Source: a virus
IMG/VR virus record: IMGVR_UViG_3300007351_000592
Location: 1 to 31,576 of that record
Reading direction: 5' to 3' (one strand)
Length of the DNA stretch: 31,576 nucleotides
Numbering within the stretch: the stretch's first letter is position 1; every line of letters begins with the position of its first letter. The notes below the pieces were generated by a model, which made no database searches, had not been told where the DNA came from, and worked only from the letters and a program-made list of their open reading frames with translations. Positions 1 through 31,576 of the stretch are shown here, one piece after another. The position numbers and the translations under genes are program-made.

Positions 1-1104
1 ATGGTTAACGGGGACCGTATACGGCAGGCCCGAGAGATCCGAGGACTCACTCAAAATGAACTTGCCAATAAGATCGGGATCTCCCAAGCGGCTATCGCGC
101 AGTTCGAAGGAAATCTTGCCGCACCTTCACAGGAAAAGCTCGAGGCCATCGCTCTTCAGGCAGGATTTCCAATCGCCTTCTTCAAACAGCCTTCATCCCT
201 CGACTTCCCCTTAGGAACTCTTTTATTTAGGGCGAGTGCTTCCGTGAAGTGCGCCGAAAAGAATTCAGTCCGCCAGTACGGGAGACTCGCCTACGAGACC
301 GTCGAAAAAATGGAAACGAAGTTACAGAGCATCTCGCTTCGGCTTCCGAAGTATACAGGCGATCCAATCACCGCGGCCAGCCTGACAAGGTCGTCATTTG
401 GCCTTTCTCCAGACACACCTGTGGGATATCTCATTGACACCATCGAAAAAAGCGGCGTTATGGTGCTGTCGATTCCTAAAGCCATCGACAAACATGATGC
501 CTTTTCTCTGTGGACAGGCAAGGATCTTCAACGGCCAGTGATTGTAATAGCCACGAACGGACCGGCGGACCGGCTCCGGTTCAGCGTTGCACATGAATTG
601 GGACACTTGGTGATGCACCAGAAGATCGACAAAGATCTCAACGAGATGGAGCGGGAGGCTAACCGTTTCGCGGGGGAACTTCTCATGCCAGAAACGGCCA
701 TGCTGAAGGAGATCATCCCACCGGTGACGTTGATGAGCCTGCAAAGGTTGGGCGGCCGCTGGAAGGTTTCTGTTCAGGCATTGATGAAGAGGGCGAACAC
801 CCTCGAGATCATCTCCTTGCGGCAATATAAATACCTCCTTCAGCAATTGGGGGCGCGGGGATTACGCACCGAATCGTTGGTAAACATTCCTTTAGAAAGA
901 CCGCGTGCCGTGAGGCAGATGGCCGAGATGATTTACGGCAACATCATCGACTATAAAAAGATGGCTGCCGATCTGAATCTGCCGCCCACGATGGTTGAGG
1001 AAATGTTGGAGAAATATGCCGAGAAGCACAGACGCCATTACCTGGCGGGAGAGGGAAAAGCAATCGGCGCTGGGAAGCTATTGGCGTTCGTGAAGAAGAA
1101 ATAG
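1..1104 (+). CDS. XRE-family regulator with ImmA/IrrE-type metallopeptidase domain
   Basis: The N-terminal ~65 residues form an XRE-type helix-turn-helix (LTQNELANKIGISQAAIAQFEG). The middle of the protein carries a zinc metallopeptidase signature, HELGH at residues 198-202, followed by EREANRFAGELLMP at 217-230. This is the arrangement of COG2856 (ImmA/IrrE) proteins. In this family the peptidase cleaves or inactivates a partner repressor, and the HTH binds DNA. It is a plausible lysogeny or stress regulator, or the antitoxin-like half of a toxin-antitoxin pair. The ATG is the first base of the window, so upstream extension cannot be excluded, although the N-terminus looks complete for an XRE domain. 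It reads opposite to the late phage genes and may belong to the phage edge or to the host. Confidence 0.88.
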   Translation: MVNGDRIRQAREIRGLTQNELANKIGISQAAIAQFEGNLAAPSQEKLEAIALQAGFPIAFFKQPSSLDFPLGTLLFRASASVKCAEKNSVRQYGRLAYETVEKMETKLQSISLRLPKYTGDPITAASLTRSSFGLSPDTPVGYLIDTIEKSGVMVLSIPKAIDKHDAFSLWTGKDLQRPVIVIATNGPADRLRFSVAHELGHLVMHQKIDKDLNEMEREANRFAGELLMPETAMLKEIIPPVTLMSLQRLGGRWKVSVQALMKRANTLEIISLRQYKYLLQQLGARGLRTESLVNIPLERPRAVRQMAEMIYGNIIDYKKMAADLNLPPTMVEEMLEKYAEKHRRHYLAGEGKAIGAGKLLAFVKKK

Positions 1105-1109
1105 CGGAA

Positions 1110-1141
1110 AAAAAGAAGGCCGGGGCGACAACCCCAGCCTC
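1110..1141 (-). terminator. Rho-independent terminator-like hairpin (minus strand)
   Basis: On the minus strand an AGGCTGGGG / CCCCGGCCT stem closes a short loop and runs into TTCTTTTTTT. It lies just past the 3' end of the XRE-ImmA gene, and its T-tract serves leftward transcripts, so it would end the late phage operon. It shares the string GAAGGCCGGGGCGAC with the hairpin near 15.66 kb. Confidence 0.6.
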
Positions 1142-1364
1142 TTCACATACGCCCCTCACGCGAAAATCGGATCAGGGCCTCGCAAGCCTTAGGATGGTGT
1201 CATCATATCCATCCGGTTCGACTTTTCCAAGTGAAATCATGGGGCAGGACAGGGGGTGACCCCATATGCTCGATGTATACCCAAGAAGATACGTTGGGCA
1301 CCTTATCTTGGACCTCGGAACACCGAAAAGCCTACCGTTGGTGTATTGAACCACTTCGAAAAAC
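1142..1364. other. Intergenic region with no gene seen
   Basis: This stretch lies between the XRE-ImmA gene and the DUF2188 gene. Small ORFs on both strands lack ribosome sites and protein-like composition. It probably holds the promoter of the downstream plus-strand gene, but I cannot place -35/-10 boxes with confidence. No repeat or attachment-site duplication is visible within the window. Confidence 0.4.
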
Positions 1365-1375
1365 GGAGGAACGAA

Positions 1376-1606
1376 ATGTCAAAGCGCGTATCGGTTCACG
1401 TCGTGAAAAGCGGTGATGTTTGGAAGAATAAAATAGCCGGATCTGAGCGGGCTTCGAGCGTACATGACACAAAAGCCGAGGCTCTTGATCGTGCCAAAGA
1501 ACTCGCGAAATCCCATCCTCTAGGCCAGGTGGTTGTACATGGGCAGGATGGGAAGATCCAGACCGAGTACACTTATGGTAAGGATCCGTACCCACCGGAG
1601 GGATAA
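1376..1606 (+). CDS. DUF2188-family small protein
   Basis: This 76-residue protein has a first half typical of DUF2188: SVHVVKSGDVWKNKIAGSER, then DTKAEALDRAKELAKSH, then VVVHGQDGKIQTEYTYGKDP. Such proteins are small, predicted to be cytosolic, and of unknown function; they are common in bacteria and occasional in prophages. An in-frame ATG lies upstream at 1256, but the start at 1376 is preferred. GGAGGA lies five bases upstream of it, and family similarity begins there. The gene is plus-strand, opposite to the phage late genes, so it is probably a moron or a host gene at the phage edge. A strong hairpin follows the stop codon. Confidence 0.8.
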   Translation: MSKRVSVHVVKSGDVWKNKIAGSERASSVHDTKAEALDRAKELAKSHPLGQVVVHGQDGKIQTEYTYGKDPYPPEG

Positions 1607-1610
1607 CCTC

Positions 1611-1643
1611 GTAGGAGGGGGCCGCCTCCAGGCGGTCCCTACT
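1611..1643 (+). terminator. Strong hairpin after the DUF2188 gene, possible terminator
   Basis: GTAGG..GGGGCCGCCT pairs with AGGCGGTCCCTAC, starting five bases after the stop codon. The downstream tract is pyrimidine-rich (TCCTTCCCT) rather than pure T, so intrinsic termination is plausible but imperfect. The hairpin sits where plus- and minus-strand transcription would converge. Confidence 0.5.
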
Positions 1644-1730
1644 CCTTCCCTCCGTCGATCTGCTCGACGTGGAGGAGCAAGGCGCCCCATGACAGGGGGG
1701 TGTCCTACCCTTCCCCATGCATCGACCGCT

Positions 1731-2018
1731 TTACTTTTTCGTATGACAACCGTTGCAGGGATTAATGTTCGCCGAATGGTGAGTTTCGGACACCTTTCTG
1801 GCGTCATCCTTGCTGTCGACAGCGTGGGCCGTAATATCTTTTTGCACCATCGCCACCTGTAGCCTAAGAGCGACGATATCCTTCTGTGTGGAGACGATGT
1901 CCTTCTGCGTGGAGACAGCCGTTATTAGGAGCCAGCCCATCAACCCCATGACCCCCACCGGGGCATAGTCTCTCATCCATTGAAGCGGGGTCGCCCTCCT
2001 GCGCTCGACGTGGGTCAT
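1731..2018 (-). CDS. Small membrane-anchored coiled-coil protein with C-terminal CxxCH haem motif (lysis region)
   Basis: This 95-residue protein has a basic N-terminus (VERRR) and one membrane segment at about residues 19-35. A tandem heptad follows (STQKDIV twice, 36-49), continuing into a coiled coil to about residue 61. It ends with a hydrophilic tail containing CNGCH at 88-92, three residues from the C-terminus. By the positive-inside rule the tail would be periplasmic, the compartment where c-type haem is attached to CxxCH. The gene follows holin and endolysin genes, and its single membrane segment plus periplasmic coiled coil recalls an inner-membrane spanin. GGGAGG lies upstream of the ATG. 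The function is not established. The haem motif is seen directly; haem attachment is inference. Confidence 0.7.
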   Translation of the reverse strand: MTHVERRRATPLQWMRDYAPVGVMGLMGWLLITAVSTQKDIVSTQKDIVALRLQVAMVQKDITAHAVDSKDDARKVSETHHSANINPCNGCHTKK

Positions 2019-2123
2019 CGCGATCCCTCCCGAGAGATTCTCCGATGGCCAGACAGAGAACGCGACCTTCTGGAGTTAATACGTCCGACGCGAGACAGTC
2101 CCTGACTGGACAGCCGGGGCAGT

Positions 2124-2612
2124 CTATTTCCCGACCCCCTTAATCTTCTCGACCGACCGCATCGTTCCGAGGCCGAGCATCCCTGTGAGGAGCACGATCA
2201 AGTCGCCCATCGGCACTTCAGGTAGCAGAGGAACAACCGACTTCTGCCCGATCGCAAGGGCTCCCACCTGAAATACCCACGGGAGCAGAGGCTTCAGGAT
2301 GAACGTGTAGAAAAGACCCGCCACGCATACCCACCCCACGGAAGGACGCCAGCGGGTGACGAAAGGGTCCGCGCTCGCCGCTTCGAGTTTCTGAACGGCG
2401 ACCTGCCCCTCCATCTGCGTCCGGTCGTAATCCGCCGCCGCCTGGAGGGACGCCGCCTCGAGAGCCTGGATCTGTACAAGCAGTTCGGCCCTCTTGTTCG
2501 GGTCGATCGGCGCTTCGCCGGTGATCGCCGTCCGAAGATCCTTGGCGAAGGTCCCGAGGCCCTGCGCCAGTCCCTGCACTCCTCCCGCCAGAAGCTGGTC
2601 GAAGAATCCCAT
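2124..2612 (-). CDS. Holin of the 3TM family
   Basis: This 162-residue protein resembles the three-transmembrane holin family seen in gene transfer agents and proteobacterial phages. It begins MGFFDQLL with an amphipathic stretch. A charged helical region runs from about residue 40 to 80. Then comes the family landmark DPFVTRWRPSVGWVC, followed by hydrophobic segments near 94-118 and 133-150. The protein would sit in the inner membrane and permeabilise it at lysis, giving the endolysin access to peptidoglycan. It is directly downstream of the endolysin gene in the same orientation. The short C-terminal basic tail (SVEKIKGVGK) is usual for holins. Confidence 0.8.
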   Translation of the reverse strand: MGFFDQLLAGGVQGLAQGLGTFAKDLRTAITGEAPIDPNKRAELLVQIQALEAASLQAAADYDRTQMEGQVAVQKLEAASADPFVTRWRPSVGWVCVAGLFYTFILKPLLPWVFQVGALAIGQKSVVPLLPEVPMGDLIVLLTGMLGLGTMRSVEKIKGVGK

Positions 2613-2702
2613 CCTCCACCTCCCGAATTAGATCGCACCGGATCTGTATCTCAACGTCGCACCACGAGCACACCCCGGAAGGTCCCCAACAGCCGGGGTA
2701 CA

Positions 2703-3143
2703 TTACCCCTCGCCACCGAGGCAGGTCTTGTAGAGGTCATAGCAGCGGAACAACCACCCCCACCGGTTGGCCCGGACGGAGTGCTCGAGTTTGCGCGCGA
2801 CCCGGATGTGCTTCATTACGCGCCGCAGGAGCCAGCCTTCCCAGGAGGACGCCTTCGGATCGATCGCCTGAACGTCGTCCATGCCGAGGTTGAAGGCGGT
2901 GTCGAACACCAGGAGGTCCAATGGCCACGGCCGGCTGTCACACCTGGCGGGGATCCAGTACTCTTTCATGGCGACCTGCTTCGCCTGGTCCTCGGTGAGG
3001 TCCTCGATGTTGAGCTCGGGGTGGTGATGCCCCGAGATCCCGAACTTCGTCGTTCCCCCCGGGTCGGTCGGATCCTTGGTGACCTTGGCGCCGCCTTCCC
3101 ATCCTTGCGTGAAGGCCCAACAGCGATCGAAATTCTGCTCCAT
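2703..3143 (-). CDS. Endolysin, GH108-type peptidoglycan muramidase
   Basis: The N-terminus carries the glycoside hydrolase 108 signature: WEGG at residues 15-18, with Glu16 the expected catalytic acid, then DPTDPGGTTKFGIS. Enzymes of this family cleave the glycan backbone of peptidoglycan and often carry a C-terminal peptidoglycan-binding part. Later landmarks are KEYWIPARCD and VFDTAFNLG. At 146 residues it is slightly short for the family. A TTG lies four codons upstream, but the ATG at 3143 is chosen because GGAGG sits five bases before it. No signal peptide is seen, so release would depend on the adjacent holin. A terminator-like hairpin lies just upstream of the gene. Confidence 0.85.
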   Translation of the reverse strand: MEQNFDRCWAFTQGWEGGAKVTKDPTDPGGTTKFGISGHHHPELNIEDLTEDQAKQVAMKEYWIPARCDSRPWPLDLLVFDTAFNLGMDDVQAIDPKASSWEGWLLRRVMKHIRVARKLEHSVRANRWGWLFRCYDLYKTCLGGEG

Positions 3144-3153
3144 CGTTCCTCCC

Positions 3154-3180
3154 AAAATAAAAAACCCCGCCGAGGCGGGG
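3154..3180 (-). terminator. Rho-independent terminator-like hairpin upstream of the endolysin
   Basis: On the minus strand CCCCGC-CTCG-GCGGGG is followed by TTTTTTATTTT and then directly by the endolysin's GGGAGG ribosome site. It falls between the fibre-like gene and the lysis genes. It may attenuate readthrough from the tail operon or stabilise the lysis mRNA. The same layout recurs before the capsid gene and before the gp10-like gene. Confidence 0.75.
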
Positions 3181-3208
3181 CCGCGTCTAAATTTTGAATC
3201 TGGTACCG

Positions 3209-4309
3209 CTATATGACCGGCTTCACGTACGTGTTAATTTCCGTTCCCGCCCCGTGATCCACGTCGCGGAAGTTCGTGGCGTAGAACTTCCGCAAGGACG
3301 TAGGAGATCCGAATTGACCTCCCCAAACCCAGCCGTAAGGGTCAGATCCACTCGACTGAAATCGCAACTGCTTCGCCCCGGCCATCCCCCCGATATAGAG
3401 AAGGCAGTTCCCCGTGACCCATTGATTTGTGGGAGACTCGACCACCGTGGAGTACACCGAGTCTATGTAGCACCGGATTCTCGTCCTATAGGAATCTTCG
3501 GACTCCCCAGACCATTGCAAAGTCCCAATGACCCTCACGGGAACCACGAGCCATTGGAATTTCCCCGCCGGGATATTGATGTTGAAAACGCTTCCAGCTG
3601 CGCTCCATCCCCCCATCGACACAGCAACATCCGGCTGGTTGATGGATTCTGGGACCGTGACCTGCATCCTGTATCCTTCAATTCCGATGGCGTCATACCA
3701 GACCGACCCCACAACTCCGTTCGCGTTTACCGCCCCGCCGACGAACCGGTATTTCACGTATTCGGTTTCAATGAAGGATATGGTGATGTTGTGGATCACC
3801 GCGAGGTTCCAACCCGACAGATGGGTGACCGTGTCCCAAAGGGTCACTTCCCCGAGGTACGCCTTGTTCCGGTCGAAGCACCGCGCGATGACCTGCACTC
3901 GCGGGATGCCGGAGGTCGATTCCGCCTTGTACGCCAGCCAGACCGGCTTGCAGTAGAACCTGTTGACGAAGATGTAATCCGTCTCCAGGTATCCGCCACC
4001 GGTATTCGCTCCACCGCTCAGGTTGAACCGCCACGACTGCGTGCCGTGGACGTAATCATCCGTGTCGAACTCTGCGGTCCCGCCCGGGTAGTATGAAACG
4101 AGGAAGTTGTCCGGGACTCCGTCCGCATCGCCATCCGCTTCCAGAGATCCGTTGAGTACATCTCCGCCGCCGCTAACGCTTCCGCCACCCCCGCCCCCGG
4201 CGATCCGCGCCTCGTGGTCGTCGAAGTTGTCCTTGATCTTCTGCACCAGTGATTGCGAGATCGGCTCGCCCGACTGGATCTCCGAATCGTTCAATGCGAT
4301 ATACGGCAT
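3209..4309 (-). CDS. Tail fibre / receptor-binding-like protein
   Basis: This 366-residue protein begins with a short virion-attachment-like segment (residues 1-37, including SLVQKIKDNFDDHEARI). A poly-glycine hinge (AGGGGGGSVSGGG, about 38-50) follows. Then come two beta-rich modules resembling carbohydrate-binding jelly rolls, each opening with an aspartate-rich or glycine-rich stretch (LEADGDADGVPDNF; GTQSWRFNLSGG). It lies immediately after the tail hub gene, with nine bases between stop and start, the usual site of fibre genes. GAGGTGAAGAG precedes the ATG. The host ligand cannot be read from the sequence. It is identified by position and architecture rather than by a clear family match. 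Confidence 0.62.
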   Translation of the reverse strand: MPYIALNDSEIQSGEPISQSLVQKIKDNFDDHEARIAGGGGGGSVSGGGDVLNGSLEADGDADGVPDNFLVSYYPGGTAEFDTDDYVHGTQSWRFNLSGGANTGGGYLETDYIFVNRFYCKPVWLAYKAESTSGIPRVQVIARCFDRNKAYLGEVTLWDTVTHLSGWNLAVIHNITISFIETEYVKYRFVGGAVNANGVVGSVWYDAIGIEGYRMQVTVPESINQPDVAVSMGGWSAAGSVFNINIPAGKFQWLVVPVRVIGTLQWSGESEDSYRTRIRCYIDSVYSTVVESPTNQWVTGNCLLYIGGMAGAKQLRFQSSGSDPYGWVWGGQFGSPTSLRKFYATNFRDVDHGAGTEINTYVKPVI

Positions 4310-4318
4310 CTCTTCACC

Positions 4319-6535
4319 TCACCAGATGTAGTAGCCTGCGTCCTCGTTTTCCATCACACCCGTGTCGAGCGTGATGAATCCGAACTCCTTCTGCGCGTCC
4401 GTGGCGGTCAGGTAATTCGGGTATCCATCCGGAGCAATCAGCGCTAGGCGCCGCGTTGACACTCTCAGGAGCGAGACCTTCAGCGAAAAGTCATCTTGCA
4501 GTTCCCGCTTCACCACCTGGAATATCTCGTTGGTGATGGGGTCCCCGTTGAACTTGACCAGCTCGTCGGTATCCAGTCGCACATGGTCCCCGGTCTTGAT
4601 CGCGAGGTCGCGCAAGGAGAGGGAGAGCGCGATCAGCGGCTGCGCGTCCCGGCTTCTGCGTACCTGCCGCATCCCGAGATTCTTGACATAGGTCTCGGCG
4701 GAATCCTCCTCATTCGTTATCGGGTCGATCCAACGGCAGAAGACCTTCTTTTCGACGACGTCCCCGTACGAGGCTTCCGCATCCGCGTCCACCGCAATGT
4801 CCAGGCGGTCGAAGGCCGCCGGATCGTCCTTTTTCCCGAGAACGGATTTATGCCAGTAGATCAGCATCCGGGTCAGCCGGGATTTTTCGTTGAAATCCAC
4901 GGAGGCCGAGTTGTCGACGATGTTTCCGCCGTCCGTCATCCGGTAGTAGACCCGCCCCGGAGCATTCTGGACGTTGCGCCGAATCGTGATCCGCAAGTCC
5001 TCTCCGACCCACGCCTTCGCGTCGAGGATGTTGGTGATCTCGAAGAACAGTTTGTCGAGGCTCTCCGGCTCGGAGAGCACCGCGCGAAACAATTTATCGT
5101 TCCCGGGAGTCCGTTTCGCCAGTGCGAACGCGGCGAGATCAATGTCCGCATCCGCAATTCCGGCATCCACCCTCAACATCTCCAGGAGGATGTCCCAGGG
5201 ATTCGCCGGTGCGTAGTAGCGGACCGCCTGGACCTTATCCTTCGCATGGTACTCATCCGCCACGGTGCCGAAGGCTCCGCGCGTTAGCGTCTGGAGGGCT
5301 TTCGTCGTGACGTTTATCGTTGCGTAGCCGATGATCTCGTCTTTGATCCGAATGTACCCAGCGGCGGAACCCAACCCCTCAACGCTGGTGAGCGTGATCT
5401 GTCCAGCCTCTACGGCCGACAGGTCCGACGCCAACTTGATATCGAGTTTCGGAGGGACGTCGATTTTGGAGAGGTCTTTCAGCAGATCCGTGGACTCGAA
5501 CGTGAACTCTCCGTTCTGCGTCGTCACGTTCGTCAGTTTCCCAACCCACGTCCTGGTGAACTCCGACTCGGCCATCCCGACTTGGCCCTCGTAAATCTCC
5601 ATCAGGCGGCCCTTGTAATTCGGGTTCCGGGACATGAACCGTTTCCAGTACGAGCGGACGGTGATGGGTCTCGGCAGAGGTGCTGGAGGTGCTGGAACCT
5701 CTGCGCCAACCGTGACACCCTCGGGGAGGTAAAACTCGTCGTTTCCCTCGCCCACCGTTCCCACTTGAGAAACAAAGCTAAGATCAGATTTTAATCTTTG
5801 AACAACACGACATATTCCTGGCTCATATTGATATTCGGAATTATATATGTACGTATCATCGCAGGTGATGTATTTATTATAATTGTTATAAGGATAGCCA
5901 ATGTTTATTTGAGACACATACGATAAATCGGACTTTAATCTTTTAACAATCCGCCTATTGCTTGAATCGCATATGTATATATAAGTATCATCAACTGTTA
6001 CTCCAATAGGAGTCCAGAACTGGTCGTCACCAGAACCATACGTTCCTATTTGCGAGTCATAATCAAGGTTTGATTTTAATCTTTTAACTATTCGATAATC
6101 ATTTCCGTCGCATACATACATATAAGTATCATCAATGGCTACATCGCCAATGCCATAACCCGAGTCTACTTGCGAATCGTAACTGAGATCCGACTTTAGT
6201 CTTTTAACAATCCGACTATTCATCCCATCGCGGACATATATGTAAGTATCATCAACTGCTATACCTGTAGGCCTGTAGAACTGATCGTCGCCTGAACCAT
6301 TTGATCCTATTTGTGAAACGTACGCTAAATCAGAGACATTTCTTTTAACAATACGATGATTATATGTGTCGCATATATATAAATAGACGCCATCAGAAGC
6401 AATACCCGTAGGACGATAGAACTGGTCATCGCCAGAACCTTGAGTACCTATCTGCGATACATACGACAGGTCAGACAATAGTCTCTTTACAATGCGGTGA
6501 TTTCTGTTGTCCGCCACGTAAAGATGGGCGCTCAT
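4319..6535 (-). CDS. Tail hub protein, C-terminal part, fused to an N-terminal NHL-type beta-propeller
   Basis: Residues 1 to about 270 are six propeller blades of 40-48 residues with a repeated core (YIYICD..N.RIVKRLKSDLSYVSQIG..GSGDDQF), typical of NHL repeats. A proline-rich linker (VPAPPAPLPRP) leads into a tail-hub or host-specificity-like region starting near residue 288 (SYWKRFMSRNPNYKGRLMEI). That part includes an IKDEIIGYATI / LTRGAFGTVADEYHAKDKV segment typical of such proteins. It would form the tail tip, with the propeller a candidate receptor-binding or docking module. The propeller DNA is much more AT-rich than the rest. The upstream ORF ends at a TGA 12 nt before this ATG in the same frame, so the two may be one interrupted protein. 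GAGG about 10 nt upstream could allow independent initiation. Confidence 0.72.
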   Translation of the reverse strand: MSAHLYVADNRNHRIVKRLLSDLSYVSQIGTQGSGDDQFYRPTGIASDGVYLYICDTYNHRIVKRNVSDLAYVSQIGSNGSGDDQFYRPTGIAVDDTYIYVRDGMNSRIVKRLKSDLSYDSQVDSGYGIGDVAIDDTYMYVCDGNDYRIVKRLKSNLDYDSQIGTYGSGDDQFWTPIGVTVDDTYIYICDSSNRRIVKRLKSDLSYVSQINIGYPYNNYNKYITCDDTYIYNSEYQYEPGICRVVQRLKSDLSFVSQVGTVGEGNDEFYLPEGVTVGAEVPAPPAPLPRPITVRSYWKRFMSRNPNYKGRLMEIYEGQVGMAESEFTRTWVGKLTNVTTQNGEFTFESTDLLKDLSKIDVPPKLDIKLASDLSAVEAGQITLTSVEGLGSAAGYIRIKDEIIGYATINVTTKALQTLTRGAFGTVADEYHAKDKVQAVRYYAPANPWDILLEMLRVDAGIADADIDLAAFALAKRTPGNDKLFRAVLSEPESLDKLFFEITNILDAKAWVGEDLRITIRRNVQNAPGRVYYRMTDGGNIVDNSASVDFNEKSRLTRMLIYWHKSVLGKKDDPAAFDRLDIAVDADAEASYGDVVEKKVFCRWIDPITNEEDSAETYVKNLGMRQVRRSRDAQPLIALSLSLRDLAIKTGDHVRLDTDELVKFNGDPITNEIFQVVKRELQDDFSLKVSLLRVSTRRLALIAPDGYPNYLTATDAQKEFGFITLDTGVMENEDAGYYIW
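5765..6535 (-). repeat. NHL-type blade repeats, AT-rich
   Basis: Six tandem repeats of about 120-145 nt encode the propeller blades. Recurring DNA includes the stretches encoding YIYICD, RIVKRLKSDL and GSGDDQF. Blades 3 and 5 lack the GSGDDQF element. The segment is rich in A and T (runs such as tataattgttataagg on the plus strand) and contrasts sharply with the GC-rich tail genes on either side, pointing to separate ancestry. Confidence 0.8.
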
Positions 6536-6547
6536 ATTATCTTCGCC

Positions 6548-7456
6548 TCAAATGCGACCAGGTCCTACGATGTACGGATCCGTGTCGATGTCCTGGTCCA
6601 TCTCGTCCACCATGGTGACGGACACCCGGGCATTGACCGTCAGGTTCGTCTTGATCTCCGTAGGGAGCAACTTCACGGATTTTACGTACGGGCGGACACC
6701 CCTGAACGGAAGCGCGGCGTCGACTTCGCTGTACTTGTACGTCTTACCGACATTGTCGAACGCGGGAAGGTATTTGCAGGTCTTCCACGTGTTAAAGCAC
6801 GGCGTCCCTATGGCGAGGCATGGGGAGGTGCCGAACACGTTCCCGCAGTAATCCAGGTGGAGGTAGACCAGCCGGATCGGCTCGTACTTGGCCGGAGCCC
6901 GGACCGCGACGTCCGTGTAGAAACGAATGCCTGTTGCAACGAGATCCCCGCCGCCGTAAACGGCCGGAGGTGCTCTTGCCTCCTTGACCCCATGCCCCAC
7001 CACCGCCCCGCCACCAGGGAGGTATGCGTAGTGAATGCTGCCACCCGTTCGGATGTACGCGATAACAACCGCGCCACCACCGGAAAGGTGTGCCGCGACC
7101 TTCGCCCCTTTCCAGCCCTGCGCCGCGGTGGTCCCGCCACCATGGACGAGGACGGCCCTCCGCGCCCCCGCTCGGCCAGCAAGGACAACAGTCCCGTTCC
7201 CAGAGATGGTCGGGTCTCCCAACCCTCCCTTCGAAACCACGACGACAACAGACCCATTCCCGCTACCTACAGCGTCTCCAAGCGCTCCTTTCGACGCGAC
7301 GGCAACGAGAGATCCCCCGCCGGTCAGTACTGCGGTTTCCTGTCCTCCCATGGATTGAACGACAGTAAGAGATCCTCCTCCAGCAAGGACAGCCGTTTCC
7401 TGCGCCCCCATGCTCCCTGCGACAATAAGAGTTCCGCCGCCGGAGACGTTGTTCAT
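6548..7456 (-). CDS. Tail hub protein, N-terminal part, with glycine-rich 20-residue repeats
   Basis: Residues 4 to about 180 are nine tandem repeats of about 20 residues built on GGGSL.VV.S.G..ETAVL. After them comes a cysteine-rich region (YCGNVFGTSPC and PCFNTWKTC, about 205-230). It resembles the N-terminal portion of phage tail-hub or host-specificity proteins, which usually continues into the region encoded by the next ORF. The protein stops at VGPGRI with a TGA at 6548-6550, and the propeller-hub ORF resumes 12 nt later in the same frame. With the TGA read through, the product would be 1,045 residues. The repeats look like a beta-solenoid or a flexible display region. The gene follows a small tail gene in the operon. 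Confidence 0.68.
   Translation of the reverse strand: MNNVSGGGTLIVAGSMGAQETAVLAGGGSLTVVQSMGGQETAVLTGGGSLVAVASKGALGDAVGSGNGSVVVVVSKGGLGDPTISGNGTVVLAGRAGARRAVLVHGGGTTAAQGWKGAKVAAHLSGGGAVVIAYIRTGGSIHYAYLPGGGAVVGHGVKEARAPPAVYGGGDLVATGIRFYTDVAVRAPAKYEPIRLVYLHLDYCGNVFGTSPCLAIGTPCFNTWKTCKYLPAFDNVGKTYKYSEVDAALPFRGVRPYVKSVKLLPTEIKTNLTVNARVSVTMVDEMDQDIDTDPYIVGPGRI
6950..7447 (-). repeat. Tandem 60-nt coding repeats (glycine-rich)
   Basis: About nine imperfect direct repeats of roughly 60 nt each encode a unit starting GGG or GNG. The two nearest the gene start are the most alike, sharing ETAVL and the SMG motif. Divergence grows toward the 3' end of the gene. Such coding repeats can expand or contract by slippage or recombination without shifting the frame. 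Confidence 0.75.
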
Positions 7457-7468
7457 GACGTTCTCGCC

Positions 7469-7837
7469 CTATGCGTTCAGATCAAGCGTCGCGCTCGTGA
7501 GCGTATAGGTCCCCTGCGAGGCAAAGGTCTCGTCGGTCACATCCGCGTACCCGAGGAACGTCCCGCCGGAGACTGCCGACCAGAAGCCCACGTGAGTGAC
7601 GGTCGTTGATCCCGGGACGTCAAAGACCGGCTGGGTCGATGCGGCAACCTCGCCTCCGGACGCGGCAGCGATCGTGATCCCCTTTCGCGCGTAGGCCGGG
7701 GATCCACCGGTTACCTCATTCGATCCGTCGTCCCCCGGACTCGCCGTGTGCAGAGAAGCGTAGGCGATGGCCACCGTCGGGTTCGTCCCCCGCAAAGCGT
7801 CGAGCATTAGGTTCTTTCCAGCTGTTGAGTACGGCAT
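7469..7837 (-). CDS. Small phage tail protein
   Basis: This 122-residue protein begins MPYSTAGKNLMLDAL, a start common among small tail or fibre-associated proteins of siphoviruses. The rest is beta-rich (ASLHTASPG, PVFDVPGSTTVTHVGFWSA, GTYTLTSATLDLNA). Members of this group usually lie between distal tail and hub genes, as here, and their exact role is not known. AAGGAGG precedes the ATG with good spacing. It has no membrane segment, no signal peptide and no cysteines. It sits 12 nt upstream of the repeat-rich hub gene and is probably co-transcribed with it. Confidence 0.6.
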   Translation of the reverse strand: MPYSTAGKNLMLDALRGTNPTVAIAYASLHTASPGDDGSNEVTGGSPAYARKGITIAAASGGEVAASTQPVFDVPGSTTVTHVGFWSAVSGGTFLGYADVTDETFASQGTYTLTSATLDLNA

Positions 7838-7861
7838 GGGTCAATCCTCCTTATGATTTGC

Positions 7862-8680
7862 TCATTGAACCGGAGGGGGGGGGGGCGGAGCAGGCGGCGT
7901 CTGCCCGACCACCACCGCTTCCCGCACTCCTTCCAGATCCAAGTCGAGGGAATCGTAATAGCTAAGAACGGTCACTTCCGGTTTGTACGTGTACTCCGCC
8001 TTGAACCTGACGAACCGGACGTCCTCCGGGTAATTTTCCAGATCCCACGCCCAGAAGAACGGATGGAGGTCGCTTGCGTAATTGAGCCAGAACGGAAGGA
8101 ACACCGATTCCAGCCAGTTCCTGTCAAGGTACGAGAATCGCGCAGAGATTGAATACGGCTTGTATTTGACGTAATGCGCCAGCAGGTGGCCCGCTTTGCT
8201 GCGCTTGCTGCCCGATTCCATCCCCTCTTCGATCGGCTTAAACGGCCCATCCACCGGCACGGGGAATTCCAACCGGGACCCCAGTACGAGCACGGCGATG
8301 TACGGAAGAGTATCGAGTCCAGGGTCGATCACCACGCGCCAGTACCGAGCGGCGACGGAGGGGAACACTTTCAGGATGGCAATGTCGCTTGTCGGAGAAA
8401 ACGGCTCCAACTGCTGCGTCCATGTGTCCCCATCGTCGGAAGATTCGACGGATATATCCGCCTGCACCGTTCCCAGGTTATGCCCGATGATCCCGAGGGT
8501 ATCCGCGCTTTTGGCGGCCCCGCAATCTACGGTGATGTCCTCGTACCCCGTCTCTCCCGCCTGCCAGAAGGTGAAGGTCTTTAAATCCACGACGTTCAAC
8601 GCGCTAAATCCCGCCGAGGTGTCGGTCGCCATGGGAATGCCGTCCAGGAACCGGTTGTCGTAGAGGATCATCGGGTTCAT
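7862..8680 (-). CDS. Distal tail-type protein with discoidin-like domain
   Basis: This 272-residue protein opens with MNPMILYDNRFLDG. A discoidin (F5/8 type C)-like fold follows at about 20-145, with landmarks FWQAGETGYEDITVDCG, LGIIGHNLG and ARYWRVVID. A second region (LLAHYVKYKPYSISARF, LDRNWLESVFLPFW) resembles structural tail proteins that follow the tape measure. It is probably part of the tail tip or distal tail ring. The ATG overlaps the stop of the tape-measure gene (ATGA), which implies translational coupling. The C-terminus is a run of prolines encoded by an 11-base C tract on the coding strand, a slippage-prone site next to the stop codon. Confidence 0.62.
   Translation of the reverse strand: MNPMILYDNRFLDGIPMATDTSAGFSALNVVDLKTFTFWQAGETGYEDITVDCGAAKSADTLGIIGHNLGTVQADISVESSDDGDTWTQQLEPFSPTSDIAILKVFPSVAARYWRVVIDPGLDTLPYIAVLVLGSRLEFPVPVDGPFKPIEEGMESGSKRSKAGHLLAHYVKYKPYSISARFSYLDRNWLESVFLPFWLNYASDLHPFFWAWDLENYPEDVRFVRFKAEYTYKPEVTVLSYYDSLDLDLEGVREAVVVGQTPPAPPPPPPVQ
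7875..7885. repeat. 11-base poly-G/poly-C tract inside the distal tail gene
   Basis: Eleven G in a row on the plus strand encode the proline tail of the distal tail protein. One-base changes would replace the last two residues with a short frame-shifted tail, or extend reading into the following gene's leader. Tracts of this length are prone to replication slippage and to sequencing error. Confidence 0.85.
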
Positions 8681-11076
8681 GCGACTCCGTCTCCGATCGC
8701 CTTCGTGATCGCCGGGACAAGCTCCCGGGCGAATTTATCGTGATCCACGACGTTGCCGTAGATGTGGATGTTGACGGTGGGAGAACTGACGGGCTCCTGC
8801 GTCGCGGGAGCAGGGGCGGAAGGGACGGATGGAGCGCCACCGCCGAATCCGCCGGTTGATGCTGATACCGATGCCGAACCACCGCCTGGTTTCATGGATG
8901 AAATGGCGGAGACCTGCGCCATGCCGAATGCGATCGCCGCAGCGGCAGCCGCCGCCCCAAGGAACGGTCCGACATATGGAATGGACGCCAGCGCGTTGTA
9001 GGCACCAACGGCGGCGGAGTACGTGTTCATGATCGTTTCGCCGATTCGAAACGCCTTCATCGCTTCGAACGCCGCGCCGCCCTGTTTCCCCTGCATGTTG
9101 TAGAGAGAGGTGGCAAGCGATCCCAGCATCCCGAAGGTAGCCGCGGTCATCGCCACCTTCTGCTGATTGACCATCGCTTCTTGCTGGAGGTCGTACTCCC
9201 GATAGGCGTCCTTGATCTGCTGTTCGGACGCTCCGATCTCTTCGAGGTACATGATCTTCTGGTCCTGAAGATCCGACCAGCGCTTGAAATCCTTGGTGTA
9301 CGGATCCTCCCCGGCGTTGATGGCGGAGACCACGCCGAGATTCTGGCCGAACTCGCTCCCGCCGATCTTGCCGAACGCCTCCTGCGTCCTGGCGGTCTGC
9401 TGCTCGAAAAGCAGATCCCGCTGCTCCCGCATGAGATCCGCGATTTTCGCTTCCACTTCCACCCGCCGAGCGTCTATTTCAAACGCCTCCGTCGCCTTGC
9501 TCACCGCGATCTGATCCTGTAGAACCGCTTCCTTGCCGAGGATTTCCAGAAGCTGCGCGTTTGTCCCTACAAACTCTCCCTCGATGGAGAGAGCCTCCGC
9601 CGCCAGCCAGTTCCGCTGCCGCTGGATCTCGAGCAGTGCGCGATCCGATGCGGATCGCTCCGCGATTCCTTGCATCTCACTGGTATGGCCAGACTTGATA
9701 GCCGCCGCGTTTAACTCCTGCCTAGCCCGGATGCGCTGCTCCTCGGCATCAAGGGACGCTTTACCGATCGCCTGCGCGGATTCGAGTTTCCTTTTCTGCG
9801 TCTCCTCGTGCATCTTCAATTCGATGCCGGATATTTTTAAGGTCCGGGCGATTTCCGCCTCGTCCCACTTCGCCGAGTAGTCGGCGTACATGGCGTCGTA
9901 ATAGATCTTTGCGGCGTGAAGGTCGTCTAACTTCTTCTTCTCGTCGTCGAACCATTTGTTGAGCCTTACGAACTCCCGGTCGTATTCGCCCGCGGAGGCA
10001 AGATCCTTCTCCTCGATGTACTTCCGGTAGAGTTCCGTGAGTTGTTCGAGTTGCTTTCGATTCCCGTCGCCCCCCAACGCGGGAAGAGGAGCGCCGCCCC
10101 CCACCTTTCCCATCTCCCCGAGGCTTGCAAGCGCACCCTTTATGTTTCCCAGCGCGTCCACCGCAGACTGTGCCGCGTTGCCGTAGGCCTTATCCGCCTT
10201 CTTCGCCCATCGCTCGGTAGCGCCCTCGGTTACGCCCAGCCAGTCGGTGACTCGCGCTCCCTCGGAGACAAGCGTGTCGAAGGCCCCCGCCAGACCGTAT
10301 ACCAACGTCATGGCGACCTGGAAAATCGCCATAAAGGGCTGGCCGATGATCAGGAGAAGAGATCCGACGAAATACTTCATCCGCTCGACGGAGTTGTTGA
10401 ACCGCTCCATCCGGTCGGCCGCGGAGTCCAGATCGGGTCCGAGTGTCGCCTGCACCTGCGCCATGCGCTCGGCCACGATGGTGTACATCGCCTGGGCTTT
10501 CTCGGCTTTGCTCATCGTGTCGGCGTATTTTCCGTACTTCGCCTCCAGGTCGACGATGCCGACCAGGGCCTTCAACCCCCGCTCCCGGCCAGTTGCGATC
10601 GACTGGGAGAGCATCTCGAACGCATCGGCGGTCGATACGGTTCCGGCCTTGATATGCGATAGCGACACCGACCACGAGGCGATCTGCGCGAGTTGTTCCG
10701 GCCCGAGGCCCTTCATAAGAGCGTCTCCCGCGACCTTGGCGGCGGCCCCCATCCCGATCAGACCTTTCGATTCCTGCTCGATCCTCCCGACGAGATCCTG
10801 CGCCGTCATCCCGTACTGCCGGGTCAGGGCATCAAGCGAGGCCATCGCCTCGTCGGTCTGCGCGGCTTTCTCCATCAGTCCCCATATCGACTGGAACGCC
10901 CTGACGGCGGCGTAGATCCCGACCGACACCTCGGCCCAGTGGGATTTAAGGCGCTGGGTTAAGGACTGCGTGCGCCCCCCCAGCTTCTCCGTCTCGTCTC
11001 CGACCATCCGGATGCCGGTGACAGCGCCGGTTGGGTCGGCGGTGATGACGACACTTATCCTGTTCTCATTGGCCAT
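8677..11076 (-). CDS. Phage tail tape measure protein
   Basis: This is the longest phage gene here, at 799 residues. It is largely alpha-helical, with extended coiled-coil stretches (about 350-630) and hydrophobic segments near 235-270 and 685-735. Its N-terminus (VVITADPTGAVTGIRMVGDE) resembles tape measure proteins that begin with a short beta segment before long helices. A glycine/alanine-rich region lies just before the C-terminus. Tape measures set tail length and help DNA cross the host envelope. The length suggests a tail of roughly 110-120 nm on the usual 1.5 angstroms per residue rule (inference). It follows the frameshifting chaperone gene, as expected, and its ATG overlaps the frameshift product by 11 nt. 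Confidence 0.9.
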   Translation of the reverse strand: MANENRISVVITADPTGAVTGIRMVGDETEKLGGRTQSLTQRLKSHWAEVSVGIYAAVRAFQSIWGLMEKAAQTDEAMASLDALTRQYGMTAQDLVGRIEQESKGLIGMGAAAKVAGDALMKGLGPEQLAQIASWSVSLSHIKAGTVSTADAFEMLSQSIATGRERGLKALVGIVDLEAKYGKYADTMSKAEKAQAMYTIVAERMAQVQATLGPDLDSAADRMERFNNSVERMKYFVGSLLLIIGQPFMAIFQVAMTLVYGLAGAFDTLVSEGARVTDWLGVTEGATERWAKKADKAYGNAAQSAVDALGNIKGALASLGEMGKVGGGAPLPALGGDGNRKQLEQLTELYRKYIEEKDLASAGEYDREFVRLNKWFDDEKKKLDDLHAAKIYYDAMYADYSAKWDEAEIARTLKISGIELKMHEETQKRKLESAQAIGKASLDAEEQRIRARQELNAAAIKSGHTSEMQGIAERSASDRALLEIQRQRNWLAAEALSIEGEFVGTNAQLLEILGKEAVLQDQIAVSKATEAFEIDARRVEVEAKIADLMREQRDLLFEQQTARTQEAFGKIGGSEFGQNLGVVSAINAGEDPYTKDFKRWSDLQDQKIMYLEEIGASEQQIKDAYREYDLQQEAMVNQQKVAMTAATFGMLGSLATSLYNMQGKQGGAAFEAMKAFRIGETIMNTYSAAVGAYNALASIPYVGPFLGAAAAAAAIAFGMAQVSAISSMKPGGGSASVSASTGGFGGGAPSVPSAPAPATQEPVSSPTVNIHIYGNVVDHDKFARELVPAITKAIGDGVA

Positions 11077-11754
11077 CGGGCACCTTCGGAGTTTCCAATT
11101 CGCGCTTCATCGCACCGAGATCCAGCCATTCTTCGATCGAAAGGTCATCCTGACGAAAGGGGAACCCGGCCTGCTGCAGGGAGAACAGAAACCAGATATG
11201 GCTGAACCACGCAGACGGGATATACGGTTCCCGGTGCTTGCACCTCGCGCATATTTCCTGCAGATGCGGGCCGCTGCCTTTGGCGCATCCCTTTTTGCGC
11301 TCCGGGGTGCAGTTCTCCCGAAGGGCCTTCAGCTCTTCCCCAAAGGGACGATCTCTTCCGCCTCCTCGCCGAACTCGACATCATCCGCGTTCTGCCCGGA
11401 CCGTATCCCGTCGAAGACGATATGCGCGACGGTCGTCACGATGTCGGCGGCGGTTTCCTTCAATAACGCCTTCCAGTCCTCCCGGTAGTGCGGAGAATCC
11501 GGATCAGCGGAGATCGGCTGCCCGTCGTACCCAAACGCCCCTTCCTCGAATCCCGTGAGGATCTCCAGGCCGAATTTGAGTGCCGGATCGAAGTTGTCGA
11601 CCACGACCTTGTTCCCCTTCCGGCGGATCGACTGCTGGCGGTACGATTTCACCTGGCTGGTTGTGGGCGTCGCATAGAAGACGCCGATCTGCGTTCCGGA
11701 TAACGTGTCATCCAGGACGAGCTTGTTCCGGTCGTCTTTTTTAAGGTCTCTCAT
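11066..11754 (-). CDS. Tail assembly chaperone, -1 frameshift product (G-T fusion)
   Basis: A minus-one slip at CCCTTTG (11341-11347) would join the first 138 codons of the chaperone gene to a 91-codon extension in another frame, giving 229 residues. The extension has no good start codon of its own and is protein-like: EELKALRENCTPERKKGC, then ICARCKHREPYIPSAWFS, then FPFRQDDLSIEEWLDLG. It contains paired cysteines (including CARC) that may bind metal. It ends at 11066, overlapping the tape-measure start. In lambda and many other siphoviruses the equivalent G and G-T proteins coat the tape measure during tail assembly. The slippery site and open frame are seen; the frameshifting itself is inferred. 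Confidence 0.78.
11329..11754 (-). CDS. Tail assembly chaperone, zero-frame product (G-like)
   Basis: This 141-residue acidic protein lies between the major tail protein and the tape measure, the conserved position of tail assembly chaperones. GGAGG precedes the ATG. Its N-terminus is rich in lysine and aspartate (MRDLKKDDRNKLVLDD), the middle holds VVVDNFDPALKFGLEILTGF, and it ends EEAEEIVPLGKS shortly after the slippery site. Most ribosomes would make this product, and a minority would make the extended form. It is expected to help assemble the tail and to be absent from the finished virion. The sequence itself matches no family I can name; the call rests on position and on the frameshift. 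Confidence 0.75.
   Translation of the reverse strand: MRDLKKDDRNKLVLDDTLSGTQIGVFYATPTTSQVKSYRQQSIRRKGNKVVVDNFDPALKFGLEILTGFEEGAFGYDGQPISADPDSPHYREDWKALLKETAADIVTTVAHIVFDGIRSGQNADDVEFGEEAEEIVPLGKS
11341..11347 (-). promoter_or_regulatory. Slippery heptamer CCCTTTG for programmed -1 frameshift
   Basis: In the zero frame this reads C-CCT-TTG, which fits the X-XXY-YYZ pattern. It re-pairs after a one-base backward slip as CCC-TTT. It lies 10 nt before the zero-frame TGA, and the -1 frame stays open for 91 codons afterwards. Confidence 0.78.
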
Positions 11755-11769
11755 AGAACCTCCGTTTTC

Positions 11770-12705
11770 TTAGTTAAACGTTACGGTAACGTCGTCCTGG
11801 CCGGCGTCCGGGCAGACGAGGAGGGATATGGCGTGGGTTAAGATCCCCTCCCGTTCCCCGAACTTGCTCGAGTCGACGACGACTTTCGGGCAGTCAAGCT
11901 TCATGCGGTTGCCAACTGATTCCCCGAAGGTGATGGAGAGCGGCTGCTCGGTCCCGTCGGTTAATAGCGTCAGAGGGTCGAACGCGGAGAGCGCGGTAGC
12001 TTCCGGGTCGATCTCCGCCGTGACCTTGCGATCCTTGATGAAGTGCGCGAGGAACCCGGTCGGCGCGTTTACGTCGGGGCGCTTGGCGATATCGTTCCCG
12101 TACGTGAGCTTGAAACTCTCGATCGTCCCGGTAAAACTCCCCAGGGTGAACAGACCGGATTTAAGCGCTGGCGGGATCGATGCGTTGTACACGGCGTCCG
12201 TGGGGATCGTAAGATCCGCGGGACCAGCGTAGAGCCCCTGGAACTCCCACTTGATCTTGCCAAACTCCCCGGCCTTCCCATCGAGAGACCATGTACCGCG
12301 GCAGCCGGTGACCACGTACTGAATATCGTGCTGCCAGAAGTAGATCGTGATCGACGGCCCTTCGATGTCGTCCTGCGGGGTGTAGACGACCGGCCCGGTC
12401 GTTGGAGTTACGGTTTCCAGCATCCCGCACCCGACGAACAGGACGCCGATCTCCGGAGGCGTGTCCGGAGTCGAGTCCCCGCTACCCTTGACCTCGGTCG
12501 AAAACGAGATCTTGATCGCCTCCCCTATGTTGATCGCGGGACGGTTTCCCAAAAAAGGCTTCACGTTTAAGCGGTCCAGCTTCTTCATCACGACGTCGAC
12601 CTCGGGCAGGTCGGTCAGGATAGCGTTCGCCGCGGTCGTCGGAACGGGATCGACCCCGTAGGAGCTCTCCGCCTTCGCCAGAATCAATGCCCTGTTTTTA
12701 AACAT
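11770..12705 (-). CDS. Major tail (tube) protein
   Basis: This 311-residue protein begins MFKNRALILAKAESSYGVDP, a common opening for siphovirus tail tube subunits. Beta-rich segments follow (AIKISFSTEVKGSG, VVYTPQDDIEGPSITIYFWQ, GTWSLDGKAGEFGKIKWEFQG, FTGTIESFKLTYG). The C-terminal part may be an added immunoglobulin-like module (EQPLSITFGESVGNRMKLDCP). Subunits stack as hexameric rings to make the tail tube. AGGAGG lies nine bases before the ATG. Its position, after the tail terminator and before the chaperone pair, supports the call. The protein is somewhat longer than minimal tube proteins (150-250 residues). Confidence 0.8.
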   Translation of the reverse strand: MFKNRALILAKAESSYGVDPVPTTAANAILTDLPEVDVVMKKLDRLNVKPFLGNRPAINIGEAIKISFSTEVKGSGDSTPDTPPEIGVLFVGCGMLETVTPTTGPVVYTPQDDIEGPSITIYFWQHDIQYVVTGCRGTWSLDGKAGEFGKIKWEFQGLYAGPADLTIPTDAVYNASIPPALKSGLFTLGSFTGTIESFKLTYGNDIAKRPDVNAPTGFLAHFIKDRKVTAEIDPEATALSAFDPLTLLTDGTEQPLSITFGESVGNRMKLDCPKVVVDSSKFGEREGILTHAISLLVCPDAGQDDVTVTFN

Positions 12706-12718
12706 TTACCTTAACCTC

Positions 12719-13123
12719 CTACGGCGACCCGACGGGGTGCCGATACAGGATTTCGTAGGTCTGCTGCAAGGCGATCAAGCCCCGTCCGGGGTCCAGGGAA
12801 AGAATGTCCGATCCGGTACGATGACAGTTCATGGCCGTATTGCCTCTCGTCGGGTCGGCGGACAAGGCCGTATGGATCGAGGCGAAAACCGCTTCGGCGT
12901 CCGTGTCCTTGCACCACGCCTCCACGACAACCCGCCAGGTGAATACCTCGTAACCCGTGGACCGGGCGGCTTCCTGATCGGATCCTTGCAGGACGAATAG
13001 CGAGGGCAGCGTCATCGCGTCGAGATCCATCTGCTCGTACTTGCCCGTATAGACGTCCCCCACGCCGGTGATGCCTTTAAGTGTCGTTTCGATATCGGCG
13101 AGGATGCAGCTGCGGACGCTCAT
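12719..13123 (-). CDS. Tail terminator-like protein
   Basis: This 134-residue protein begins MSVRSCILADIETTLKGI. Its helix-strand pattern (MDLDAMTLPSLFVLQGSDQE, FTWRVVVEAWCK, ALQQTYEILYRHP) resembles tail completion or terminator proteins such as lambda gpU. These cap the tail tube and form the interface with the head. The open frame extends upstream to 13255, but the start at 13123 is preferred because its ATGA overlaps the stop of the preceding gene, a coupling used repeatedly in this operon. The extra upstream 44 codons are arginine-rich and look like a shadow of that gene. Confidence 0.65.
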   Translation of the reverse strand: MSVRSCILADIETTLKGITGVGDVYTGKYEQMDLDAMTLPSLFVLQGSDQEAARSTGYEVFTWRVVVEAWCKDTDAEAVFASIHTALSADPTRGNTAMNCHRTGSDILSLDPGRGLIALQQTYEILYRHPVGSP

Positions 13124-13428
13124 GGGTATCTCTTCCCGAGGAGGAGCGTGGTCCAGCCGGTCTCGTCCGGCTGGATTTTGAGAACGCGGTACGCCACGCC
13201 GCCTACCTCCAGCGTGTCGCCGTTTTTCACGCCTGCGATATCGGAGGACTTGCACCCCGCCTGCCCGATGATCCCCTGCGGCACGATGTCTCCGCCAAGC
13301 GATACGTCTCCCACCTCGAGGGCGAAGCAGGTACGGATCTGCTTGGACGATCCGCCCGCGGGGGTGAAGAGCGCGGTCGTGGAGAGGAACTCATCGGTCA
13401 GAAAGTCCGTTACCCAGTCGGCCATCAT
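13120..13428 (-). CDS. Head-tail joining protein-like
   Basis: This 102-residue beta-rich protein has the landmarks VSLGGDIVPQGIIG, VKNGDTLEVGGVAYRVLKIQPD and TTLLLGKRYP. The phrase G(D/V)xLxVxGxxYxVxxxxPD is typical of small head-tail joining or attachment proteins (lambda gpFII-like, HK97-type stoppers). These close the head after packaging and provide the tail docking site. Its place between capsid and tail terminator agrees. Two ATGs in tandem (13428 and 13425) could start it; AGGA lies a few bases upstream. Overlap with the tail terminator start is four bases. Confidence 0.65.
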   Translation of the reverse strand: MMADWVTDFLTDEFLSTTALFTPAGGSSKQIRTCFALEVGDVSLGGDIVPQGIIGQAGCKSSDIAGVKNGDTLEVGGVAYRVLKIQPDETGWTTLLLGKRYP

Positions 13429-13433
13429 GTCTT

Positions 13434-13643
13434 CTATCCTTTCGTTTTCTTGCCCTTCTTCTCATCCTCTTCCGCAGGAACCTCTTCCACGCTGCGCGGG
13501 CCACCGCTCGGTTCCGCGTAAAGAACGGCACGCTTGACGGCGGTGAGCGCCCTGGCTGTGTATTCGCCGACCTCGACCACGTCATCGACGGCAAAGGGCT
13601 TGCCGCCGATACAACATGGAACGGTTACAATCATCCTCACCAT
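13434..13643 (-). CDS. Small head-region protein, hypothetical
   Basis: This 69-residue protein begins MVRMIVTVPCCIGGKPF. It has a short beta-rich core (VDDVVEVGEYTARALTAVKRAVLYAE) and an acidic-then-basic tail ending EEDEKKGKKTKG. Similar short proteins are common between capsid and head-tail connector genes in siphoviruses; their role is usually unknown. The open frame extends far upstream, but AGGAGG seven bases before the ATG at 13643 fixes the start. It ends five bases before the head-tail joining gene and is surely part of the late operon. It has no membrane segment. Confidence 0.6.
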   Translation of the reverse strand: MVRMIVTVPCCIGGKPFAVDDVVEVGEYTARALTAVKRAVLYAEPSGGPRSVEEVPAEEDEKKGKKTKG

Positions 13644-13725
13644 TTCCCTACCTCCTGAAGTTTGCAGGGGGCCGCCCACGAGGAAGCGGCCCCCATCGGT
13701 TGTGGTTAATGTCATCCGCAAAGGA

Positions 13726-15639
13726 TCAGGTGATGCTAGTCGCGAGGGTGAAAGCGACCGGGTGCCGGACCGCCACGTCGACGGACTGGAAGGCCACGAT
13801 CCGGACCGTCCCTGTCGTGCTGCCGGAGTAGGGATCAACCAGGATGTCCAGGACTCCCCACTCGCCCATCATGACCTGCGTGAAGTCGCCGAAGAACATG
13901 TCCCCTGCGGCGACCTGGTTGGTGACCTCTACCGGGTAACCGTTTAACTGGTTGTCCTCGATCATGAACACGGGATAGGTCGTCCCGACCTTCGGGCGGG
14001 CTTTCAAAAGCCCGCGTACGGTCGCGTTAGCGACGTACCGCATGCCGGCCACGTCGGCGTTCGCCGCGGCAACCAGCGTCTCCATGTTGACCGCGTTCCC
14101 CCACGTGAACGACGCGCCGGCCTCGGAGCCGATCCCGCTGACTCCGGCAATGCCCAACGGCTGGCCGTTGGCACCCGTCCCGTGGAACAAGGCAAGGTCG
14201 ATGGCCAGAGCGAGGATCTTGGAGAGGTCGCCCTGCACAAGCCCGTCAACCGCAGGGGTTCCCTGGAGGAGCAGTTGGCGGGAGAAGTCGGTATAGGCAC
14301 CGACCGTCTTCGGGGAGAGGGTGACCTGCCCGAAGGTCTGGTTCCCGGCCGTGGGGGCCGTGTTCTCCGCCACCCAGTACGCGGTCGCTGCAGCGGTGAA
14401 CGAGGGAATCGCGATGTTGCCGACCAGCCCGGAGAGCATCTGGATCCCAAGTTTGGTCGCGATCATCCGGTTCCGGAGCAACTCGATGAACAGGTCCGGC
14501 CGCAGCGTCGTACCGACCAGACTTGCCCCAGTGGTGGAACCACCCGCCGTCAGGACGGTCCGCTGCTCGGTGCGCAGCGGCACGTCGTAGGGGACAAAGA
14601 ACGTCCCCCGCTTGTTGTACCCCTCCTTGGAGACCCGCTTCTCGATCGCCATCGAGCATTCCCGCTCGAACCCCGCCTGGCTCCAGTCTCCGTTGATGGC
14701 GGCGGCGATGGCCCGGCCGATCGAGTACCGCTTCCTGTCCCCCTCGGACATCCCGAGGTCGGACGGAGGCGTGTCGAGGGGCTTGGTCGTCCCGATGTGC
14801 TTCAAGACGTTGTGGCGGAACTGCTCGATGGAGAGTCCGTCGTTGATCGCCTTGTCGCGCTCCTGCACGGGGAAGCTGTGGCGCGAGGCGAGCGCGGTGA
14901 TCTCGGCGATCCTCTCCCGCTCCGCCTTCTGGATCGCATCCCGGTTCTCCTGCTCCTTCTCCTCCTTCTGTGCTTTGGCCCGCTGTTCTGCGGCCAACTC
15001 TTCTGCGGTCTTGTCTGGCATGAGTTGAACCTCCTTGGCCACGTGGGCCGGTATTTCGACGGGGCCTTTCGGCTCCAACGCCGATTCCTTGCTTCTGCCC
15101 ACGCCGACGGAGGTATCCGCCGGGATGGGGACCATGCTCACCTCGTAGGGAGTCCAGCGTCTGATCCGGTAGACGGGGGCCTGCTCTTTGAGGGCGAGAG
15201 TCTTCAATTCCTCGCCCATTTCCTCCGGCTTCATCTGGACCGGGTCTTCGTCGATGGAGTAGCCCACGGAGACGTTGCGGCGAATGCCATCCTGGACGTC
15301 CCGGAAGACCTCCTCGCCAAGCACGGATCGCGAGAACCGAACCGTCGCCCGCCCCATCTTGTCCGGGTCGCACCGGCAGTCCTCGACCACGCCGATCTGT
15401 TTGTCGGTGGAGTGATTCAGGAGAACCGCTCCGCCGTTCTGCATCCGGGACATATCCATCGCGCCCGGATCGTGGGAAAGGATTTCGATCCCCCACCAGC
15501 GGACAACCGGCTGCTCGGAAGAAAACGCAAGGGTCACCGTGCGCTTCTCTCCATCGATGGAGCTTTTTTCGATCGTCACCGCCCGGGACTCTTTGGATCC
15601 CGCCTTTGGGAACTTGCGTTCTTCCACACGATTTGCCAT
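13726..15639 (-). CDS. Fused prohead protease / scaffold / major capsid protein (HK97 type)
   Basis: One 637-residue frame holds three parts. Residues 1 to about 180 are an HK97-type prohead protease (U35-like) with His76 in LLNHSTD, serines in NVSVGYS (about 124/128) and Glu166 in PYEVSMVPIPAD. Residues of about 205-260 form a charged coiled coil (EELAAEQRAKAQKEEKEQE), as in scaffold or delta domains. Residues from about 315 form the HK97-fold capsid, with GFERECSMAIEK and LRNRMIATKLGIQ, through VLDILVDPYS near the end. The protease would free the capsid domain by cutting the linker, so the mature capsid is about 300 residues (inference). Start: the ATG at 15639 has GGGAGG five bases upstream; a GTG two codons earlier overlaps that site. 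Confidence 0.88.
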   Translation of the reverse strand: MANRVEERKFPKAGSKESRAVTIEKSSIDGEKRTVTLAFSSEQPVVRWWGIEILSHDPGAMDMSRMQNGGAVLLNHSTDKQIGVVEDCRCDPDKMGRATVRFSRSVLGEEVFRDVQDGIRRNVSVGYSIDEDPVQMKPEEMGEELKTLALKEQAPVYRIRRWTPYEVSMVPIPADTSVGVGRSKESALEPKGPVEIPAHVAKEVQLMPDKTAEELAAEQRAKAQKEEKEQENRDAIQKAERERIAEITALASRHSFPVQERDKAINDGLSIEQFRHNVLKHIGTTKPLDTPPSDLGMSEGDRKRYSIGRAIAAAINGDWSQAGFERECSMAIEKRVSKEGYNKRGTFFVPYDVPLRTEQRTVLTAGGSTTGASLVGTTLRPDLFIELLRNRMIATKLGIQMLSGLVGNIAIPSFTAAATAYWVAENTAPTAGNQTFGQVTLSPKTVGAYTDFSRQLLLQGTPAVDGLVQGDLSKILALAIDLALFHGTGANGQPLGIAGVSGIGSEAGASFTWGNAVNMETLVAAANADVAGMRYVANATVRGLLKARPKVGTTYPVFMIEDNQLNGYPVEVTNQVAAGDMFFGDFTQVMMGEWGVLDILVDPYSGSTTGTVRIVAFQSVDVAVRHPVAFTLATSIT

Positions 15640-15651
15640 CTCCACCTCCCA

Positions 15652-15683
15652 AAATGAAAAAGACCGAGTCGCCCCGGCCTTCT
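15652..15683 (-). terminator. Terminator-like hairpin before the protease-capsid gene
   Basis: On the minus strand GGCCG..CGGTC (with one G-T pair) is followed by TTTTTCATTTT and then the GGGAGG ribosome site of the protease-capsid gene. It sits just after the portal gene. Full termination here would silence capsid synthesis from the terminase promoter, so it is more likely an attenuator, an antitermination target or an mRNA-stabilising hairpin. Confidence 0.55.
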
Positions 15684-15709
15684 TCCGTTCTTCTTCTTTT
15701 CTGTCCGAC

Positions 15710-17314
15710 CTATGCGTTCGCGCTTACGTCCTTGCCGTTCCCCTTGCCGTTTCCCTTCCCCAATCCGTTGGTGGGTCCGGTCGGGTTTTCCTCAGTCGTC
15801 CCATCCGCCACCGGGTCACTCTTTCCGGCATCCTTCCCCCCGCCTTTGAAATCGAATTCCAACCCCAGTTCTGCCGCGAGGTCGCTCTCCTCCTTGATCT
15901 CCTCGTAGATGTCCTCGAGATCCCCACCCATCTCGGTTACAACCTGCGTGGAGGATTTAAATCCCGCACCCACCGCCGCCCGGGCCGCCTCCACATCCTT
16001 TAGCGGATCCACCCAGGCCCACCGCCTGCCCGTCCACTTCGGAGCGTTGAACTTGTCGAACTTCGATAAAGGCAGCTTTCCGATCGCCCCCATGGTGAGG
16101 GCCATCTCCAGCCAGTTGGCAAACACGGGATTTAGGAGGTTCTCGATCAGCCAGACCTGCCCCTCTTTCCACTCCTCGCGTTCCTCGATTAACCCCGCCC
16201 GGATGGAAGAGAAGTTCACCGAGGACAGATCCTGCGAAAGGGTCGCATACGATGTTCCCAATCCGGCGGCAACGCCGCGCAGGCACGCCTCGATGAACGG
16301 CCCGTGCTGCTGGTCGGGGTACTTCGGATCGTAGGAGTTAAACTTCCAGCCCGGAGGAAGCTTCTCCATCTGCCCGGGCTCGGCGGACATGATGGGGTTG
16401 CCGCTTGCGTCCTTCCCGTCCCCCTCGAACTGATCACCCATTTCCGTTTCGTAAAAACCCATCTTGCAGGCCGACACCCGGGCGTTGATCACCGCCGCCT
16501 CTTCGTATCCAGAGAGCATTTTTAAGCGCAGCATGGAGGGCGTCATCTGCGACACATCCCGGGTGGCGTCCACCCGCTCGGGGTCGTAGAGGTGGATCAT
16601 CTCGGAAGCGGGGATGCGAACGTAGGGACCCCCGCTTTGCTGCGACTGATTCCATCCAAGCGACGGCTGGTACTCCCGAACGTAATACGCGATAGGCTTT
16701 CTCTGCGGGGTGATCTCGATCCCCATCCGGATGATGTTGCCGTTGGGAAGGATGTCGTTGTAGCGCTCGTCGATCAGTTCCGGCTCAATCAACTGGAGCG
16801 CGAAGCCGTAATTGTTAACGCCACTTCCCTTCAGCATCCGGAGGAAGATTTCCCCGTCCCTTTTTACGCCGGTCACACACATCGATTGAACCTTCCGGAA
16901 GGAGAACCGCCCCGATACCTCGCAGATCCCTTTACGGCTCCAGTCGTAGAACTTCTGCTCGATCAGGTCGTTTGCAAACTTGTCCAGCCGGTAGACGATC
17001 CGGCCATCGGGGGCCACGGAAGAGTCCCTCGCTTTGACTTGAAGGGCGAAGCCCTCCGAGCCGACGATGTTCTTCCGGCACGCCCGCAGGTACGCCTTGG
17101 CGTACGGGTCGTTCTGCGTCAGTTCCCGGGCCCGGGAGCGGATCACCTGCATCCCCGCCCGGACATCCGAGTCGGCGCTCGTCGGATAGAAGATCCAGTC
17201 GGAAGTAAGACGTGAGATGTTGCCGGCGGCAAAGCTGCGCTTACCAGCCAACTCGTCCCTGTGGACGAATCCCATCCTGCGTGCGATGCGTCGCAGGATG
17301 CTCACCACGGCCAC
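15710..17314 (-). CDS. Portal protein (lambda gpB-like)
   Basis: This 534-residue protein of the lambda-type portal family forms the dodecameric ring through which DNA enters and leaves the head. Landmarks are SRARELTQNDPYAKAYLR (about 60-80), LQLIEPELIDERYN (about 175-190), IPASEMIHLYDPERVDATRD (about 235-255) and SVNFSSIRAGLIEERE (about 375-390). All of these are conserved along this family. The C-terminus is low-complexity (NGLGKGNGKGNGKD). The 5' end overlaps the gpW-position gene by 13 nt. Portal and protease-capsid are separated by the hairpin at 15.65-15.68 kb. The protein length is normal for the family. Confidence 0.9.
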   Translation of the reverse strand: MAVVSILRRIARRMGFVHRDELAGKRSFAAGNISRLTSDWIFYPTSADSDVRAGMQVIRSRARELTQNDPYAKAYLRACRKNIVGSEGFALQVKARDSSVAPDGRIVYRLDKFANDLIEQKFYDWSRKGICEVSGRFSFRKVQSMCVTGVKRDGEIFLRMLKGSGVNNYGFALQLIEPELIDERYNDILPNGNIIRMGIEITPQRKPIAYYVREYQPSLGWNQSQQSGGPYVRIPASEMIHLYDPERVDATRDVSQMTPSMLRLKMLSGYEEAAVINARVSACKMGFYETEMGDQFEGDGKDASGNPIMSAEPGQMEKLPPGWKFNSYDPKYPDQQHGPFIEACLRGVAAGLGTSYATLSQDLSSVNFSSIRAGLIEEREEWKEGQVWLIENLLNPVFANWLEMALTMGAIGKLPLSKFDKFNAPKWTGRRWAWVDPLKDVEAARAAVGAGFKSSTQVVTEMGGDLEDIYEEIKEESDLAAELGLEFDFKGGGKDAGKSDPVADGTTEENPTGPTNGLGKGNGKGNGKDVSANA

Positions 17315-17904
17315 CTCCAGACGCGGTTAAGCGGCCATGCCCCACGGGATGCGTCATCCCGGAACCGCGTCAGGATCCGGTTTCCCGGTTCCTCCCCTTG
17401 CGCCACCTTCTCTGCGGTCTTCTCCCGGGCTACTTCAGCCTTGTAGAACGATCGCCATCGGATAAGCTCCTCGGGTTTCAGGTACTGGATCTCACGGTTG
17501 TTGATCCGCATGATCGCCTGCGACTTCGTCGCTTGCCCCTCCATCATCGCTTCAATGGCGTCCAGGACCTTCTGAGCGTGCGAGCGCCCATCGAACCCCA
17601 CGTCCTGCGCCACGAGATTCGTCCGGATATGGATAGAACCGCTCGCAATCGTATGCCTTGCGCCGGTCACATCGGTTACGTAGGACTGCCAGGCATAGAT
17701 GCCCGATTGGAGGTAGGTAGACCAGTAGGGTACGGAGAACTTGTGATCCGTTCCGTCATGCGTGGAGACAAGATTTAGTTTCGACGCCCCACGGATGGCA
17801 TAGCGCATCGTCCACGTCGGAGCCGGGTACTCCCCTGCCGATTCCGTCCATGAGAGCGAGTCGCCTGCGTAGATCGTCTCCGGTATCCTTGGCATCAACG
17901 CCAC
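17302..17904 (-). CDS. gpW-position head protein
   Basis: This 200-residue protein lies between large terminase and portal, the place of gpW-type head-tail joining proteins in lambda-like phages. The first 110 residues are beta-rich (YAGDSLSWTESAGEYPAP, YWSTYLQSGIYAWQSYVTD). The C-terminal part is helical, with AIEAMMEGQATKSQ and YLKPEELIRWRSFYKAEVAR. That helical motif is common in this gene position across proteobacterial prophages. The function is probably structural, but the evidence is position plus a partial motif. It overlaps both neighbours (10 nt with terminase, 13 nt with portal), which implies coupled translation. Confidence 0.6.
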   Translation of the reverse strand: MALMPRIPETIYAGDSLSWTESAGEYPAPTWTMRYAIRGASKLNLVSTHDGTDHKFSVPYWSTYLQSGIYAWQSYVTDVTGARHTIASGSIHIRTNLVAQDVGFDGRSHAQKVLDAIEAMMEGQATKSQAIMRINNREIQYLKPEELIRWRSFYKAEVAREKTAEKVAQGEEPGNRILTRFRDDASRGAWPLNRVWRWPW

Positions 17905-19793
17905 CTGTCGACAAACCCGCCACCACTTCGCCTAGGTGCTGCGTGTGGATACTGCGGGGTTATGGTTTGCTGCTCCGGTTGCGCAGGCAAAGGTTCCGGA
18001 ACTTTGACCTGCGCCTCCATCCGCTGCGCGATTCGCTCGAGGTTCGCGTTCAGCGATGCGTATGCGGCGAAGGCGTACACGGCGCAATCAAGCGCTTCGT
18101 TCCTCGCTCGGATCTGTTTCCAGACCCGGGTCGGGATCCCCTTTACGTGCTTCGTCATCAACTTCTCGGCGGTGAGTTGCTTGAACCACTCGTCATCCAC
18201 ATCCCGGGGAAAATGGATGTACCCGGGGCCGAACTCCGACAACCCCAAGCGGGAGAAGAGCAGCCCCTTCGCCGTATCCGTCCCGACAATGCCCAGCACC
18301 ACCTTCGCGCGTGTGCGACGTGGGGTGAGTTTAAGCAACGGCAGCCCGGCCCCGGAGCGCCCGATAATCGCCCAGATGCGTCGCGATTCACGCTTGCGGC
18401 AGAAGTCGTACACCTGCTGAGTGGCATGGCCGCCGGAGTCCACACACGCCGAGGCAATTCGCAGGACCGTGCCCGTAGTGTGGGGGTAGACTTTAAGCAG
18501 CCAGTCGTCCAGATCCCGCCATACCTGAAGCGATGTTTCCGGGTTCCCCCGGAATACCGAATGGCGGATGACCCATGACTCCTCCCCTAGGCCAAACCCC
18601 CAGGCCGTCGCCTCGATCCGATCGCCTTGGACATCGACCCCGGCCGTGAGGAGCAAAATACCTTCAGGAAGTGGATCCCCGATCCCGTAATCCTCGCGGC
18701 GGCCGCCAAGGGCGGCGTCATCAACGGTGATCCCTTCCTCTTCCCAGGTCTCGCCGAGGGAGGTGTTGACCCACACCCGCAGCGTTTCGGGCCGCTTCTT
18801 CGCCTCGAGGAAGTTCTCGACGATGTTTCCCCACGACGACCACGGGGAGTACAACTCGTTGATGTGGAACCCGGCCGTGTGCTTGATCCACGGACGAGCG
18901 ATCACCCACCGGCCGTTGCGGATCATCCGGTGCTTGTCGGGCTCGGTGAGCTGCGCTCGGCAATGTTCACATTCGTATCGGACCCCGACAGGGATTCCTC
19001 GATCGTCTTTCTCCCACTTCAACTGCCCCCAGGAAAGCGTCTGGTAGCTACCGCATACGGGACAGGGAACCTCGTATTGCCGCTGGTCCGACTCCTCCCA
19101 GGCTTGCTCGATCCGGGAGGCACCCTTGGTCGTAGGCGTTGAGGTCAGGATCACCTTCCGGTTCCAGAAGGTGGTTGAGCGCTTAATCGCCAGCTTTACC
19201 GGATCGCCTTCCGTACCTGCAGACGGTGGGAACCGATCCACCTCGTCCAGCAACACCAACCGGACGGGCCGCGAGGATAACGATGCCGCGGAGTTCGCGC
19301 CAGCCATCGCGATCTGGCCCCCCGGGAACTGCTTCTGGCGGAGCGTATTTCCTGAATCCCGGCTGCGGGGGTCTTTCACCAGGCCCTTTAACACCGGCGT
19401 ATCCCGAAGCATCGGAGCTAGACGGTCTTTGCTCCACGTCTCGGCCATCTCGATCGTAGGCTGCACCAGCAGGATCGGAGCCGGGTCCTGGTGGATGTGG
19501 AACCCGATCGCGTTGTTAATAATCTCGGTCTTCCCCACCTGCGCGGAGGACATGACGATCACGGTTTCAATGGATGGGTCCGAGAACGCATCCATCATTC
19601 CGCGCTGGTACTCCGCCCGGGAGGTAAACCACTGCCCGGGCTCGGCGCTACTTTCGGGAGACAGCTTTCGATACCGATCTGCCCACTGGCTTACCGTCAG
19701 CTTCGGGGGTGGCTTCACCAGCCACGCCGTTTCCCTCTTCAGTTTCGATATCGCTCTCTGTACTTCCTGAGTAATCTGCATGGCTGAGTTCAT
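17895..19793 (-). CDS. Terminase large subunit, GpA family
   Basis: This 632-residue packaging motor resembles the lambda GpA family. LTVSQWADRYRKLSPESSAE near residue 32 is the family opening. The Walker A-like SSAQVGKT is at 82-89 and the Walker B LVLLDEVDRFP at about 179-189. A CPVCG...CEHC zinc knuckle lies at 244-278. The nuclease half contains AGVDVQGDRIEATAWGFG (about 395-412). It binds the small subunit and portal, cuts concatemers and pumps DNA into the head. GpA-type terminases usually make cohesive ends, so a cos site is expected near the small-subunit gene; I did not identify one. The first 146 nt overlap the small terminase gene in another frame. Confidence 0.92.
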   Translation of the reverse strand: MNSAMQITQEVQRAISKLKRETAWLVKPPPKLTVSQWADRYRKLSPESSAEPGQWFTSRAEYQRGMMDAFSDPSIETVIVMSSAQVGKTEIINNAIGFHIHQDPAPILLVQPTIEMAETWSKDRLAPMLRDTPVLKGLVKDPRSRDSGNTLRQKQFPGGQIAMAGANSAASLSSRPVRLVLLDEVDRFPPSAGTEGDPVKLAIKRSTTFWNRKVILTSTPTTKGASRIEQAWEESDQRQYEVPCPVCGSYQTLSWGQLKWEKDDRGIPVGVRYECEHCRAQLTEPDKHRMIRNGRWVIARPWIKHTAGFHINELYSPWSSWGNIVENFLEAKKRPETLRVWVNTSLGETWEEEGITVDDAALGGRREDYGIGDPLPEGILLLTAGVDVQGDRIEATAWGFGLGEESWVIRHSVFRGNPETSLQVWRDLDDWLLKVYPHTTGTVLRIASACVDSGGHATQQVYDFCRKRESRRIWAIIGRSGAGLPLLKLTPRRTRAKVVLGIVGTDTAKGLLFSRLGLSEFGPGYIHFPRDVDDEWFKQLTAEKLMTKHVKGIPTRVWKQIRARNEALDCAVYAFAAYASLNANLERIAQRMEAQVKVPEPLPAQPEQQTITPQYPHAAPRRSGGGFVDRWR

Positions 19794-20232
19794 CGAGTGC
19801 TTCCATGATCATCTGCTCCAAAATCCCCTCGATCTCGGAGATCGAATTCACCCCCACGACCTGAGGGGCGGCTTTTTTCGGGATGGAGAGGGATCTGGCT
19901 CGAAACGACATCGCCATCTCGCCCCAAGCGCGGCCTACGACCGCCTGTGGAATCAATTCCCCGCGGACTTTTTCGTTCTCCATCTCCTGCGCTTCGGCTT
20001 GCGCCTTGATCAGCCGCGCTCGGCATGCCCGGGCGGCGTCCTCCGGCAGCGCCCCCACACCGATGGCACGGTCCCGCAGGTACCGGATATACCCGCGCAC
20101 CGCGGGAACCAGTTCGTACCGACCCTTCTCCGCCCGAGGGATGACTCCTTCGTTGGCGAGTTGGTAAACCCGCCGGGGGGACAGGTCGAGCAACTTGGAG
20201 ATGACCGCTACTGGGTAGGTCTGCGCTGCCAT
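19648..20232 (-). CDS. Terminase small subunit (Nu1-like)
   Basis: This 194-residue protein has an N-terminal winged-helix DNA-binding motif (VISKLLDLSPRRVYQLANEGVIPRAEKGRYEL, given here only as a region at residues 9-42). A helical section follows (ARLIKAQAEAQEMENEKVRGEL), then a central oligomerisation-like region, and an acidic then basic C-terminus. Nu1-type proteins recognise the packaging site and recruit the large subunit. The C-terminal ~48 residues are encoded in DNA that also encodes the start of the large terminase. The ATG follows directly after the stop of a 49-aa ORF (TAA-ATG), with GGAAGGGC as the ribosome site. Confidence 0.82.
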   Translation of the reverse strand: MAAQTYPVAVISKLLDLSPRRVYQLANEGVIPRAEKGRYELVPAVRGYIRYLRDRAIGVGALPEDAARACRARLIKAQAEAQEMENEKVRGELIPQAVVGRAWGEMAMSFRARSLSIPKKAAPQVVGVNSISEIEGILEQMIMEALDELSHADYSGSTESDIETEEGNGVAGEATPEADGKPVGRSVSKAVSRK

Positions 20233-20382
20233 TTATGCCCTTCCGGTCGCAACCGGTCGCCGGATGATCAGGGACCCCAACCCCCCGAGGCAAGGCCCGG
20301 GACCTACGATCCTCCATCCCTCGCCGACCCACTTCTCGACGTCCTCGATCAGGATGTACTTAAACAGCCACGCGCTCGCCAC
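20233..20382 (-). CDS. Small hypothetical protein between methyltransferase and terminase
   Basis: This 49-residue ORF starts at a GTG (20382) inside the last codons of the methyltransferase gene, with GAGGG upstream, and ends immediately before the small terminase ATG. The sequence is protein-like (WLFKYILIEDVEKWVGEG, then GWRIVGPGPCLGGLGS). The tight packing with both neighbours supports translation. I do not recognise it. The start is uncertain because the frame is open further upstream, where the composition becomes serine/arginine-rich and shadow-like. Confidence 0.5.
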   Translation of the reverse strand: MASAWLFKYILIEDVEKWVGEGWRIVGPGPCLGGLGSLIIRRPVATGRA

Positions 20383-21679
20383 GAGGGACCCTCTCGGGCT
20401 TCTTGCCGGTGAAGTTCTCGTAACGCTGCGCGATGACGTCGCAGTACGGTGGGTCGATCTCCATGAGGAAACTCTTACGGCCGGTCTGTTCCGCGGCAAT
20501 CAACGTCGAGCCGCTGCCGCCAAAGAGATCGAGGACGTTCTCGCCCGGCCTCGAGGAGTACTGCATCGCCCGGGCCGCCAACTCCACCGGCTTCTCGGTC
20601 AGATGGACCATGCTCTGCGGGTTGACCTTCTTTACCGACCAGACGTCGGTTGCGTTGGTGGGACCCAGCCAGTGGTGTGCGGCGCCTTCCTTCCAACCAT
20701 AGAATGCCCATTCATGGTTTCCCATGAAGTCCTTGCGGGTAAGGACGGGGTGCTCCTTGACCCAGATGATCGCCTGCGCGAAGTAGAGCTTGTGTTGCTT
20801 CAAGACCGGCGGATAGTTCCCGCAGTTGGCGTAGCCGCCCCAGATGTAGAAGCCCCGCCCACGCTCCAGGACCCGGGCGATGTTCCCAAACCACGCCTGA
20901 AGGAGTTTCTCGAACGCCTCGTCGGAAACGAAGTCGTTCATGAGCGGCCGGTCCTTCGGGCGCATCTTCTTGGTGGTGGGCTTGTCCTTCCCCGGATGGA
21001 GGGCAAGATCCAGGCTCTGGTGATGCGTCTTCGTAAACGAACTGTTCCCGGCAGCGATCGCGTTGTTGCTGCGAGGCTCGACCTTGACGTTGTATGGCGG
21101 ATCGGTGTTGACGAGGTGGATCTTCGCCCCGTCCAGCAGGTAATCGACGTCTTCCACGCTCCCGCTATCCCCACACAGAAGCCGATGGTCGCCCAAGACC
21201 CACAGGTCGCCGGGCTGCGTGATCGCATCGTCGGGAGGCTCGGGCACCTCGTCAGGGTCGGTTAGCCCCGCGGTCCCCACGATCCCGGCTGCCAACTTCT
21301 CGGCGAGTTCGTCATCGTCGAATCCAGTGAGGTCCATGTTGAAGTCGGCATCTTTCAGCTCGGTCAGTTCGATCGCCAGGAGGGAGTCGTCCCACTCCGA
21401 TGCCTCATGCGACCGGTTGTCCATGATCCGGTACGCCTTGACCTGCTCCGGGGTCAAACCTTCGGCCACGTGGATCGGGACCTTCTCCATCCCGAGTTGC
21501 ATTGCGGCCAGGTACCGGGTGTGGCCCACCACGATGACCATTTCACTATCCACGACGATCGGCTGCCGCCAACCGAACTCCTTGATTGAGGCGGCGACTT
21601 TCGCCACCGCGAGCTCGTTCTTCCTCGGATTGCGGGCGTACGGGATCACCCGCTGGATGTCGACCATCGCAACGTTCAT
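20360..21679 (-). CDS. DNA methyltransferase with N-terminal ParB-like domain
   Basis: This 439-residue fusion protein has a ParB/Spo0J nuclease-like fold at residues 1 to about 95 (IPYARNPRKN, VVGHTRYLAAMQLG). An adenine- or cytosine-N4-type methyltransferase follows, with DPPY at 193-196 (motif IV) and FGGSGST at 386-392 (motif I, SAM binding). Motif IV before motif I is the beta-class order. ParB-methyltransferase fusions are common in prophages and typically act without a partner nuclease, protecting phage DNA from host restriction or regulating packaging or replication. It is directly upstream of the terminase genes. The site recognised cannot be read from the sequence. Confidence 0.9.
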   Translation of the reverse strand: MNVAMVDIQRVIPYARNPRKNELAVAKVAASIKEFGWRQPIVVDSEMVIVVGHTRYLAAMQLGMEKVPIHVAEGLTPEQVKAYRIMDNRSHEASEWDDSLLAIELTELKDADFNMDLTGFDDDELAEKLAAGIVGTAGLTDPDEVPEPPDDAITQPGDLWVLGDHRLLCGDSGSVEDVDYLLDGAKIHLVNTDPPYNVKVEPRSNNAIAAGNSSFTKTHHQSLDLALHPGKDKPTTKKMRPKDRPLMNDFVSDEAFEKLLQAWFGNIARVLERGRGFYIWGGYANCGNYPPVLKQHKLYFAQAIIWVKEHPVLTRKDFMGNHEWAFYGWKEGAAHHWLGPTNATDVWSVKKVNPQSMVHLTEKPVELAARAMQYSSRPGENVLDLFGGSGSTLIAAEQTGRKSFLMEIDPPYCDVIAQRYENFTGKKPERVPRGERVAV

Positions 21680-21783
21680 GGGGCCTCTTTAATGTAGTGA
21701 AATAGAAAGATATTTCCTGTCGCTAAAAACCTATCGGGGTCGCGGGGAACCCGCGGTAAAAAGGCCCGGGAAGTACCTATGGA
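21680..21783 (-). promoter_or_regulatory. Intergenic region with palindrome, possible control site
   Basis: This gap between the gp10-like gene and the methyltransferase holds a GC-rich hairpin (CGCGGG..CCCGCG) followed by an AT-rich leader (TTTTTAGCGACAGGAAATATC). It then reaches GAGGCCCC before the ATG. It could carry a promoter for the packaging genes or the terminator of the accessory operon. No clear -35/-10 pair is seen. Confidence 0.35.
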
Positions 21784-22383
21784 TCAGGGATTCTCTTGTA
21801 TCGCCGTCTGCACCATGTCTGCCATGACTGGCAAAGCGATCTTGTTAACCATTGCTGTTGCTGTGTTGATCAAGTGAACACGCTGCTTCTCAGGCGTCTG
21901 CTTGCGCAGGATGAACAGGGGCACAAGGGATGTGAGCCTGCCGCTCCCCTGCCGCTGATAGATGATCTCGTTGCCAAACTTCGATTTGAGTTTGATCGTG
22001 TTCGGGATGTTCTTCGGACTTCTCGTAACAGCCAACCTTGACCCGCGCTGCCATATCCTTGGCATCGCCAACGAGGACGCCTTGCGTGGCGTGATGATTG
22101 TCTTCGTTTCCTGCTCGATCAACCACGGTGCAGTCGTCGACACTTCGGCAGTCAGGTCGTTCTTTGTCGCCGCCTTGCGATTGATGCCGTACTTGGTGCC
22201 CTTGGTGAGCCAACTGCCACGCACGACCAGATTAGATTGCGCGTTCTGAATCATCGCGTCCTGTGCTTGATTCGCTATCTCTGTCAAGGCACGTGCGACA
22301 TAGTTCGGGATGCGATTGACACCGAGATCACGCAGGTTTCTTACCAGTTCATCGATGCCTTTGACCTGGATTCGGATATCCAC
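21784..22383 (-). CDS. gp10-like head-tail connector/minor tail protein
   Basis: This 199-residue protein begins (GTG start) with a typical gp10/minor-tail opening, DIRIQVKGIDELVRNLRDLG. A helical segment follows (YVARALTEIANQAQDAMIQNAQ) with basic and beta-rich regions after it. Proteins of this type normally sit between head-tail joining and tail terminator genes, and the tail block here has none. It lies instead upstream of the packaging genes, and its DNA is less GC-rich than the head genes. It may be a relocated or second copy. GGAG precedes the GTG, right after a hairpin with T-tract (22.39-22.43 kb). Confidence 0.6.
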   Translation of the reverse strand: MDIRIQVKGIDELVRNLRDLGVNRIPNYVARALTEIANQAQDAMIQNAQSNLVVRGSWLTKGTKYGINRKAATKNDLTAEVSTTAPWLIEQETKTIITPRKASSLAMPRIWQRGSRLAVTRSPKNIPNTIKLKSKFGNEIIYQRQGSGRLTSLVPLFILRKQTPEKQRVHLINTATAMVNKIALPVMADMVQTAIQENP

Positions 22384-22392
22384 GTTCGCTCC

Positions 22393-22430
22393 AAAGAAAA
22401 GGCCGGATCTCCTTGGTAGGAAACCCGGCC
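22393..22430 (-). terminator. Terminator-like hairpin before the gp10-like gene
   Basis: The minus strand has GGCCGG paired with CCGGCC, with an inner TCCT/AGGA stem, followed by TTTTCTTT and then GGAG and the GTG start of the gp10-like gene. It likely ends transcripts from the accessory block or tunes entry into the packaging genes. Confidence 0.65.
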
Positions 22431-22561
22431 GTCGTGGGAGGTCATCTCCCAGCAGTTCAACCAGTGTAATTCGAGATTACACCTTGTGTGGGGGGATCAG
22501 GAAGGGGCCAAAATGGACCACGGAAAGAACCCAACAACTGGAGTCTTTCACCTTCAACTCG

Positions 22562-23053
22562 TTACGCATCATCTCGCAATTGCTTCGGATAAATTCTCGT
22601 AGCCCGCAATGTCGTGACATTTACATGAAAATTACTTCCAGGAACTGGCTTTGTCGCCTTGTACTCCGCTTCTTCGGGGCCGATTTGATGCCACTCCCAA
22701 TCAATTAAGCTTCCTCGCTTTAAAGCGCCATCGCTCTGTCTTGGCCATGGCCCCGAAAAATTATTGCCGTCATAAACAACAAGCAGATCGACGCATTCCG
22801 GGTCGTGTGGACTGATAATAAGGGACTCCAAAACTTCCTTGTTGGCCATGACCATTAAATCCCAGTCTGATAATTCGGTTGACGTATTATTAGCACGCGA
22901 GCCAAACAGCCAAATTTCACGAATGTCCTGATACCGCAAGACCAACTCTTTCACATAATTCATGACTTCCGCTGATATGTCGCAAGGCATAGCGAATTTA
23001 TCAAAACTCCAGTTACGGGAGTTCGGCAAAATAATGCGATTGGTCCGATTCAA
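22562..23053 (-). CDS. Minimal nucleotidyltransferase (MNT-type)
   Basis: This 163-residue protein carries the pol-beta nucleotidyltransferase signature, GSRANNTSTELSDWDL at about 51-66 with metal-binding Asp63 and Asp65, and a third carboxylate in VDLLV (Asp89). MNT enzymes transfer nucleotides to proteins or small molecules. Many pair with HEPN toxins as antitoxins that inactivate the toxin by adding AMP. No classical HEPN partner (RxxxxH motif) is evident beside it, though two unknown proteins lie immediately upstream. The start is uncertain: the frame begins at TTG 23053 without a good ribosome site, and an internal ATG at 22990 is possible. DNA composition is AT-richer than the phage genes. 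Confidence 0.75.
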   Translation of the reverse strand: MNRTNRIILPNSRNWSFDKFAMPCDISAEVMNYVKELVLRYQDIREIWLFGSRANNTSTELSDWDLMVMANKEVLESLIISPHDPECVDLLVVYDGNNFSGPWPRQSDGALKRGSLIDWEWHQIGPEEAEYKATKPVPGSNFHVNVTTLRATRIYPKQLRDDA

Positions 23054-23094
23054 GCGCTAAACCAGATTCGAACGATAGACTCACTACAGATAGA

Positions 23095-23505
23095 CTAAAA
23101 CATTCGCATGAAATCCATGATCTCAGAGGCAATTACCTTAATCGAACCCTCGAACGGAAGGTGCGGGGGATCCTTTTCGCTATTCGAGTAAAGGTGCACG
23201 TGCTGACCTCGTTTAGTATCGAGTTCCCACGCCTTGCACTCCGTCTTCTGATTGTCGCAAAGCTTGATAGAGTATTTCGTCAGCTTGCCCGCCAAGTCAT
23301 ATTGCTCGGAGGCGAACAAGTAGAAAGTCTTCGTGCCTGCCTTGATTGCTGGAGCCGCGCTGAGCATCAGTAGAACCTGGTTAGAGTATTTATCCCACTG
23401 TTCGCGGCCAACACAAATCGTGTCGGGATCAACTGTCACGTCGAGACCTTGAAGTCGGAACTCAGAGGCAAGAGCGTTCAGTACTTCAAAGTGCGAATCA
23501 AACAT
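23095..23505 (-). CDS. Small unrecognised protein, possible toxin-antitoxin partner
   Basis: This 136-residue protein has a helical first third (MFDSHFEVLNALASEF), then KYSNQVLLMLSAAPA, then a beta-rich section (YDLAGKLTKYSIKLCDN, KAWELDTKRGQHVHLYS). It ends with a helix (IKVIASEIMDFMRMF). The HVHLYS element after a strand pair and a WELDT motif loosely recall small TA-type proteins of the DUF6516/TumE kind, but this is weak. It lies between the nucleotidyltransferase and a 273-aa unknown gene and could be co-transcribed with both. GGAG precedes the ATG. No membrane segment is present. Confidence 0.55.
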   Translation of the reverse strand: MFDSHFEVLNALASEFRLQGLDVTVDPDTICVGREQWDKYSNQVLLMLSAAPAIKAGTKTFYLFASEQYDLAGKLTKYSIKLCDNQKTECKAWELDTKRGQHVHLYSNSEKDPPHLPFEGSIKVIASEIMDFMRMF

Positions 23506-23553
23506 TCTTTGGCTCCATGGTCAAATTATGCTGCGGGCGCTCAGCGAGAAAGA

Positions 23554-23568
23554 GGCGAGCCGTCAGCT
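23554..23568 (-). repeat. 15-nt accessory-block motif AGCTGACGGCTCGCC (copy 1)
   Basis: Identical to copies 2 and 3, this copy sits between the 273-aa and 136-aa genes, just after the stop of the former. Confidence 0.8.
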
Positions 23569-23603
23569 GCAAGTCGCGGTTGGGTGGCATCATGTGTTTC
23601 AAT

Positions 23604-24425
23604 CTAAGCATCCTTATCCAGATATCGCAGGTAACCTTCGACAAGATCACGCGAGATCGCTCGCGCCTCGTTCAATTCGGCCCCTGTTGCCTCTCGAAGC
23701 TCTCCAAGGCTTATACCCCGATGTCTGCCCTGTTTGAGATGGACGTCATTTGCTAGTTTTGTTAACTGCGACCATCGTCCAGCGCTAAAACCGAGAGCAG
23801 CTCTCGCTGCTGCTTCCCCTCCAAAGTTTTTAGAAAGGGCGTCCCGAATCTCGTAAAGATGCACCAATTCATTGCTGGGGTCGATAACGGCTGCCTGATA
23901 GCTATTGAGGAGCAAGGTTGCCAACGCATTCACACCATGGAATTTTCCTGCCAGTTCACTCAGCTCCTTCTTCTGTTCGATTCTGTCTTTCCGCGAATCA
24001 CTAACCACGTTCCCTTCTTTGTCCTTAACAATAAAGTCTACAGCCCCCCCCGACATCGTCATAACGCCCGATTCGACGAACATCGTGACATCTTTGCGCC
24101 CATCAGGATGCAGGCGAGACATTGACGCATTGGACAACTTGTACGGTCTGTGACAAAGCAACTGCACGCCAAGGAATCGACCGATCAACGCTTGATGAAG
24201 GTCACCTCGCATTCGGTGCTCTTGATCGTACACTCCCGGATTGATCCGAGCCTCGACTTTGCCAGCATCAATGGTCATCTCATAGCCTGTTCGGACAATA
24301 TGAATTGGTGCCTCAAAGTAGTCCGGTGGTGAGAACGTCCACTCTAGGATGACAACGTCTGTTAATCCATCAGTCTCTTTCATGACCGCCAACAGTTGAG
24401 CCTGTTCGCAATTTCTCTTCTCCAT
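23604..24425 (-). CDS. Unrecognised protein with HTH-like C-terminal region
   Basis: I do not recognise this 273-residue protein. The N-terminal half is mixed alpha/beta (TDVVILEWTFSPPDYFEAPI, VTMFVESGVMTMSGGAVDF, IVKDKEGNVVSDSRKD). The C-terminal half is helical, with VHLYEIRDALSKNFGGEAAAR and then ALGFSAGRWSQLTKLAND, which has the look of an HTH or of an abortive-infection-type helical bundle. The genes on either side are small accessory genes. GC content is lower than the phage core, and a repeat copy of the accessory block lies just after its stop codon. The ribosome site upstream of the ATG is weak. Confidence 0.6.
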   Translation of the reverse strand: MEKRNCEQAQLLAVMKETDGLTDVVILEWTFSPPDYFEAPIHIVRTGYEMTIDAGKVEARINPGVYDQEHRMRGDLHQALIGRFLGVQLLCHRPYKLSNASMSRLHPDGRKDVTMFVESGVMTMSGGAVDFIVKDKEGNVVSDSRKDRIEQKKELSELAGKFHGVNALATLLLNSYQAAVIDPSNELVHLYEIRDALSKNFGGEAAARAALGFSAGRWSQLTKLANDVHLKQGRHRGISLGELREATGAELNEARAISRDLVEGYLRYLDKDA

Positions 24426-24509
24426 ACCAGGTGATCAGGAGGGATCAAAGGGATCACGGGATGAACACCACTAGTAGGGCCAAACGGCTACCACCGCTGA
24501 TTGCAATCG

Positions 24510-24797
24510 TCACTCTACCGGGCACGATGACATCTGGTGGGTGCCTTTAAAATAAATTCCACCTTTGCATCGCTCTGAATCCTGGCGAGACAGATGTTCC
24601 ACATGGTCCACAGGGCCATGGGGTACTTGCTGCTTATGGACGCGTACTGCCCCATGGCAATGCATGCATCGGATTTGACCTCTCGCAGCACCACTCATAA
24701 GACTAGAAACTTTCTCCGGACCCCATTCCTCAAATTTCAGTCCATCACGAAGAAATAATTTCTTTTTCTCACATGTCGTCATTAGATCATGAGGCAT
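24510..24797 (-). CDS. Small zinc-finger-like protein (CMHCHG type)
   Basis: This 95-residue protein has a motif, CMHCHGAVRVHKQQ, followed by a histidine-rich segment (VPHGPVDHVEHLSRQDSERC). These cysteines and histidines are arranged as in a compact metal-binding finger, probably zinc. Similar small proteins occur alone in many bacteria, and I cannot assign a function. The CxxCH pattern is not taken as haem attachment because there is no signal peptide or membrane anchor. GGGAG lies upstream of the ATG. It belongs to the AT-richer accessory block and is transcribed with its neighbours on the minus strand. Confidence 0.55.
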   Translation of the reverse strand: MPHDLMTTCEKKKLFLRDGLKFEEWGPEKVSSLMSGAARGQIRCMHCHGAVRVHKQQVPHGPVDHVEHLSRQDSERCKGGIYFKGTHQMSSCPVE

Positions 24798-24892
24798 ACG
24801 ATGCTCCCTTCAATTCGTTCGTCCTTGAAGCTATAGGTGCCGATCTCGATTTGAGATGCGAGGCATCAAACTTCTCGATGACCGCGTCAACA
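24798..24892 (-). other. Intergenic leader with possible coding remnant
   Basis: Between the 108-aa gene and the zinc-finger gene, one minus-strand frame reads through about 34 codons without a start (NVDAVIEKFDASHLKSRS in part). It may be a decayed gene end or chance. The ribosome site of the following gene (GGGAG) lies at its end. Confidence 0.3.
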
Positions 24893-25219
24893 TTAACCCG
24901 GCGTATATCCAAGTTCATTCAATCGTCTTTGCGCAATCTCCAATTCCTCAACGGTGAACAATTTCCGCCAGGGGTCCCGAAGTACTAAGGTCTCCATTGA
25001 AATGTCGAGACGTCCTTCTTCCCAGAGACGCGTCAGCCCCTCCGAATAACCTTCGGAATCAAGCAATCGTTTTGCCGCAGCGAGACCGCCATGTTCTCCC
25101 ACCATCTGGCGGAAGCGGGTTGCGACATAGTTGCACTCCGTCTTTGCTCGTTCGTAAATTTCGAGCATCTCCTTGTGAAATGCAGCTTCAAGGGACATCC
25201 GTTGTTCACCGTTTTTCAT
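24893..25219 (-). CDS. Small conserved helical protein of unknown function
   Basis: This 108-residue protein is rich in helices: SLEAAFHKEMLEIYERAKTE, YVATRFRQMVGEHGG, LAAAKRLLDSEGYSEGL, LWEEGRLDISMETLVL, then ELEIAQRRLNELGY. This sequence style belongs to a widespread family of small proteins often found next to restriction genes and mobile regions, with unknown function. Two starts are possible (25219 and the next methionine, seven codons on); the family resemblance begins at MSLEAAF. It sits in the accessory block beside the Mrr-type nuclease. Confidence 0.55.
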   Translation of the reverse strand: MKNGEQRMSLEAAFHKEMLEIYERAKTECNYVATRFRQMVGEHGGLAAAKRLLDSEGYSEGLTRLWEEGRLDISMETLVLRDPWRKLFTVEELEIAQRRLNELGYTPG

Positions 25220-25259
25220 GACACCTGATATTTAATGCTACAGATAATTTGTGCACCCT

Positions 25260-25302
25260 CACAACATATTTACAGGCGAGCCGTCAGCTTCAGCCGGTTG
25301 TG
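25260..25302 (-). repeat. attC-like inverted repeat around accessory-block repeat copy 2
   Basis: A GTTGTG/CACAAC pair (25260-25265 with 25297-25302) brackets the 15-nt motif AGCTGACGGCTCGCC at 25275-25289. It lies between the stop of the 185-aa gene and the start of the 108-aa gene. The arrangement resembles an integron cassette recombination site, but the arms do not match the GTTRRRY consensus fully. Confidence 0.4.
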
Positions 25303-25328
25303 TAGACCATTTTCCCATAAAATTTCAT

Positions 25329-25886
25329 TTAACTCCGAAGATAAGCGATGTACGGATATTCAAGTTCAAGAATGGCGTAAACTCTTCGTGTTTGTCCCCC
25401 ACTCCCTCGGCGAATGAGGTATTCACCTCTTGTTGGAAGCATATCCCTTCTCCAATTTGCATCCTGAGTTGAGTACCACTCAATCGTAAATGATGGTGTG
25501 TCATGCATGCTCGAAGATTTCATAACGTTCTTCACGCGGAAAGCACTGGCGTACACATTCGAGCCGAAAGGATGAGGAACGGAGATAGACTGAGGAATCA
25601 TGTCCCATTCTTTACCAGGCAAACGAAAACTCCGACAAAAACCTACCTGGCCACGTGGATCAAGGGCGCCCGGACTGTCGGAACAAAGAACATATACATG
25701 CGATGGATTATGCGTTTGTATAAGATTACGCCACAGATCCAAGGTCTTGCGATGCTGAAAAGACCATAGCGTCCATCCATTGTCCTGAATCTCGCGTGCT
25801 TTCCGTGTCAAGATCGAATCACGATGCTCAGATGCATGCGATCCAAACGGGTGCCAAAACCCAATACTGAAATCACTCCAGTTCAT
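25329..25886 (-). CDS. Unrecognised accessory protein
   Basis: This 185-residue protein begins MNWSDFSIGFWHPFGSHASE. It continues with KAREIQDNGWTLWSFQHRK and has several tryptophan- and proline-rich segments (DMIPQSISVPHPFG). The C-terminus (LIRRGSGGQTRRVYAILELE) is positively charged. The high aromatic content and the paired GxWxxWxFQ-like stretch suggest an enzyme or nucleic-acid binding fold, but I recognise no family. It follows the Mrr-type nuclease in the same orientation, and repeat copies 3 and 2 lie just upstream and downstream. The start ATG at 25886 has only a weak GAAAGAAAG site. Confidence 0.5.
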   Translation of the reverse strand: MNWSDFSIGFWHPFGSHASEHRDSILTRKAREIQDNGWTLWSFQHRKTLDLWRNLIQTHNPSHVYVLCSDSPGALDPRGQVGFCRSFRLPGKEWDMIPQSISVPHPFGSNVYASAFRVKNVMKSSSMHDTPSFTIEWYSTQDANWRRDMLPTRGEYLIRRGSGGQTRRVYAILELEYPYIAYLRS

Positions 25887-25920
25887 GCCATCTTTCTTTC
25901 AAGATCATTGTGTAATACCG

Positions 25921-25978
25921 GCCTAATGCGTATCAGGCTGCTCTTGCGCTGCCTCTCAGACCACCTTCCACATCTACA
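25921..25978 (-). repeat. Accessory-block repeat unit (copy A of the 57-nt element)
   Basis: On the minus strand TGTAGATGTGG...CTGATACGCATTAGGC closely resembles the element at 26979-27034 over about 57 nt, with one gap. Both copies end just upstream of an accessory gene, so they look like cassette boundaries. The terminal ATTAGGC differs by one base from the integron consensus GTTRRRY. Confidence 0.55.
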
Positions 25979-26001
25979 ATACGCATCCGAGGATTACCTC
26001 T

Positions 26002-26016
26002 GGCGAGCCGTCAGCT
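26002..26016 (-). repeat. 15-nt accessory-block motif AGCTGACGGCTCGCC (copy 3)
   Basis: The motif lies 21 nt after the Mrr stop codon. Identical copies are at 25275-25289 (39 nt after another stop) and 23554-23568 (35 nt after another stop). All three are on the same strand and none is found elsewhere in the window. Confidence 0.8.
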
Positions 26017-26037
26017 TCAATCTGCAGTGTGTTGCCA

Positions 26038-26955
26038 TCACTCCTCTTCGAAATAATCCGAATCTATTCGCTTGATCGAATACGAGGCGATAGCCGAAAC
26101 CCCCAAATCGAAATCGATCATATAAGTGGCCAAAGTAGGGCCATCTATCAACACAACCTTACTGTCGATTCGCGATGCATAATCCTTTGCGTCCGGCGTA
26201 AAAATCGAGGTGGTTATGAATACGCCCTTTCGGGCGCGTTGTCCTTGGAGCGCACCTACAAATTTTTGAATTTCAGGTCGCCCCACAGACCCCTGCCATC
26301 TTTTTGCCTGTATGTATATGACATCGAGTCCAAGGCGATCTTCTTTGATGATTCCATCAATTCCACCATCGCCGCTCTGTCCGATTCGTTCACCAGCGTC
26401 TTGTCGTGATCCGCCGTAACCCATCTTGACAAGGAGTTCCACGACAAGGCGCTCGAAAAATTCCGGTGATAATTTCGAAACACGAGTGAGAAGATCTTGC
26501 GCCAATGCTTCTCGGATCCCAATGTAGGCGCGTTCCAAGGTCTCTTCGGGTGTCTCTTGTTCGTCGGGCGGTGCCACGGGAATCGCGACCTGCTCACCTT
26601 TCGGCTTTCGGGACGCTTCCCGAAATTCGACAAATGACGGAAATTTTTCTAAAAAAGCGATGTTAATGCTTGGGGGGTTGCTCTTGAGAATATCTGAGCC
26701 AGTAGAAGATATTCGAAATACCCCACGTTTCACATGTTCAAGCAATCCAGCTTTCTTTAGATATGTAGAAGCCCAGGCCACCCGATTCGAGAAGATGGGT
26801 TGCTGACCACTCGGAAGAAGAGAGCTACGTTCCTCAGGAGAGAGGCCAAACCTTTCCGCGAGACAATCAATTGCCTCACGAAGAGAATGCTCTTTTCCAT
26901 CTCCCGCGAAGGTGAGGAGGGGCAACATCGTGCTTTGATAATCAGGTATCGGCAT
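26038..26955 (-). CDS. mrr: Mrr-type restriction endonuclease
   Basis: This 305-residue protein has an N-terminal winged-helix-like DNA-binding region (residues 1 to about 95). Its C-terminal PD-(D/E)xK nuclease shows FFERLVVELLVKMGYGG (166-182), SGDGGIDGII (194-203, Asp200 catalytic) and QAKRW (216-220). That core is the Mrr family, whose members cut DNA carrying foreign methylation. The start at 26955 has GGGGGA upstream; a GTG eight codons earlier overlaps it. In a prophage it could exclude other phages or degrade modified competitor DNA, and it coexists with the phage's own methyltransferase. The integron-like GTTAGGT site lies directly upstream. AT-rich composition suggests recent acquisition. 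Confidence 0.85.
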   Translation of the reverse strand: MPIPDYQSTMLPLLTFAGDGKEHSLREAIDCLAERFGLSPEERSSLLPSGQQPIFSNRVAWASTYLKKAGLLEHVKRGVFRISSTGSDILKSNPPSINIAFLEKFPSFVEFREASRKPKGEQVAIPVAPPDEQETPEETLERAYIGIREALAQDLLTRVSKLSPEFFERLVVELLVKMGYGGSRQDAGERIGQSGDGGIDGIIKEDRLGLDVIYIQAKRWQGSVGRPEIQKFVGALQGQRARKGVFITTSIFTPDAKDYASRIDSKVVLIDGPTLATYMIDFDLGVSAIASYSIKRIDSDYFEEE

Positions 26956-26978
26956 ATTTATCCCCCAAAATATGTGCA

Positions 26979-27034
26979 CCTAACGCGTAATAGGCCGCGC
27001 TTGCTTGCCTATCGTATCGCCTGCCATATCTACA
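26979..27034 (-). repeat. Accessory-block repeat unit (copy B of the 57-nt element), with GTTAGGT
   Basis: This is the partner of the element at 25921-25978. It ends with GCGTTAGGTGCAC just before the Mrr gene. GTTAGGT matches the integron attC core consensus GTTRRRY. The full attC fold was not established by eye. Confidence 0.5.
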
Positions 27035-27097
27035 TGTTGATAATAGAATTGGGGAAACGAATTCGTCGTATCGAGGTATTACAGGGGACATTAAGAC

Positions 27098-27142
27098 CCC
27101 AGAGCCGAACCGCGTTTAGGAGTAAAGCGTCGGCGCTCTGGG
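27098..27142. repeat. Long imperfect hairpin upstream of the Mrr cassette
   Basis: CCCAGAG/CTCTGGG, CCGA/TCGG, CGC/GCG and TTTA/TAAA pair in order with small bulges. It lies between the HTH gene and the Mrr gene, about 60-100 nt after the HTH stop codon. It may be a terminator-like structure or the first folded recombination site of the accessory block. A smaller GGGG..CCCC hairpin sits next to it at 27084-27100. Confidence 0.6.
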
Positions 27143-27203
27143 AAGTATAGCGAAACCCAAGTTACCTATCAAATCATCCTGCGGTTGGAAGAATGGCAAG
27201 GTA

Positions 27204-27428
27204 TCAGGCGGGAATAGTAATTCCACAGGTTGGGCACTTCTTGATCGCTCGATTTTCAACCCACGCCGCAAGCCCCGCCGGCGAAACATAGATCGTCCCT
27301 CCTCTCCTGTTCGCCGGAAAATCCGGATACCGCTTGAGGTAGCGCTTGAGTGTGCTCACGCTCACACCGAGGGCGTTCGCAACCGCCTTCTTTCCGACAA
27401 GCCAGTCACTCAACGGGATATCCTCCAT
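27204..27428 (-). CDS. Small HTH DNA-binding protein (excisionase-like) with C-terminal zinc motif
   Basis: This 74-residue protein has a MerR/excisionase-type helix-turn-helix, with WLVGKKAVANALGVSVSTLK then YLKRYPDFPANRRGGTIYVS (residues about 9-49). The C-terminus ends AIKKCPTCGITIPA. The CPTCG may bind metal, possibly pairing between subunits. Such proteins act as phage regulators, excisionases or terminase-region activators. The 5' end overlaps the preceding 93-aa gene by 23 nt, so they form one translational unit. The gene lies between the replication and accessory blocks. Confidence 0.7.
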   Translation of the reverse strand: MEDIPLSDWLVGKKAVANALGVSVSTLKRYLKRYPDFPANRRGGTIYVSPAGLAAWVENRAIKKCPTCGITIPA

Positions 27429-27687
27429 CCCTCAGTTCTCGCCGGAGCCGTCGAATGTCCGCCGCGCACCTTCCTCGGAAGACCTCCGGGATCGCCTCCC
27501 ACCGCATCCCCGAAAGATACGCCGCCATGTACCCGGAACGGTCGCACCGCTCGACGAGGATCGCGATGTCCACACAGTATTGGAGCCGCTCGTTGGAGAA
27601 GTCGCACTTGACCGGAGCCGGTGGCTCCTTGCGGTACTTGACGGTCGACGGGGCCTGGACCAGCGTCCGAAGCTCGGCTGCTCTCAT
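27406..27687 (-). CDS. Small phage protein, possibly a late regulator
   Basis: This 93-residue protein starts MRAAELRTLVQAPSTVKYRK with GAGAGGA upstream at good spacing; the frame is open further to 27762. It contains LQYCVDIAILVERCDRSGYM and a C-terminal basic helix (CAADIRRLRRELRDGGY). The charged helices and its position just before a DNA-binding gene suggest a regulatory or DNA-processing role, but no family is recognised. It follows the repeat-rich origin-like region in the direction of transcription and overlaps the next gene, so the two are probably read together. Confidence 0.5.
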   Translation of the reverse strand: MRAAELRTLVQAPSTVKYRKEPPAPVKCDFSNERLQYCVDIAILVERCDRSGYMAAYLSGMRWEAIPEVFRGRCAADIRRLRRELRDGGYPVE

Positions 27688-27762
27688 GAAGTGTCCTCTC
27701 GGGGAACGCGGCATCTTACAGGCCCTCCCGAACAGGATTACGGCGGAATGATCTGCCCACAA

Positions 27763-28052
27763 AACGCCCTCGATGTTTTCTTTCTTTTCTTTCCCGTTTC
27801 ACCCCCCCCTCACACACACACGCATACGCGCACGCAGGGGGGCATATACGCGCGCGGGGGTGAAAGAGAGAAAGAAGAGAGAGAGAGGTAAAATACCTAC
27901 TCCTTGCGAGATGAGGTGAAAGAGAGAAAGAAGTTGGCATATTGATATTCAAGGACATTTTCATTCTTGTTTCCTTTCTTTCACCCCTGTTTTGCTTCAC
28001 CCCTTTTTCTCTATCCTTCACCCCCAGAGCGTTCCTTCCCGGTTGTTTTCCT
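27763..28052. other. Repeat-rich non-coding region beside the primase, candidate origin/operator
   Basis: About 290 nt with no credible gene. It contains TTCACCCC at 27798, 27980, 27996 and 28017 (another copy at 28052 overlaps the primase stop), and GGGGTGAA or GAGGTGAA at 27857 and 27913. A GGTGAAAGAGAGAAAGAAG direct repeat occurs at 27859 and 27915, and the palindrome AGGTAAAATACCT at 27886-27898. There is also an alternating CACACACACACGCATACGCG tract and a long purine-rich GAGA run. Iterons, an AT-rich centre, Z-DNA-prone and triplex-prone tracts next to a primase fit a replication origin. It could also be a regulator-binding region. Confidence 0.5.
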
Positions 28053-30224
28053 TCACCCCTCGCCATTGGTTTCTCCTTTTCTTTCGACGAGGCGATAGAA
28101 GCGGCGTGGTCTCCCCGAACCGGGAGCGGGTTGCGTTCGGATCACGATGTCTCCTTGTTCCTCGAGGGTTGCGATGAGGGCGAGGAAAATCTTGGCTTCC
28201 ATCTTCATCCGCTTCAAGAGAACGCTATGAGAGAGCTCCCCTCCAGGGGACTCGCGCAATTTCTGCAGGAATTTGAGGCACTCGGCGTGGAAGGGATTGT
28301 CCGCGACGTAGGCCTGCGCCATAAAGAGCATCCGCCGCGTCTGGTGGACGACGAACCGCTTGGCCCACTCGGCAGCAGCCCTGCCGATCTCCGGTTGTTC
28401 GTGGTTCTCACTCACGGCGCAGAGCAGGGCCAGTTTGCGGACGTGTTCGCTCACCCGACCCCACACCGTCGTCCCAACTGCGTCTCTTGCGCTTTCCGCC
28501 CTGTCGTACTCCTCCTCTGCCTCGAGGCGGGTCTCGATCAGGATCCTCTTGGCCTCATCCGTATGCGGGACGACCCGCGGGACGGGGTGCCAGTTCTGAA
28601 GGTTTCCCGTACCCGGGCGATAATTCGCCCACCACTTGGCAACCTCCAACACACGCGCCGGCAGTGACCGGATGCTCGGTTCCTGACCCGGGGAGCGTTT
28701 GCCGCATTCGAGGATGATCATCCTGGCGAAGAAACCGTTGGTGAGCATCCGCTCGGAGAGCGCCTCGTAGTAGTGGTTCGGGATCGCCGTGCCGAAGACG
28801 ACGAGATGGGGCTGATTGATGGTTCCCGGTGAATCCTTGCCGGCCTTGCGCCGCATGGGGAACACCGAGTTCGCCGATGAGTACATCGTCAATAACGTAT
28901 TCATGATACTTTCGTGCCGGGCGTCCTTGGACTTGTTGATCGACTGGAGCATCCCGTCGATCTCGTCGGTCTGGAACAACATGCTCGGCTCCATGAACAG
29001 TGCATCCTGGACCCCCTCTCCGGAGGCGAACCGCCCACCGACCTGACTCGACAGACCAATGGCGTGCAGGATCTCGGTGTTGACCTTGCGCGGCAGGTCC
29101 TTCCCCGCGGAAGAATGCGCTAGACCGAGGAGGTAGAGATTCGTCCGGTTGTCGCCGGAATCGCGGACCTTGCGCCCGGCGAGCACCGCCTGAAGAGCGA
29201 GCGCCCCGCAGAAGGCCATCACCACGTTCGGATACGGGGCAACCGCGAGGCAATGGTCCATGACCTCTGAGACAAAGCCCGGAACCCGCAAGAGCTCATC
29301 TGGAAGTGGACCTGGGTCGGGGAGCGCCGGGGCGTTGCCGTCGGTCGACGGCTCGGGTTGCTGGTTCTGCTCCCAGTGGTTCTCGGCCACGGCGGCGGCC
29401 ACTTGGTCCGGCTCGTACCGACAGATGCTGGTAGCGATCTTCTCGACCTCGCGCATCGAAAGCGGCGGCCTGCATCGGTCCTCATTTGCCTGCGCCAGGG
29501 CAGCGAAAATCTCATCCCGGCTCATCCCCACCCGGCGCATGGTCCCCGCCAGACGCGCCAGGGTCGCGTTCCTTGTCCCCGATGGGATCAGATTGCCATC
29601 CGGGGGGGAATCCGGGGCCTTGGGCGAACCTTGCGCGACAGTGGGCGGGATCTTGGCATCTCTTGCGTCTCCGCTACTCCCCCGCGTGAACAGGTCGCCC
29701 GGGCTATCGAGCAGGTCTGCCAACCAGCCGGGGGGCTCCGGGAGTTGGTCCGGAGAAACATCCAGTTCGAACGTCTCCGCCCAGCGGTACATCTTCCCGT
29801 CCACGACCGAGGGGGGGACGACGATGTAGCCACCATCGGCCCGGGTATCGACCTTCGGTGCGATCTTTCCCGCCGTGTTCCTCCAGATCTTTCCGTCCGG
29901 CTGTAGGAAGATGTGGTGCCGACCACCGCGCGGGGTAAGCGATACCGGACCACACGCCAGGTCCTCCGCCAGAGAGGGATCAGCCGGCCATGGGTTGTCC
30001 GCGTCGTCTACGTCGATGACAAGGAGCCCCTCGGTCGGGACGCCGATGTTCGCATCGGGATACTTCTCCCACCACGCTTCAATCTGCGCGGCGTCAGTGG
30101 TGGCGTCCTTGAACCCATGCGGGGTGAAGGGGACCTTCCCTCCGGGCGCGCAGGGGAAAACCGGGTAGCCCAGCTCGGCATACCGCAGGGCGGCATATAC
30201 CAGATGCTCCGTCGTGATCTGCAT
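28053..30224 (-). CDS. Primase-polymerase with DUF3987 helicase-like domain
   Basis: This 723-residue replication protein has a bifunctional primase/polymerase (Prim-Pol) domain at residues 1 to about 175: FPCAPGGKVPF, DVDD at 71-74, GRHH at 101-104, Asp126 in VDTRADGG. A PriCT-like linker follows at about 211-275 (IPSGTRNATLARLAG). A DUF3987 P-loop ATPase half completes it, with SSAGKD near 371-376 (Walker A-like) and QTDEID near 418-423 (Walker B). It is expected to prime and help unwind phage DNA. The ATG at 30224 overlaps the helicase stop (TGATG), so translation is coupled; a TTG one codon earlier is less likely. The origin-like region follows its 3' end. Confidence 0.85.
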   Translation of the reverse strand: MQITTEHLVYAALRYAELGYPVFPCAPGGKVPFTPHGFKDATTDAAQIEAWWEKYPDANIGVPTEGLLVIDVDDADNPWPADPSLAEDLACGPVSLTPRGGRHHIFLQPDGKIWRNTAGKIAPKVDTRADGGYIVVPPSVVDGKMYRWAETFELDVSPDQLPEPPGWLADLLDSPGDLFTRGSSGDARDAKIPPTVAQGSPKAPDSPPDGNLIPSGTRNATLARLAGTMRRVGMSRDEIFAALAQANEDRCRPPLSMREVEKIATSICRYEPDQVAAAVAENHWEQNQQPEPSTDGNAPALPDPGPLPDELLRVPGFVSEVMDHCLAVAPYPNVVMAFCGALALQAVLAGRKVRDSGDNRTNLYLLGLAHSSAGKDLPRKVNTEILHAIGLSSQVGGRFASGEGVQDALFMEPSMLFQTDEIDGMLQSINKSKDARHESIMNTLLTMYSSANSVFPMRRKAGKDSPGTINQPHLVVFGTAIPNHYYEALSERMLTNGFFARMIILECGKRSPGQEPSIRSLPARVLEVAKWWANYRPGTGNLQNWHPVPRVVPHTDEAKRILIETRLEAEEEYDRAESARDAVGTTVWGRVSEHVRKLALLCAVSENHEQPEIGRAAAEWAKRFVVHQTRRMLFMAQAYVADNPFHAECLKFLQKLRESPGGELSHSVLLKRMKMEAKIFLALIATLEEQGDIVIRTQPAPGSGRPRRFYRLVERKGETNGEG

Positions 30225-31576
30225 CAATAGGGTATGTCCTCATTTCCTGCCGCCATGGCGGCTACGGGGCCGGCATGGGCATAGTTCGGTTCTCTTTCAC
30301 CCGCTTCGTTCTCATCCCACCCCGGCTCGCGCCAGGGGGGCTTCTCCCCCAACTCGTATCCGATGATCCGGGCGTACTCCTCGCCGACGACACTGCGGAT
30401 CTTGATAGCCCCAGTCGTGCAGATCGCCCCCGCATTGGCGAGCGTCACCGCCTCCTCGGCCGACTCCGGGACCGAGGCGTTCGAGCGCTTGCGCCACCAG
30501 CTTTCCGCCCTCTTCCTCGCCCAGCCCGTATGCTCGAAGCAGATCCACTCCGATTGGTACTGGTTGAAGCCAAGCCGATACTCCACCCGCATCGTCCTCG
30601 GCGAGTTCTCCGGCGCTCCCCGCTTGTGGTGAACGGAGTATCGGACCTCCTGCACCGGATATTCGGTAGTCGTCACCTGACCGGAGAGAATCCTCTCTGA
30701 CGATGCAGTCGCGTCGTGATTGCGTCTTTCCTTTTGGGGGAACTCGTACCCGCAGTCAGGGCACACCGAATATCCCGCCGCGATCAAACTTCGGCACTCC
30801 GGGCACTCCTTCGCGGGCGCTTCTCCACTCCCCCGCTGGTCCCGCTCATGGATGCGGAGGTCGTCCACCGGCCCGTGCCGCAGCACGTTCCCCCCGAAAT
30901 CGAGCACCAGGCAGTTATCCTTCCCGGGGTTAAGCCGGAATCCACGACCAACCATTTGGAAATAGAGCCCGGGGGAGAGCGTCGGCCGGATCATCGCCAC
31001 GCAGTCGATGTTGGGGGCGTCGAACCCCGTAGTCAGCACGTTCACATTGACGAGGTACTTGATCTTTCCGGCCTTGAAGTCCGACAGCACACGGTCGCGC
31101 TCCAAGTCGTGCGTGTCGCCGAAGACCGCACCGACCTCTGCACCAGAGATCTCCCGCATCACTTCGGCAATGTGCTCTCCGTGCGGAACCCCCGAGGCAA
31201 AGATGAGCACCGACTGGCGCTTGGGGGTCTGCTCGACGATCTCACCACAGGCCGACTCGACCCGATCGTCGGTATTCATCAGGTCTTCGACCTCATCCGC
31301 CATGAACTCCCCGGCACGGACGTGGAGGCCTGACGTGTCGACCTTCTCCCGGCTTGCCTTGGTGATGAGCGGGCACAGATATCCCTGGACGATCAGTTCC
31401 TTGACGCCGATCTCGTAGCAGACACGATTGAGGATATTTTCCGGCGCGCAGATCATCCCGCTCTTCATCCGGAACGGCGTCGCGGTGAGCCCGATCACCC
31501 GCAGGTTTGGATTGACCTTCCGGGCGTCTTCCAGAAAGGTCCGGTACATCCCCTCACCATCCGGCGGGATCATGTG
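30224..31576 (-). CDS. DEAD/DEAH-type helicase (5' end cut by window edge)
   Basis: Only the C-terminal ~450 residues are in the window. The frame is open to the right edge and begins HMIPPDGEGMYR, which follows the DEAH box in this family. Motifs seen are GLTATPFR (motif III-like), SVLIFASGVPHGEHIA (motif IV), NVNVLTTGFDAPNIDC (motif V) and YFQMVGRGFR (motif VI). These match SF2 helicases of phage replication modules. After the helicase core comes a zinc ribbon (CPECRSLIAAGYSVCPDCG), then a C-terminal domain rich in charged residues. It acts with the Prim-Pol encoded immediately downstream. The ATG at 31573 is not the true start. Confidence 0.9.
   Translation of the reverse strand, partial: HMIPPDGEGMYRTFLEDARKVNPNLRVIGLTATPFRMKSGMICAPENILNRVCYEIGVKELIVQGYLCPLITKASREKVDTSGLHVRAGEFMADEVEDLMNTDDRVESACGEIVEQTPKRQSVLIFASGVPHGEHIAEVMREISGAEVGAVFGDTHDLERDRVLSDFKAGKIKYLVNVNVLTTGFDAPNIDCVAMIRPTLSPGLYFQMVGRGFRLNPGKDNCLVLDFGGNVLRHGPVDDLRIHERDQRGSGEAPAKECPECRSLIAAGYSVCPDCGYEFPQKERRNHDATASSERILSGQVTTTEYPVQEVRYSVHHKRGAPENSPRTMRVEYRLGFNQYQSEWICFEHTGWARKRAESWWRKRSNASVPESAEEAVTLANAGAICTTGAIKIRSVVGEEYARIIGYELGEKPPWREPGWDENEAGEREPNYAHAGPVAAMAAGNEDIPY

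Follow-up and report, generated by a model that had tools for sequence, protein, structure and literature searches.

The closest described systems are the two-component i-spanins, such as lambda Rz and T4 PseT.3, which are small, N-terminally anchored helical proteins encoded beside a holin and an endolysin. The portions of the spanin survey drawn on here cover 677 phages of Gram-negative hosts, 91 of them without a recognisable spanin, and report a cysteine in 507 of 528 two-component spanins and two cysteines in 179 of 526 i-spanins; the same portions describe homotypic disulfides in the lambda and T4 spanins, which link the dimers and are needed (PMC6139136). In lambda, according to the excerpted account of that system, the spanins need one of two links to work, at C152 in Rz, its next-to-last residue, or at C29 in Rz1 (PMC5295617). 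From these published cysteine counts and the lambda and T4 disulfides, cysteines at the tip of a lysis-region protein are expected without haem. Another system for comparison is the c-type cytochromes with their CXXCH motif, and an extract of the work on System I states that CXXCH alone, or little more, is what this system recognises, and that it can act on peptides of 12 residues (PMC3601427).

Here we analysed a 31,576-nucleotide stretch of viral DNA, a record of IMG/VR (the whole of it termed the window), in which three genes follow one another on the minus strand. The first encodes a GH108 endolysin of 146 residues (2703..3143; PF05838 at 65 bits against a cut-off of 21.2; phrog_315, endolysin) and the second a holin of 162 residues with three membrane segments (2124..2612; PF11351 at 65.8 bits against a cut-off of 24.8; phrog_3427, holin). 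Directly after the holin lies the gene under study, at 1731..2018, whose 95-residue product we call P0001. Between the upstream tail gene and the lysis genes, a consensus scan places a terminator-like hairpin with a T-run (3163..3182, minus strand); as the scan found 3 such sites against 2.1 expected, this hairpin is weak evidence by itself.

P0001 is the product of a real gene, as shown by a Shine-Dalgarno sequence (GGGAGG, 2026..2031, minus strand) 7 bases 5′ of its ATG and by codon usage that matches the other genes in its own frame (log-likelihood +0.153 per codon) and falls below zero in all five other frames. Its position after the endolysin and the holin supports the first-pass annotation, which had placed it in the lysis region, and makes it a plausible third member of a lysis cassette.

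The most hydrophobic 19-residue stretch of P0001 is a predicted membrane segment at residues 19-37 (1908..1964), which with a Kyte-Doolittle value of 1.58, just under the usual threshold of 1.6, would be a weak membrane helix. An AlphaFold2 model gives a single predicted helix at residues 11-76 (1791..1988) that takes in both the membrane segment, where pLDDT peaks, and the coil behind it, followed by a non-helical tail; since the input was a single sequence and mean pLDDT is 67, we trust the model for broad shape only. The helix contains two tandem copies of the heptad STQKDIV, at residues 36-42 and 43-49 (1872..1913). The last 19 residues, non-helical in the model, hold H80, H81 and the CNGCH motif at residues 88-92 (1743..1757), and the C-terminus reads NPCNGCHTKK, so that only TKK follows the motif. 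Translation thus confirms the tandem heptad and the CNGCH motif that had been described from the sequence, and hydropathy and the helix model agree with a small, predicted membrane protein. Four Lys/Arg residues, among them an RRR and a further R in the arginine-rich start, precede the membrane segment and three lie in the 15 residues after it, which favours, not strongly, a cytoplasmic N-terminus and an outward C-terminus.

Our best reading of P0001 is a membrane-anchored, periplasmic lysis accessory of spanin-like form, with a tip that would be linked by disulfides or by a metal; the disulfide-linked form is the one that we prefer, tentatively and with somewhat less than even confidence. Under this preferred reading, P0001 would be an inner-membrane protein whose N-terminus is cytoplasmic and whose helix reaches into the periplasm and dimerises with another P0001 chain. 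Like an i-spanin, the protein would serve the outer-membrane step, once the holin and the endolysin have acted. The two tip cysteines would most likely hold the dimer together through disulfides, much as the near-terminal C152 does in the excerpted account of lambda Rz (PMC5295617), and the histidine that follows the pair would make the tip look like a haem site.

The likeness to an inner-membrane spanin, which the first-pass annotation had drawn, is partly supported, in form, namely in the predicted anchor, the predicted helix and the near-terminal cysteines, and does not extend to the partner. A strict lipobox scan of the whole window returned no candidate for an outer-membrane spanin, and a loose scan near the lysis genes returned four ORFs, none with a fitting signal when judged by eye. 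P0001 is therefore not filed as an i-spanin, bearing in mind that the record may be a fragment. It also differs from two-component i-spanins in matching no spanin family (against PHROG there was no match at E 1 save an unknown at 0.78) and in the spacing of its cysteines, which form a CxxC followed by a histidine. A simple intermolecular disulfide explains the cysteine pair but not this exact CxxCH spacing.

In the strongest alternative, P0001 would be a phage-made, membrane-anchored mono-haem c-type cytochrome with some role, a reading we consider unlikely. In the periplasm, CNGCH would receive its haem from the maturation system of the host; H80, H81 or water would be the distal ligand, and through the haem, lysis or membrane energy might be adjusted to the redox state. 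The narrower proposal, that P0001 is a true host-matured haemoprotein by which lysis, in its final step, senses or exploits the redox state of the periplasm, we regard as distinctly doubtful. In favour of haem, the exact motif lies on the predicted periplasmic side, as in c-type cytochromes, and is seldom produced by chance, with a CxxCH arising in 223 of 200,000 shuffled versions of P0001. Furthermore, in a survey of 126 partly overlapping sequences, a membrane segment followed further on by a CxxCH occurred only in P0001 and in one antisense plasmid ORF. This survey covered 743,129 bases and 4,634 ORFs of at least 45 residues, 22 of them with CxxCH and 626 over a membrane threshold that was lowered to 1.55 so that P0001 is included. 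Finally, because System I needs little beyond CXXCH in the extract cited above (PMC3601427), a host with System I could modify P0001 with haem, even incidentally.

Across a hand-picked list of 33 genes of the window, shuffling predicts 0.043 genes with CxxCH and two were observed. The second, at 24510-24797 on the minus strand, has a CMHCH at residue 44, more cysteines and no obvious membrane anchor; judged by eye, its product is likely a metal-binding protein. Accordingly, CxxCH alone does not equate to haem. The motif in P0001 is unlikely by composition, and the window shows that a periplasmic setting is not needed for it to arise; the observation itself is correct and mildly unusual.

Profile searches argue against haem. 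P0001 matches no family: its best Pfam score is for the cytochrome profile PSCyt3, at 13 bits against a cut-off of 27, and NCBIfam gave none. The C-terminal peptide matched one chain among the PDB sequences, a cytochrome c3 at a non-significant E of 4.3. Counting against the preferred spanin-like reading, a Foldseek comparison of the model with viral models had no match under E 7. We take neither the fold comparison nor the PDB sequence search to be informative. Unlike the c-type cytochromes, P0001 shows no globular cytochrome fold in its model. Among the papers listed by our literature searches, none deals with a haem-bearing lysis protein, and those that mention both spanins and haem are irrelevant by title.

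The lack of homologues counts against haem as well. Searches of viral contigs, genome contigs, phages and plasmids returned none, with the proviso that the scans of viral and genome contigs need exact 8-residue matches, which homologues below about 70% identity (our estimate) could escape. A tblastn search against phages to E 10 gave just two chance matches, at E 9, and second scans of genome and viral contigs based on the holin added nothing new. A DNA pattern for NPCNGCHT had 2 matches in viral contigs, neither of which is read in frame by a listed gene (frame assigned by hand). Thirteen records carry a portal gene related to that of the window, seven at 74-96% identity and six at 32-38%; P0001 is absent from all of them, and at least four of the close ones stop before the lysis genes.

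Next we compared the proteins that occupy the same slot, or lie next to the lysis genes, in other phages. The holin of L002 is 70% identical to the window holin, and no other listed gene of the window is common to both. Its slot gene overlaps the holin stop codon and encodes a 130-residue membrane-plus-helix protein whose only cysteine is residue 126, four residues from the end, a point in favour of the preferred reading. BLASTP gave no alignment between this protein and P0001, and from sequence and position we take it to be a positional counterpart, not a homologue. L126 shares the endolysin (77% identity) and the holin (65%) with the window, and the contig stops within its slot gene. Over the parts compared, both L002 and L126 are unlike the window phage elsewhere. 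Two relatives extend into the lysis region, and they carry another set. In the sister phage L032, with a tail gene 92% identical, this region encodes an amidase, a putative holin of another kind and a membrane-plus-helix protein of 95 residues; in G008, with a portal 74% identical, it encodes an amidase along with similar proteins of the membrane-plus-helix type (labels by eye). It thus seems that the lysis module is exchanged as a unit, since its endolysin, its holin or both are shared at 65-77% with otherwise unlike phages.

CxxCH is absent from the slot or lysis-gene-adjacent proteins of L002, L032 and G008, those of L032 and G008 having no cysteine at all; as judged from these sequences, the comparison leans against the motif being general to the slot. 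We also surveyed loci with related holins. The survey took the best 80 of at least 578 confirmed related-holin loci, among at least 600 stretches, and counted small CxxCH ORFs on the holin strand within 1.8 kb. One locus of the 80, L085, has such an ORF, with a hydropathy of 0.91 and, by eye, the look of a zinc protein, and no CxxCH ORF with a membrane segment was found at the threshold of 1.6, which P0001 at 1.58 would itself miss. ORFs above that threshold were present at 52 of the 80 loci, counting mechanical ORFs of which many are surely not genes, and membrane-plus-helix ORFs near the holin are common among these 80 loci, whose holins are more distant. Since it recurs both by related holins and beside the sister phages' own lysis genes, membrane-plus-helix seems to be a recurrent companion architecture.

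P0001 resembles these companions (those of L002, L032 and G008, phrog_462 and others) in slot or neighbourhood, in size and in having one membrane segment and then a helix, and differs in its CxxCH. This raises another reading, in which P0001 is a small holin accessory, either an antiholin-like regulator or a superinfection protein, and not a lysis effector, with the CxxCH incidental; we judge this rather improbable. It draws on the variety of the membrane-plus-helix proteins found in this slot or neighbourhood, some of which match phrogs of unknown function, of holins or of lipoproteins. Several also have a charge bias that suggests a cytoplasmic coil: in L002, L032 and G008, Lys/Arg residues of the slot protein are more numerous behind the membrane segment than ahead of it, which counts against the preferred reading, so the slot would not be uniformly spanin-like. 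The bias of P0001 is the opposite, with its arginines ahead of the segment. Among ten slot or neighbour proteins, chosen by eye for this comparison, only L055 and L058 share the positive excess before the segment.

The least probable of the readings, which we hold to be quite unlikely, is that C88, C91 and H92 with H80/H81, or the CxxC of two copies, bind zinc and clasp the dimer, as in the zinc hook to which we liken, as our own assumption, a coil followed by CxxC and histidines; the second CxxCH of the window, in a gene where the setting is probably not one for haem, fits this reading, and against it, P0001 matches no zinc hook in sequence or in fold.

If haem were bound by P0001, it would couple phage lysis to cytochrome maturation and redox state. 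If it is not, as the preferred disulfide-linked, spanin-like reading has it, P0001 exemplifies the fast replacement of the third lysis gene while the endolysin and the holin are shared, and shows CxxCH to be a trap when taken for a haem site.

Several other genes in these records are of separate interest. The tail protein encoded at 4319-6535 (minus strand) has NHL-type beta-propeller repeats (PF01436) in its first ~290 residues, and this propeller looks like a variable module because the sister phages L025 and L032 align only from residues 294 and 256 on, respectively. The gene at 1-1104 (plus strand) encodes a regulator with a helix-turn-helix and an IrrE-like protease, which matches the PADLOC RmrA models; the record starts exactly at its start codon, so this end may be the product of trimming to a gene boundary. 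At 26038-26979 (minus strand) the phage carries an Mrr-type restriction endonuclease (Mrr_N and Mrr_cat; a type IV restriction enzyme in PADLOC), and L024, on the same record as a sister phage, holds PglZ-like and BrxL genes, parts of BREX defence, at 14680-19735.

What the first reader, a model, noticed from the sequence alone, without database searches (positions are those of the whole stretch)
6536..6550. A tail-hub protein split by one in-frame TGA, with a propeller right after it
The ORFs 6548-7456 and 4319-6535 are in the same frame, separated by one TGA plus the codons GGC GAA GAT AAT. The first ORF carries the cysteine-rich N-terminal part typical of tail-hub proteins; the second carries the remainder, after a propeller. 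Either the TGA is read through to make a 1,045-residue tip protein, or the phage uses two proteins (GAGG 10 nt upstream supports this), or it is a recent nonsense mutation. Regulated readthrough in a phage receptor module would be unusual.
Basis: partly seen in the sequence, partly recalled or inferred. Interest (0 to 1): 0.75.

Follow-up and report, generated by a model that had tools for sequence, protein, structure and literature searches.

The report
Split phage tail hub, swappable propeller
A phage tail-tip protein that is one chain in about 150 relatives is here made from two ordinary neighbouring genes, and the second gene carries a propeller-shaped domain at the break point that close relatives have swapped for a different kind; the stop codon is a normal stop and is not read through.

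Summary
The sequence is as described: ORF1 7456-6548(-), TGA, 12 nt, ORF2 6535-4319(-), same frame. Readthrough is not supported. In close relatives (flanks 82-92% identical in DNA) ORF1 ends in TGA at the same place, but ORF2 starts 12 nt (L005), 23 nt (L006) or 43 nt (L004) later; in the last two it lies in another frame, and readthrough would add only 1 or 38 residues. Each ORF2 has its own Shine-Dalgarno-like leader, and a same-frame 12-nt spacer also precedes ORF1. Both halves are under purifying selection (dN/dS about 0.1), so this is not decay.

The two halves form one single-chain tail hub (phrog_11439; predicted fold closest to T5 pb3) in 166 locus records from three searches. Here the hub is cut in the linker between its N-terminal domain and body, giving a two-gene layout like lambda gpL/gpJ. 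ORF2 begins with an AT-rich six-bladed NHL propeller; two relatives carry an unrelated Kelch propeller at that position. The propeller is probably an exchangeable receptor-binding module (inferred). Related NHL propellers occur in other phage proteins, at least three in tail-tip operons. New variant of a known kind; the sample of splits is small (four contigs).

The parts
6548..7456 (-). ORF1, 302 aa: Gly-rich repeats (about residues 1-190) then the Cys-rich hub N-terminal domain (about 190-302)
   Evidence: phrog_11439 positions 7-117, E=8.7e-8; family alignment A1; dN/dS 0.10-0.12 against three relatives for the Cys-rich part
6548..6550 (-). TGA stop codon of ORF1 (ordinary stop)
   Evidence: also TGA in L004, L005 and L006, with different downstream frames
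6536..6547 (-). 12-nt spacer GGCGAAGATAAT; the Shine-Dalgarno-like GAGG overlaps the stop (TGAGG)
   Evidence: compare the ORF1 leader TAG-GGCGAGAACGTC-ATG and L005 TGA-GGCGACGATCAT-ATG
4319..6535 (-). ORF2, 738 aa: N-terminal propeller plus hub body
5666..6535 (-). Exchangeable N-terminal module of ORF2: six-bladed NHL propeller and short linker, AT-rich
   Evidence: Pfam NHL; 6 blades by HMM; closest solved folds are NHL domains, TM to target about 0.7; GC 0.41; replaced by a Kelch propeller in L006 and L004
4322..5665 (-). Hub body, 448 aa
   Evidence: phrog_11439 positions 125-508, E=3.9e-36; 92-93% identical to L005 and L006; dN/dS 0.11-0.14
7469..7837 (-). Gp80-like / phrog_240 gene just upstream of ORF1; its stop is also followed by a same-frame 12-nt spacer (context)
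7862..8680 (-). phrog_11633 protein with F5/8-type-C-like domain; probable distal tail protein (context)
   Evidence: same place in GenBank relatives
8677..11076 (-). Tail tape measure protein (context)

Best explanation
This is a two-gene tail hub. An ancestral single-chain, T5 pb3-like hub was divided in the short linker between its N-terminal domain (now ORF1) and its body (now ORF2). The TGA is a normal stop and ORF2 is started at its own ribosome-binding site, perhaps by translational coupling. The two chains are inferred to assemble into one hub at the tail tip, as the separate gpL and gpJ chains do in lambda. The break gave the body a free N-terminus, which carries a beta-propeller that faces the cell and probably binds a receptor. 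The propeller is exchanged as a unit by recombination in the conserved flanks: NHL in this phage and L005, Kelch in L006 and L004. Shown here: separate genes, out-of-frame starts in relatives, conserved halves, propeller replacement at the break, one-chain state in distant relatives. Inferred: co-assembly, exposure, receptor binding, direction of change (one chain to two).
For: Relatives: L005 TGA+12 nt in frame, L006 TGA+23 nt and L004 TGA+43 nt out of frame; readthrough there would add 1 and 38 residues. Shine-Dalgarno-like leaders before each ORF2. One chain in 87 loci of the first survey (77 IMG/VR in 29 clusters at 80%, 10 GenBank records), with the linker only 9-33 nt in 86 and 75 nt in one, and in all 79 loci of a second scan, at least five of them repeats. 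Selection: dN/dS 0.06-0.14 for the N-domain and 0.11-0.14 for the body. DNA identity between the window and L006 stops at window 6569 and resumes at 5671, at 83% and 92%. Kelch identified by Pfam in L006, L004 90% identical to it. Model of the one-chain homologue (pLDDT 86, pTM 0.82) is closest to T5 pb3, then other hubs incl. JBD30 and lambda gpJ. Fused window model: propeller well predicted, but residues 286-308 (break) and 588-601 (linker) under pLDDT 50. Related NHL propellers in tail-tip operons of L111, L112, L114. Literature: HDI in gpL and HDII-IV in gpJ in lambda (PMC10721106); the place where the chain is divided is a focus of hypervariability (PMC13243795).
Against: Only four contigs show the split, and L004 ends inside its Kelch domain. 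No expression, proteomic or binding data. In the NHL pair the frame is kept, so readthrough there is not excluded by frame alone. The fused model has pTM 0.48, so packing of the N-domain on the body is not shown for this phage. The Cys motif lies near the start of the N-domain, whereas in lambda gpL the Fe-S domain follows HDI, so the match to gpL is by gene layout and Cys spacing, not by proven homology.
Confidence: 0.82

Rival explanations
1. Programmed readthrough of the TGA makes some 1,045-residue fused tip protein besides the short ORF1 product.
For: The two ORFs share a frame in the window and in L005 with the same 12-nt spacing.
Against: L006 and L004 carry the same pair of proteins in different frames, so no fused product is possible there. 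ORF2 has its own start site everywhere. The identical 12-nt same-frame layout also precedes ORF1, so it reflects gene spacing.
Confidence: 0.03
2. A recent nonsense mutation has broken a working one-chain gene.
For: All distant homologues are one chain.
Against: The TGA is at the same place in four contigs with synonymous divergence of about 0.3-0.5, both halves stay under purifying selection, and new start sites exist. The break coincides with a propeller insertion of about 870 nt, not a point change.
Confidence: 0.02
3. Two proteins as proposed, but the propeller is not a receptor binder: it is structural, binds another tail protein, or blocks binding until contact.
For: No binding data. Propellers in phage tails can be structural (general knowledge).
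Against: The propeller is the fastest-changing part and is replaced by an unrelated fold while its hub partners stay 90% identical, which fits an outward-facing adhesin better than an internal part.
Confidence: 0.12
4. The stop is an assembly or sequencing error.
For: Metagenomic contig.
Against: Three independent contigs from other samples show the stop in the same position.
Confidence: 0.01

Closest known systems
T5 pb3 and other single-chain siphophage baseplate hub proteins (phrog_11439 family, e.g. in Oceanospirillum phage vB_OliS_GJ44, Idiomarinaceae phage 1N2-2, Marinomonas phage P12026)
   Same: Same order of N-terminal domain and body; sequence profile covers both ORFs; best solved-structure match of the one-chain homologue is T5 pb3.
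   Different: One chain there; here cut in the linker, with a propeller on the second chain and Gly-rich repeats before the first.
Lambda gpL/gpJ, RcGTA gp13/gp15 and JBD30 gp50/gp53 two-chain hubs
   Same: Hub built from an upstream small chain with a C-x8-C-xn-C-x6-C motif (lambda, JBD30) and a downstream body chain; extra domains at the N-terminus of the body chain (PMC10721106, PMC11445458, PMC13243795).
   Different: Those are deep, old divisions with other genes between the two; here the pair is adjacent, the division is seen only in one close group, and the extra domain is a whole propeller. The Cys motif sits before, not after, most of the N-domain strands.
Phage phi11 receptor-binding protein (S. 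aureus), with a beta-propeller
   Same: A propeller in a phage host-recognition device (PMC4901313, seen as a search result; propeller role from general knowledge).
   Different: Separate receptor-binding protein, not fused to the hub; only the search listing was consulted, the paper was not read.

Membership tests
phrog_11439 / T5 pb3-like tail hub | Sequence profile match over N-domain and body | tested here: met
   (ORF1 7-117, ORF2 125-508 of 775)
phrog_11439 / T5 pb3-like tail hub | Hub fold | tested here: met
   one-chain homologue L021: T5 pb3 best solved match, E=1.7e-13, TM 0.51 to query; tested on the homologue, not on the window pair
phrog_11439 / T5 pb3-like tail hub | Encoded as a single chain | tested here: not met
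   split in window, L005, L006 (complete) and L004 (partial)
phrog_11439 / T5 pb3-like tail hub | Gene order tape measure, phrog_11633 protein, hub | tested here: met
   a gp80-like gene is extra in the window
lambda gpL/gpJ-type two-chain hub | N-domain and body on separate chains | tested here: met
lambda gpL/gpJ-type two-chain hub | Four cysteines for a [4Fe-4S] cluster | tested here: inconclusive
   C-x8-C-x6-C-x6-C; lambda x8/x22/x6 (PMC10721106), JBD30 x8/x81/x6 (PMC11445458); cluster itself not testable, position relative to HDI differs; low model confidence there (residues 21-40)
NHL-repeat beta-propeller | NHL repeats forming six blades | tested here: met
   Pfam 47.2 bits against cut-off 20, six blades, NHL domains as best structural matches
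Programmed stop-codon readthrough | Frame continuity kept across relatives | tested here: not met
   out of frame in L004 and L006
Phage receptor-binding protein | Binds the host surface | not testable with these tools
   inferred from position and exchange only

The most novel reading that the evidence does not exclude
The linker between hub N-domain and body is a site where a one-chain hub was split recently so that whole propeller adhesins can be exchanged as N-terminal cassettes of the body chain, giving the phage a receptor-switching tail tip; the NHL-propeller tail-tip genes in L112 and L114 would be a parallel case.
Probability: 0.4. Interest if true: 0.6.

Novelty: new variant of a known kind. 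Interest (0 to 1): 0.45.

Why it matters
It catches a step between the two known hub layouts, one chain (T5) and two chains (lambda, RcGTA), within a group of phages whose halves are still about 90% identical. It also ties the break to the arrival and exchange of a probable adhesin, which fits the published view that the divided place of the hub is a focus of variation. It removes a false lead: there is no sign of regulated readthrough here.

Tried and rejected
Readthrough: rejected on frame and spacing in relatives. Nonsense mutation or pseudogene: rejected on shared position and selection. Sequence-profile search of solved structures with the hub alignment: no hit, so fold comparison was used. 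Genome collection: no relative of the hub body, so host and prophage state are unknown; alignment-based scans that could not be started for lack of conserved stretches. GenBank phages: no hit to the propeller of this phage. Whether the propeller ORF of L114 and the next gene (phrog_8917) form a second split hub: no informative relatives were found among GenBank phages and the hub HMM does not match them, so left open. Fused structure prediction does not show how ORF1 packs on ORF2 (pTM 0.48).

Full report
Observation. The described feature is real. On the minus strand ORF1 (7456-6548) ends in TGA, twelve bases follow (GGCGAAGATAAT) and ORF2 starts at 6535 in the same frame. The window is a 31.6-kb virus record with tape measure, tail terminator, terminase, primase and helicase genes, so it is a siphophage-like genome.

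The two ORFs are one known protein in two pieces. PHROG family phrog_11439 matches ORF1 at profile positions 7-117 and ORF2 at positions 125-508. In GenBank phages with this protein it is a single gene behind the tape measure and one further gene, which in the window corresponds to 7862-8680. Alignments put the break in the loop after the conserved DPY and before the conserved FW(S/T)KW. In 87 loci of the first survey both parts lie in one open frame. The linker is 18-33 nt in 85 of them; the other two values are 9 and 75 nt. All 79 loci of a second scan, at least five of them repeats, are also contiguous. The scans were seeded on the body side of the break, so split genes would have been found.

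The stop is ordinary. Three independent contigs carry close relatives. L005 has TGA, 12 nt, ATG, in frame. L006 has TGA, 23 nt, ATG, out of frame. L004 has TGA, 43 nt, ATG, out of frame. If the TGA were read through, L006 would gain one residue and L004 thirty-eight. Each ORF2 has a Shine-Dalgarno-like leader. The layout 'stop, 12 nt, ATG, same frame' also occurs one gene upstream (TAG-GGCGAGAACGTC-ATG before ORF1), and six of eight checked junctions in the operon share a frame. Both halves are under purifying selection, with dN/dS of 0.06-0.14 for the N-domain and 0.11-0.14 for the body. This excludes decay.

What changes is the propeller. In the window and L005 the N-terminal part of ORF2 is a six-bladed NHL propeller, and the model's closest solved structures are NHL domains. 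In L006 the same place holds a Kelch propeller, and L004 has a 90% identical Kelch start. DNA identity between the window and L006 runs up to window 6569, stops, and resumes at 5671. The module's GC is 0.41 (window), 0.47 (L005) and 0.51 (Kelch) against 0.59 for the flanking hub parts. This is exchange of a whole domain between closely related phages.

The NHL propeller type is shared with other phages. A blade profile found 18 further viral loci and 5 contigs of genome assemblies. In several the propeller is richer in AT than its surroundings, for example L115 with 0.37 GC against 0.57. In L111, L112 and L114 it lies in the tail-tip operon, behind tape measure and a phrog_8610 gene; the window's 7862-8680 gene also matches phrog_8610 weakly.

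Structure and mechanism. The one-chain homologue L021 folds with good confidence (pLDDT 86, pTM 0.82), and its best solved match is the T5 hub pb3, followed by other hubs including JBD30 and lambda gpJ. The tool gives no residue ranges, so placing ORF1 on hub domain I is inference. In lambda, domain I is in gpL and domains II-IV in gpJ; in T5 all are in one chain (PMC10721106). The window pair is therefore laid out like lambda, although its family is laid out like T5. A recent paper notes that the place where the chain is divided is a focus of hypervariability, with N-terminal extensions on gpJ, presumably close to the cell wall (PMC13243795). A propeller on the N-terminus of the body chain fits this and suggests receptor binding. 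The cysteines of ORF1 follow C-x8-C-x6-C-x6-C. Lambda gpL has x8, x22, x6 (PMC10721106) and JBD30 gp50 x8, x81, x6 (PMC11445458). The middle spacing also varies inside this family: L134 has about 245 extra residues there and L147 about 75. The motif sits earlier in the domain than in gpL, so homology is not claimed.

Limits. Four contigs show the split. No host is known. There are no expression or binding data. The direction from one chain to two is inferred from the spread of the one-chain form; no rooted tree was made.

Verdict. The finding is a two-gene tail hub with an exchangeable propeller at the break point, a new variant of a known kind of structure.

Noticed in passing
window 11329-11754(-) and about 11340-11077(-): The 141-aa gene before the tape measure ends ...VPLGKS*; a -1 shift at TTTGGGGAAG would continue into a long open frame (EELKALRENCTPERKKGC...), as in the lambda G/GT tail assembly chaperones. 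A real recoding site may therefore lie in this operon.
   Followed up: partly
window 7456-6900(-) and L005:9702-9845: The Gly-rich repeats at the start of ORF1 vary in number (ORF1 302, 301, 282, 261 aa in window, L004, L005, L006) and similar repeats recur between propeller and hub body in L005 ORF2 (blastp E=5e-13).
   Followed up: partly
L134:3935-6493: A one-chain hub homologue has about 245 extra residues, in frame, between the two cysteine pairs of the N-domain; L147 has about 75.
   Followed up: partly
L071:6232-6699 and L087: One-chain hub homologues with an insertion of about 470 nt inside the body domain.
   Followed up: no
L101-L123: A family of NHL ('RIVKR') propellers of about 47-residue blades, with 2 to 12 blades, spread over unrelated phage proteins and some genome-assembly contigs, often richer in AT than the surroundings.
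   Followed up: partly
window near 13425(-): L004 and L006 hold several hundred extra bases here relative to the window (L004 1168 to 2032; L006 1004 to 1798), so a gene or segment is missing from the window or gained there.
   Followed up: no
L009:901-2811 (Microcystis phage Mel-JY03): The gene in the tape-measure position is annotated 'NAD-dependent DNA ligase', probably a misannotation.
   Followed up: no
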